From the NCBI GenBank assembly GCA_004335635.1, contig QAXH01005413.1, positions 31,026-95,025 on the forward strand: DNA of 64,000 bases. Reading direction: 5' to 3'. The position numbers and the translations under genes are program-made. This DNA is from Chloromonas sp. AAM2. Lineage: Eukaryota > Chlorophyta > Chlorophyceae > Chlamydomonadales > Chlamydomonadaceae. Positions 1 through 64,000 of this stretch are shown here, piece after piece; the first letter of the stretch is position 1; each line of letters starts with the position of its first letter. The notes beneath the pieces were generated by a model. It made no database searches. It worked only from the letters and a program-made list of their open reading frames with translations, and was not told the origin of the DNA.

Positions 1-798
1 CACTCGCTGTGAAGATACACAGGCCATGCGTGAGTCATGACAATGCCCTGAGGATAAGCTATTGTGGCCAATGGCAGGGATAACACACCGGTGTGCACAA
101 CATCATCATTTTGTTTTCATTCATCATTACATAGCTTCTCATGGTTCAACCCATGGTACCGCAGGACCAACCAGCTAGGCGCTCAGCAGCAGCCAACATC
201 CCCATCCTAAGCAAAACATGGGCATGGTGCCCCCAAAAAACATGCACATGCAAGGTTCAGGGTCCTCTGGAAGGTCTGTTTCTGAGCCAGAATAGGGAAA
301 AGCGGTTGCTGGGTTGGCAAAGCCCAGTCATTGCCCTCTGGCACAACAGACCTGACTGAAATCAGGTGCTGAACGAAACATGCTGGATGGAAGAAGAAAA
401 CAGCTGCTGAACGAAACATGCTGGATGGAAGAAGAAAACAGCTGCTGAACGAAACATGCTGTATGGAAGAAGAAAACAGGTGCTGAACGAAACATGCTGT
501 ATGGAAGAAAAAAACAGGTGCTGAACGAAACATGCTGTATGGAAGAAAAGAACAGCTGCTGAAAGAAACATGCTGTATGGAAGAAGAAAACAGCTGCTAA
601 ACGAAACATGCTGTATGGAAGAAGAAAACAGCTGCTGAACGAAACATGCTGGATGGAAGAAAAGAATAGATACTGCACATGCCGTCTACTGCTGAAGTGC
701 TCTCAAGTGATAAGTCTGAGCCTGTCACTCAGTCTAACGCCTGGGATCACTTGATAGTGTTCAAGACTGATCTTTCCTGGCCAGCTTCGCTTGCTTAG
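1..798. other. Upstream stretch with repeats, no coding exon recognised
   Basis: No exon could be assigned here, although the 5' exons of the GT90 gene must lie here or further left. The stretch holds one copy of an interspersed repeat (about 101-265) and a 38-bp minisatellite (362-668). Open frames across the minisatellite arise because the repeat lacks stops and are not taken as genes. Confidence 0.6.
362..668. repeat. 38-bp minisatellite, about 8 units
   Basis: The unit begins GCTGAACGAAACATGCTG and continues with a purine-rich half (GGAAGAAGAAAACAG). Units differ by a few substitutions, such as GGATGG versus GTATGG. The 38-bp period is not a multiple of three, so three units make one 38-residue translated period on the minus strand, which creates misleading long frames. 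Confidence 0.9.
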
Positions 799-3327
799 AT
801 GACTGCGTCAAGAAGTACTTGGCACCGCTGGGCAGCACTGTACCGCTGGAGGACTTCAACACAGCGGCTATCATCCGTGAGTGGACCGTTTTATACCTCC
901 ACTGCCGTGTATCGTACATTCATTATTCAACACATGTAACAGTATAAAAGGACTTGCAACGATATCACAGGCAAAACAATATCGGTAGCCCGTGAATGTA
1001 ACATGTATATGTATGTGTCTGAATGCAATGATATATGCATGGCCCTGCCACTGCATGGCGCGCCTGTATGCTACTGCATGAACGCCGGGCCTGTGTTGGC
1101 ATTGCCCAATGCCCATGGCCTACCCTGAGCATGCTGGTGAAAACAATTAATCGTATAATATGTATTTACACCAGGGAAGCCGTCAGAGGACACGGAACGG
1201 GATGGGCACCGCCCTGGCCTACTCTGANNNNNNNNNNNGAAAGCAGGGAACAAAGCAGGCAAGGCAGGCCAACCCAAAGCAAAACAGGACAGAGCCGCCA
1301 AAGTCAAGGCCCAAGACCAGATAATCGCACTGGGAGCCAGTACCGTATAATCGCACTGGTACTGAGCCTGACACTCTGTGTCTGTCCTGGCTGCAGTGGA
1401 CGTGGATGGGAATGGATGGAGCGACCGCTTCAGCCGAATTGTGCATTTCCCTTCTGTCATTTTAAAGCAGGTAGGGGCCTCAAATCGGTTCATTCCCTGT
1501 GGCTATTCTGAAACAGGTCTGATTTGAATCCTAGGTGCAAAGCTACGTCCAAAAACGCCCTCCACAACTGTGCACTGGAAGCTGGAAACGCAATGTTATG
1601 CCAGGAACCTCACAATTTCATGAAAATGCACACGCAACTTGTGTACCACAATCTGGCCATTCCATACCACAATTTTGAATTTCGTGTCTCATGCTTGAGA
1701 AGCACTGCACCACACAGGTGTTTGAGTCAGGTGTTCATGGCAGGTGTTTGTGGTCACCTGCTACTCGCAGGCCAGCAACAACACGGCCTTCTTCGAGCAT
1801 CTTATTGCGCCCGGCAACATAATTGAGTCATTTGATAACGATCTGGGCAACCTGAAGGTCTGTACCTCTTTCTTACCTCCTCCTTTCGTTTTCTTTCCTT
1901 TCCTTTCCCGGTTCCCTTTGGGCTCTCCTTTGCCAGCCAGTACACGGACATGTGGTTGGTGCCATACCAGAAGCCAGCAGCAGTTCCATGTGCGCGGAAG
2001 TATGCTCTTACCAGCATGCATATATACATATACATATGCTGTGAAAGGTTTGCATGACTGTATGGGCTGTGCTTGCCACTGCACGTTTCTGGCTCAGGAG
2101 CGTGCCCATGCACTGGTGGCTGAGTGGGCTGCATCTCCCGAGCGGCTCCTGCAGCAGGTGGCCAGGCGACAGGGCACGGCCCTGGCACTGCTCAATCATG
2201 TAGGTATTGAAGAGACAAAACATACAAACACAGATGAGAGAATAGTTGCAAGGCGTGACTATGCTGGTGGAAATAAGCATAAGAACTAGTTGGTGGGTGC
2301 AAACTGAGCAGTCAACACAGTTAAACGCAGGTGCAGCTTGCTGGTGGGTGTGACCATGCGTTTGTAAGGGGAGAACTTAGCAACGCGCGCGTGGCTAGGC
2401 TGTCTGCAGCGAGGGCAGGCTGTTGGGCACTTGCCTTGATGTAGATGGTTTTTCTAGTGTGAAATAAAACTGTAAAATGTAGTGTTGGCGGCTTTCTATA
2501 CACGCCGTTGAGTACTTTTGGTTCTTTCGCGCTGCAAACAGCGAGTCCAAGGCTCAGTCATTGAGTGAATCTGAGCAGGGCACAGCAAAGCCGAGCGAAG
2601 TTCGCATGCAGTGTCTCAATCCAAAGTGCTGCTCGTTGCCGCAGGTCAGTGTTGCGGAGGCAATGGGGTACGGACTGCTGGAGTACAGCAAGAGGCTTTC
2701 CTGGCAGGTGAGCTTGTGTGCCGGCCTCATGTGCAGGCATACTGGAACCTACCTGCTGTCGCAAAACATGCAAATGCCCCTGCAATCCTGTGAAGTACTT
2801 GTGGCGATATGGTTGAAGTTGCCATGCCATGCCAAAATGTGTAGTAATGAACAAAACGGGCAGTAAGCGCAGTGCGTGCTGTTTACTAGGCGCAAGCGCA
2901 TGGTCAGGGCCAAGGCGTACCTATAACGTCCATCAACAACAGTGAGCGGTACACATCCCTTCCCGTGTCTTTTGATCATGGCTTTCCTGATGTAACAAAT
3001 CAATAACAGTAGCAGTGAGACTCTGTGACAGGCAATAAGGGTTGGATACCATCCTGACCCTGAGCAACAGGAAGGTACCGTTCATGGAGTCACAAAGCAA
3101 AGTGTGGAGCTGAGCAGCGCTGGCATGGGCGTAGCGGCTGGGACAAGCCGACACGTGATGTCAGCCTGACCTGCTGTAGTTTGCCACGTTTGCTGTAAAG
3201 GTTGGTCTGTCTTTCTTTGCAGGTCGTGAAGGACGACAACTACATTCCTGTGCCATTTTCAAGGGCGTGCATGCAAGGGAAGAATGCCCTGCCACAGGCT
3301 GTTTGTGCCTTGATCAAAGCAAGCTGA
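799..3327 (+). CDS. GT90 (CAP10-like) glycosyltransferase, 3' part
   Basis: The C-terminal part of a GT90-family enzyme; in this family such proteins transfer xylose or glucose to proteins or glycans in the secretory pathway. Six exons are seen: 799-876, 1397-1470, 1771-1857, 2098-2199, 2645-2707 and 3223-3327. All phases agree and the stop is TGA at 3325. The family hallmark is the exon encoding LDVDGNGWSDRF followed by the conserved LKQ, then FFEHLIAPG and SFDNDLGNLK, the acceptor-side segment. The next exons (ERAHALVAEW..., VAEAMGYGLLEYSKRL) match the helical C-terminal region of GT90 proteins. The start codon and N-terminus are not in the window. A short N run (about 1228-1238) lies in the second intron. 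The family call rests on motif recognition; the sugar and acceptor cannot be read from sequence. Confidence 0.82.
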
Positions 3328-6300
3328 CCAGGAAAAGCAAAGCATAACGACCCCTCCAAGGAACATGTGCCACTACTCAGGATACAGCAGCGCCTGTAGA
3401 TTGCCTGTAGATTACCTGTAGATTGCCTGTACATTGCCTGTAGATTGCCTGTAGATGCACCGCATCACCAACAAACTCCCTGAAAGCGCTTCCAAGCACC
3501 TCTCTCATCGCCTGCTGTTGTAGCTCTTCTTTGATCTGTCTTACTCATCAGGCTTCCAGATCCACGTCATCAGGAGTGAATGGGGTGGGAACACGTGGCC
3601 TGGGGACGTTGCCATGCAGGCTGATGCTGATGGAGCCTGCGGTGCACATGCTGTTCTCCTCTCCTTCGGCGTCTACTTCTGTTCTTTTTTTTCTGCTTGC
3701 TTCTGTTCTGTTCTGTTCTGTCCAGCTTGCTTCTGTTCTGTTCTGGCAGGGCAGTGCTGTACTGATTGACAGTGGTCTTCCCTGGCGGTTATAACGGTGT
3801 ACGTGCTGATTATCGTGTGTGGACTGGGCTGCAGTGTCTACGGGTCGATGGCTGACGGTAACTGGTGATTTGACACCAGGGCACCTGGCGGTCCTTAGCT
3901 GATCACGTGCAAATACTAACATGCGAAACTCGCTGCAATGCTCCGTAAAGGAACAGTTACCACACCATGCCAAAGTGAGGACCTGCAAAAAACATGATTG
4001 CTTGGTCGGTGCTGTGTCTTGGAGGTCATCCACCCAAGGATGTCGACTTGAGGGCCCATTTTATCCCATCCCAGTTTAGGCCGCCTAAAATTGCATGTGA
4101 GCAACTGAAAAATCAGGCGGTGACGGCGCGAGGGTCATGCAGTCGGCAACTGAAAGCCGATGCTGATTGCATGCACAGCGGCACATGCTTGCATGCCTAT
4201 GAAGCGAGTCCTAACTCTGGCGTGGCGCCAATAGCTTGTGAGTTGTGACATTGACGGTGGTTGGGATCTGGGTCAAGCCACAGGCGATGAGGCTGACGTT
4301 TGATGAAGTCAATATGCGAGGCGATGTCCATGTGAACTGTGCGACCAAGCTGTCCATGCTGTAGGTCAGGGCGGTACACATCCCGTCCCGTGTCCTTTGA
4401 TGTCACAAATCAATCGATAGGTCGGTTGGCACCTACCGTGAACAGGGAGACTGACGTTGTGCTGACACAAAGGTGTTGTTGAGACAGTGCCGGCACAACG
4501 TTACAAACTGCATGCTTGATGCGTCAATTTCCAAGTATGCAGGTGGTTTGAAGGCAGTTACTGCGTTGTGGGGTTCTGTTAAGGCCTGTGAGGACGTAAT
4601 GGCCATGCCGAGCGTGACACAAAGAAGGCACATATGTAACTAACAGTATCTGCTGCAACTCGCCGTCAACCACTAGCTGATATCATCGACACCGTACCAT
4701 GGAGGCGCCTTTCAGCGTCTGACACAGCTATAGACGAGACAGCTGTGGGCTTCGACACACAGCATTGCAGTGCAGCACAGTCTGCGCTCTCAGTTTTTCA
4801 TACAAGTGTGTGGTATTCTGCGGTTGATGCCGTTTTACAAGGAAAGAGTCACACACACTAACCCGCATGCTTTCGCCAACCGGCGCTTTTGCTCGAATTT
4901 GCACACAAAGAGAGTATTGCGCAACAGGAGAGCCAGACTGTGGCTAAGCGTCCTACAGCCCTTTGCGCGCATGCTGCCATACCTTCCAGCTGTTGCATCA
5001 GCATGTCACCAGAGAACGTTTGCAGCTTGCAAAAGCCGTGCCTTTTATACTCGTCCCACGCATGGTACACTATTCGGCTTGCTTAGTCTTCATACGAGCC
5101 AGAGTTACAGGTGCCTTCTGGCCATCCATCCATGAAAAGCTGTTTCTGAACGGTGGTATCAAAGCCACGAGAGAACCAAAAAACGCGCAAAAAGCGTTGG
5201 ATGTGCGTCGCAAGATAGGACGGTCATGGGCTAGAAGCATCAAACGCAACGTCCACACTAACATATTGTGCAAGAAGACGGTCAAAGGGGTTTCCTGTTA
5301 CTTCTGCAAGTAGTGAAACGAGCATGCACGATGACAGCTTCCGGGCATTTGAAAAGGGTGGTGGTTTAAGAAAGACGACCAGAAATTGTTGTTAGCATTG
5401 TTATTCATTTTTGCTGATTGTGCAAAAACAGCACCAGCCACAAGCACCAAGCACTCCAGCACTATCTTAACTATTAATATGAATTTCCTTCAAAAACAGC
5501 TATACACTGTGCATAGTAAAATCACTATGTATGAAAAAGAATCACGAGGCCACTTATGGCTGACATTGTGTCACAGCGGTGAGTTTGCCAGGAAAGAAGT
5601 CATCCACACGTGAGTTTTACGTGCTTGAGGGCGTGATGAAAGAGTGATGACAACGTGACGGAGTGAAGTGTGGTCATGGAAACTGACACCGTAGAGAGTT
5701 AAGGACCTGTCTTGAGCACAGGTGAAATCCCTACTCGAGAGCTAAAACCAAGGCAAGCAAGTGAGGCTACTAAAGGCATGCGGGTAAGAGCATGCCTCTA
5801 GCGTTGTAGCACACACTGCACGTTCAGCACACATAGTTTCAAATGGCTCCATGTGTGCCTGGAATGAAAAGGCAAAGCGCAACTCACCCACCATGCACCC
5901 ATGCTGTTGTGGCTCATGTGTAGATCAAACGCATGCTGCAGCAGCAGCGGCAGCAGCAGCGTGCCATGGCATCCCCTTGCTATTGAAGGCCATGAACGAA
6001 TTGGGCCATCAGCAGCGGCATGCCGCTAAGCCAGTGGCGTTTGTATCATCTATGCACATGGGAAAGTGTGGCCCGGCCTCATCAACACACTGCAGCCATC
6101 TGGCACTTAGTGGCAAACAGCCATGCATATCCACTAGCAACGTCTGCGCATGCGATCGTGAGCAAAGCACAGGTTGATGCCGAGTAGATTTCAAGTAACA
6201 ACGGTGGCCAGCCCTGGACTGGCTTGACATGCAATCCCATAACCCATGCTAGCAGTTTACGGTGATGGCCTTTCTTGCAGTGAGTACCAGCAGACCAAAG

Positions 6301-6839
6301 AGAGCATGGCCGTGTGTGTAACCAACGAAAGGTCAATCACAGCCAGCCACAGCTGTTGAAGTGCATTGCTGTTGCGCACAAGAAGCCCTTAATCCGAGCT
6401 TGGATGGATGCAAGGAATTGCACGCTATAAAAAATCAACAGACGTCAAAATTTGTACAGTACTAGCTTTTTTGGATTGACCTTCCAAGCAGACTGTGTGA
6501 CAGTCTGCTTGGGCATGCCCAACGGACGGTACCGCTCACTCAGAGGCAAGATCAATCCTGATCTCGCACGCCTCAAAAAGTGCAGGAAGAGATGAGCGAG
6601 AGAGTGAGAGAACGCAATATGATACCCCTTATCAGGACAGCGGACTGATGCAGACCCAGGAGGTGGAGACTATGAGGAAGCCAGAGACAAACAAGATTGA
6701 TATCGTAAAGCTGTGGTGCCTGGCGTTGTGACAGGCTGACGTTACCGGCGGGTGGCGAATGGCACCTGCTAGACGGCGGTCCCCTGGGTGTACTGGCCAG
6801 CGTGAGCCCAATGCAGTCGCACAGCGCTTGTGTGTCACT
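3328..6839. other. Convergent intergenic region
   Basis: This lies between the 3' ends of the GT90 gene (plus) and the exostosin-like gene (minus). It contains an 11-bp tandem repeat (about 3395-3456, GCCTGTAGATT), a CTGTT run near 3680-3745, an AT-richer patch at about 4770-5560 and a GCA repeat near 5937-5960. No frame resembles a known family and no coding exon is proposed. Confidence 0.6.
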
Positions 6840-9800
6840 TCAACGAACTAGGGCGCACGTTGCATCCGCAAAGTGCACAGCAACAGCTTGCATGATTTGG
6901 ACGTAGAGTCGAGAGTTGCCTTCCTCCAATGCCGCAACTTCCGTCAGCCGGGTGTCATTTAACTGCACAGCCATCGCCATCTCGCCCGCCTCTCGCCAGG
7001 TTTCCGCCCAAATCACATTGAGTCCTAGCGCGACCGCATGCGCGAGCTGTCCAGTGGCATGCTTTTTAAGCGCGACGGGAACAGCCCCCGCAGCAATCGC
7101 CTCCCAGAAACGGTACTTGTCGGCAGTGTTTGCCGACGCCGGCAGCGGCGCAAGCTTGGTGTTGTAGAATAGCGATGAATAGTCCACGGGTGTTAGCGTC
7201 ACAGGGGTTAGGAGCTGCTGTCCGTAATCGACGTATGTGTGAGATCGACCGTGTTCTGCCAAGGGGCTTTGCCGGAAGACCTGGAGAGGCAAGGCAAAAC
7301 GCACCAGTGCTACCAAGTCATCATGTTGACGCTGAACAATGGAAATGAGTTGTGACTCAACAGTTGTGACCTGGCAATTCACAAGGCCAGACTGAAACCA
7401 GTTTGGTTGAGCTTGCCCACTGCCATGGGCCGTACGTTTAGCAACAATATAGCTGCAGTTAACTGAGCTTTTTTGGTCACTTCCTTCGATAAAATATCTG
7501 ATACCGCTTGTTATTGGCCCTTGACTTGCACTGTGCGCAACCGCTAGCAAGCCACCTGAACCGCTAGCAAGCCTCGAGTTGATTAACCCTTAGCAGCCAG
7601 CTGGTAGACTATCACCGCATGAAAAGTTCACCCGTACCTGGATTACCTGGACAAGCTACCATGTTAACTTTTGCAATTTGGTTTCTGCCTCTTTCCCTTC
7701 GGCCTCATGTCAACAAAGAGGTCAACAGCAGTCCAAGAACTGAATCGGATTTGGTTGGTGGACTGTCATGGGGTGCGGATTCGCCATACATAATCCATCA
7801 TCACATGGCTTATCATGGTTCAACCTACGGTACTTTGGCTAGGCACAATATTTCTCCAAGAATTACTTTTGTTATTTATGACAAATTTTACCATTGGCCA
7901 CACCTTGATCATCTCCCCTCTCGTCCCTTCTCGTCACAAGTGAACTGGGTTTGATCAGTTGCCTATCACCGGAAGACCTTGCATAAAAACATCGATTACT
8001 CTTACCTCGAGCATCTGCCCTCTCTCCGGCTCGCCCTCGGAGCACCCGGACCAGCACCAGAGCAGCGGGCGTGTCACGAAGTCATGAAGCAAAGCATGTG
8101 ACGGCATGAAAGTGTCGCTGAGACCCGATGGGATCCAGGACACACTGTTGTCGCCCTGGCGCCCTGGCGACGTCTTTGCCTGCGGAAAAGGGCAAGCAAG
8201 GCTGCATTTACGAGTAATGATGGGATGACTACTGGTGATCAGTTAGTATGCGGAGAACAAGAACTAGCAAGCGTGCACTTATCAACATTGTGATGCGATG
8301 TGCGCTGCAGTCAGCGGCCTACAAAGGACACTAGGAAAATTTGCAGCAAAGAACATCTGAACTGAACTGAACTGAATGAACTGCCCAACGTGTTTTACCA
8401 GCCAGTGCTTATTGGTTAGATCAGCGTGAAACACACCTTGTCAGTCGGTTCTTGAATTTGTTTGGCAGAGGTTTGCCGATTTGAGTCTGTTTCTTTACGG
8501 TTTTCTGTGCTTCATCTGAGAATGGAAGTGCATTATCGCGATGGAAAACTATGAACAGTGCTCTAACGAAAGCACTGCAACAAAGCAGCTTCCACCCCAA
8601 TCTGAACAAAAGGCATTTGTCTCCATGTATCGAAGCATTTTTGATAATCTTAGCAAGCCGCCCAGAAACCTGCAGCAACTGAGAAACGCCTGAATCGGGT
8701 TGCGAAAACTACACCCTGGCACTTGCCTTCCCCATTTGGCGCCGTGCTTTGAGTGCACTCGAGTACACTCCATTTTCACGGTCCTCACGTGCCATTCCAG
8801 AATTGGCAGTTTCCAAGTAACGGACAATGTATGCAGCCTCGCTGTTCAGTTCGGAGGCCTGATTGTAAAAGTTGCGGTAAACCGCCCGGACAAGGGGATA
8901 CCATGACGTGTCGTGGGATGAGCTTCCATTGCTGCATGCAGGCAACATACATGACGTATGTGATCACGTAACAAGATGCACAACGTCACGTGACAGCACG
9001 CAAGACCCAAACTCTGGTCAAAAACCCTAGCCAACCCAACTCAAACTTGCAGACCCGAGCCACTTGGTTGGACACACCGCCTTCAACAGCCAGCCCGCAT
9101 TTGGTATAAAGTTGTATTGTATCATCTTGCATCTTACAGGCACTCATCTGGGGTTGCATCGCAACAAATCAAAACACGAAGGACCTGTACTTACTTTATA
9201 AGCAAGACCACCAGAGTCTTGCGTGCAAAGTTTCCGAGGTCCCTGATAAGCTGGGTCTCGGTGGCACTGAGCCCGCCCACGGCCACCAGAATCACGCCTC
9301 TCTTAGTGGAACCAACCAGCGATTTAATGCCTGAGAATGACACCAGAGGCACGAAACCGGTGATTACCCTTGCTATAGGGTGTCTTGCAACACTGCAGAT
9401 GCATGCAACACTACAACCAATCCTGGAAGGTGTGGAAATTGAGTGCAAGTCTAACGTGTCATGGGGGCAACAGAGGAAGTGCCTTGATGGGCAGCCATCA
9501 GGTTCTAGGCATTGGTTCAGGAGTGATTGCAGGTCTTCATCACACGTTCTTGCTGGGTCAAGTAGTCGTTTTCCTGGCATGCTTGACAGGTAGAAATCCG
9601 ACCTGGGATTCGGAAGGCGAACTTTCCGTTCGAAGCCCACAACTGTGAAATTTGCATGTACTGAAGGTTGAGTGCGTGTGTCTGAGCTATGCAGGATGGA
9701 CGTCTACCTGCCACGGCGTCGCTCCGGTCTCGCAAGTGCACGCCACAACGGCATGCGTGCGGCAAGCCCGAGAACACGACGTTCAATAAAAAGCGCTGCT

Positions 9801-9909
9801 CCGCAAAGGCGACGCGTGTGTCCATGAAGGTTGGAATCCGGCAGCCGATAGCCCCCAGGAGGGCAAGACAGAGCCAGCATAGGACGAGTGCACCTCGGCA
9901 GGCTGCCAT
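6840..9909 (-). CDS. Exostosin/RXYLT1-like glycosyltransferase
   Basis: A complete five-exon model: 9909-9603, 9330-9195, 8931-8727, 8179-8006 and 7280-6840, giving 420 aa with all intron phases consistent. The N-terminus (MAACRGALVLCWLCLALLGA) is a clear signal peptide or signal anchor, so the enzyme should act in the ER or Golgi lumen. The third exon has the VRAVYRNFYNQ element seen before the donor-binding part of exostosin-type proteins. The fourth has RPLLWCWSG and ERGQMLE. The last carries DKYRFWEAIAAGAVPVAL, the typical GT-B nucleotide-sugar motif, then NVIWAETWREAGEMA. The start was chosen because it gives the signal peptide and no upstream exon is evident. The intron after 8727 uses a GC donor (GCAAGT). 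The linkage made is unknown; the family placement is by motif only. Confidence 0.78.
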
Positions 9910-11201
9910 TTCACATCGGTGTGCTTAGTCAAATGCTCAATGTGGCATTCTTCGCACCATCAGCTCTAATCGTACTGTGGTGCCCTTTTCGGTTTGAAAC
10001 TTTTTCGCTAACGGTCGACCGGCTGACGCAAGCTGAGTCGCCGGCAGGCCTCATCGGTTAACCGGTTAACTAAAGATGATAATGACGATGAGGGAGCTGA
10101 AGCCTGCCTGAAAACCCTGCCTGACACCTTTCGGTTCAGGACCTCGGTGGAGCTGATGGCAGGTCCTTGAATCAGAATATGCAGTGGCTTCAATATGGTG
10201 CGTTGGCCATATCTACGAAATAACTTTGATGTGTCGGCTGAAGACGGTTACGCTTTTGAAACATCAATGCTGGCATGCGAGGCAAAAAAGATGGACAAAA
10301 TTTGGGAGGGCAGTTGATGAGGGGCTGGAATTAGGGGAGTGGAAGAGCCCGAGCGACATCCACTTCCTAACATCCTGGCATAGGACCACCACCAATGATT
10401 CGCTTGTGCACAATGTGCAAAAAAAAAGATGTTTGCCAGTTCTTCGGGAGAAAAGAGGACTGTGAAGCAGTTTTGAGGGTGCCGAATGCCTGGTGATAAG
10501 TAGTATGGCCCAAAATGTGGCAGTATCCGTCAGACACCAGGCCCATATCAGTCCTATACGTACCGCAAGTGGTCAAAATGGTCCTGCAGGTGTCAGCATG
10601 CGACTCTGGTGTAGACCTTGTACCACTTTGGTTGACATACCTGTTGGACACCACATACCAAATTGAAGTACGTACTGGCTGAAGTACGCCCATGTTGCTG
10701 GTGCTGCCTGTCGGTCAAGGTGCAAGGCTAAGACGTCTGATGCGTGTCGCAGCGATGCAGTGTGTGGCGAATGGCAGAAGATCCGCCTGCAGGGAATCAT
10801 GGGCAGTGATAAGCAGCAGGAGGGACAGGTAAGGGACACAACTGACAGGGCTGGTGCGGAGAGGAGGGTGCAGGTATTGGGTGTAGGCCGAAGTCCGAGA
10901 TGGTGTACTGCGTACCAACTCCTGATATCCGCCGGCCTCCAAGAAATGGCCGCCCGCCGCCACAGCGGAACTTTGTACCAATAGTAGCAACGGCCAGGGC
11001 ATGGTGCATGCACGCAAACTGGGTCAGGCATGACGATGTGGGAGTGGTTTGCAGCAGCATGTATCCTCGCAACAGTTGCTATGCGGAGAACATGGCGGCA
11101 GTGGAAAATAGGGGCATGATCAGCACTTGAATCCAGGTTTTCTGCCATGTTGGGCTTACTTCACAGCCTCACGGTGTGCTTTCTGCATTCACAATATGCA
11201 G
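9910..11201. other. Spacer between divergent genes; RPN8 5' exons not found
   Basis: This holds the promoter side of the minus-strand glycosyltransferase and should also hold the first half of RPN8. I scanned all plus-strand frames for MPN-domain motifs and found none. A 191-residue minus-strand frame at 10573-11148 has no family resemblance. Confidence 0.55.
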
Positions 11202-12761
11202 ATCTTCATCTCGTGCCCACAGAGGTTGGGCGAACAGAGGCAGAGGAGATTGGTGGGTGCTCCTACATCTTCCGCCTGGCGGCGTGCTTCTTGTCGCACC
11301 TGGATGGCTGCTGTGTTTGCAGCGCGTCATGCTCAGGTGTCTTGGACTTGTCCCAGATTATGCTGCTGCCGCCTGAGCTCTCCCATCAGGTGGCGGCAAC
11401 CTTGTGACTTCATTTGTGTAATGCACATGCTTGGCTCGTCGCAGGTGTCGAGCACTTGTTGAGAGATGTGCGGGACGCAACCGTCAGCACACTGGCAACA
11501 GATGTCTCAGCCAAGCTCTTGGTAGGTCCACCCACCTCGTGCAGCATCTTGTTACTATAAGCAGGCCTTCCTGTTACATGGCCGAACCTACCGTGGTCAG
11601 GCTGAGGCTCAGCAGGCTGAGGCTGGTTTGCTTCTTGCTTGCTGCTCAGCACTGCTGTCACCGTTCAGGTACTGAGGTGGCACGCATGGCACATGCCACA
11701 CCACCTTCCTTGTCTGTTTGCTTTGCCGCAGGCGCTCAAAGGCCTAGCTGCACAGCTACGAGACATCCAGGGCTACCTGGCTGCAGTGGTGGATGGGCAG
11801 TTGCCCGTCAACCCTGACATCCTCGAGCTACAGGACATGTGCAACCTTTTGCCCAACATGAGCGTAAAGTCACTCAGCAAGTCACTTGCAAGTAGGTCAA
11901 CATACTGGTGCAGAGCGGGAAAGCAAGCGCTGGCATGTTTGTCACTTGTCAGTACGTATGCTTGCTCGGTGGCTGGCAGTCATTGCTGGCGGGTTGCAGT
12001 TGCACTGTTGTGGTAGATACGAATGCCTTAGGCTCTCTTGCCTTAAAGCATATGGGCTAGTTGCGCTTGCTGAGCTGCTTGTATTGCAGTCAGAAGCAGC
12101 GTATCTCGACTGTCCAAGGGCATGCTACTGCAGCTGTATGCTACATGTCGCACTGACTGGTTGTCTGAAATCCAACATGTTGTCATGATGCGTGCTGGCT
12201 TGTGCGCAGTCAAGAGCAATGACATGATGTTGGCCATCTACCTGGCTTCCCTCATCCGGAGCATCCTCGCACCACACAAGCTCTCATTGACAACAAGGAG
12301 ACAAGGATGTGGCGGGACAAGGAAGCAGCAGCAGCCAAGGTGAGGCACCGCGCGGCTGGTCTCGCTTGGTGGCTGTACGAGATGGCGCACGGTGCAGTGC
12401 TTGGTGTCGTGTGGCTGCTTGCTGCTATTTGCCCTGACTGGCGGCATCATGCAGGAGAGATGTGCAAACCTCACACTTTGTCAAGGGCTGTCCCACCTGC
12501 TGTCGTCGTTGGGGTGCTGCTTCATGGTACCCTGCATCATCTTCAGCTTAGAGTATCACTTCTCAGTACGGAGGTCATGGAGATGGAGTGTGCGCAGTCA
12601 ATGGGATGCCTGCCTTTAATGCACTCAGTACAGCTGCCTGCTCGTTTGATTGCTGCTTCTGCAATGCGTTCTGTTCACAGGACAAGAAGGCTGAGAACAA
12701 GGAGAAGGACAAAGAGAAGGACAAAGAGAAGGCTGACACTGACAAGAAGGACAAGGCATAG
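11202..12761 (+). CDS. RPN8: 26S proteasome lid subunit RPN8/PSMD7, C-terminal half (frameshifted)
   Basis: RPN8 is a non-catalytic MPN partner of the deubiquitinase RPN11 in the 26S proteasome lid. Five exons are seen: 11202-11252, 11445-11521, 11732-11891, 12210-12339 and 12681-12761 (TAG). They encode the conserved [43 protein letters not shown] and [15 protein letters not shown] blocks, and then a Lys-rich tail, [10 protein letters not shown]. Two things are wrong. The N-terminal MPN domain is not present in the 1.3 kb between this exon and the next gene. In the fourth exon, two extra bases (CTCTC at 12281-12285 where CTC is expected) shift the frame; removing them restores [12 protein letters not shown] and the phase with the next exon. 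Splice sites are intact. This may be an assembly error or a truncated pseudogene. Confidence 0.85.
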
Positions 12762-13270
12762 GATTGGTTTGGAAGCGTTGTTGCGATTCGTGGTGGCATA
12801 CCAGTACCACATGCTAGCGTGCTGGGTACGCTGCTGGCCACCCTATTGCCAAGGGGAGACAACAAAGGACAGCATTCTCTTTTTTTTACAGCCCATTGCG
12901 CTCATCAGACCTCTGGATCAAGCACTGGTACAGACCAGGTGCAGATTGAAACATGTTAACCTCGCTGCAATCCTGCAGAATTGACTTGACCACTGGGGCC
13001 GCACAGCTGCCATGTCATGCTAAAACGGGGGTCGCTGACACGCATGTGTGACACACCCATACCTGTACCCATCATCTGTACCCATACCACCCATAACTGT
13101 ACTCATAACTGTGTTCATAACTGTATCCATAACTATGCCCACGCATGTGCAACCTTGGACAGCTTGTGTGTGACCGTGTAATGACATTGGTCGTTCTTGA
13201 AGCGCCACCCACTCCATCAACTCCCTCGGAGTGTTGTAAAAGCGTGCGAGAGGAAGCGCAACTGGCAAGA
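12762..13270. other. Spacer upstream of SEM1
   Basis: About 0.5 kb holding the RPN8 3' flank and the SEM1 promoter region. It includes a short degenerate repeat of CATAACTGTA-type units near 13068-13140. No gene is seen. Confidence 0.6.
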
Positions 13271-14206
13271 ATGACCGGCGAAACTAAGAAGACCTTGGAG
13301 GAGTGAGCGCCAAGTGTTGGTGCCCCGCTTAGCTCGTGCCTCGTTCTCCGTCCTCCGATGCTGACACGTGCTGCTTTCTTTTCGTGCGTGCAGAGATGAC
13401 GAGTTTGAAGAGTAAGTAGCGATCAGCATCGGCCTACAGTGCATGCACGTACCTGCACGCGCGCATGTTTTGTGGCATGAGCTTTGGGCATGCATGCGGT
13501 ATCTTGCATGGCTGATGCAGCCCGGAACTGCGCTTGCATGTTCCGTGGGAAGGTGCAACTGTTGTCTACACTGATTTTCACATACCGTCATGGTGGCGCC
13601 TCAGCTGCATGGCTCACTGCACCAAGGGCCTTGCGTGGTTCAATGCATGCATGCGTACAGCACATGCGATCTCGTGTTGGTATTCGTTCGCTGCCCAATG
13701 TCACCTCTAAACCTGCTTTCCTTCTCCTTTGCTTTCGGTCCTCCCTTGACTCAAGGACACGTAAAGACTACTACCATCGTTACACCATCATGTCACCATC
13801 GCCCTCATGGTATGCCCCTTTCCTTGTTCAGAAGCCTAAGGCACATTCAAACCAGCATTTCTTGTGCCGGGCTGCTTTAGGCTCTTTACTTTCTGTAGAC
13901 GGCAATGTGAATCTCTAGAAGGAGAAACTCAGATTGAGAGGGACGGAGAGGGGCTCATTTGAATTTGAACTTCCCCGTTCAGTGTGTTCCTTGATTTTCC
14001 ACCCCTCCATGTTGCATGTGCTGCTGTTTTGTGGTTTCAGGTTTGAGTTGAGGGACTGGCATCCGTCCAGAGTTGATCTTCAGGACGCCCGGCTCTGGGA
14101 CAAGGACTGGGACGATAACAGCCTGACCGACCCCATCGGACAGCACATGAGGGAGCAACTGCCGCAGATGATGCAGCAACAGCAGCAACAACAGCAACTA
14201 CAGTAG
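13271..14206 (+). CDS. SEM1: 26S proteasome subunit SEM1/DSS1
   Basis: A small acidic, intrinsically disordered subunit of the proteasome lid; in other eukaryotes it is also a partner of BRCA2 and of the TREX-2 complex. There are three exons: 13271-13302, 13394-13411 and 14041-14206 (TAG), giving 71 aa. The first acidic/aromatic block EEDDEFEEFELRDW and the second block LWDKDWDDNSL are the two hallmark segments of DSS1, in the right order and spacing, followed by the C-terminal helix (GQHMREQLPQMM). The second exon is only 18 nt and encodes DDEFE; the joins are phase 2 on both sides. The C-terminus ends in a polyglutamine run (eight Q), which is unusual for the family. The start at 13271 gives a family-typical length. 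It lies 510 bp downstream of RPN8 on the same strand. Confidence 0.88.
13394..13411 (+). other. SEM1: 18-nt microexon of SEM1
   Basis: Flanked by an AG acceptor (GCGTGCAG) and a GTAAGT donor. It supplies five residues plus two split codons of the conserved acidic core; skipping it would delete six residues (EDDEFE) in frame. Confidence 0.8.
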
Positions 14207-16050
14207 CGCTGCAGTGGTAGCCTGACCGGGCTGCTTTCTTCTTCTGAGCAGTTTGCTGACTGAAGGTGCTGTCAACCAACGACCACAGCAAGTGCCACAG
14301 CAGCAGCAGCAGCAGTGGCTGAATACTGCAGGCAGGCACAGCTGCAATTGCAAGCCCTGGCCACGCATCTGCCTGACTTATCGCGCTCGCCCTTGTGCAG
14401 CTGTCCCACCCCCTTGTCTCCCGCAGGCCCCTGGGTGGCCACGTGATTGTGCCTGTCTTGCCTGTAAGCCGCGCCCACAAAGCTGTGCATGGGCATCCAA
14501 GGCATCAACCTGTGGCATGGCGCAAACATCAGCAGTTCATTTCCTGTAGTTTGCTGCACGCATGAGTGTGCACATGTGTCGATGAATGTAGAAATGACCG
14601 ACCGTGGTAGGTGTCAGGGGCACTTCCCAGAGTTCAGGCTTGAGGTGCATGTGCAAGGTTACATGAACCAGGTCAATAATAAAAACACGCCAACCTCACT
14701 ACAATCCTGTCAAGCACACTTGCACCACTCAGAGTAATATCTTGGACATGGTGTTTATCTCGCGTCACGTTGATTGGTCCAACTTTGTGAGCATTCATTG
14801 GCATCGTCTCCTGCAACCTGCAGTGCTGTGTGCAGAAGTGTGCCAACTATATGGTGCAACAGAGGTTGATATCAAAGTGGTCTCGACATAACTGGGCCTT
14901 GGTGTTCATTTATACTGACACTGCTAGGCTTGCCCTAGCTTAGTCGCCTTGCTTGGGAAGTGACCTGTGGTTACCGGGTTACCTAACTCTGGCAATGGTT
15001 TCTTACACTTGCTACAACGGCCATGCTTTCCTGTTTGCAAGGTGTGTTAGTCTTGAGTTTGTCTATTTGTGTAAACGTGCTTCCCTACCTCGAGAAAGCA
15101 ATGGTTTGTCGAGAGATGCAGGCAGGCACAGGTGCGTTTTACTCGAATGCATGTTCCGAGACTACTGGACTTGGACACCCCTCGTGCCCTGAGCCGGGGG
15201 CAGCTTCAGCCTGCCAGGCGCAAGCGGGCAGCCAACATGCAGTAGTACCACGAGGTCAGCAGCTGGTTAAGACAGTCTGACGAGTTAAACGAATTAGTGA
15301 CAAGTTGAATTGTTTGTACATAATGTGCTCTCTGCTTGGAACCAAGTTGCAGCCAAAGATGCACGATGGACACAATACCAGCACCAACTGGCTTTCCAGC
15401 ACACAACATTTGGATAGGCTTACACACATACACATATGAGTGCACAGGGAAGCACAGAACACAGCTCATACAGAGCGAAGGCGCATGTGCCATTCAAACA
15501 ACGGCTAATGCCAACCAAGCTGCCGGCTCCAGACATGCTTCTGCATGGTCGTGGTTGTGCCAGAATTACCCTGCGTCTCAAGCCCGTCTCAAAACTCGAG
15601 CTAGAGTGGCAGGCAACAGAGCGACAGTGTCAGTCAGATGAGAACTGCAGGCGTGGTCTGGGGCTTTCAAATGCTGCAAAGCCATGCATGGGGCAATCGC
15701 GTTGTCCCGGCAGACTCCAGCAAGCCACAACAGACAACAAACCGACAGGATAGCTTAGAAGTCGCATATATGTAATATTTTATTTTATGTCATTTGCCTG
15801 AACCTCACTTGCAAGGCCAGCTCACATTTCAGTGTGACCACATGACCATGACCTCGACAACCGTCGAGTTCGGTCGAATGCAGGCAGATGTGGGGCTCCT
15901 GAGAAACAGTCCGGGTGGTTAAATAATATGCAGCACGTGTGTGGGATGTGCAGCCAAATAGCTGCGCCAGAGCACTGGCAAGGAGAAACCAGGAGGGCAA
16001 AAGACAATGGGCAGGTCGGGGTTGGGTCCAGGGGTCAGCGCAATTAATGT
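14207..16050. other. Convergent intergenic region SEM1/kinase
   Basis: This holds the 3' flanks of SEM1 (plus) and the kinase (minus). A CAG/CAA-rich stretch follows the SEM1 stop (about 14282-14316), so the polyQ-coding repeat tract seems to continue past the stop codon in degenerate form. No coding region is recognised. Confidence 0.55.
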
Positions 16051-19000
16051 CTAGTTGTTGTGTGGCCGGCCCGCGCTGGCGGGTGCGGGGCTCTGGCTGC
16101 GGGACGCGTCCCGACGCGCCCTCCGGCTCTCGAAGAGCTCCAACCTGTCCTGTTTGGCCATTTGCATGAGCCGAGAGAAGGCGGGCCGGTCGATCGTCAC
16201 CTTGGGCTGCTTTCGGGGGCCTGCGCGGAGGACGGGCAGACAGACGGCGATTGGCGGATGGAGGCAATGCCTGGGGTAGGGCAAAACGGAAAAAGTAAGA
16301 AACCGAATACGCAGCTGGTGATAAGATGTAATTCTTGTCATGCATTTGATTAGAGAAGAGCACCTGAGTTGTGCACCAAAACAACGTTTCCATCTACTCA
16401 ACGCTGGGTGTGGCGAGTGGCAGGGGGGCGCCACGGCCTACTTCTCAGGTTTTAAATTAATCCAAGTTACCACTCACTGACTGATTCAATCCCGTGCACC
16501 AAAGCACCCACTCACCGTTGGTCCCGTTAGTGGTTGGTTGTGTCGGTTGACCCCGCGCCTGCTCCGCGGCTACCACGGCCTCGTCCGCCCGCGCCTCACG
16601 CAACGCTGCGGATAGATGGATGCACCCAACTCAAGCCCGGATAATGGAATGGTCAAGCCCCACCTTTGCTGACGCTTTGTCTGTTCCATTGACCTAGCGG
16701 CGGTTGACGCAGCAGGTAACATGCTTTGCTGTTCTGCACATTTTGTCAGTTTTGGATGTGCGGTTGTTCAACCATCTGTCCCTGGGAGTCTGGTCAAGGG
16801 TGTTCTTGCGCTGATCTGAGAAAATAGACCAATGTGCGAGATGATGGAAAGCTGTGAACGATGCTAGCGCAAACACTGGCACGGACTCACCCGCTGGCAC
16901 GGACCTACCCGCTGGCACGGACCTACCCGCTGGCACGGACCTACCCGCTGGCACGGTGTCCTGTATGGCGCACTCCTCCTCGCCGCACAGGAGCGACTCG
17001 AGCTCAGGAACCCCCAGCTCGCCCGACCCCGCGCGGTCTATGGCCTCAAACACCCTGCACCCCGGCAGCGAGATGCGCAATGCACCAGATGCATGTTGTC
17101 CATGTTGTCTTTGTAACCTTCCTAACCTTCGTAATTTTTGTAACCTTCCTGTTGTCTTCCTAACCTCTTCTTTGACAAGATCTGTTAAAAACGTGTTAGT
17201 TGTTTTTGTGTTTGTTGTTGAGCGAGGTGCACGTTGATTCAAATGCCGAGGTCACGTAGACAGAGCCACCTGTTAGCCTGGTGCACTGAAGGGCGCATGC
17301 GCATAACTCCACCCCCTTGTTGTTGTCTTCTCACATCCGTGTCGATGCGCGCAATGCGCACAAGGGATGCGTACCCCAAGTCCGGGACAAAGGAACTCAA
17401 AGTCAGTCCAACTGAGTCAGTCATAAGGCTGTCATGTGTGTTGCATGCGTGAACTGAGTGCGTGAACCAAGCATAAAACACCCCTTACTGGTGTAATCGC
17501 TTCACCAATCACTCCCAGCCTGTCATGACACTGATATCCGGGCCTGGTGGATTGCGTTTGGCTGTATCGCGCAAATGCAACTCAGCTTAACATCTCTCAT
17601 CAACAGTATACTCCACCTTAACATCACCTCATCAACAATACACTTTTTTCGATTGCAAAACGCCTCAACTGCACACCCCCTCAATCATACTCCCCTTCGC
17701 AGTTATTCGCAGTACGCACCTGTTTACGAGCTGCTCCCACTCCTCTGACTCCTGCACTTCGCCCCAATCTGTGAGCGCTGCCAGCCACTGCACCACACCA
17801 CAGGGCACACCAGGTTCAAGGAGTTAGGGCAAAAGAAGCCCTCAGATGGCTTTGCTGTATCCAATGGATGGGATGGGGCGACACGTTGGCATGAAGCAAT
17901 GCGCCCATGGAGCGGCAGTGGAGGGTCACAGCCAAAGGCAACCCAGGCATACAAATATGATACCAGAAGGGGCCTGGTCGAAAAGGGGCAGAGCGGGTTG
18001 AAGGGATTGAGGCACAGCAAATGAGTGGCTGCTGGCAATGTCTTGCCGCTTCCGCTTGATGTCTGTCGCCTCTGTTGCATAAATTGGACAGCTGATTGTC
18101 CACTAGCATATGCCTTTTCACATCAGCTGAACTGATAAACGCACGCACTACACAGCAGTCTTAACCAGGTGATGGTGGGGGTTTCAGACTGAGCAGCAGC
18201 AGTCCCTCAGCATGCAAGACTGATGGTACATGGAGAGTGAGCATTCTGTTCGGCTTGTCGGACGATAGAGGTGTAGATAGATGCATCAGAATGTTCTAGA
18301 ATGCTAACAGGGGGTGCTGAGGGTGCTAATGTCCACTAGGAAAATCATAGCAGACTTGCTAGCCAGTGCAATTGTCAACTTTGATGTCGGTCTTGGTGAC
18401 CTGAGGGTATCAGCACGCTGTTGGCTCTGTATGGTGTAGATTGGCAAAGTGGCTACGGATTTGTGCTAACCATGCTAATGTCCGGCTAGAACGTTGCCAG
18501 CTGGTGCTTATAGTACCGTCCACTGGTAGCACCCCTGCTACCTGTACCGGCTAACCCTAGCACACACACTATCTGATGTACTCACTCATTCAACCCTGGG
18601 ACTGACCTCATTGCCATCCATGTTTCCATCCTCGTCGATGGAGAAGCTTGACAGAAGCTGCCTGATTTCAACGCCACTCAGCTGCCACTGACCGTTGTTG
18701 AGGACCTCAACCACCTGAACAGACATAGAAATGGCATGTGAGCCTGGGAGCGTGCTGCCGGGGTTTGCACCAACCACAGTCAAACAGCCACGCACTATCA
18801 CACAGTTGGTCACACACTGCCACGAAGTGCACATATACACAGTGTCCCACAGTCACAGAAACGTGTGAATAGACATTTCCATGGTCGTGAAGCTGACATC
18901 CATCCTATATCAATACAGATACACAGTTAGCTTCGGCCCAGCCCACTAGCTGTGCACATGCCTCACATCGGCCATTATACCTTTTGGTAAGGAATCTTAT

Positions 19001-22000
19001 AGCCGGTTTGCAAGCTGTTGGCAGTTGCTTCGGTTTGGGAGGTGGTTGAGGCGGTTGTGTCCACAGCAGCCCTGCTTAGGGTGTCCCGCAGGTTGGCCAG
19101 GATGGTTGGATCATAGGCTGTCATGAAGGAAGCCACCTTGGATAATGATACCTGTTTGAGCCTGGATACAAGAAGAAAATCAGGCAATCGGTTCAGAATG
19201 GATTGAATGGTGTTGCCAGACAACTAGAAACACATGGTGTTGTTGACGTGTTAGCTGGCTGACAACATGATGCCAGAGCCCAAGTCAAACCAGATTTGCA
19301 ACTGGAATCAAAACGGTTGCAGCTCAGTGTAGCTGACTGAGTCCTTCTGTCATCAAGGGACGTTTGATAATTGAGGTTGATAACTTGCGTTGTCCTGGAT
19401 TGGACTGCACTCGCGTCTGCTGTTGCAAGTCGGTCTTATTCTGAGACCTTCGTCACCCCACGCACAGTTGTACTATACAGGTAGCTAGCCAAGCACAGGT
19501 GGTTATGAGTTGTAACTGAAAGACTGCTCGTATCAACTCCACCTACTTAGCATAAGTGCCATAACGTTGCAACCGCTGAACCAGGGAGTCATCCAAAAGC
19601 GGGTCCAACCGTCCAACTGCTTGCCCAACCGCTTGCCCAACCGCCGCTCCAACCGCCGCTCCAACTGCTGCTCCAACCGCCATGTCAACTGCCGCCCCCA
19701 ATGCTGCACCAACTGCCACGACACTTGTGGCAGCCATGGCGGCTTGGTTGTTATCTAGGTCCGCCAGCCAAGGATGTTGTAACGCTTGCGCTGCTGTAGG
19801 CCGAAGTGCTGCAATACCAGATGTAACAACGGACAGAATTGTTGCATGTTGCTACCAGTGAATCTCCAGCATGCAAGGATCGTGCAGCTTAGTTTGCTGG
19901 GTGATGTTGCGTGATAAAGAATCGTCAGTATACCCATGCAAGCAGCTTCTTGCTACCCATGCGTGCCCATGACGCATGCCATACAGGCAGCGCCTTTGCT
20001 GCTCAAGCCGGGCAAAGACGGTATCCATTATTGTCTCAGGCATGGCTTGCTGGCGTCCATGTGCATGTGGGGCTCTATGATCATCAACACAGCAACCATA
20101 ATCTTGTTAGCTGCCTTCAACATTGCCAAGGATGTCTCCACTGTGCCATTGTGGAATGACTACACAGAGTGCTGACAGTGCTAATGTCCGGACACCCTAG
20201 CCACATGGCCAGCAGACTGAATGCGTACAGTCACGGCTGGTGCTGAATGGTGTTAGAACGGTGCTACAACACGTGCTCAGTATACAGGCTAATCCTAGCA
20301 CGCCACCCTGTTCTGATGCTACGTTATGAACATTAGAGTCGAAAGTCATGACAGCCTGTTCGTCCAACCATGCATCAAGGCCATAAGACGGGACAGAGAT
20401 GGCGCATTCTTGTAACTGATGACTTCACATTTTGTGAGCGACTTGTAACTGATTTCGTAACTGACACCACAGCCCATTCGCACCTGCCTCACGCGTCAGC
20501 AGTTTCTGCACCAAGTCTTTGGCGTCGGGAGTAATGATATCCCAGGGCGGAGACTCAAAGTCAAGTTCTGAGTAGAGAATCGCTGCGAAGATGTCCTTAT
20601 TAGTCAGCTTTGCACGCGACAGGTATAGGTCCGATGCTAACGGGCCACCCTCTTCACTGCAAAAGAAAAAGCAAAGCGATAGAAATCATCACATCATTGA
20701 GCGAGCAGCTAACAGTCAATCAGTAAATGTTGGCGCCTTGTCGCAAACACAGTGCAATGCACAGTGACATGTGCGAAAGCGTTTGTCCAGAGTCCTATAC
20801 ACTGCCTTGGGACTCAAAACACGCATAGCACTACAATTGCCTTGGTTTCTGTGCTGGTCTGCCACAATTCCAGAGCCCTCTGCCGGCGCATGACAATCGT
20901 TTCAACCATGCTGTGAACATCTTATCGGGTCTAGCACACGGACCCTCCATGCAGTGGTCCGTACGGTCGATGAGCCTTGTGTGCGTGTGGTGGTGCTACG
21001 CGGGCGCCTGGAAACCGCTCCAACCAGAACGTGTTAACCACCAATCGGCCACCATCGCTGTCATCACTGCACGCACCTTGTGAAAGGCAGGCGTGCAGCC
21101 AGTAGCTGGTAGGCTATGACGCCCGCACTCCACACGTCCGTTTTCAAACCGTACCGCTTCCGCAGTACCTCCGGAGAGCAGTACACAGGGGTGCCTAAAC
21201 AGGTGTGACCGGTGCGCAAATCATCGGACAAGCACAATTATCACAGCAGGTACTGCGACTGTCGTCATACCCAGATTTTCGAAAGCCTTAATAACACCGC
21301 AGTTCTTGATTCCCAGCCGAGGCATGGATCCTTTCTTCATGATCAAGACAGATTTCAGCGGTGTCAAACGGAAGAATCACAGAACCTTTCTTTGAGACCA
21401 AGATACGTTCCAGCTGTGCCAACAATCCAGACTGAATCCGTTGTGAAACTCTTCAAGGCTCAGCAAAGAGCCCAATGCAAAACACCCAGTGCTTCACCTG
21501 CTCTGTCGTTAAGCTCCTCTCCTTCCACGCAATATTCAGCAATTCCAAAGTCAATCATTTTGAGGGGCGCATTGGGGGAGTCGTCCAGAAAGAGGAAATT
21601 CTCTGGCTGCAGTTACAACCACAGTTTCAGTTAGTCCAGCTGGAGAAACTGAAATCCAGTGATTCTCATACACGCTGTGACGTAGGCTGTGCCAAGGTGA
21701 GCAGTGCCACTCTGGGCCTCCCTACCAGCAAACATGCATGTGCCCCTAAGGTTGAAATGCTGTACTGCGATGGTGCCCACTTGTCGGATAGACGAGCATG
21801 GAAGGCAACCGTTCTGGTGCTGCTGACAAACGAACTCAACCAACGCCAACTAAGTAACTGACTCAACCAACTCGCCTTAACGTCTCTGATGACCACTCCT
21901 CGTGAGTGGCACTGCAAAACAGTAAGCAAGATGCGTACAGGGTGTGTCACGGAATCAGGCCTTGATTAAACAGCAGTTTGCTTTCGAGCCTGCATAACCT

Positions 22001-25000
22001 TTGTCCTCTGAGCTGAGCAGTGTTGGCATCATACCCTGACCAGGCAGCCAGATGTCCATGTGTGCAGAACAGGCTGTGTTCAATTCAACAGTTTTCATTC
22101 AACGGTAGGTGTGATGATGTGTGAGTGGAAAGCCAGCAAAACAAAACAACCGGCTACATTACCATCCTACCCTACCCGACTCTACCTAACCATACCCTTA
22201 CAAAACACGAGCATAAATCCTACTTGAGCCACAGCACACATCACACCCCCTCGACAAGCCTACATTGGTCACAGGTCGCGTCACCCCTGTGTACTCACTG
22301 AACTGCCGCCTAAACTAGAGATCACTAGTTCATTGTTTGCCACAAGCCTTCTAAAGCAGTGCTCGCATCACTTAGTGGTGCAGGCTTTGACAATTATCAC
22401 TTTTTACCCTGCCCTTACCCTTACTCTACCTTTACCCTACCCTTACCCTACCTTTACCCTAACTTTACGCTGCCCCAAGCCTACCTGGGCCACAGCACGC
22501 AGCACCTCCCGTACGAGCCGGGCTGCTTGTCGCTCGCTGTACGCCCCCCGTTTGATGCGTTTCCTGCAAAGTTGGTTGGGTCAGTTACAGAGTCGGTTGG
22601 AGCCACGTGAAACTGTTGGAGAACGAGGAGCCTCGCCCCTGCCACGTGTGCTGAGATACCGCACATCATCCATACCAGCATGCACCAAGCAATCCATCTG
22701 AGACTTGGCATTCAAATGCCGGCCGGCCGCATGTTGGGCCACATGCTAACAATTCAAATGCCGACCCAGTGATCCTCGGATCATAGCAACGCAAGCCATC
22801 TCGGCCGTCATTCAGCGCGCTACCATGGCTGATCTACCACACAAGGTGGCACTGCAGCAGTAAGCAAATCACTTCTCACCCAAGGTGGAGATGCAGGAAC
22901 CTGTCGGCAGGCCCAGGGAACTCACTGGCAGGCCCACAGGCATTGTGTTAAGCTCCGCTTTAAGATTGAATGTAAATGACTTGTGTTCGTTCTTGTAAAA
23001 AAAACTGATTGCGAACGGCCACGTGTCAGCTTGGGTTCAGTTGTGAATAATAAATCAAAAAAAAAGATGTTTGCCAGTTCTGGGACAGTTTCCAAGAATA
23101 GCACTGGAACCAGTGTGGCAGCAGGGATAAGGTGACGACCTCGTGGATTTGGACTGTGGGTGTGGGCAGAGAGAGTATTTATTACGTCTGCACCAGTGTG
23201 ACCTGACACTGAAGTGTGCTGTTGATGTGTGAACTGGTACACGTCCAGTCAGAGTAATAGTAGGCATCAGAACTCGGTAATGTAAGTCGCCACCAAGTGC
23301 TCCAGTTGCCTCACTCTCTTCAGCATGCTCGTGTGCTGCGCTCGCAGACGCCCCACAGCCTGTCTCCTGTGTTTTGATATATTGCATTGTGTGGTGGTCA
23401 GGAGGGCCGTCAGCACGGTACGAGTAGTGCACACATGTAATGCACAGGCTGGTACGACCTCAGAGAATTGCATGTTCTCAATTTGTCTCGGCGCACGTTC
23501 TGATGTTGTGCGGTCGTGTTGCCTTGTGTCGCACAGCCAAGATCCGCTGGAACGGGGATTGCAACAACTGGGACCCCTCAAGGCAGACCTCCGGAAGCTG
23601 TTCGAGCGCCACACTACACCAGTCAAGCGTGGCTGGCCGCAGCGCATGTCACAGGACAGTGAGCTTACGGATGGCCTTGGCATTCCACCTCAGCTGGTCT
23701 ATGCACCTGGCCAGTCCAGTCCACTGCCTAAGCTGAGAAATCAGATTGAGCAGTGGGACAGGAAGGGTTGGCAGTGAGGATTGCGTTGAGTTGTGAATAA
23801 TAAATTATGTTGATTTCCAGGACGACCTTGAATATCATCCAGTCCCAATCAAGCCAACCACAAAAAGGCAACCACGCGCCCACCCACCCACGTGGTCTCA
23901 ACGACCCACCCACCCACGTAGCCTCAACCACCTACCACAGTTCCCCTCCAGTGCACAGCTGCATGACTATGTCCACACACTTATCATCCTCGAAGGCACC
24001 TTGAAGGTGCACCACGTTTAACGACCTGTGGAACACATGACAACGACAGTGTGACCACGTGGCAGTGCAATGACTCACGTGGCCCTGGCAATGATCACGT
24101 GGCAGTGCCTGGAGTCACGTGGTCTGACATTGATCATGTAGCAGTGCCCCAATGACAAGCACGTGAGGGATGTTGCAGGGCACCAATGGTATGGCACAAC
24201 AAAGCCTGTTTGAGGTTTTGCTTGACTCTCATCTGCAGACAACAGCCCTTGCGTGCATCATGCAGTGTCCATGTACCAAAAGCCAACTATCCACGAACTG
24301 CCAGTAACCACCTTACCTGCCCATGTGCTTGTACATATCCACTTCATGCTGAATGCGTCTTACAAAGTTCTGCTCCAAGTAGGAGCCAAACTTCTTCTTG
24401 ACAATGGTTTTGACGGCAAATCTGCATGCCAGGCAGAGGTGACATGCATGACGTATGCAGAGCGGCTGGATCATGTCATGTCAAAACATTAATCACTGTC
24501 GAAATGTACGGCTGAGGTGTGTGCAGGCTTCAGAATTCTGGACGTGTGATCTGGGAGCAAACTGTAAACCAACCAACAAGACAAGAAGCTCACTCTTGCT
24601 TGCTCTACTATTTGCACACATGCATGCTTTGCCCCAAACTTGCTGTGCCAGCCTGCCCATGCATCTGTTCTCTGCATGCACACATGTACTGCGCTTCATG
24701 CATTGATGAAAAGGTTGCAGCCTGTGACAGCCATTCCTTGCTCACAACAGGTCTTCCTCTGCCATGTGTCTCATTTGCTCCATGCGCACTGGCAACCCAC
24801 CAACCATGCAGCTGGTCGTCACTATGCCGGTGTTTGCCCACACACACCGTTTGCTCAAAGTCTGCAATATCCGCCAACATATGTGTTCCCTTCAGCCCAT
24901 GCTTGAAAGGCCCTACACTGACCGTCATGTCACACATGCATGCACTCGCATGGTCGTTCCGCGCGCACGTGAACATTGCCCATGCCCAAGCAGTGCTCAA

Positions 25001-25299
25001 GCGTACCATGCAGCTTCGTTCTTAGTACAGACTCCCAAGCACCCTCCCAAATACCCCCTTTGTGCACTCCCATGCACACCTCCATGTACAATTCCATGTG
25101 CATGGGAGTTCTCATGCGCACTCCCATGCGCACTCCCATGCGCACTCCCATGCGCACTCCCAAGCGCACTCCCAAGCGCACTCCCATGCACACTCACTGT
25201 GTGCCCGTGGCTCGTTCTGTGCACACATACACACTGCCGAAACTGCCGGATCCAAGGTATTCAGAAACCTCATATAGCTCGTCAAAATTTGTGGCAAAC
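16051..25299 (-). CDS. Calcium-dependent protein kinase (CDPK), start exon not found
   Basis: Exons, 5' to 3' on the minus strand: 25299-25198, 24421-24317, 24025-23936, 22563-22485, 21911-21876, 21606-21498, 21194-21077, 20656-20484, 19808-19547, 19161-18981, 18714-18607, 17787-17720, 17054-16945, 16605-16516 and 16220-16051 (TAG). They join in phase to 599 aa plus an unseen N-terminus. Kinase motifs are the Gly loop LGSGSFGSV, the VAIK lysine in FAVKTIVKK, the Glu helix, IRDVKPEN, DFG, SPE and the W-S-x-G helix. A Gly/Ala/Val repeat follows, then an autoinhibitory-like helix ([16 protein letters not shown]) and a calmodulin-like domain with degenerate EF-hands (for example [12 protein letters not shown] and [12 protein letters not shown]). 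HRD reads IRD. The intron after 21876 has a GC donor. The short 5' exon(s) must lie between 25300 and about 26800. Confidence 0.9.
16891..16956 (-). other. Four tandem 5' splice sites in an 18-bp repeat
   Basis: On the minus strand an 18-bp unit (GCGGGTAGGTCCGTGCCA) is repeated. Each unit supplies a usable donor: GTAGGT after 16945, 16927 and 16909, and GTGAGT after 16891. All are in the same phase, so choosing a later donor adds 6, 12 or 18 residues (GRSVPA-type) between EF-hand 3 and the C-terminal exon, with no frame change. Confidence 0.75.
19619..19721 (-). repeat. 12-bp coding repeat, (A/Q)AVG tract in the kinase
   Basis: A tandem 12-bp unit in the coding exon 19808-19547 encodes AAVGAAVG, then QAVGQAVG. 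It sits between the end of the kinase lobe (LQHPWLAD) and the autoinhibitory-like helix. It is translated in the chosen frame with perfect phase on both sides. Confidence 0.75.
22405..22472. repeat. Telomere-like CCCTWA tract in a kinase intron
   Basis: Degenerate CCCTTA/CCCTAC/CCTTTA units on the plus strand. They resemble interstitial plant or algal telomere repeats, but are too irregular to be a telomere. A shorter tract of the same type is at about 36434-36520. Confidence 0.6.
25100..25192. repeat. 12-bp repeat (CATGCGCACTCC) in a kinase intron
   Basis: About seven units, starting a few bases downstream of the splice donor of the exon 25299-25198 (minus). Open frames across it are repeat artefacts. 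Confidence 0.85.
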
Positions 25300-26803
25300 C
25301 TGTGATCAAGTGTGAGATTCCAAGGCAGATGTGTGAGGCATGGGTGCAAGGCAAAAGGGAACAGCTTTGTACCTTTATTGCATCAGCTAGTACCTCTTTT
25401 GCGAGTCGGTTTCTATGCTTCACTAGTGCAAATTGAGCTGCCAACTGTTGCTAGGCGAAAAGGCCAACTGTTGTTGGGCGATGCAGGGTCAGTAGGTTCC
25501 ACCCCCCTTTCCCTCCCTCAAGATGGTCAGGCTGGGGGCGTGCAGATTGGTGTATCAGGTGGCAGGCGGTGCGCATGCAAGCCAAGTTCATTCTCATGCT
25601 TGCACATGCGCAAACTGATGCCTACCATGCATGCGATGAGCATGTGCTTGTGCTCATGTAATTGTGCAGATGCGTGTGTGCCTGTGGATATGGATATGAA
25701 TGCATGTGTGTCTACATGGTTCTGATGTCTTTGTTAGTGTTCGTATTCGTATGACCATATCGCCACGCTCTGCAGGACCAGACAGTAAGCGTTTGTGTCT
25801 GCGAGTGTGCAGATGGAGACAGGCATGCATGCAGGGTGTTCATGTGGTACCATGTGTTCTCATAGCATGCACAGTCGGGCATGATCATGTCAGAAGCACG
25901 TTCATACATTGTACTTAGAGTGAAGACATGATATGCATGACATGCGAATGCATGAAACGTTATGGGCCCACGATCTTAACAATCTCTGTACTACGCTGGT
26001 CATGACAAGTGCGGGCCATGCATGCAATATGGGTGGTGTCGGAAAGTCTGTCTGACACCCACCCAAACTGGCTGAGTGTACTCAGGCTTCCAGGCACTGC
26101 GTATTTTGCATGCGCACGTATAGGGTGTCTGGAATTTTGGAAATATCTGTACGCTGACGACCAGTCTCGACGGGAGGCGTTTGAGCAGCTTGTCGCAGTT
26201 TTGAAACAAAGTGATGGGGCACGACAACAATCAAGTTGCACAGCATGCTTCCATGTCGTTGCTGTGGTGCTAGCTCGCAACATCGCACTTCCCTGCTCTG
26301 GATATGTGATGTGTTTTGACGCCAGGTGAAGTGGTCAAGCTAACGAGAGCCAACGCGCAGGACCCAGAGACGATCATACAATCAACATTACAGTGAATTG
26401 AAACGTAACGGCGAGATGTCAGATAAAAAGCGCACGTCAACTTCACGCTAAGAAGTCCAAGAATGTCCGCCAAATGTACACAAGACGACGGTTGCGGCGA
26501 AGCTAATGTACCCGAACCTCTGGTTGTCCAATTGGCAGCACGGTTTGGGCATTCTGACATTGGTCGCTGGATGACATGCATAGCATAAGTTTCTGCGGGG
26601 CCTGTGCCAAAGCTAGTGCAGCAGAGCGACACTAACTCAAACACGGAAAAGACACAGCAGTCACTGCTTAAGCGTGTGTGCATGCTGCCAATCAATGTCA
26701 CTGTCTAAAAAAGGATTATGCTGGCTGAGAGAGCCCTGCTGAGCATGCAGTTCACATGCCCATACCTAATCACTACTGAGATGGCGACTTGTATTAGTAC
26801 TGA
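25300..26803. other. Kinase 5' region, start exon unresolved
   Basis: The kinase start exon(s) and promoter should be here. A minus-strand ATG at 25444 opens a short frame (MAAQFALVKHRNRL) with a donor, but its phase does not fit the next exon. A plus-strand frame near 26100-26210 (LEFWKYLYADDQ) looks protein-like but has no match I recognise. Confidence 0.4.
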
Positions 26804-29556
26804 CTACCCATCTACCTTGATGCGCTTGTCAGCCTGCAAGCCTGCCAGGTGTGGTTGCCTGTTTGCCTGGATTCGTGGATCGAGTTCGGCACGCGACCTT
26901 TTGCCCAACGGTGACACGCCTGCTGATGCAGGAGACCCTTGTGACCCAGCCTGAACCAGTGCAGTGACTGCAGCTGTCGCATCAGGTGTAGATTGTGAAC
27001 TCTGGTTGGTTTTTGCTGTTGTGACTGGGACTGCTTGCAAACCTTGAGCCATGAGGACAGCAGGTGGAGCACCAGCCAGACATGAGCTCTTCACAATTGA
27101 ACCTTCCATAACGCGATAGGCAGCTGCTTGCTCTGCTGTAAGCACCACAGCATCATCGTAATACCACTTGTCTGTGTCGGGATCGTAGGTGCGATCAAAA
27201 GCTTCCCCTGAGATGGCACATGTGGGCTGAGATGGGTCCTCCTCAACAGGGGGCAGCTGCTCGGGCGCAGCGGGCTGCAAGACAACAAAGGCACCGCAGA
27301 GTATCACAGCACATGCGTGAATGGTGCAATGATGTGTAGAGTCAACGAGGCCACACCACGCCGGACTTCAATCACAGCAAGTTTGGCTGTTTGTCTGTGA
27401 GTGATGCCAGAATCGCCTATGCTGATTTGCAATGTGCATGCTGCGTGTCAAATGAGTTTCGAGCTCAATCCCCGGTCATGCGATATGGCACACATGGCTG
27501 ACCATGTTTTCTCAGCGCAGTATATCGTACGACACAGCCTCAAGCAACGAAGTGGTGCGCTAGTATCGCTGTTGTGGTGAACTGGTATTGTTGCCGTTAC
27601 ACAAGGGCATGCTGCTTTCATCGGACTGCGATGTCTTGGCCTGTTCCTCACCTCTTCGTGAAAATGCGCTGGAGCTTCTTCTGTTGCGCGAGTTCCTTCA
27701 AGCCACTGCTCGACTTTAACGAACCAAGGCCGCACTAAGTACGTGCTGGCTTGCAATCGGCGATTCCGTAAGAATTGCAAGTCGAGGAACTTGCGCTTGG
27801 TCTCAGACGATGCAGCGAACAATGCATCCACTGCTGCCTGTGCCGGGTCCTGCAGCAAATGTGCCAGTGTTACAAGTTGGAACCCGCCTATTTCCCTCAC
27901 AGTTTCAGTGAGTGGTTGCTTGCAGCTAGCTCTGCCTAGACGACATAATAATCACCCTGTGTAATCACCTTGCCAGGGCCAAATGCCTGTGTAAATCAAC
28001 TGACTACACGTGTTTTCCATTGCGTTGAATGAATGGTTGAATTTCATTGCGGCTTATACAGCTGCTGCTTTGACTTTTGTGTCGACCGAGACTACCAGCT
28101 TGCTGAATACCAGTTTGCTACCAGTGAGTGAGTATGAAGCCGAACTGCATGCTGTGGTAGAAACGCACGGCGGACCACTGTCGTGATACATGCCTGGGAC
28201 CGATACATGCCTTGGACCACTGTCGTGATACATGCCTTGGGCATGCCACAATGACGATCCATTTTTACAGGTCTGTCCAACAGGCCGTGCAGAGTCCAAA
28301 GCACCAACACTCGTAATTGACCAACAGGTCTCCATGAGCATGCATGTAGGCTGATTCATAGGCTGATTCATTGGCGCTGGACGACATATTGATACAAATG
28401 AGAGCACAGGCACGGAGACAGAAAACATAGACATGACCACAACTAGCATGGCCTGCTGTAACGGCCTTGTCTTGAGCATGCACAAAACAAAGGAAGGGCG
28501 AACACAAGAGCATACAAGAGAAGACGTGTACCATACCTGCTGAGCTGGCCCTCCTGAGCCACCGCCACTGCTGCTCGTCTGAAGCGCTGGTACACTGGCA
28601 GCAAGCTGCCCCAAGGTAGTGAGAAGGCTAGCCATGCCAGTAGCTGAAGGAGGAGCTTGAGCATTCAACACAGGCGCAGCCGCAACTTGGCCAGCCATGT
28701 GCTGCAAATGTGGGGGCAACATCATGCCAGCATATGCAGCCTGCAGAGCCTGTGGATACGCCGGCATGGCGGCAACGCCTGCAGTGCGCAGCGTCGGCGC
28801 CAGCGTTTGTTGCCCGTACGCATACTGTGGTGCCGGTTGCTGCGCTGCAACTGGTTGGAGCTGATGGGTAGCCAAGCCGGGCAGGGCTCCGGAAGAAAAA
28901 AGCAGGCTTTGCTGTGGTGCTGCAGCTGGCTGCGGAGGTTGCATCTTTTGCGTAATACTGTCGATAACATGGGCCGGCAGATAAGGCTGTGGCTCTTTCC
29001 ATGTGCCTGCAATCTTGACGAGCTTGGTGTGAAGATCAGGGGTTGAGCGGTCCCAGATAAACGCAAACACCTGCACCATACCAGGCATATGTGCTCTAAG
29101 ATGAGCTGACGGGCATTATCGGCAAGCAAGTGAAAGATTGCGGACTGGATGCCAGAGACTTTAGCACTACAGCAAAGCAGCCTCTTACCTCGGCCATGAC
29201 ACGAGCCAGCAGCTCGGAATACGGCTGGTTGACGCTCTTGAGGATGCAGTCCATCAAGTACAGGGCTGGAAGACGGTGTTGTGAAGGGCACTGCGCAGGC
29301 GATACATACCACGAAAACCTCAGTTGGGGCCACAACCCAGCAAGGCCTCAAGCCCAGCAGCAACAGTAGCAGAGGAAAAGCGTGTAAGGCGCCAGCCTAC
29401 CGTATGAACGTGCTTGACCAGCGCCTGGACGATGTCGGAGGCCTCATGTGGGTTCTCTCTGGCCAGGTCCCGCAAAAGCTTGATCTTTGATAACTCCGTA
29501 GTTGTGAGATCCTTGAGCGCCTCGCTGTAAGCGACGCCAAACCTGCCGAGAGCCAT
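26804..29556 (-). CDS. PCF11-like pre-mRNA cleavage complex subunit
   Basis: PCF11 couples the RNA polymerase II C-terminal tail to mRNA cleavage, polyadenylation and termination in the nucleus. Five exons (29556-29401, 29290-29189, 29070-28537, 27849-27652, 27274-26804 TAG) are all in phase 0 and give 486 aa. The N-terminal CID domain (about residues 1-130) is clear: YSEALKDLT, DIVQALVKHV, LPALYLMDCILKSV, VFAFIWDRS and KIAGTWKE. A Pro/Gln/Ala-rich, disordered middle follows. The C-terminal block has WFVKVEQWLEGT and then CAISGEAFDRTYDPDTDKWY with YYDDAVVL, as in plant PCF11-type proteins. The first zinc finger is degenerate: FLRNRR remains but the CxxC and His ligands are absent. The ATG at 29556 has a good context (AACCATGG) and begins the CID directly. 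A Lys/Arg tail (DKRIKVDG) ends the protein. Confidence 0.82.
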
Positions 29557-31144
29557 GGTTGGACAAATTTGCAGGCCGCGTGCTTGGTCTTGGGTTGGGA
29601 GCTGCACGACAGCAGACTGACTGCGTGCTGATGCGTGTGAGATGTTGCACAGGCGACAAGAGGCCGCAACATGCCTTCCTATTGCCGCACATGCATCACG
29701 GGCGCCGACGTTTCTGACCGTTGGCCACATGCCTTGTGCTGCATGGTCCGGGTGACTCCTCTAAGCCCCACCGTGCTGTGCGGACATGCACGAGTGACAG
29801 GTGACAGCTCATGGCCAGCAATGTATCATGAAGCAAAGGCTCGTGGCCAGCAATCTATCACGAACCAAAGGCTCATGGCCAACAATCTATCTTGTGCCAG
29901 AGACCGTTCCATCCAGGACTTCGCACTGCAGCAAATTTAGGAGTTACGACTGCGGATAACAAATCAAAGGTAGACCATGCAAGTGCAGTGCAGTGGAATA
30001 CACTGTTTGAGACTGCTTGTCAGCAGATGAAGGGCTCGACGGCTAAGGGAACAGGTTCAGCAAGAACGTCCAGGTCTTGTCGTCATCCTGCTAAGATCTG
30101 TCAAGGTTCACATGCCGGTTTGTATATTCCGGACTACAGGCAGTAATTTCATGGCAGGCTGCGCATGCAGCATAGAAGGGACGTGCGACGAGTAGAAAAC
30201 CTGGTTGTTCCATGCAAGCCGAGCTGGCAGATTCAGCTGAAGATGCACTCGTCAGAGAGTTGAGGCTGTGGATGCCCCGTGTCCTCAACATTGCTGGCAA
30301 GGACCTGATGTTTGTGAACATCTGTATGCATGCACGAAGGCACAACTTTTCGCCCCTTAGCTCGCAGCAAATTCACTCTTTCACGCAACACGCTGTCGAT
30401 CTTGCCTGGTCCTAAGCAAGAAAGCATGGGCCAAGGAACTCAAGCTACTCGTCCACACAAGACAAGCTAACTGAACCAAACTCAGTGGGTCAGTGTAACC
30501 TCAGATATATGCCATTGGACTCAAAACGGAGTGGCCTGCCCGTCTGCCAAACTCATTCGCACGAGGGCCTGACGTCACCAGTGAATGACAGGTGATGTAA
30601 TCATTCCGGCAGCACATCTAGTATCTATTCCTTCAGTATCAAAACAGGAGCAGAAGATTGTCACATCTATTCTTGGCGACCGTACTGCGACATGGCCAGC
30701 GCAGAAATCCGGCGCATGCAGGCCCTCTGCAGACCACCTGGCATGGATGGAGAGGAATGGTTTGCTGCTTGACGCCATCACGACACACTAAGCCAAGCGC
30801 AGGGTGGTGCCAAACCAGTGTACTCTTGCACTGTCACTAAATGACTGGTCCATGCCATCAGCCAACAAGTTTCTGTCATTGGGAATCCGCCCAGCTAGCA
30901 TGTGAAGGGATATATGACACACCGAGATAGTAGTGGTGGATTTTGATTGCAGTGGTTGAACAACAACAGCTTGGCACCCTCAGTCTGGCCACACCGAGCG
31001 CATGAAAACAGCGTGTGCAAGAAGATTGAGTGGACACTGTCAAGTTGCGGTGAACAGTCATACTGTTGCCTCATTGGTAGTGTAGTGCTGGCCTCAATGG
31101 TAGCGAGCCCTATTTTTTTGGGGGTGAGTATGCACACGTCCCCT
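29557..31144. other. Spacer between PCF11-like and DUF3253 genes
   Basis: This holds the PCF11-like promoter and the 3' flank of the DUF3253 gene. It includes one copy of an interspersed repeat (30605-30838). A plus-strand frame at 30212-30415 and its minus shadow are protein-like but unassigned. Confidence 0.55.
30605..30838 (+). repeat. Interspersed repeat, copy 1
   Basis: About 235 bp, near-identical to 49975-50203 in the same orientation, with shared blocks such as CATCTAGTATCTATTCCTTC and GGTGGTGCCAAACCAGTG. Copy 1 contains a segment (GATTGTCACATC) that differs from copy 2. No transposase is seen, so it may be a non-autonomous element. Confidence 0.8.
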
Positions 31145-33745
31145 TCATGGCAGTCTCAATCGGATGGGCCCCTTGAAGCTCTTGGGGTCAACGACCTGGA
31201 CAAGCACAACGGTAAGCAATGCGACAAACTGCGGCAAAACTCTTTGTTTTGTCATTGAGCATGACTCCAAGATTGGCTAATTTCTTGTCTGCTCCTCTGA
31301 TTCAGGACGCACGGCTAATTCCCGGGGGCACTGTCCCACATGGTAGCAAAGACAGTGGTGATTACTTACTGCCTGCATGCATCATGACAGCGACAACAGT
31401 ACCGATTGACCCACTGACTAACCGTTCGTGGCCCAACAATAGGTCAGTCAACTCTTACTCGGGCGGAAAAGTTTGCACTTGGCTGTAGTACTTGATTTGT
31501 CCCTTTGTTTTTTGGCATTGAACCAGAAGTAACAAGACAAGATGGATTAGGCATCCAAACAGACATCAGTTTAATTTTGAAGTCAGCCAGTGGTTTGGTT
31601 ACGTCAGTCAGTCAGTGTGGTCAGTCAGTCAGTGTGGTTTGGTTAGGCTTCCTGATTGCCATCTTTGCTCCCAAGGTGCCTTGCTGCATAATGATGAATT
31701 GCCATGGCCAGCCCCTGGAAACAAGGCTGACATATGACCCACCTGACCCTTTTGTGTAATGAACAGCCTCCCCTGCTCTGTCAGACCAACTGCAGCAGCG
31801 CGCACGTCGGGCATCAGCCCGCGCCAGTCAGACGGACTAGCCTGACGAGCCACCTGAAACCACCACCAGTGGGCCACGTGACATCATGAAGCAGGTATGT
31901 GCTGCAAACAGTGAGAGGCGTGAGACTGGCACTCGGTTTTTGACCTTTCAAGACAAGCCATTGGAATGATGTGAAGGCCAACGCCCAGCCGAATAAACAC
32001 GATCCTGCAAGCGTGACTCGAATGCCTGATGAACAGTCAGGCATGATGTGTGGTCATCGTGTGGGGTGAGTAGGCGGGCATGTGCATGGAACGCAACACC
32101 GTATCAGGCATAATGCATGCGGGGCAAACTGTTGAGTATGTGTGGAATAAGCAGCGAGCCCTTGTATGATTATCGCCTCTTGATTTTTCCGCCCCAGCGC
32201 TCGTGGCATGTGAGCTCAGGGGGAAAAGGGCTTTTAAGTACGGTAGTCAGAGTGGAGGGTGCAACGACCCTAGCAAGGAGTAAATACCTCTGACCAATTT
32301 GGATGCATCCTCAAGGTGCAAAAGGCATATATTCCAGGTTTGAGGTCATTCTGAGATGGTCATCCTGAAATGGTACATTCTGAGATGGCAAGAAGCTCGC
32401 CAGAGGTGTCATTTTTCCGACCTTTGTGTTACTCCCGCTCTACGGCGCGACCACAACGGATTCAAGGCTTCTGGAGGGGTGGCTGGATGCAGTTGCCAAG
32501 AGATACCCAAAACCACCTTTGATCTCCCAGATTGGATGGCCTGGTAATCTTGCACTTTTTTTTAAAACAAAATGAACTGGCTCCCAGATTGGGTGGCCTA
32601 GTATGAACTGCGTAGTGTCAGAGGTTGCCGGCGCTGGCGTGGCTCCGCAACCTGCGGCGCCAGGCCGCAGGTCATGCACGCAGCGATCCAAAGCCAACGC
32701 TCACCGCATGCACAGCGGGATGTCACAAAGCCCAGCCCCCGCACCCAGAAGGGGATGTCACAAAGCCCAGCCCCCGCACCCAGAAGGGGATGTCACAAGC
32801 CCCATCTGCAACGTGACATTGGTGGCGAGGGCCACCCAAGAAGGGTCACCCCCTTCTGGAAGGGGGGTGACATTGGGGTTTGGCTAGGGTTACGGGCGAG
32901 CATCCTGGAGTTCACCCATAAGTGAGGATTTAGTGGTCCCACAATGTGGCGATGTCACGCAACCGACTTGTCCAGGAGGTAGGTGTTGACGAGAGCTGTC
33001 GAGAGAGCCCCTTTCTATGTCATTCTGAGCTGCAAAAGTTCATTCTGAGCTGACGAAAGTCTGAGGTCGTTGTTTGTGCTGGGGCCACGGATTTTGCCGG
33101 CTGCAATCAACACGCCTTGCCTTGTGTGTTGATTTGACAGGTCACAAGCGTTTCCCTCACTCTGACGGCACTCTGACTTTGAATTTTCTCACTGCTACGC
33201 TTTGTAGTTTTTTCAGTCCGTTTACTCAGGTGGCCAGTCCTCTTCACATTTACCTCGCTGGGTCAGCAGGTGGCTCCGGCTGCACGACGCCCCAACAGAG
33301 CTAGAATCATTTCTTGTAGCCCCTCCTGCACGCGCGCATCACCATGTGTGGCTGATGCATGCAGGCGAAAGCACACGAGAAAGGATGCATGCGTGGTATG
33401 ATGGCATGGACCTTGTCTCTGTGGCTGAATGACATGTCTGTCCTCATGTCCTCCATCACCATGCGTGACTGCAGGCTTGCATTGGAGCAGAGTGGCAGGA
33501 CGACAGTGCCAATGCATTCCATACGGTCTATGCATTCCATACGGTGCTCAACACCTTCAGCATTTCCAGAGTAAAGTAATCCGGTGACTTGAAGAACGCC
33601 CATTGAACCCAGCCACCTTGGATGTGCTGTTTGCCCCGGCCTCTGCAATGGTTTGGGCAATCAACGGTGGTGATGATCCAGGACGCTGCTTCTTCTTAAC
33701 AGGGTCTGCAGCAGAAGCTGCGGATCCCTTGCGTTTGGAGGGCAT
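31145..33745 (-). CDS. DUF3253 protein, candidate selenoprotein (in-frame TGA)
   Basis: A small conserved protein of unknown function. Five exons, all phase 0: 33745-33617, 33468-33412, 33325-33254, 31853-31743 and 31195-31145, giving 139 residues if the TGA at 33265-33263 is read through. The N-terminus (MPSKRKGSAA, DPVKKKQRP) is basic and NLS-like. The domain covers ILALLGRRAAGAT, then C-TGA-PSE, VARQASPSDWRGLMPDVRAA, GRLFITQKGQ and VVDPKSFKGPIRLRLP, and is diagnostic of DUF3253 (a winged-helix-like fold, from memory). In the family the motif is T-I-C-P-S-E-V-A-R; here the TGA stands exactly at the Cys, and P-S-E continues in frame to a good donor (GAGGTAAAT). The true stop is TGA at 31147. 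I found no convincing SECIS element in the 3' flank. Alternatives are a sequencing error or a pseudogene. Confidence 0.83.
33263..33265 (-). other. In-frame TGA, candidate selenocysteine codon
   Basis: Reads TGC-TGA-CCC-AGC-GAG on the minus strand. Conserved DUF3253 sequence continues without a frame change for 56 codons over three exons after it, which is hard to explain if this is an ordinary stop. Confidence 0.6.
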
Positions 33746-33936
33746 GCTCGAGTGCGTCTATCGCGCAGCCCAATCGGCGCGCTCTCCGCTCTGTGGGGCT
33801 TGTGGCATTCACCAGTCTGGACGTAGCCAGGTTACCCTAGAGAAACGCCCTCCAAGGTCCCGAAACCTTGACGTCTTGCGCATTACCAGAGTGTTTTGGT
33901 TTGATGCGCACCAAGCCTACCGCGAGGACCGACACA
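33746..33936. promoter_or_regulatory. Divergent promoter, DUF3253 / mTERF
   Basis: Only 191 bp separate the two start codons. The stretch is GC-rich, with a CCAAT box at 33770-33774 set in CGCGCAGCCCAATCGGCGCGC-like sequence. Both genes are probably driven from here; no TATA box is evident. Confidence 0.6.
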
Positions 33937-36900
33937 ATGCAACAACGAGCGGTGTTGCAAGGCAGGTCACACCTGCTCTTGGCCAATGCAGTGCCCCATC
34001 GTGCCGTGGGCCGATGGACAGTCAGACGCCATCATCAGCGGGTGGTGAAGATTATGACGAGGGCTGGACAGGCTAACACAAGTAGGAAGGATACGTTTCA
34101 GCCCGAACCTTGGGGTGAGTCCTGTTAACCCTTCTGTGCAAGTGCCAGGGCGTGTGCTCCTCATGATGAATGGACTAGATTTGGCCTGGCAAGAAGAATG
34201 TACTGGATTGGAAAATCTTGAAAACCAGTGCGTGAAATCCCGCTACTTCCCTGAATTATCAAGCACGCATCCACATGCAAGTCCCAAAGACATTCTCGGC
34301 AGAGGTTTGGCTCTCAATCAAGAGTACTATCAGAAGTCGAATTTGTTCCAGTCACTGTTTGTTACAGTATTGTGTCATGTTGTCTCTCTGTGATGGGCAG
34401 GACTGTAGGTGGCGCAGTTGTGGTGAATTATATGCCAAAATATACAGGCCCAAGCTGAGCGTTGGCTGATCGAGTGTTAACAGGTCGAAACGGTACATGC
34501 ACTGTGTTCTGCAGGTCATTGGTATCCGATGCCACATGACATGCGCACATGGCCACACATTCCCTCTTCTGCCTCTTGCCATGTCTAAACGCGTATCCAT
34601 TCTTTCATGCCCGATTATGGCAATGAAAGCATCTGGTGTCTCTGCATGCAGATTGGATACAGCACTTGTGCATGGCTTGTGCGGCGTTTGTGCATGACTT
34701 GCGTATGACTTGCATGGTTGCACAGGGTTGGGGTTTCAAATGAACGAGCGTTATCTGGAATGGGACGACTCAGCCACCACTCAGCTCATCAAACTACACC
34801 TGTGCAACAAACTGGAACTGGTGAGCCCAAGACCGTTCAGGGAACAACCTGAGCGAAAAGGCCGAGCACATCCGTTAGTAAGGCATTCCAAGTCCAATAA
34901 AGTCCGCCAAGGCACTGTAAATTTTTCGTAAATTTTGTACATTTCGTAAATTTTGTGAATTTTTTATGTTGGTGAAGTAACTGTCAGCAGTTAGCCGAAG
35001 TCAGCCAATCTTTCTCTTCACGACCGGTTAATCCAGAAATCACTGGCTACAATGTTACCGGTCGTTCTCCCTCATCATCACCATCTTCATCACTAACAGC
35101 ACCTGTGTGCCTGCAGACTTTGGATCAAGTGGAGGAACGGTTGTTTCAACTAGGCACGTGCGTGGGCGTGGGGGTGAACGTCTTTGGCAAAAATGTTTCT
35201 GTAGGAGAATTCTCCTGTTCTCCTGTGCGGCAGGACAATATTTGCTTCTTGACATTGTGCTGTGGCAATCAATCTGCAAACAGATGTAAAGCTGCAGTGC
35301 GTCGGAAGATCTGACTGCGACTGCTAGGGCCTTGACATGGCATGGTCCAGTCCTGGGCTCGCGCCTGGCTGCTACTCAAGTATCCAAGTTGTGCAGTACA
35401 TCGCATTCCTGCGAGACTTGTAGCTAATTGTATTTAAACTACCAAAGCACTTGCGATTGTTATAAAAGTCCTCCTCACTCTCGATATCTGCCATCCGCAT
35501 GCCTGTCATCCTGGCAGGTTGGTTCCTGACATGATCAACAAGATGCCTCGCATGCGCGCCGACATCATACTGAGCCTTGTCAAGGACCCAACGGTGAGGG
35601 CACGTGACAGGCCATGTGACGGTCACATAGGGCAGGACAGTGCATGTGACGCTCACGTGAGGTGGCAGGACAGTGCATGTGACGCTCACGTGAGGTGGCA
35701 GGACAGTGCATGTGACGGTTTAAGGGAGTGCCGGGTGCGTGTGCTGTGACGCCCTGCTCAGCAGCATGCGGTCTGTGTCAGGAGTCCACTTGCAATAGAC
35801 CACACATGTTATCCACCATAAACAACAGTTTGACAAATTGCGCACAGCTTGTGTGGAATATTAAGCCACACATGCAGTCACATGCTGTATGTTTGGACGG
35901 TCAAGTCACATGGGTCTGGGTGTGCATGTGTCTCATGTGTCCCATGCTGGATGGTCAAGGCACATGGGTCTGGATGTGCATGTGTCTCATGCGTCACATG
36001 CTGGATGGTCAAGGCACATGGGTCTGGATGTGCTCGTGTCTGCAGGCCACCACTGAACAGCTCCTAGGGCTGAGAGACCTGCTGCCAAATACCAACATCT
36101 CACTCCTGGTCACACGATGGTTGGTGGTCACACATCTTACGCCACGTCATGAGCACGTGTTCATTGCTCCTCCTAATCGCTCGTAAATCAGAAGAATTTC
36201 AAAAGGATAACAAGACAGTCGTCTGATATTTCTTGGCATACTCGACACAGCCTCTTTTGTGCCCGCGCCTTTGCAGGCCATTCATAATGGTAGACTACAA
36301 CCTGGTTTCACTCAAAAGACGACTTGACGAGATCAAGTAAGTGTGAGGCAGTGTGTGACGCATGTGGCTTCAAGGTATAGTAGTGATCCTATCAACCTAT
36401 GGTGCCAATAGTACCACTAACAATAACAACACTGCAGTAACCCTAACCCCTGACGGCTGTTGCAACCCTAGCCCAACCCTAGCCTAGCCTTGCCTAAACC
36501 TAACCTAACCCTACCCTACAGGGAGCAGCTTCCTGGTGTGCGAGTGGAGGCCCTGATTGACCTGGAACCCCAGCTACTGAAAGTGGACATACCGCTGGTA
36601 AAGGGGTGCCAGGGGGGTGCCTGTGCGGTGCAAGTGGGTTGCGAGTGGACTCAAAGCGTAGCAGTGTGTGGAGTTGAAGAGTAGCAGTGTGTGGAGTTGA
36701 AGCGTAGCAGTGAGCGGATTCAAAGCGTAGCAGTGAGAGCAGAGCGCCAAAGGCAAGTTCTGGTGCAGTGAGGGTGGGCGGTGAGAGGATCATGTGTGTG
36801 TCTGGGAGCCAGCAGCTTCAGCAATCGGGCATTGAGTTCCAGACAGAGCCAAGCAGGCCCTCAGTGCATCACACGCTACGCTGTTTGAAACATGGTTGTA

Positions 36901-37797
36901 TTACAGTAGCGGGAAAAGCCCTCCGTGTATTGTCTGTTGCCGTATTGTTCAACTGAGACGAAAGACGAACATGGTGATCATGACTCACTGTTGTTGTCGC
37001 ATGTGCCTGCATATGTTTGTTTGCCTCGCTTTTGAACGAAGGAGCAAACACGTGGCTTGGCCCGTCACGAGTTTGTTGGTCCAGCTGTCGGTTTTGTTTG
37101 TTTCTGTTTCAGGTGCTCACCAATATCCGGCGTTTGATGCCCGGGCGTGACCCCGTGGACATCCTGGTCGCCACACCGCACGTGCGGCTGTCTGGGGCTA
37201 GGGCTTGGCTAGGGTTACGGGCAGGCTTATCGTTGTGTAAAGGTTTGGCAGGACGCTGCTATCGTTGTGCTCTGTATGTCTTCTGCTACGTTCCTCCTTC
37301 CAGGCTGTGTTTCTTTGCCTTTCAGCCTTACTTCTTTCTTGTGCAGGGTAGGCATCCCATTCCACTTCTTTTGGCGGCTTCCCTGCTGTAAACAGACAAA
37401 GAGAGCAAAAATTGTGGAGGTTTGGACAATGGAGTGCGTGTCTGCGTTGGCTAGAGCAAGGCCAGTGTTGGGCTAGAGTTGCGGCCGTTTGCTGGGCTGT
37501 CTTGGGCTGGTCTGCCTTGCTCTTTACCATGCTCCGTTTGTCCAGTACCACCACGCTCTTCTTGTCCTGTGCATATGGTCAACGAACCTTGTCACATGGG
37601 TCCCAGATGAATTGAGATGTTTGTGATGGGCCAAGTGAGATCATCAGAGGAACTAACTCAACAACTGACCCAACTGCCACGGCTCGTTTGTTTGTTGGCT
37701 TGTTGGTTGGCTGCAGATGGTGCTGGACATGCAGCAGGCAGGTATGGACTCTGCCCTGGACGTGGAGGGAGTGCCCCAGCGCCTGCCTGCCAAGTGA
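33937..37797 (+). CDS. mTERF-repeat protein, organelle-targeted
   Basis: mTERF proteins bind nucleic acid in chloroplasts or mitochondria and affect organellar transcription, splicing or ribosome assembly. Nine exons (33937-34114, 34726-34820, 35117-35157, 35518-35593, 36046-36119, 36277-36336, 36522-36597, 37113-37181, 37717-37797 TGA) join in phase to 249 aa. The first about 45 residues are Arg/Ala-rich without acidic residues (MQQRAVLQGRSHLLL...), a typical transit peptide. Next come helical repeats of the mTERF kind, each with a hydrophobic-Pro turn: LRDLLPNTNISLLVTRWPFI, LKRRLDEIKEQLPGVRVEAL, LIDLEPQLLKVD, LTNIRRLMPGRDPVDILVAT. The protein is short for the family (about five repeats). 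Whether it goes to plastid or mitochondrion cannot be told. The call is from repeat pattern rather than a specific orthologue. Confidence 0.75.
35620..35715. repeat. 33-bp tandem repeat in mTERF intron
   Basis: About three units containing GTGACGCTCACGTGAGGTGG. A second, about 48-bp repeat (CACATGGGTCTGGATGTG) follows at about 35905-36040, ending just before the next exon. Confidence 0.8.
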
Positions 37798-38808
37798 TAA
37801 TGCAGCAGGAGTGCAGCTCAGCATGACGTGCCAACCAGAGGGCCAGTTGTCATGTCATGCCAATGGGGTCTGTTAGGGATGCACCTGGCTATTACAGAGA
37901 GGCCGAGTGAGGCCGAAAAGACAAGTGATGGTGATTGCAGGCCCCAGCTGACAGGGTCAGGCTGAGCGTTGTCGTAGTTGCGATGAAAAGGAAAGCTCGT
38001 GTCGTACCTGCAGGCTTGTGGCCTCACCAACTGCTGTACTCTGCGCATGCATGCATTCTCTTGCCTTCTACAGGTCATAGTGACTGCCTGCAAAGTGACA
38101 CACAATGTGGTTGGCACCTGGACTGGATTCCTGACGTTTCAGCAACAGTCGCTGACAGGGTAGCTTGTGGGCTTGTGTCGCAATTTACTGCAAACCTGGT
38201 CGGGTGCATGGTGGTTGAACCAATCAGATGATTTTCCAGAGATACCTCGGCTTTTGTTCAAAGCAATCTGCGGCTCCCGTGTCATGTGACGGCTTCCCTG
38301 ATGTAAAATTGCCTTTAATCTGCGGTGACATGCTCCTGACATGCCTGTAAGGGTTAGCAGGGACGAAGGCCGGCAGAGAGATGCAGTTAACACACCCAGC
38401 AACACTCTGAGCTAAAGCATGCACCCAGTTCTGAGCCGGCTTCTAAAAGTCCACTGCGTAAGGGAGCGTTCCTGGTACCACTGTGCTGGGAATTAGGGTG
38501 TACTAATGTGAGTCTTTCCTTCTGCTTGTACTTCGGGGCTCCCAACATAATCATTTCCAGGCCAGGAAGAGGACACCTAGCAGAGACCCGCAGGCCCCAC
38601 CGTAACTGCAGCTGTCGTCCACTTTTCGCGTTGCCACGTGCCATCACAAAAATGCAATGATGAAGGGCAGCAATCAAGAGTTCGTGCCAGCTTTCTTGTT
38701 GCAAATCTGCCCCGGGTGGCTTCGACAGGTTGGTAGGGTTCGGGCCTACCTTCCAGAACATTTCTCTACTTTCACGCTACACAGGAGGCAATCGCGACAA
38801 CACACACG
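37798..38808. other. Spacer mTERF to Lon
   Basis: About 1 kb between two plus-strand genes. No exon or recognisable element is seen; it holds the mTERF 3' flank and the Lon promoter. Confidence 0.6.
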
Positions 38809-41800
38809 ATGCGCAGCAGCAACGCTGCGCTGCTGCTTGGTTACCGCGGAATTGCAAGGAGGTGGCCACTAGCGCCAAGCAACTCACTAGTGCAACGATT
38901 CTCCACTGGCGATAAAGGATCCTCGGATGAGGAGCCAGGACTGCTTCAGAAGCTATACAGGTGCGTGGACGGCAGCATGCTGCCAAACGACGGAGGGCAT
39001 GGTCTGCGCGCCCGGCTCCGCCACACGCAGGAAATCGCAGATCACGACCTGTGGCGCCGTGCGCTGCACGACCTGTTGCTGACGGTCATGGCAGTGGTGG
39101 CAATGTCCTGGATGGTGATGTCATCACGTCATGTCCTCTCGTGATGGTGACATGATGCACATGCCCTGGCCATGCAGAATGCATGAGACCGTGGCACAGG
39201 GTAGGCAGCCAACATGCAGCTCCATGTCCTGTCATGGAAATCTGGGCATGCAAGCATGCAATTGGCGCCTTGTTGCCACAACACGTGCAAATAGCGTTAT
39301 GGGTACGCTTTGCTCTGTGAGGCGCCAGGTTCCGTGTTTTGGTGGCAATTTAGTACAGATTTTCTGAGCACCAGTTGCTGTCATGGGTAAGTATGTCATG
39401 TCTCAATCTCCAAGCACAAAGGTAGAATCTCCACGCACATGTCGAGGTGCAAAGGGACGATGTGCCTTCACACCTGTTACACCTAGCAACCTGACTGGAA
39501 CCAGAATAAGGTGCTTCATTCCCTTTCCACACCTTTCAAGTCAGAACACCTGGCGGTATGAAGGCATGCACGGTGTTCGCTGGCCACAGTGGCTTATTGG
39601 TCACACATTGTGGGACGAGTGCACCCCTAGCTGAGATGTCCACACACGCCATGTGCCATGTGATAGCAGGCGTGCCAAGGAGCAGCAAAAGGCCGACGAG
39701 GCACCCCAAAAGGGGGGCGAAGGAGGTGAAGCAGGCGCACCAGCAGCAAAATCGACAGAAACAGCAGCTGTCAATAACCACAGTGACAGCGCTTTGGTGC
39801 CAGCTGGGCCTGATCGGAAACAAAACAAGGTGAACGGGTTGAAGCTGGGAGGAGTAATGGAAGGAGTAATGCGGATTGGGAGGAGTAATGCAGTGCTTGG
39901 CAAGGCGATTTTGAGCTTGAGCCTGTATTACCTTCACTGACTGCGTGAGGTACTTTCACTGCAGTACCGACTGACCTTTGTGTTCAGTCAGGTCAGCTTG
40001 TGGTAGTGTGGTGTGCACTCGCCCTGTAAGCCCAGGTGTTCACACGGGCTGATGCCTGGGCGATCATGGAATTAATGTGTGACTGGTGTTTGTTACTGCT
40101 AAGAACGACTGGTGTGCCCAGGAGCACACGTGTCGTGACTTGGCCGAGTAGGGGCCTTTAGAGATGCCCGTGACACTTCATAATGTTAGGTCCCTTCAAA
40201 CGTTACGTGTGGGTGTATATAATGTTCTGCTCTTAATCAGTTCGCGACTCGATTTGTTCTTGATTTCGTTTGGGAAACGCAAACCACTTGCCAGCCAGAC
40301 GTGCGCTACGCCGGCGCATGCAACAGGTGCTCGGGGGAGGGGGCGAGGGGCTCAGGTGCACAGGCCATGGCTCTAGCAGACTTCGGACAGGGCTGCGGGT
40401 CGGCCAGTACGCTTGCATATTTTCACCATCAAGGAAGCGCCCCAGCTAGGGTTGACGGGCACGTACCAGGGCAGCGAAGTTGCGAGTTTAGCTCTTGCTT
40501 CAAGTATTTTGCATTCAATGACCTTACCAACTGATTCACCGTTGTGTGTATCACACGGGCCGACGCCATAAAGTGTGATGCAATCGCCATATTGTGTAAT
40601 GGCCGTTACTGTTGTTGCAGTTGTACGTTGTCGAATTGGGTCGCAAGCCTCTGTTCCCTGGCATCTACACGCCGGTCATGGTCACTAAGAATGAGAAACT
40701 GATCAAGGAGATCAATGAGATGAAGAAACAAGGGTGAGTGAGGATGAGTGAGAGAGGTGGAAGAAGTGAGAACATAAACAGGGGATGGGTCTCTGTTGAT
40801 GCTTGTGCATCAGCCATGCCTTAGTGGTTCCCACCACCAGCCAATCACTCGGTGTGACCCAGAGTGTGGCCATGTGCAGTCCTTGTAACCTTGCTTCACG
40901 ATGCCAGCACCAATTTCCGTGCATCTAGGCTTGATAGGCTGCGCCTGTTGTGCTTCATCCGGAACTGTTTAGATCTGGCGAAGTTTTGCACTTTTCAAAA
41001 AGCCTGACCTCAAAGTCTGAGCGACGTACGCAAGCAGGTTTCTTGTTAATGGTTAAGCTGGGCCGAACATGCAGCAAATCCCAAGCACACCGCTTCAGTT
41101 AGTCTGGTTTTCGCCCGACTTCAGCTACCTGTAGAGCCTGAGATCTCAGCTACCCGTAGAGCCTGAGATCTCAGCTATCCGTAGAGCCTGAGGTCTCAGC
41201 TACCCGTAGAACCTGAGATCTCAGCTACCTGTAGAGCTTGAAATCTCAGCTAACTGTAGAGCCTGAGATCTCAGCTACCTGTAGAGCCTGAAATCGTCCC
41301 AAACAGTGCAGTGTTGCTCACAAGAGACACTTGACGACGTGCACGCGCAGTCGGGCCACATTTGTGCGATTGGCTTTCGGGGGAAACAGTGCAGTCGTCA
41401 TACAGTCAAAACCGGACTGTGCCTGTTGCTACAGCCCAGTTCCTGCTTATCCCAGGGTCACTCTTGACATAGCCTTGATACTGACTCTGTCTTGCCCGTT
41501 TCTACCCGCACAGCATACAGCCGTACGTGGGTGCATTCCTTCGCAAGGCCGAGCCCGCTCTGTCTACCTCCCCCGACGCCCCTGCCTCCTTGGACGTGGC
41601 CATCTCTCAGGGGGAGGGTGCAGTCAAGCTGCCGCAGCCCAGCGATGACCTCAGCTCAGCCGCAGACCACTTACACGAAGTGGGCACATTCGCACAGGTA
41701 TGTTGTGAGTGAGTAGGGTTGAGGGTGAGAGTGAGTGAGAGTGAGTGAGCGAGTGTGTAAGTATTTGTCCGTCTGACAAGTTGAAAAGGACATGGCTCCG

Positions 41801-44800
41801 TATACACCACCATCGTACTGCCATTGCAAGGTATGTCGTTCTTGCTGTCACTTGACGCGGCCTTTGATATCAAGAATGGAATCCTTGGGTGTAGGGGCAA
41901 AAAGGCAATGTCATGGTTTGCAGTTAGGCGTTCACTGTGACGTTCAGGTGCACTTGGATTGCACCAGACTCTGAAAATGGTATACTTATGCACCAGAGAC
42001 AGACTGGGTGCATGACTCTGACAGTGATATACTTGTACACCAGACACAGTTNNNNNNNNNNNNNNNNNNNNNNNNNNNNNNNNNNNNNNNNNNNNNNNNN
42101 NNNNNNNNNNNNNNNNNNNNNNNNNNNNNNNNNNNNNNNNNNNNNNNNNNNNNNNNNNNNNNNNNNNNNNNNNNNNNNNNNNNNNNNNNNNNNNNNNNNN
42201 NNNNNNNNNNNNNNNNNNNNNNNNNNNNNNNNNNNNNNNNNNCATGACTCTGACAGTGATAGACTTGTGCACCAGACACAGTTACAACATGACTCTGACA
42301 GTGATAGACTTGTGCACCAGAGACAGACTGGGTGCATGACTCTGACAGTGATAGACTTGTGCACCAGAGACAGTTACTGCATGACTCTGACAGTGATATA
42401 CTTGTGCGTTTGCCCGTGCAGGTGCACACGCTGTTGCCGGGGGATTCCCCCGACCAGGCGCAGCTGCTGCTGCTGGGGCACAGGAGGTTGAAACGGAAGC
42501 ATGTGGTGAGGGGGGGGTTGGGGGGGGGGGGCACTGTAGCAGACCCATCAGGCGAGAAAAATGAGTGGCATGAACTTCAGGAACTGGGCACATTCTGTAG
42601 ACGACTGCTACAGGCACTGCTCCCATCATAGCTAATTGACACTGTGCAAGTTCAGTTCAGTTGTACTGAATGTTGTTGCTGAAAGGAACGTGGTTAGTTC
42701 CTTGATTGTTACAGGTTTTCTGATGGTCAACTCTATGAATTGTGCAGTTGTCGAAATCTCAAGTGTGGCTTTCATGAGCGCCATGCTGAGTGTACAAACT
42801 GTCGTGAATCGTCCACTTTACTTGTGTGGCAAATGACCTAAGTCAAGGCGTGACCAGTCTCAGGCACCCGGAGCGTTCTTGGCTTTATGATTGTCAGGCG
42901 CGTAATTCTTGAAGAGATATTGTGTCTAGCTGCAGTACCGTGGGTTGAACCATGAGAAGCCATGTAGTGATGGATGACGATGGCTCCGGCACCACACTCT
43001 TTCCTAACATGTGGATGTGTGCCTTTTTACATCCAGAGCGCTTTCTCACGCTATGAGATGGAACAATCTGTTAAGCGCATAGCAAACAGACAGGTGCCTA
43101 GATCCCTCTGTAACGAACTCTTGTGTAAAGCCATCACCGTGATGATAACCATGTGCGTGTGCTTACAGATCTCCAAGGATCCCCTGCGTGTGTATGTGGA
43201 GCACTTGAAGGATGAAGCCTACGCAAATGATGATATCATCAAGGTGCGAGGCGAGCCGTGTGGGTTGAGGCTTTAACGATCAAAAAAACAGCTGTAAACA
43301 ACGCAAGAAACGTGTCCTCTTACGAAATCTTCAAGAAACTTGTCCTCTGTCGATATTATTTTCAAAGAAAAGCGAGGGAGCGTACCACTGCAGCTAACAC
43401 ACGTACCTCTCTTACCATTGACTCTCTCTGCCGATCTCGATGCCATCTCTTCCAATCTCCTCGATGCTGCCATCACGCCCCATGCGCTGATGTCCATGTA
43501 TCACAAGTGTGCAGGCGACTAGCATGGAGTTGGTTAACACCATGCGGGACCTGCTGCATCTGAACCCGCTGTACGGAGAACAGTTTCGGACGTTACTCTC
43601 CCTCAGTGAGTGTCTCCAACCTGCCCTCTTGGCCTCAGAGGGATCTTCGCGAGGTCACGGTTGTCTCACGGATTCGCATTCCAGCCTTCAAAAAAAATGC
43701 CATGCATTTGTTACACGGTGTGCTGTACAAGCTGTGAAGCCTGGCTTTGTGGTTTATGTTTTCTGTTATTTGTTGGTCGGCTGTCCAACTGGCTGTCTGA
43801 TTTTCTTTGCCGTTTTCTTGTCCGGCGTCCAACGGTTGGTATGGCACGACTAACTGTCATGCAACTTGCATGGAAGGCCTGCTTTGGCAGGCAACCCTCA
43901 AACACTGTTGGAGATTGCCCTGTGCCATAATGACTTGATGTCTGCCACATATGCGAATTATGCATCGGTTGACAATGCTGCCGGTATGTTTGCCATGAAC
44001 GTGTTTACATGCGTCTGTCATCATCATCTGATCATCATCACATGGCTCTAGTGGTCCAAGCCACGGTGCCGCAACTGCAGCTGGCTCTGTGTCTGTAGAT
44101 GTGCTCGTATTTGTTTATGTATGAATTTTTTCATGGGTTTGTGTGTGTGTTTGTATATGGGTTTGTGCAGCGGGCAGCCTTGACCTCCAGGACATGTCTC
44201 GTCTGGTGGATGCCGCTGCCAGCCTGACCAGCGCTGATGACGTCACCCTGCAGCAGGTGCTGGACCAGCTGAGCGTGCCTGACAGGTGAGGCTGACCAGC
44301 GCTAATGACGTCACCCTGCAGCAGGTGCTGGATGTTGGTGCATGTGCGCCCCTGGATCACATTTTGTGTAAGTATTTCTTAGCTGCTCAGACTGGCATTG
44401 TTGGTCCAAACAGATTATGTAACTCTTTGACTTGCCATTGGTGCTCAAAAATGTGCTTTGTATTCGTTGGCCTTAACAACTTAAAGATTGACTAGGAAAT
44501 GTGCATTTACCATCGTTGATTCCAAAAGCTGAAGTTGCAGGTAAGGCTACGGCATCAAGAATGGGCTGTGTCCAATCCCTGCTAAGTAAGGAAGGTCGAG
44601 TGTCTTTTCCCATCCAGGGCGCGGGCTGACATTAGTATCTGGATAGCATGCACGGATCGTGCAAGTCTGTTGCCAACAAGCCAGGCCGAGTGCTTGTATT
44701 ATGTAACATGTTATGTTGTGCCGTTGTCCAGGGCGCGGGCTGTGCTTGTTCTCTTGAAGAAGGAGGTGGAGCTGTGCAAGCTGCAGGCAGACATCCGGGA

Positions 44801-47800
44801 GCAGGTGAGAGGAGACACTTCAATTTGTACCAAAGTGACAATCTGTGCCAATTCGTACCAAAATGAGGCAGTGTATTCCGCATCAACAACCAACAGCTAC
44901 TATGTTCTTAGGCAACAAGAGTACTGGAGCGATGGCCACGCGCTCGGCCAGCATCAAAAGTAACCACTTTGCTCTGTGAACGGCTTTGCGATTCTGAACC
45001 GCTGGCAGGCGTGGCCTGCTGTTTTATCTCAAGTCAAACATCAACTCATGTTTGCACATACGACTCTGGTGTCAAATGTCAGGGCAGGTCACTGGCGATG
45101 TCTCAATTATTTTATGTTGCTGTGATCTGATGCACAATTGCTTGAACAACTCTCCCACAACTCACTCTCTTGGAATCGTCATGTCACGCAAACACCAGTT
45201 GCTATCTCACCACTCACTGAGTCGTAATCACATGTCTGCCGGGTCTATGCATGCACGGATAGATAAGTATGCACTGCTATCCCACAACCTTGGTTGGTTA
45301 TATTCTGCTTGTTGTTATGTTGTTACGTTGTTGTTATGCTGTTGCTATGTTGTTGCTATGTGCAGGTTGAGGGTAAGATGATGAAGGAGCAGCGGCGAAT
45401 GCTGCTCATGGAGCAGCTCAAGAGCATCAAGAGGGAGCTGGGGCTGGAGAAGGACGACAAGTCGGCGCTGCTGCAGAGGTAGGGCAGGGCTAGGGTCAAG
45501 GGGGTTGGGGTTGGGTAGCTGGGGGAGGGCAAGGGCAGACTAGGCCATGTTGACTCCTGGCTGAGGTGGCTGAGAGCACAAGGTAGCTAAAGCGCACTTG
45601 GGTGAACTCAGCTGTCTTGTAGGTGCTGGTTAAAAGCGTCACCCCATAGACATGTCACCCCATAGGAATCAGTAGGGTTCGTACAGCAAACGGCTAAAGC
45701 TGTACTGCCCTGGAGTGCTAGTGTCACTGGCGCCGGTTGACCACTTGCATAGGTTGACCGTAGCGGTTGCTGGCGTTTTCCGTGCTGGTGCTTGTTTTAC
45801 ATGTTTGTTTTGCATGCTGGTGACCAAGCCGTTGGTTTTGTCTTGCAGGTTCAGTGAGCGTTGGGAGAGCAAGAAGGAGGGGGCGTCTGAGGACGTGCAG
45901 CGGGCGGTGGCGGATGAGTTGGAAAAACTAGGGGGCCTGGAACCGGTGAGCCGGCGCGAGAGGATGTGAACATGAATCGCACACATGAATCGCACACATG
46001 AATTGCACACACGAGGTGCACACACGAGCTGCACACATGGACTGCACACACGGACTGTTACCGACAGGGATTTTCTCTTCAGTCTACAGAGTACAGCAGC
46101 TGCTAGTCGGATGGCCGTTGTAAAGGGCGGTGATTTGCAGAACCAGGGGCCCTGGAACCGCGTAGGCATCACAGCAGGGGCCATGGAACCGGGTAGGCAT
46201 CACAGCAGCGCGGCAGAAGATGCTGTGTACCGTTCTGACTGACACTGAGCGACCAGTATACGTGTGACGGTTTTCCGCGGGATCTGTAGCACCGTTCTGA
46301 CAACCCCGCCACACGCATTTCCATGCTGGCCTGTTTCCGCAGGTCTCCCCGGAGTTCAGTGTGACCCGCAACTACCTGGAGTGGCTGACCAGCCTGCCCT
46401 GGGGGGTGCACAGCCCAGACATCTTCGACCTGGAACACGCAAAGAAGGTAAGGGCCAGGATATTGCTAATGCTGAGCAAGGGGCTCTGGTCAAGGTTATC
46501 TTCTCAGACTTGCAGGCCTGGGTAAGGGACAAACGCCGGAGAGAGGGTTTGCTGAAAAGCAGCCCTGTCGCAAGGGGTTAGAGTTCTGCGGCGCCCAGTC
46601 TGTGGATTGCATGAGCTCCACCACTCAGTGAGCACCATTGGTGGTGCTGTCAGGTTGGGAGGTCCACGGAACAGTGAAAACATAAAAGGGGTGAAACCGA
46701 GAAGGGGGTGCGAAGACTTGCATGTGCATGTGCTTTGTCAGCCTGCCGTACCCGTTTTGTTTGCATCGTGTTGCCTTCTTGGTCACGGCTTTCTGTGTCC
46801 TTTGACGGCCTCAATCATGTGTCCTGTAACTGTGTTGGCGTTAATGCATCTGTCCTGGGTTCCATGATAACCTTGCAGGCGTCCGCTGTCAGAATCGACG
46901 CAGGCATGTGCATTGGAAATTGCAGCAAATACGCAGCAGGGAGCGCAGCAGGGGGGATGACGGATCGGCTGCCCTGCTTTGCCCGGTGTGGCCCCGGTCT
47001 GGCGGTGACTCAAACTCACACGCCTTGATGCACATACAATTGAATTCCAACGAAAAAGCGCAATTGATTGAGCAGAACTCAGTCAGCACAGCTATCAACT
47101 TGCCCACCGATGTATTGCGTGCTGTGTTGTGGTTGTTTCCAGGTGCTGGACCAGGATCATTTCGGACTGGATGACGTGAAGGAACGGATACTGGAGTTCA
47201 TTGCGGTGTCGGGGCTGAGGGGATCGGCACAGGTGGGTGCGAGTGGGGTGTGGGGTGTGGGGTGTGCGTGTGGGTGTGGGTGTGTGGGGGGGGGGCGGGC
47301 AGGACAGTCGTTATCATGGTATCCACACACGTATAGGTGTAGAGCGTGTAGTTTGTTAGGCAAGAGCGTATTAATGACACAAGGTTTGACACAATATGGA
47401 TGCTAGATTCAAAACTCCATGAGATGTGGGCTTTGGATGACTTGCAGTGTCTTTGGATGGCTTCATCTGTGTGTGGGTGTGGGGGCAGATGAGTGAGTGT
47501 TGCACTCCACAGGAACGCATTGGAGGCGCCCCTTTCACACATTTAATGTACACATCAATGGTTTTCGCTTCTTTCAGAATCGACAGGTGTCCCACCCACA
47601 GGCAAACTCCAGCTTTTCTTTTTCTGGCCTAACTTTGCCAAACGCTCGCACCCCCCTGTGTTCCTGCCGCTTCCTGTTGAGCTGCCACACATGTCATGTC
47701 GTGTGGTTCCCTCTCAGGGCAAGATCCTTTGCCTGGTGGGCCCCCCCGGCGTAGGGAAGACCAGCATAGGGCGGTCTGTGGCCAGCACGCTCCACCGCAA

Positions 47801-49604
47801 GTACTACCGCTTCAGCGTGGGGGGGCTGCATGACGTGGCGGAAATTAAGGGCCATAGGTGGGCATAGGGTAAGGCTAGGGTAGGGCTAGGGTAAGGCCAG
47901 GTTAGTAAGGGTGCGTGCACACGTGAAATCTAAATTCAAACGTGGGGACAAACTTTTAATAGAAAACAATTGGGGTGAATAACGGCAGACAGGTGTGGCG
48001 TGCGCCCTTCTGCGAAGCTCAACCCAGCTGAGGCACGCTACCACCAACGGCGCTTTCGCCCCCTTACTTGTTGGTACTGTCTCCAACCACCACCCCTTCC
48101 CTTCCATGGCCCACTCTTACATGTGCCTCACCAGTGGTGGGCCTGAGGCAGTGCAATCAAAAGCAAAGCGCCACAAACCACAAAAACACCACAAGTGAAA
48201 AAACAAACCGCACCCTGCCCACAGGCGCACGTACGTGGGTGCCATGCCGGGCAAGGTGGTTCAGTGCCTCAAGGCCACAGGCACCTCCAACCCCCTGCTG
48301 CTCATTGATGAAATCGACAAGCTGGGCCGAGGTGAGTTGTGCTGGTAGCTAGTATATGTATTACACACATACACCGTATTCATATTTGAACTTTGTAACA
48401 ACCGTTCGAAAACTGGTTTGTAGATTTGAATTTCTCAAAGTTGAGAATCGACGTGTACGAACCCTGATATAAAATGCACATGCTTTCTAGTGTTGTCAGA
48501 ACGGTCCTTTCTAGCATGCAATTAAGCCGCAGTGCTACGAAGTTCAAATGTACTGTTGCAGCAGGGCTGGTGTGGTGTGTGTGTGTGTCAAAGCACAACT
48601 GGGGTGCGAGCGCGTTCTGAAAGTTAACCAACCGTTCTTGTTGGTTGGTTGGTTGGTGGTTGGCTGGTTGGTAATGTGCAAGTTAGATGCTAGTACGCTT
48701 TCTGTTGTGCAGTTGGTGTGTTTGTTTTGCGTCGGTGCTCCCGAGGGCACGAGGGTGCACTTGTACGTTTTGCAAGCGACACTCTGGCATCCAGCGCATG
48801 CATTGGTCAGGCAAAGCCTTGGCACCCTTGCGACCTCACACATGCTTGCGGTTTCTGACACTCTTGTCGCTCTTTTCGGTTTCAGGTCATGGGGGCGACC
48901 CGGCCAGTGCCCTTCTTGAGCTTCTTGACCCCGAGCAGAACTCTGGATTTGTAGACCACTACTTGGACTTGCCGGTGGATCTATCCAAGGTGTGAGGAAG
49001 TGTGATATTGCGTTTGAAAGTGTGACACATCCATCTGTGAATGTGTGTTCGAGAGCTTCGTAGACCAGTACTTGTCCTCTTGCCTGTGGATCTGTGCAAG
49101 GTGTGAGGGAACGCAGCAGGGGGTGAGTATTGAAAAAGACCATATCAAGGAGTGGGTAGTCTGAACAAGTTGTAAGCATGCCAACGGTCTAAGGAGCTCC
49201 AATCCAGAATTGCAAGTCATCAGGAAATGCACAATTGAGAAAGCCACCTGTGCACGTGTTTCAGAGATTTGGTTCATCAGTTGTGAGATCGCCGTCGAAA
49301 GTTGAAATGGTCAGCTGTGCACGTGTTTGAAGGGTTGATATTGTGGCCACAATGCTTCTGCCTTGACTTCCACACAAAGGAAGTGTGAGCAAACGGGATC
49401 ATGACAATGGAATTGCAGGGGTTTCATGTGCTGCTATACATGCTGCCACACACGCATGCTACTCACCCTGTCAGTTGCACCATGGCTATTTGTACGCTTA
49501 TCAGTATCTTACTGTCGACTAAACACACATAATGTTTCCTACCATCCAACGGCCCTGACATTCTCCAGCGTTGTCGTTTCCTTTCGTGATTACACAACAT
49601 ATTG

Positions 49605-49641
<37 letters not shown>

Positions 49642-52600
49642 GCACATGCCGTTGCTCTCCCTTCTCTCATGTCGTTGTTTCCACCCCACCCTCTTCTCCT
49701 TTCAGGTGCTTTTCATGTGCACGGCCAATGTGTTGGACACCATACCCGGGCCCCTGCTGGATAGAATGGAGGTACGGGGAAGGCATGTGGCAGGGGAGAC
49801 TACTGCAGCAAGTTTGCAGCGGGCTGTGAGGGGCTTGGTCAGCTGAACGCTTCGGTTCAGAATGCACACGCCCAGACGCCATATGTAGGTGTTATCTGTT
49901 GCACGAACCTGTAAGTTGCAGCCTCCTTTTGCCTGTGCGCCCAGTCCTGTTCCACTGATAGCCACATGCGCATGCCGGCAGCACATCTAGTATCTATTCC
50001 TTCAGTATCAAAACAGGAGCAGAACAGGCTCGCACACTCAGTGACCGTACAGCCACATGGCCAGCGCAGGAATCCGGCGCATGCAGGCCCTCTGCAGACC
50101 CCCTGGCATGGATGGAAAGGAATGGTTTGCTGCTTGACGCCATCACGACACACTAAGCCAACCGCAGGGTGGTGCCAAACCAGTGTACTCTTGCACTGTC
50201 ACTGCTTCATGCCATTAAGATTGGCTGAGCCAAGCATGTTAGCTCTCAACAACTTCCTACCATCTACACAGATCACAAGCAGGGAGGCAACCAAGCCCGT
50301 TCAACTATCGTTGTGCGGCAGTCAAGCTCTCACACACACGCTCTCTTCTCAGCAGCAGTTCCTAGCTTCCCTCCTCCCCATCACTCGCAGGTTCCCTCGG
50401 GACTCCACACATGCATGCATCTGACTGCCCGCGCCTGCCTCCATATGTTGTCTTCACCCTGTGCTTTGCCCCATGCGCTCTATCTCATGCTTCTCCTCAT
50501 GCGCTTTATCTCATGCACTTTGCCCCATGCGCTTTATCTCATGCTTCTCCCCATGCGCTTTATCTCATGCTTCTCCCCATGCGCTTCATCTCATGCACTT
50601 TACCCCATGCACTTTACCCCATGCTTCACCCCATGCGCTCTGCCGCAGGTCATCAGGTTGAGTGGCTATGCAGCCGATGAAAAGACGGCCATTGCCCGGC
50701 GATACCTGGAGCCCCAGGCAGGTCAAGGGCATGGGGGTCCGTAATACGATCGAGTGCAGGTTGACATGAGGGCAGGGTAAGGCTAGGGTATAGAGTACTG
50801 TGTATAGAGTACTCTGCAGCTTGGTTACAGGGTATAGTATGGTTACGGGTGGCGGGGGTAACCAAGAAATGCCGTCAGCTGTGAAATGAGAGAGAAGGCA
50901 GAATCTTGACTTGTTGCCAACAACGTACAACCGCCTACAACTGTTTGTCTGGTTCACATCTGTGCATGCTCTGCCACTGTCTGTTTGAGGCTGCTGCTGC
51001 ACATTGCTGTTGCAGGTTGAAACATGCAATTGCCGATGTAATTCAATGGAGATGAATATACTCATGCATAAGTCAACCCCTTCAGCAATGTTGACCCCTA
51101 ACTGGATGTGAACCTGACACTTAAAACAATTCAATCTTGACCTGTCAGGCCGCTGCCGATGCCGGTGTTCCTGCGGGCGTGGCTAGAATAACGGATGACG
51201 CCATGGACTGCCTCATCAACGAGTACTGCAGGTTGGTTGGTTGGTTGGTTGGGGTGGTTGGCGGGTTGGTAAACATCAAGGTTAGAATACTACCGGGCGG
51301 GAACTCCACGGCAGTCAGGTATGGCGTCCAGGTAGGTTGGTTGGTTGGTTGGTTGGTTGGTTGGTTGGTTGGTGGCTTGGTTGACCACTGTTGTCTACCA
51401 GCTCACCCCACTTGTTCTCCCCTGGTATTCCTTCGTTTGGCCGCTGGCTTAGTGCAGGCAATACACTGACTGGTGCATTTCGTGGGCGTTGTGATTTTAC
51501 TGTATGACCTTCAACCAAGCATATACGCTCGCACATTGCAGGGAGGCCGGCGTTCGTAATCTGAAGAAACAGCTGGAGAAGATTTACCGCAAAGTTGCGC
51601 TCAAGGTTTTTAAACAAACAGGCCCGCACCCCGCCGCGTCCCACCCCTCCGCCATGGGAAGTAATTTGCCGTCACCCGCCACCGCCCCTGCCACCCCCGC
51701 CATCCCCAGCCCCGCAGTTCTGCCTGTTAGCGCCTCAGGAACAGCCCAACTGCCAACACCTGGGGTTGGTGGTGTCGGCGTGCCTGGCGGAAGCAGCGGA
51801 AGTGCAAACGGTGGCGATGCGGGTTTTGAGGGCGGACGGGGCGGGGATGCGCTGGGGGCTGTGACTGCCCACTTTGACAGAAGCAGTGACAATGACAGTG
51901 CTTTGGGCGGCGGGAGTGACAGCGCCTCGCAACCACCGGCTGGCGGGCAGCAAGCGGAAAAGCAGCAGGTGCGCGGATGGAAAGAGCAACAGACACGGTG
52001 AAACAGGTCGGAAAGGTGGGTGCCCCACACAGACATATGAACATACACACAGGACACTAGATCAAGTCCAGGAGTTGTGTGTGCGCAGGGTTCCCATTCT
52101 CCAGTCGTCTATTCAGGCGATCCAATAGTCATTGACAAGCGGTTGCTGAAGGACTATGTGGGCCAGGCTCCCTTTTCCAAGGACCATTTCTACGACCATA
52201 CCCCGGCTGGGGTTGTAATGGGCCTTGCATGGACGGCCATGGGGGGGGCGACTTTGTACGTGGAGGCAGCGAGGGTGCAAGACTCGGAGCAGAAGGGGGC
52301 GATAACAGTCACAGGTGCGCGTGTGCTGGCTTGGCTTGGCTTGTCCGACTTGGCTTGGCTTGGCTTTGCTGTCAAGGGCGATGATCATCATTTCATTCAT
52401 TACATAGCTTCTCATGGTTCAACCCACGGTGCCGCAGGACCAACGAGCTAGGCGCTCAACAGCAGCCAACATCCCCATCCCAAGCACAGCATGGGCATGG
52501 TGCCCCCAAAAGTCATGCACATGCAAGGTTCAGGGCGATGATGATGAGCGCAAAAACCCGATGTCATGGATCATATGTGGGAAAAATTTGAGCGGTGGTG

Positions 52601-54606
52601 ACGGTTACCTCATAGCCTGACTACGCCATGGCATGCTCGCCCTTTCATTGTTACCATGCATGACCGTGGGTTGCATGCGTTGTGTGTGCTTTTGTGTTTG
52701 CATGTACGTTGTGTTTGCATGTCGCCTGGGCCCCCCCTCCACCACCACTCTTTTCCTGGTGAGTGTATGCAGGTCAGCTGGGCGAGGTTTTCCGGGAAAG
52801 CATCACCATCGCCCACACATTCGCCCGCTCCTTCCTTACATCAGTGGATTCGAACAACAAGTTCTTGTCAACCGCAGCGCTGCACGTGCATGTGCCCCAG
52901 GTGAGCGCACGTGATGCAGAAAGAAACGGCTAATGAGGCCAAGCACATGGCAGCAGTTCGTTATGTACCTGAACCACGTGCCTTATCTACAGGATTGAAA
53001 ACTACTATGTTCAACTATTTAAATAGTAATCAAATGGAATTGAAATTGCAATTGTATCACCACACGTAGAGTTCGTCAATCGCAAACCTCAACAACCCAA
53101 ACAAAACCAGAGATTGTAAACATGTTTTAAAGTGGCTGTTACATCCCGCATGCTGTCTGTATGTATGGCATGTATCACATGTATGTGTGATGCGGCATAA
53201 CATCATTTGTCTACATGTGTGACATGTGTAACATGTGCGACATGTGCGACATGTGCGACATGTGCGACATGTGTGGCATGTGCGACATGTGCGGCATGTG
53301 CGGCATGTGCGGCATGTGCGACATGTGCGACATGTGCGACATGTGCGGCATGTGCGACATGTGCGGCATGTGCGGCATGTGCGACATGTGCGGCATGTGC
53401 GACATGTGCGGCATGTGCGGCATGTGCGGCATGTGCGGCATGTGCGGCATGTGCGGCATGTGCGGCATGTGCGACATGTGCGGCATGTGCGACATGTGCG
53501 GCATGTGCGACATGTGCGACATGCTGCAGGGATCAACTCCCAAGGATGGCCCCAGTGCCGGGTGTACGGTCATCACAGCCCTGCTCTCACTGGCCTTAAA
53601 CCGCCCGGTCACTCCCAACATGGCAATGACAGGGGAGGTCACACTTACAGGGCGGGTACTGCCCATTGGAGGAGTCAAGGAGAAGCTGCTAGCGGCACGG
53701 AGAGCAGGCGTGAAGCAGGTGATAGGCTCAAGGGTCAGGAGCAAGGTGCAGGTGTGAGGTTGATTCCTGTGTCATCACCACAGTCGAGCGCGCTTGACTG
53801 AACAAAAACTCGTGAGTTGCTGGATGTATGCTGCTGGCCGCTGGCCACCCATCTCTGCTGGCCTATCACAAAGCTTGACTGCAGTCCGGCGAAGTCCAGT
53901 CGAAGTTTGTAGCTGCAGATGATGCGGTATCAACTGTTGTGCTGCAAATCTGCCCTGGCAGAACGTGTGCAGTCCTGTAAACTGAACCCTAGGGTGCAGT
54001 GCAACACTCAAAGACCACATGGCATTTCCAGCGTCAAACATTTGCTTTTTGCAACTGTTCCAGCCCCAGAGCTGTAGCAAGGAGAGGCAGGGGTGCCCCA
54101 CTCTCAACTTGGAACCATGTAGCTAGTGATGACATTCGTACTTTGCACCCTGCTACCAGTGCGTTTTCTTGGCTTGATGATTGTCAGGCGCGTATTCTTG
54201 GAGAGATGTTGTGTCTAGGTGATGATGACTCAAACACCTGTCTCTGTTTCAGTAACGAATTGTGTCACTCAGTAACGAATTGTGTCACACTTTGCATCGT
54301 TCGTTGCATCATTCAGCTCAGTCACATGTTCAGCGCCCACGTGACGGTTCATTTCGCTGTTTTTGCGGCACTTTTCAGATCATCTTTCCCGCGGGCAACC
54401 GGGCAGACTACGAGGAGCTGTCTGAAGATCTCAAGGCAGGCATTACGCCCCACTTTGTATCCCTCTACAAACAGATCTTCAACCTTGCGCTGGGGGGTGA
54501 AGCGCCTGCAGACAGTGCGCCGGCCCCTGCTGCCGACTTGATAGGGTTCGCCGGGGGTCCAATGCCGGAGGGGGCTGTGACAACGGTGGGGGCTGCAGGG
54601 CAGTGA
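38809..54606 (+). CDS. LON1: Mitochondrial Lon protease (25 exons)
   Basis: ATP-dependent AAA+ serine protease of mitochondrial protein quality control. Exons: 38809-38960, 39670-39829, 40621-40733, 41514-41697, 42422-42505, 43169-43243, 43515-43605, 43891-43983, 44171-44285, 44732-44804, 45366-45478, 45849-45945, 46343-46447, 47143-47232, 47718-47857, 48225-48331, 48886-48989, 49706-49771, 50649-50717, 51149-51231, 51542-51968, 52089-52314, 52773-52900, 53530-53718, 54379-54606 (TGA): 1103 aa, all in phase. The N-terminus ([19 protein letters not shown]) is a mitochondrial presequence. The LON substrate domain starts at about residue 105 ([11 protein letters not shown]). Walker A is GPPGVGKTS (about 522), Walker [10 protein letters not shown] (about 585), catalytic Ser in KDGPSAG (about 974) and Lys in [10 protein letters not shown] (about 1015). 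A Pro/Gly-rich linker (about 727-847) separates AAA+ and protease domains. There is no peroxisomal C-terminal tripeptide (ends AAGQ). Confidence 0.96.
41123..41293. repeat. 25-bp tandem repeat in Lon intron 3
   Basis: About seven units of the type CTCAGCTACCCGTAGAGCCT. It is intronic, with no sign of spacers or of CRISPR organisation. Confidence 0.85.
41988..42410. repeat. About 46-bp tandem repeat with assembly gap
   Basis: Units of CATGACTCTGACAGTGATAG plus CTTGTGCACCAGA(C/G)ACAGTT flank 191 N (42052-42242). The gap therefore lies inside the array and its true length is unknown. It is in Lon intron 4, so the coding model is not affected. Confidence 0.9.
44288..44331 (+). repeat. Duplicated piece of Lon exon 9 in the next intron
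   Basis: This intron segment repeats 44229-44271 of the preceding exon almost exactly (shared TGACGTCACCCTGCAGCAGG). It starts directly after the donor of exon 9. It is out of the coding model. Confidence 0.8.
49605..49640. repeat. (GT)n microsatellite
   Basis: About 17 GT units in Lon intron 17. Confidence 0.9.
49975..50203 (+). repeat. Interspersed repeat, copy 2
   Basis: The second copy of the element at 30605-30838, inside Lon intron 18 in the sense orientation. Confidence 0.8.
50465..50645. repeat. About 26-bp CATGCGCTTTATCTCATGCT repeat
   Basis: A pyrimidine-rich tandem array that runs right up to the acceptor of Lon exon 19 (50649). It probably supplies the polypyrimidine tract. Confidence 0.8.
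51232..51374. repeat. (GGTT)n tracts in Lon intron 20
   Basis: Two runs of GGTT (51232-51255 and 51332-51372), the first beginning at the donor of exon 20 itself. Confidence 0.85.
52380..52540 (+). repeat. Interspersed repeat family (TCATGGTTCAACCCA)
   Basis: About 160 bp, closely similar to 101-265. Shorter relatives are at about 7786-7830 and 44010-44085 (plus), and at 42943-42990 on the minus strand. No coding capacity is assigned; it is in Lon intron 22. Confidence 0.75.
53215..53527. repeat. 9-bp minisatellite at a Lon splice acceptor
   Basis: About 34 units of GACATGTGC/GGCATGTGC in Lon intron 23, ending in ATGCTGCAG, which is the acceptor of exon 24. Because 9 is a multiple of 3 and units lack stops, all frames stay open. 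The frame in phase with exon 24 reads Cys-Asp-Met/Cys-Gly-Met repeats. Confidence 0.92.
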
Positions 54607-57483
54607 CAGAAGGGGATATCACTTGTGCATGGCAGGGCAGATGGAATCAAGGCGCAAATGCCTAGAAGGGTTGGTGGCGGAGCACTACAGAAGTAAGAGG
54701 TTATTGCACGTGACAGACACACACAGTTTCCCAGGGCGGGGGAAATGACGGCATATGAGTGGAGTGAGTTCGATCTAGTGGACCGGACGCAGGATGGTGT
54801 GCTTTTTTGGCAGGAGTGTTAAGGGGCGCATATTTTTTGGATCTGTTACTGTGTGGGCGTGAGAAAGCAAGTGCATGTGCTGGCACATGAAAACAGCTCT
54901 GTTGTCCCTGGGCGAGCGTACGAGACTTTTCAATGGGCCAATGGCTCTCCCATCATCACATTGCTTTGTTCTTAGCTGATGCTGTCGCCGTCATCATCAC
55001 TGACACTGACAGCATTGTCATAACATCCTCGTTTGCAAGGCTGCCCAGAGCAAAGCAAACAACACGTATCTTGTGTGTGCCTCTACATATTACTGTTAGG
55101 TGTGCCTCTGAGAGTACACTTTTTGGATGCCTCGAGCGTATGAGTGATGTACTGAAGAGCCTAGCTCCGTTCTTATTGGCAAAGCCAGCAAACTGCATGT
55201 GAGTACAGCCCTTTGGAATTGCACGCACAGTCGTATTCAGAAACTGGTCTCCTCCAGGGTCTCGCCTTCATGCCCATCACGCATGACTTGGCTGCTAGAT
55301 ATTCAATGCAGTTCCAGTCCTACCCATACCATCTCTCTGGGCATTTTCCATTCCGCATCATCCCGGCGTCCTGAATCCCATCACACCCGTGCCAGCATCC
55401 ACACGCTCCACGTAATCTACCTCTTCGACACCCCTGTGCCTCTCGCACACAGCCTGCGCCCCTGGGCTGCCCGCCTGTCCACTGCCTGCCGTCGCACACA
55501 GACCTCCGCTCTCCGCGTCACCTGTAGGCTCTTTGGTAAAGCAAAACCGGAACTCTGCTTTTCAGCAAGTCAAAGCAGCTGCGCTACCTGTGTGAAGCAG
55601 ATCCACCAGATTATTCTTAGGGGTCAACAACCACACGCCTACAGCGCGTCATGAGCCGGCGCGGCCTATGTCGCCCATCACTCAGCCTACTGACGCTGAG
55701 AATCTTGCTATTGAGACGATGCTCCGACAGGCTATGCGTATGCCATGATATGGTGACACAATGAGCGGGGTGGGGGAGGTGCTCGGGTGTACCAGGGTGC
55801 AGGCCGTAGTGTGGCGTGACATGACAGCTGTCCTTGATCGCTCGTGGTCCTAAGTGCTCTTCAAAGGATTGCAGCGCATGTTCCCAATAGCGACCTGGTC
55901 CATATAATCCAACAGGCACATTTGTCTAGGAATAATGCTGATATGTGAAGTTATGGCTTCAGACGTGGCAACATTATCACAGCTTGTACAACGAATATCG
56001 CGCTCTGCTTCAGGGGCACCACGCCAGGTGGCAAACGTTCGTGGAGAGACGACAATCACATCGTGACCCTTTGGAAAAAAAGAATTCAGTTGAATGCTTT
56101 CCAGTCCTGTTAGACCAATCGCTCCAGTGTGATCGCAACGTACCAATCGTTTGCCCGAAACTCGGGTGTGGAGTGTCTTACAGGAGGCACATAACCCTCA
56201 TACGACATGAGACACTCTTTCGCCGTGCCCCAAAGACCATGGCATTGTCCCAACCCCTCACGTGAGCATCAGGTCAGTGCAGAACATCATCATTGGTCTC
56301 TGATATTAGAAATAAATATCACAATCAGGATCATAGAAAATGGTGTACATGGCACAGAATGGGTCTCCATATGTCACCGTTTCCTGTCAGTGACAGATCA
56401 CTGAATCCAAAAGCTATTGATGGACGTTGCCCATCTCTTCTTGGCGTGTCACGTGTTTATTGTTCCAAGTATGTATGACTTGTGCACTTGGCCAGGGTTT
56501 CAGATACGAGTATCCATCCGCAACAGGACAGTGCCTAGCGTTTCAAAACCAAGAAGACATTGTGTTTTGTGTTTTTTTAATGTGTTGATGCTCATGCTCC
56601 CTTTCACACAAAAAACACAATCAGTGCAAGTCTTTGATTGCCTGAATCAAGATGCTCGCAAATCACGTGGCCGTTTGACTGCTTGCAAATGCAGCGGCTG
56701 CAAACAGGACCAAGGGCGGAAACCGATCGCTGCACGCCAGTCACATGATCACATGCTGTCACATCATGTGTGAGATGATGTTCACATGTTGCTTGGCGGT
56801 ACCACAGCCAGCCTGTGCACGCCAAGGGGCCTGCCCACTTCAACGTAATCTCAAGTTGTTCACAACGCAAGCACACTTCTCATGGCAGGTCACGAAGATC
56901 ACAATGTGCTAGATCACGCGGCAGATCACAATGTGCTAGATCACGCGGCAGATCATAATGTGCTAGGTCACGCTGCTTGTGGTTCTGTCTGATCACGACC
57001 AAAAAATTCAGTAAATACGAAGACGAAGGCGCTCGTCACCCATGCCACGCTCCCAATTTGCAATGTGAACGCATCTGTTCGTTGAGTGCAATGCTCTTGT
57101 TGCACGTGCGCTCTAACATCCAGACCTGGCGCATGCCATCCCCTAGTATTGCCAATCTGTGCAATTCCTGTGCAGATTGCTGTACAACATCCAGTACCAT
57201 TGGCGTTCCAGCACATTGGCTGTTCGTATCCCTCCGTATACAACATCAGCAGCTCCCCCATAGACGTAGCACCCCCACATGGATAGCATTCCCACCCCAG
57301 CTTGCCACGGCGCAGCAGATGCCATGCAATACCTTCACACACTGACTCAGCCGGTGAATAGATGCGTACATGCGTGGTTGCGAAGCGTGGATGGGTGGCC
57401 GGTTTGCCACTGTGATTGACCATAATGGGCGATGACACAAAGATAGGATCGGTGGCTGTGCAGTTGTGGCCGCAGGTGCTCGA
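54607..57483. other. Convergent intergenic region Lon/CFA
   Basis: This contains 3' flanks of Lon (plus) and CFA (minus), a 27-bp tandem repeat (about 56897-56975, GATCACAATGTGCTAGATCA) and a copy of a short repeat shared with 42876-42937 just upstream (54161-54221). A 156-residue minus-strand frame (57438-56968) and shorter ones near 55850-56250 look partly protein-like, but match no family I know. Confidence 0.5.
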
Positions 57484-60400
57484 TCATGCTGCATGCTGCT
57501 TGACAGTGGGGCCAATGAGGCCCCCCAGGGACAGCTGTGCCTTGTGCCAGTTTGTTGCATTCATGTACACCATGCCTAACAGAGCAGCGATGTAGTACGT
57601 GGTTGTGGCAAAGGCGGAAGGGGAACAGGCGACGATGGCTGTGACGGCGGCATGTGGCAGGATGCGGCAGGCCACCAGGGAAATGCGCTCACCGCCCCGC
57701 ACCAGCCTTGCGCCACGGGACGAGGGGGCAACACCTGCGCACACCAGCGGGGTGCACAGGCTCGCACGCCAAGGTTCCCATGCACAGCACGCTCACAACG
57801 TGCCCCGGTAGTCCTGCTGCTGATCAGCTGCCAGATACAGGATTTCTGCAGGACCCGGTGGGAACACTGAGGAGGGTGTGTGTTGCAAACACCGAGGCCA
57901 ATGGCGTAGTGAGGATGAGCAAGCCTGAGAGTGTGGCCTGCTAACAGGTGGTGTAATAACCGCGTACAATATCAGCCCTTCCCAGGCTAAGTTTCCCCTG
58001 ACCACAATTCCAAAGCACAGCTGAAAGACGGCCACTTGTCTGTCAATCCTAAAGCACTCCCACCTGCCAGGTGCTGCAGTTTGCCCAGCAGAAAGAAGAC
58101 AGACGACAGTTCTGAGCCCAGTGTGGTGGCCAGGAAGGGAAGGTTGACAGCCTTGTAGGTCGCCACGCCGAAGAGCAGCAGAAGCGTGGTGTACTGCACT
58201 ATGGCCCGCGCTGTGTTGTTGAACAGCCGGTACCGCACACACAGCCACAGGTGGAATGCGAAGAAACCTGCAGACAGTTGCCAGTTGAGCAGTTATCAGT
58301 TGAGGCACGTTACAGCTGTTGGTTCGCGTCGCAGCCATGGAAGCTGTAGTGAGCATTGATTGCTGGGCACAGCAGTGTTTGCAAGTGCAGCGCGCACTGA
58401 CCAAGCAAGGGTATGCAGGTTTGAATGGCCGATGGACTCACAAGACAGGCGGCATGAGGGAAACTGCTAACACGTCTGAGCGGTTACTGACTGACCTGTT
58501 GCCGATGCCACTATGATGGATGCCTGCCTTGTGTCCTGTGGCTGCGCGTGCAGCTGCAGCGCCCGGGGCTCGTGCAGCAGGTAGGCCAGGCTGGCAGCCG
58601 ACACGCCAGCGGAGTAGAGCAGGTGGATCACGTCAGCGCACCACCTGCAGGGCACAGGGCGCACCAACGCTTCATTACGGTTCATCGGTTTTGTAGGCTG
58701 CGGAGGGGATTACCAGCAAGAGTCGTTCAGCGCGGCATGCCCTTCACCTGTTTGAAGTAATCGCATCAGTCTTTTCACGCCGTTACAGTGATAGGTAATT
58801 GCTATCTGCGGTGATTGCTATTCTGCTTTGCCAGCAGGGCGCTTGCGGAAGGTACCCCATGCGATGCAGACACAGGGCAACCAAACGTTGCAGACTCAGT
58901 GAAACTCCCCTTTACATGTGTGCAACAACTCCAACTAGTTAAAGCTCTCTCACATGTTGAAAGACACTTGTGATTGTAACCTCTGACTCTGGATCGCACA
59001 CTCGACATTCAGCAGTGATTGTTTAGGCTTGGCCTGTGTATGCCACAGTGCTACAAGTGCAAGCGTTATCCTGCAACACATTGCAGAAGCCCGTTGTAAC
59101 CATCACCGCAACAAATTGGATGAGACCATCGCGTCGCACATGGTCACGTCACACACGTCACACCCACACGCAGGCGCGCGCGCACACGCACACACACACA
59201 CACATGCCCACACCACCACCCACCAGGCTTGTCTTTCCAGAGTCAGTTCGTGGTAGGCAGGCACTAGGGCCTTGGAGAGCAGGTGAATGGCGGAGCTGGT
59301 AACGGCACAGCAGCAAGAAACGGCCGGCAGGATCCACATGTAAGGATGGCCGCGCACCAGCATGCCCACTAGGAAGAAGTACAGAGCTAGGAGCGCCTGA
59401 AACATACAAACGTTACAAACGGAAACTCGGTTGAGGTGAGTTGAGAATGACATTCTTCAGCAGCACCGCATGCAGAGTTGGTAATGATTACCAAGCCGGG
59501 CCTTACTGTATGTTTTGATCATGTGTGCTGGTCATTGCCTCCTGGCAAGATGTGCAGCCTGTTACAGCGCAAACAGCTCAACCTCCACTTGTGACAGTCC
59601 TAATCTACATGCATTCATGCATCCTTTTCTGCGCAGGATGTACATGCCATTCTCTGAGCACACCTGGTTGACTGGGTCGCTGGGCAGCTCTCTCTGGAAG
59701 GCAGTGAGGGCTGCCGAGGCACCGGAAGCAATCTGCCCTGCGCCGGCACCCGCAGGTGATGTTCCCTGGCCGTCCTTGACCCAAGTCAGGTGGAAGTCGT
59801 GGATGTAGCGGCCGTCAAACCCAGCCTCGCAGTATGCAAAGTAGAACCTGCAGTGCACAAGAATAGGACAACACAGAAAACATTCTGCAAACCACTGTCT
59901 TCCCCCTTTGTCAGGTAGTGAATGTGAGAGTGACCGTGGCCTACTTAAAGTACTAGTACTGAACATGATTGCCTTGCATTCTGTAGTGTGCATAAGCGCT
60001 TCCGATGAAAACAAATGGTATAAAACCCCCAGTGCACTCCTGCTGCAGGTCAAATCCTATTTGTATCTATGTCTGATGAAGGTCACGTCCTAGTTTTTCT
60101 ACAGAGCTGCAACCGATGAGCCTGCTCTGCCAAGCGCATTGGATGTGCTGCAAGGCAGACGTTTTCTCCAATTTCATTGGCAAGAATGCCCTTACAGCCC
60201 TGAGTGCTGACTATGCCACCATGCTAGGCTGTGCATGCACACACAGTGGTTTGACTCGTGGACTTAGCCACCCTGAATCTGCAGCCTGGTAAACACCGTC
60301 AGCAAGCAGCCTTCCCCACCTGTACTTGCGCCAGAAGCGTTCCGAGTAGCCCAGCTTCAGCACCTCCTCCCTCTGTTCGTCCCACCGCCGCCTCCACTCC

Positions 60401-63400
60401 CTGAGCGTGATGGCGTAGTCAGGGCCGATGTCAGTGGTCACGTGCAGATTCAGACCTGTGCCCCGGGCCGCTTCCACGCAGGCGCCGATGCAGGGCAGGT
60501 GGCCGCCGGGGAAGATGTGCTCGCGGATGAAGTCGGAGCACCGCCGGTACGCCGCGTACCTGCAGATGTGAAGGCAGAGACACCGTTTGCATGCATCTCC
60601 AAGCATGTACATGCATCTCCAGGCGGTCTTTTGTTCGTACCCCATAACGGAGCTGCAAACGGAAATGCTGGGAAGTTAGCAACGATTCAGCTTGTGTGAG
60701 TTTGTGCCTGGCCATGTCCACGTTTGCGCTCACTCCCCTGACCTGGTATGCTTGCTCAGAAAACTCGCGTGGGTCGCCTGCTATCCTGCTTTCCTTATTT
60801 GCGCGCCCCCTGTCTTTGCTTTGCTGCAAGGTTCCCTTTGTTCTCTTTGTAAGCAACAAGCACTGCCCACCTTACCAGGTGCGTGCCCGCACTCACCGTT
60901 CGTCAGGCACACAGATGGCCTGGATGACCGCCTTGCCGCTTGGCTTGAGCATGCGCCCGATGGTTGCAAAGTACGTGGTGAGGTGCTCATGCCCCACTGC
61001 CTCGATCATCTCAATGCTGACCACCTGGTCAAACGTGCCCTCCCCTGAAGCAGGACAGGCAGTGGAGCAGACACCCGTGACTGTCGGACTCTTGCGGGCA
61101 TGGCTACGCCTGTGCGGCTCTGTCTTAGTTCGGCAAAAGTGCTGATGCGCTTGGCAGGGCAAAGAGCTCCTCGCCCATACTGACCATTGCCGATACTGTA
61201 CAAGGCCACACAGAATTCGACCAAGTCCAAATACCTACACTCAGGTCAGGCCAGCACTAGCCACTGTTCTGGTGGTGATTCCGGTGGCTTCACGAGGCCC
61301 CACGAACTTCAACTGAGTCAATCCAGCCCCCAATCGCATCAACTCTGAATTCAAACTTGCCAATGTAGTATTGAGTCGGTACAAGACGGCAGGCAGCCTT
61401 TTAGACTTCACCCAGGTTCAGATACCCACACCCAGATCCGACCAGTCACACCCAGTGTTCAGTCACCTTGGCAGTCCCTGTAGTCGCAGAAGAGCAGGGT
61501 GATGTGTTCCTGCAGCCCCGCGGCTTTGACCCTGGCGTTGGCCTCCTGCAGCTGTTCCTTGCTGAGCGTGAGACCAGTCACCCGGCACCCTGTGCGCTGC
61601 ACGGCCCTCACGGCGAAGGCGCCCCAGCCGCAGCCGATCTCCAGCACGTGGTCGCCGGCCTTGATGCCCGCAGCGTCGATCACGGCGTCAAGCTTCCGCA
61701 TCTGGGACTGCAAGAGCATACGATTCACGCAGCTGTGGTCTGTACGCCTGTTGCCATTGTGCACACATGCCCATAATACTGTGATGATACATTACATAAC
61801 AGCTTGCGTACGTGGAACTGCAAACACATGTTCAGTGCAATAATGATTCAAAGTCAGAGGGACAGCAGGAAACGGAGTTGTCCGGTCTGACCCCTTCGTG
61901 CACTCAACAGTCGAGCCACAAGCAGTGCATGTCATCCGTAGCGCAGAACTTGGACATTGCGTTGCACTTGCGTCAGGCCAGGTCTGACTTAGAAACCGTC
62001 TGTCGCGTGCATCTCAGCCTATCACGTGCCTCACCTGATAGAGATCCTCTCCAGGCTGGTGAATGGCACAGCTGTACATCATACTGTCATCAAGGAATAG
62101 TTTGTACATAGCGTTACCCGCATCGTAGTGCTCCTCAATGTGCTTACGGCTGCCTGCAAAACCGTACGTAACAACACCAGGTGGGGTAAAGCCAAGCTTG
62201 AAATTCCTCAGCAACATTGTAACACAGGGTATGGCAAACAGGATTGTTATGCCCCGGCCGCTGGGAAGCCATTCAAACTTGGCACAAGAAACCAGGTCAA
62301 ATCAGTCCATTTAAAGCATGCAGGTTGTTATGGGTGCATACAGTCAATGATTCACAATTTGTATGTGCAGTTGCAACAGTGCATACAGGCCACAAAGCTA
62401 GACTTGCAAGGCACATCTCGACTGCACCCCTATTCATTCCCCACTCACATCAGAAAGTCTGAACTTCCAACAACGAAAACAACAACAGCCACGGGCCATG
62501 AATCCACCCACCCTCAATTGTGTTTGGCCTGGCCAGGTGCGCAAGATGCAGCAGCCTGTCGCCCAGCCAGTTGAGCAGCCCCAGGGAGCCCCGCTCCTCC
62601 TCGGTGTGGTGTGCGTTGGTCACGATCACGCTCATCAGACCGCCCAGATCATCTGCCTCGAAACTCTGCATGGAGTGCATGCAGAGGCAGACATGGTTTA
62701 CGCACTGGTCAAAACACCAAATGAATTGCACGCATAGGTGAACGCAATCAACAAAGCCTTGCATGCACGAGTTGGAAAAAGACAACAAACTTGCAAATTG
62801 TATAGAGATTACACGCTCTAGAGTGCACGTGAACAGGAGAACGCATATGAAAGCCGTATCTTGAGCACTTCGCAGTGCCCAAACCACAGTGCCAGACTTG
62901 CTGGGCAAAGGTCTTGTTGAGCAGACAATTGAACCAGGAAACTGGTGATGCCCAAAGGACCGTGGTGGCAACCATAATGAGTTGAGCACCCCCTTCCCAC
63001 CTTGTGCATGTACACGACCCCTACCTCGGTGTTGCAAAACAATGACAAAACTAATAACACGCTAACAATACCGTATTGTCCAGCGAATTTCGGAACCTGA
63101 TGGTCAGAAAAAAAGGTTACGAATCAGGTTTCTAGGTGTTTGAGCTTTTCGCTTTTACGACCCTCTGGTTTGTTGCACAAATTTGCAGTTGGAACGGCTT
63201 TGAAAACCACTGTGACAGAGCCATCCAGCCCTCAGTTTCGCATGGTATGCATGAGTAGTACAGAGTTGTTGGCCTGTAACTAACACCTAGAGCTTGAGCT
63301 GCAAGGCGGGGACTGCTTCTTACTCAACAATTTTACGAACCTGGTTTTGTGCCACCTTTGAGAATTTCGGTTTTACGAAGTTCAGGTTTTTCTTGAAATT

Positions 63401-63793
63401 GCAAGGTCAAAATTTGAGGATTTTACAAAGCTGATTCTGAAATTCGCTGAACAATACGGTAGTAAATACAACAATAAAAGCATGAATCATAAAAGCAAAA
63501 TCAACAACAAAACAAAAACAATAGATATTTGACGAACAATATAAACAATATTCGACAAACTAATGCATGAGAGAACTGAGTGGTGTCTAATGGTCCCTGA
63601 CAGCAATCACAGTGACTTCAGCCCTTGCCTTCTCACCTTGTCCATGTACGCCTCCCCCAGCCCCGTGTCGTGCCTCAGCACGATCTTCCTGAAGAAATCC
63701 ATGTCGTACACCCTTAGGGTGGCCTTAGGAGCGGGGCGGCCGCGCCACTCCTCGCCCGCCGCCACCCGGTGCACGAACTCAGGATCGCCGTAC
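57484..63793 (-). CDS. CFA: Cyclopropane fatty acid synthase fused to a polytopic membrane domain (N-terminus outside window)
   Basis: The enzyme uses S-adenosylmethionine to add a methylene bridge across double bonds of phospholipid acyl chains. Exons: 63793-63637, 62665-62512, 62153-62035, 61707-61467, 61044-60897, 60559-60320, 59847-59664, 59396-59224, 58644-58496, 58267-58064, 57924-57868 and 57734-57484 (TGA): 691 codons in phase. Catalytic-domain motifs are GLGEAYMDK, HYDAGNAMYKLFLDDSMMYS, the SAM-binding VLEIGCGWGAFA, FDQVVSIEMIEAVGHEH, FIREHIFPGGHLP, the bicarbonate-site-like Glu/Tyr region and FYFAYCEAGFD. After about residue 415 of the visible part come about seven hydrophobic segments (ALLALYFFLVGMLV, WILPAVSCCCAVTSSAIHLL, IIVASATGFFAFHLWLC, YTTLLLLFGVATY, LLILTTPLASVFATH, YYIAALLGMVYM). 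LGSELSSVFFLLGKL resembles the TLC-domain signature. The 57924-57868 exon is the least certain. The first seen exon starts at an acceptor, so 5' exons lie beyond the right edge. Confidence 0.92.
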
Positions 63794-64000
63794 CTGCAGT
63801 GCATGTAGCCATGCCATGAATGATCATGTACCTGTTACCATGCAGTGTACGCGCGCCACATGTGTAGAAGTGATCTAATCACACCTGCCAGCATGGACCA
63901 CCACTGGATAGGGTTTGCAGCCTGTGTAATTATGCCGGGTTGAGGTTTGGGTTTATACAGGGTTGTGTTATGAGGTTCTGCAAGGATATATATATATATA
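63794..64000. other. CFA intron and (AT)n at window edge
   Basis: Intron sequence upstream (minus sense) of the first visible CFA exon. It ends in an AT dinucleotide run at about 63987-64000. Confidence 0.6.

Follow-up and report, generated by a model that had tools for sequence, protein, structure and literature searches.

A putative selenocysteine codon at the near-invariant cysteine of a DUF3253 gene in the green alga Chloromonas sp. AAM2

INTRODUCTION

Thioredoxin reductases carry an adjacent cysteine and selenocysteine (a Cys-Sec pair, GCUG) that form a reversible Se-S bond. Table 1 of a 2026 review of prokaryotic selenoproteins likewise gives adjacent Cys and Sec residues (CU) for HgcA, SaoL, and SaoC, and the review describes most of the characterized members as thioredoxin-like (PMC13188914). 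For algae, the main text of a selenoproteome survey describes genes with UGA in place of a Cys codon, which are scarce in several groups of green algae, and lists one hypothetical selenoprotein, Hypo (PMC7539508). Moreover, some predicted algal selenoproteins have no predicted SECIS element, according to another study (PMC6627142).

No mention of DUF3253 or PF11625 was found in the literature searched. The term "DUF" is absent from the main text of PMC7539508, where Hypo is given by that name only; the strings "PF11625" and "3253" have zero occurrences in the available portion of PMC13188914. Here, we describe a DUF3253 gene in a 64,000-nt stretch of the Chloromonas sp. AAM2 assembly (contig QAXH01005413.1; the whole stretch is hereafter called the window), in which an in-frame UGA occupies the site of a near-invariant cysteine. 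The algal protein resembles other members of DUF3253 (PF11625) in possessing the whole domain and the T-x-C-P-S-E-V-A-R motif, and its nearest solved structure is the DUF3253 structure 2ns0 from Rhodococcus sp.; its gene differs from the family in having UGA at the Cys, a Cys at the usual Ile, and introns that split it. If the UGA is read as selenocysteine, the protein would share an adjacent Cys and Sec with thioredoxin reductase and, according to Table 1 of the review, with HgcA, SaoL, and SaoC, all of which belong to other families, and, unlike in these proteins, the pair would stand directly before a helix of a winged-helix fold.

RESULTS

An in-frame TGA in an otherwise intact DUF3253 gene

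The gene lies on the minus strand and was read as the following features (coordinates are those of the window).

33617..33745, minus strand, possible first coding exon MPSKRKGSAASAADPVKKKQRPGSSPPLIAQTIAEAGANSTSK (hypothetical; an ATG and a phase-0 join fit)
33254..33325, minus strand, coding exon EGLQEMILALLGRRAAGATC-TGA-PSE of DUF3253 (from translation), followed by GTAAAT
33263..33265, minus strand, in-frame TGA at the near-invariant DUF3253 Cys, candidate Sec codon (from the alignment of homologues)
31854..33253, minus strand, phase-0 intron, GTAAAT...TTTCAG (splice borders read)
31743..31853, minus strand, coding exon VARQASPSDWRGLMPDVRAAAVGLTEQGRLFITQKGQ (AG/GT borders, phase 0)
31196..31742, minus strand, phase-0 intron, GTGGGT...GTCCAG (splice borders read)
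31145..31195, minus strand, last coding exon VVDPKSFKGPIRLRLP with the stop TGA at 31147-31145 (from translation and the AG border)

Together, the exons at 33325-33254, 31853-31743, and 31195-31145 encode the full DUF3253 domain, and their 77 codons contain no further stop and no frameshift, with splice borders that fit. A preliminary description of the window had proposed that TGA replaces the conserved Cys and that coding continues beyond it for 56 codons, through two phase-0 introns, to a normal TGA stop at 31147. All of these points were confirmed by the reading GATC-TGA-PSE on the minus strand, the 3+37+16 codons distributed over the three exons, the AG/GT borders of the introns, and the stop at 31147-31145. 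When C was written at the UGA and the guessed first exon was placed in front, the joined protein matched the Pfam DUF3253 model (PF11625) with 96 bits (E 1.6e-27; cut-off 22.1) over residues 46-120 of 120; the guessed first exon (33745-33617), the donor of which is weak (AAG/GTGGCT), falls outside this match. No NCBIfam model matched. Genome searches revealed a single DUF3253 match and a single copy of the TGA exon in the 74-Mb assembly.

The TGA occupies a cysteine site of the family

The site was compared in an alignment of 132 homologues, which were the listed matches of three protein searches (22 + 3 + 107 new), the largest of which covered the best 120 of 6583 DUF3253 protein matches; because these homologues are best-scoring matches, the resulting figures describe close relatives. 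At the position aligned with the TGA, 130 homologues have Cys, one has Leu, and one has a gap, giving Cys in 130 of the 131 homologues with a residue there, and the Leu belongs to a protein whose start falls at this site (P0019). The preceding residue is Ile in 116 homologues, Leu in 7, Val in 3, Ala in 2, Cys in 1, and Met in 1, with a gap in 2, indicating that the Cys that the algal gene carries in place of the usual Ile is rare (1/130). This extra Cys beside the TGA fits a Cys-Sec pair; a nonsense mutation arising at random would not introduce a second Cys. Single-base changes across the three exons (77 codons) can produce a stop by 21 routes, 6 of which give TGA, two of these six being at Cys codons and one at the observed TGA codon. 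The UGA is thus found at the Cys site of the homologues with conserved coding on either side, both of which are criteria for eukaryotic selenoproteins. A further sequence of 57 aa, P0023, which comes from a contig of 24 kb, has 70% identity to the last exons, begins at the Met past the conserved site, and ends in a Lys-rich tail; it may have been predicted in truncated form from a different eukaryote.

The host genome appears to decode UGA as selenocysteine at other genes

A tRNA-Sec with the anticodon UCA (ARAGORN) was detected on contig C1896 with 72.2 bits (cut-off 47), being the only one of six matches above the cut-off. SepSecS was represented by four exon matches on contig C1054, all above the family cut-off, with a family model that also gives matches in 3 of 14 control genomes. 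The selB/eEFSec model gave 16 genome matches, none of which reached the family cut-off, and two exons on contig C1986 carry LVDCPGHASLIRTIIGG and FAIDHCFPIKGQGTVLTG, which we take to be eEFSec-like by motif recognition. Selenocysteine synthesis is accordingly represented by tRNA-Sec, SepSecS, and these motif-named exons below the selB cut-off.

Moreover, two other genes have an in-frame TGA at a known Sec/Cys site, and in both the Cys written at the TGA aligns with the Cys of solved relatives. One is a glutathione peroxidase on contig C1043 (L067/L020) with TGA at the catalytic site (NVASE-TGA-PLQNVNYPGL), which matched PF00255 with 96.9 bits when Cys was written at the TGA; its last exon and stop were read by eye, and no clear SECIS was detected within ~2 kb of the stop, where only CC-type or weak AA-type candidates occurred. 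Three other peroxidase loci (C1610, C145, and C225) have Cys, not TGA. The second is an AhpC/TSA_2-type gene on contig C792 (FARSFG-TGA-PFC-REL; TGA at L068:1315-1317), the protein of which, with Cys at the TGA, matched PF13911 in the part that follows the Cys (51.7 bits) and PF00578 over a stretch that includes it (32.5 bits). This gene has an ATGA...AA...TGAT SECIS element at L068:2827, ~180 nt past its TAG stop, with a score of -24.0 versus -10.9 for the next best on the same strand within 10 kb, and it is apparently a selenoprotein gene.

A Sec-type thioredoxin reductase was rejected as a control: there were seven Pyr_redox_dim matches, and the one on C437 runs on to AAEEFVTMR and was taken as glutathione reductase. 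The end pattern GC-TGA-G gave 61 matches; in 14 of the 30 loci examined, the motif is followed by a stop, and by eye none of these resembled a reductase. The Rdx family (selenoproteins W, T, and H) gave one genome match, without CxxU, and MsrA gave no match in the genome. Contigs C2240, C1117, and C1744 (L018, L008, and L009) contain AT-rich stretches (27-32% GC) with bacterial-looking GPX and EF-Tu genes and are likely bacterial or organelle contigs within the assembly.

A SECIS-like fold downstream of the gene lies in a repeat

Three further features concern the search for a SECIS element.

30690..30797, minus strand, SECIS-like fold with a GUGAU / GGAU core, whose UGA starts at 30780
30602..30838, minus strand, 237-bp repeat unit containing the SECIS-like fold, 91% identical to 50203-49971 (minus)
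49971..50203, minus strand, second repeat copy, antisense to Lon and flanked by its exons as read from frames

Rfam revealed no SECIS in 28500-31200, including the 3' flank, at E up to 10, none in the whole window at the gathering cut-off, none at the C1043 peroxidase locus at E up to 10, and none with SECIS_1 among the 133 of 887 whole-genome candidates that were scored. Because no SECIS was listed at the peroxidase or genome-wide either, Rfam was judged to be insensitive here. A narrow scan of 31300-29000, with a limited apical part, gave just two weak CC-type candidates (30503 and 30577), which were rejected as lying at background density, since the two strands of the window together give 65 matches with an energy of -8 kcal/mol or lower. 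A wider scan allowing a longer apical helix, which was run post hoc after the narrow scan had failed, gave the candidate at 30780. The preliminary description had reported no convincing SECIS and had proposed a SECIS finder for 31144-30400. Since its scan covered only 31144-30840, it could not have seen the candidate at 30780, which lies farther 3'. Taken together, Rfam and the narrow scan were negative and the wide scan yielded this candidate within the repeat.

The candidate (GTGAT...AAACC...GGAT) is located 365 nt beyond the DUF3253 stop and consists of a helix I of 10 pairs, a UGA/GA core, a helix II of 11 pairs, AAA where the apical part begins, and a long helix III, which gives it a canonical look. 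When 30795-30695 was folded without constraints, the minimum-energy structure showed this SECIS architecture. Among the 91 candidates that the wide scan gave over the two strands of the window, the element ranked second and was the best AA-type one. The same architecture in an unconstrained fold was found 17 times (14 distinct, the 30780 fold being one of them) in 619,028 strand-nt of host genome loci, which partly overlap and include some bacterial contigs, and at this rate the chance of one match in the 1.65-kb flank is ~4%. The UGA-to-GA distance is 71 nt versus 53 nt in the C792 element, and the stability of the fold is no better than that of shuffled sequences (z +0.77; 156/200 at least as good). 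For comparison, the C792 element has z -0.63 (49/200 at least as good), and its 89 nt fold without helix I when unconstrained. The SECIS scans recovered one of the two control genes (C792 but not the C1043 peroxidase), which limits the power of the SECIS test. The 30780 fold is taken as a weakly supported candidate SECIS for the DUF3253 gene.

The two repeat copies are 19 kb apart and each retains a short open frame; the other host genome loci that were compared contained no further copy. The copy at 49971-50203 lies outside any selenoprotein UTR; the name Lon for the gene around it is that of the preliminary description. Selection on the SECIS core, as judged from differences between the copies, was rejected, most of the differences lying in one patch outside the core. 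Near the Lon exons, a short unit is repeated in a long tandem array (53191-53569), the frames of which read as repeated TCR, HVR, CGM or CDM. Upstream of the DUF3253 gene, at 36284 on the minus strand, ATGA...AAA...AGAA forms a SECIS-like core whose stem is stable (-18.8); the frames preceding it were read by eye.

A bacterial DUF3253 gene with UGA at the same cysteine

A scan of GTDB genomes for the pattern I-TGA-P-x-E-V-A-R, directed at one codon of DUF3253, gave 28 matches, one of which is the DUF3253 gene of Verrucomicrobia bacterium MAG-85 (L077, JAHDID010000069.1). This gene is open from ATG to TAA apart from a TGA at the same Cys. The other 27 matches had no DUF3253 sequence past the pattern, and none of the five pattern matches in viral contigs was DUF3253. 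The MAG-85 gene is like the algal gene in having an in-frame UGA at this Cys and differs from it in being bacterial, in retaining Ile before the UGA, and in that it would need a bSECIS within the coding region. The hairpin past the MAG-85 UGA has -20.4 kcal/mol (z -2.16; 6/200 shuffles as good). As given in the Fig. 2 legend of PMC13188914, the bSECIS definition includes 16-37 nt between UGA and loop; the MAG-85 hairpin fits that legend in its loop of 5 nt with G as the second base, its upper stem of 6 bp, and its minimum free energy, with a UGA-to-loop distance of 15 nt, just below the range. The same stretch in eight Cys-type DUF3253 genes from plasmids has -8.5 to -24.5, one of the eight folding better than MAG-85, and the hairpin was rejected as proof of a bSECIS, its energy being within the range of these Cys controls.

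Predicted fold around the conserved site

The AlphaFold model of one homologue (P0024) has a mean pLDDT of 90.2 and a TM score of 0.81 to 2ns0. Its weaker structure matches, all with E values above 0.001, were mostly winged-helix proteins such as Fur, MarR, and PadR regulators. In this model, the conserved Cys (residue 20) stands immediately before a helix (residues 21-28), and the thiol or selenol at this site could be unusually reactive.

DISCUSSION

We consider insertion of selenocysteine to be the best explanation of the UGA in the algal DUF3253 gene, with a probability of about 0.6 (this value and the weights given to the other explanations are judgments, not computed posteriors); because the host makes selenocysteine, the UGA probably inserts it. 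The preliminary proposal of a new selenoprotein stands with respect to the Cys/UGA exchange, the intact coding on both sides of the TGA, a host with selenocysteine machinery and two genes with UGA for Sec, and the UGA in a bacterial DUF3253 gene, and its insecure part is the SECIS.

The TGA may instead be a true stop (a nonsense allele, a young pseudogene, or an assembly base error), in which case translation would end after GATC. A genome is expected to contain nonsense lesions and assembly errors more often than new selenoprotein families, one base change from TGC suffices, and neither Rfam nor the narrow scan gave a secure SECIS; the UGA of MAG-85 could be such an event too, given thousands of DUF3253 genes (6583 matches). 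We therefore regard a true stop as a serious possibility, well short of an even chance, considering that, by 1 of 21 routes, the change would have struck the codon at which a UGA is meaningful, beside an additional Cys that is itself rare (1/130), within 77 codons that otherwise show neither stop nor frameshift and have fitting splice borders, in a genome that appears to decode UGA as Sec elsewhere. Passage of the UGA without selenocysteine, by ordinary readthrough or by RNA processing that eliminates or changes this codon, is very improbable: nothing specific speaks for it, the C that follows the TGA being a context that favors readthrough in some eukaryotes, and neither process accounts for the placement of the UGA on the conserved Cys.

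Under the selenocysteine reading, the UGA at 33265-33263 would be read as Sec in place of the near-invariant cysteine of a DUF3253 winged-helix protein, resulting in a vicinal Cys-Sec pair (GATCUPSE). Decoding would involve tRNA-Sec and eEFSec and would be directed by a 3'-UTR SECIS, which may be the fold at 30797-30690. Since the Cys directly precedes a helix in the P0024 model, the selenol might be activated by the helix end, and the Sec may form a reversible Se-S bond with the adjacent Cys that would serve as a redox switch. A broader scenario, in which DUF3253 is a Cys/Sec family in bacteria and algae, the repeat-borne SECIS-like fold enabled the switch to Sec in this alga by arriving in the 3' UTR, and the Cys-Sec pair is a selenium redox switch, is speculative and, taken as a whole, unlikely.

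The gene is also a warning, as ordinary gene finders would end it at the UGA. If the selenocysteine reading is true, DUF3253 would add a selenoprotein family with a winged-helix fold, the locus might allow the origin of a SECIS to be followed back to a repeat, and a redox role would be indicated for the unstudied Cys of this widespread and unstudied family.
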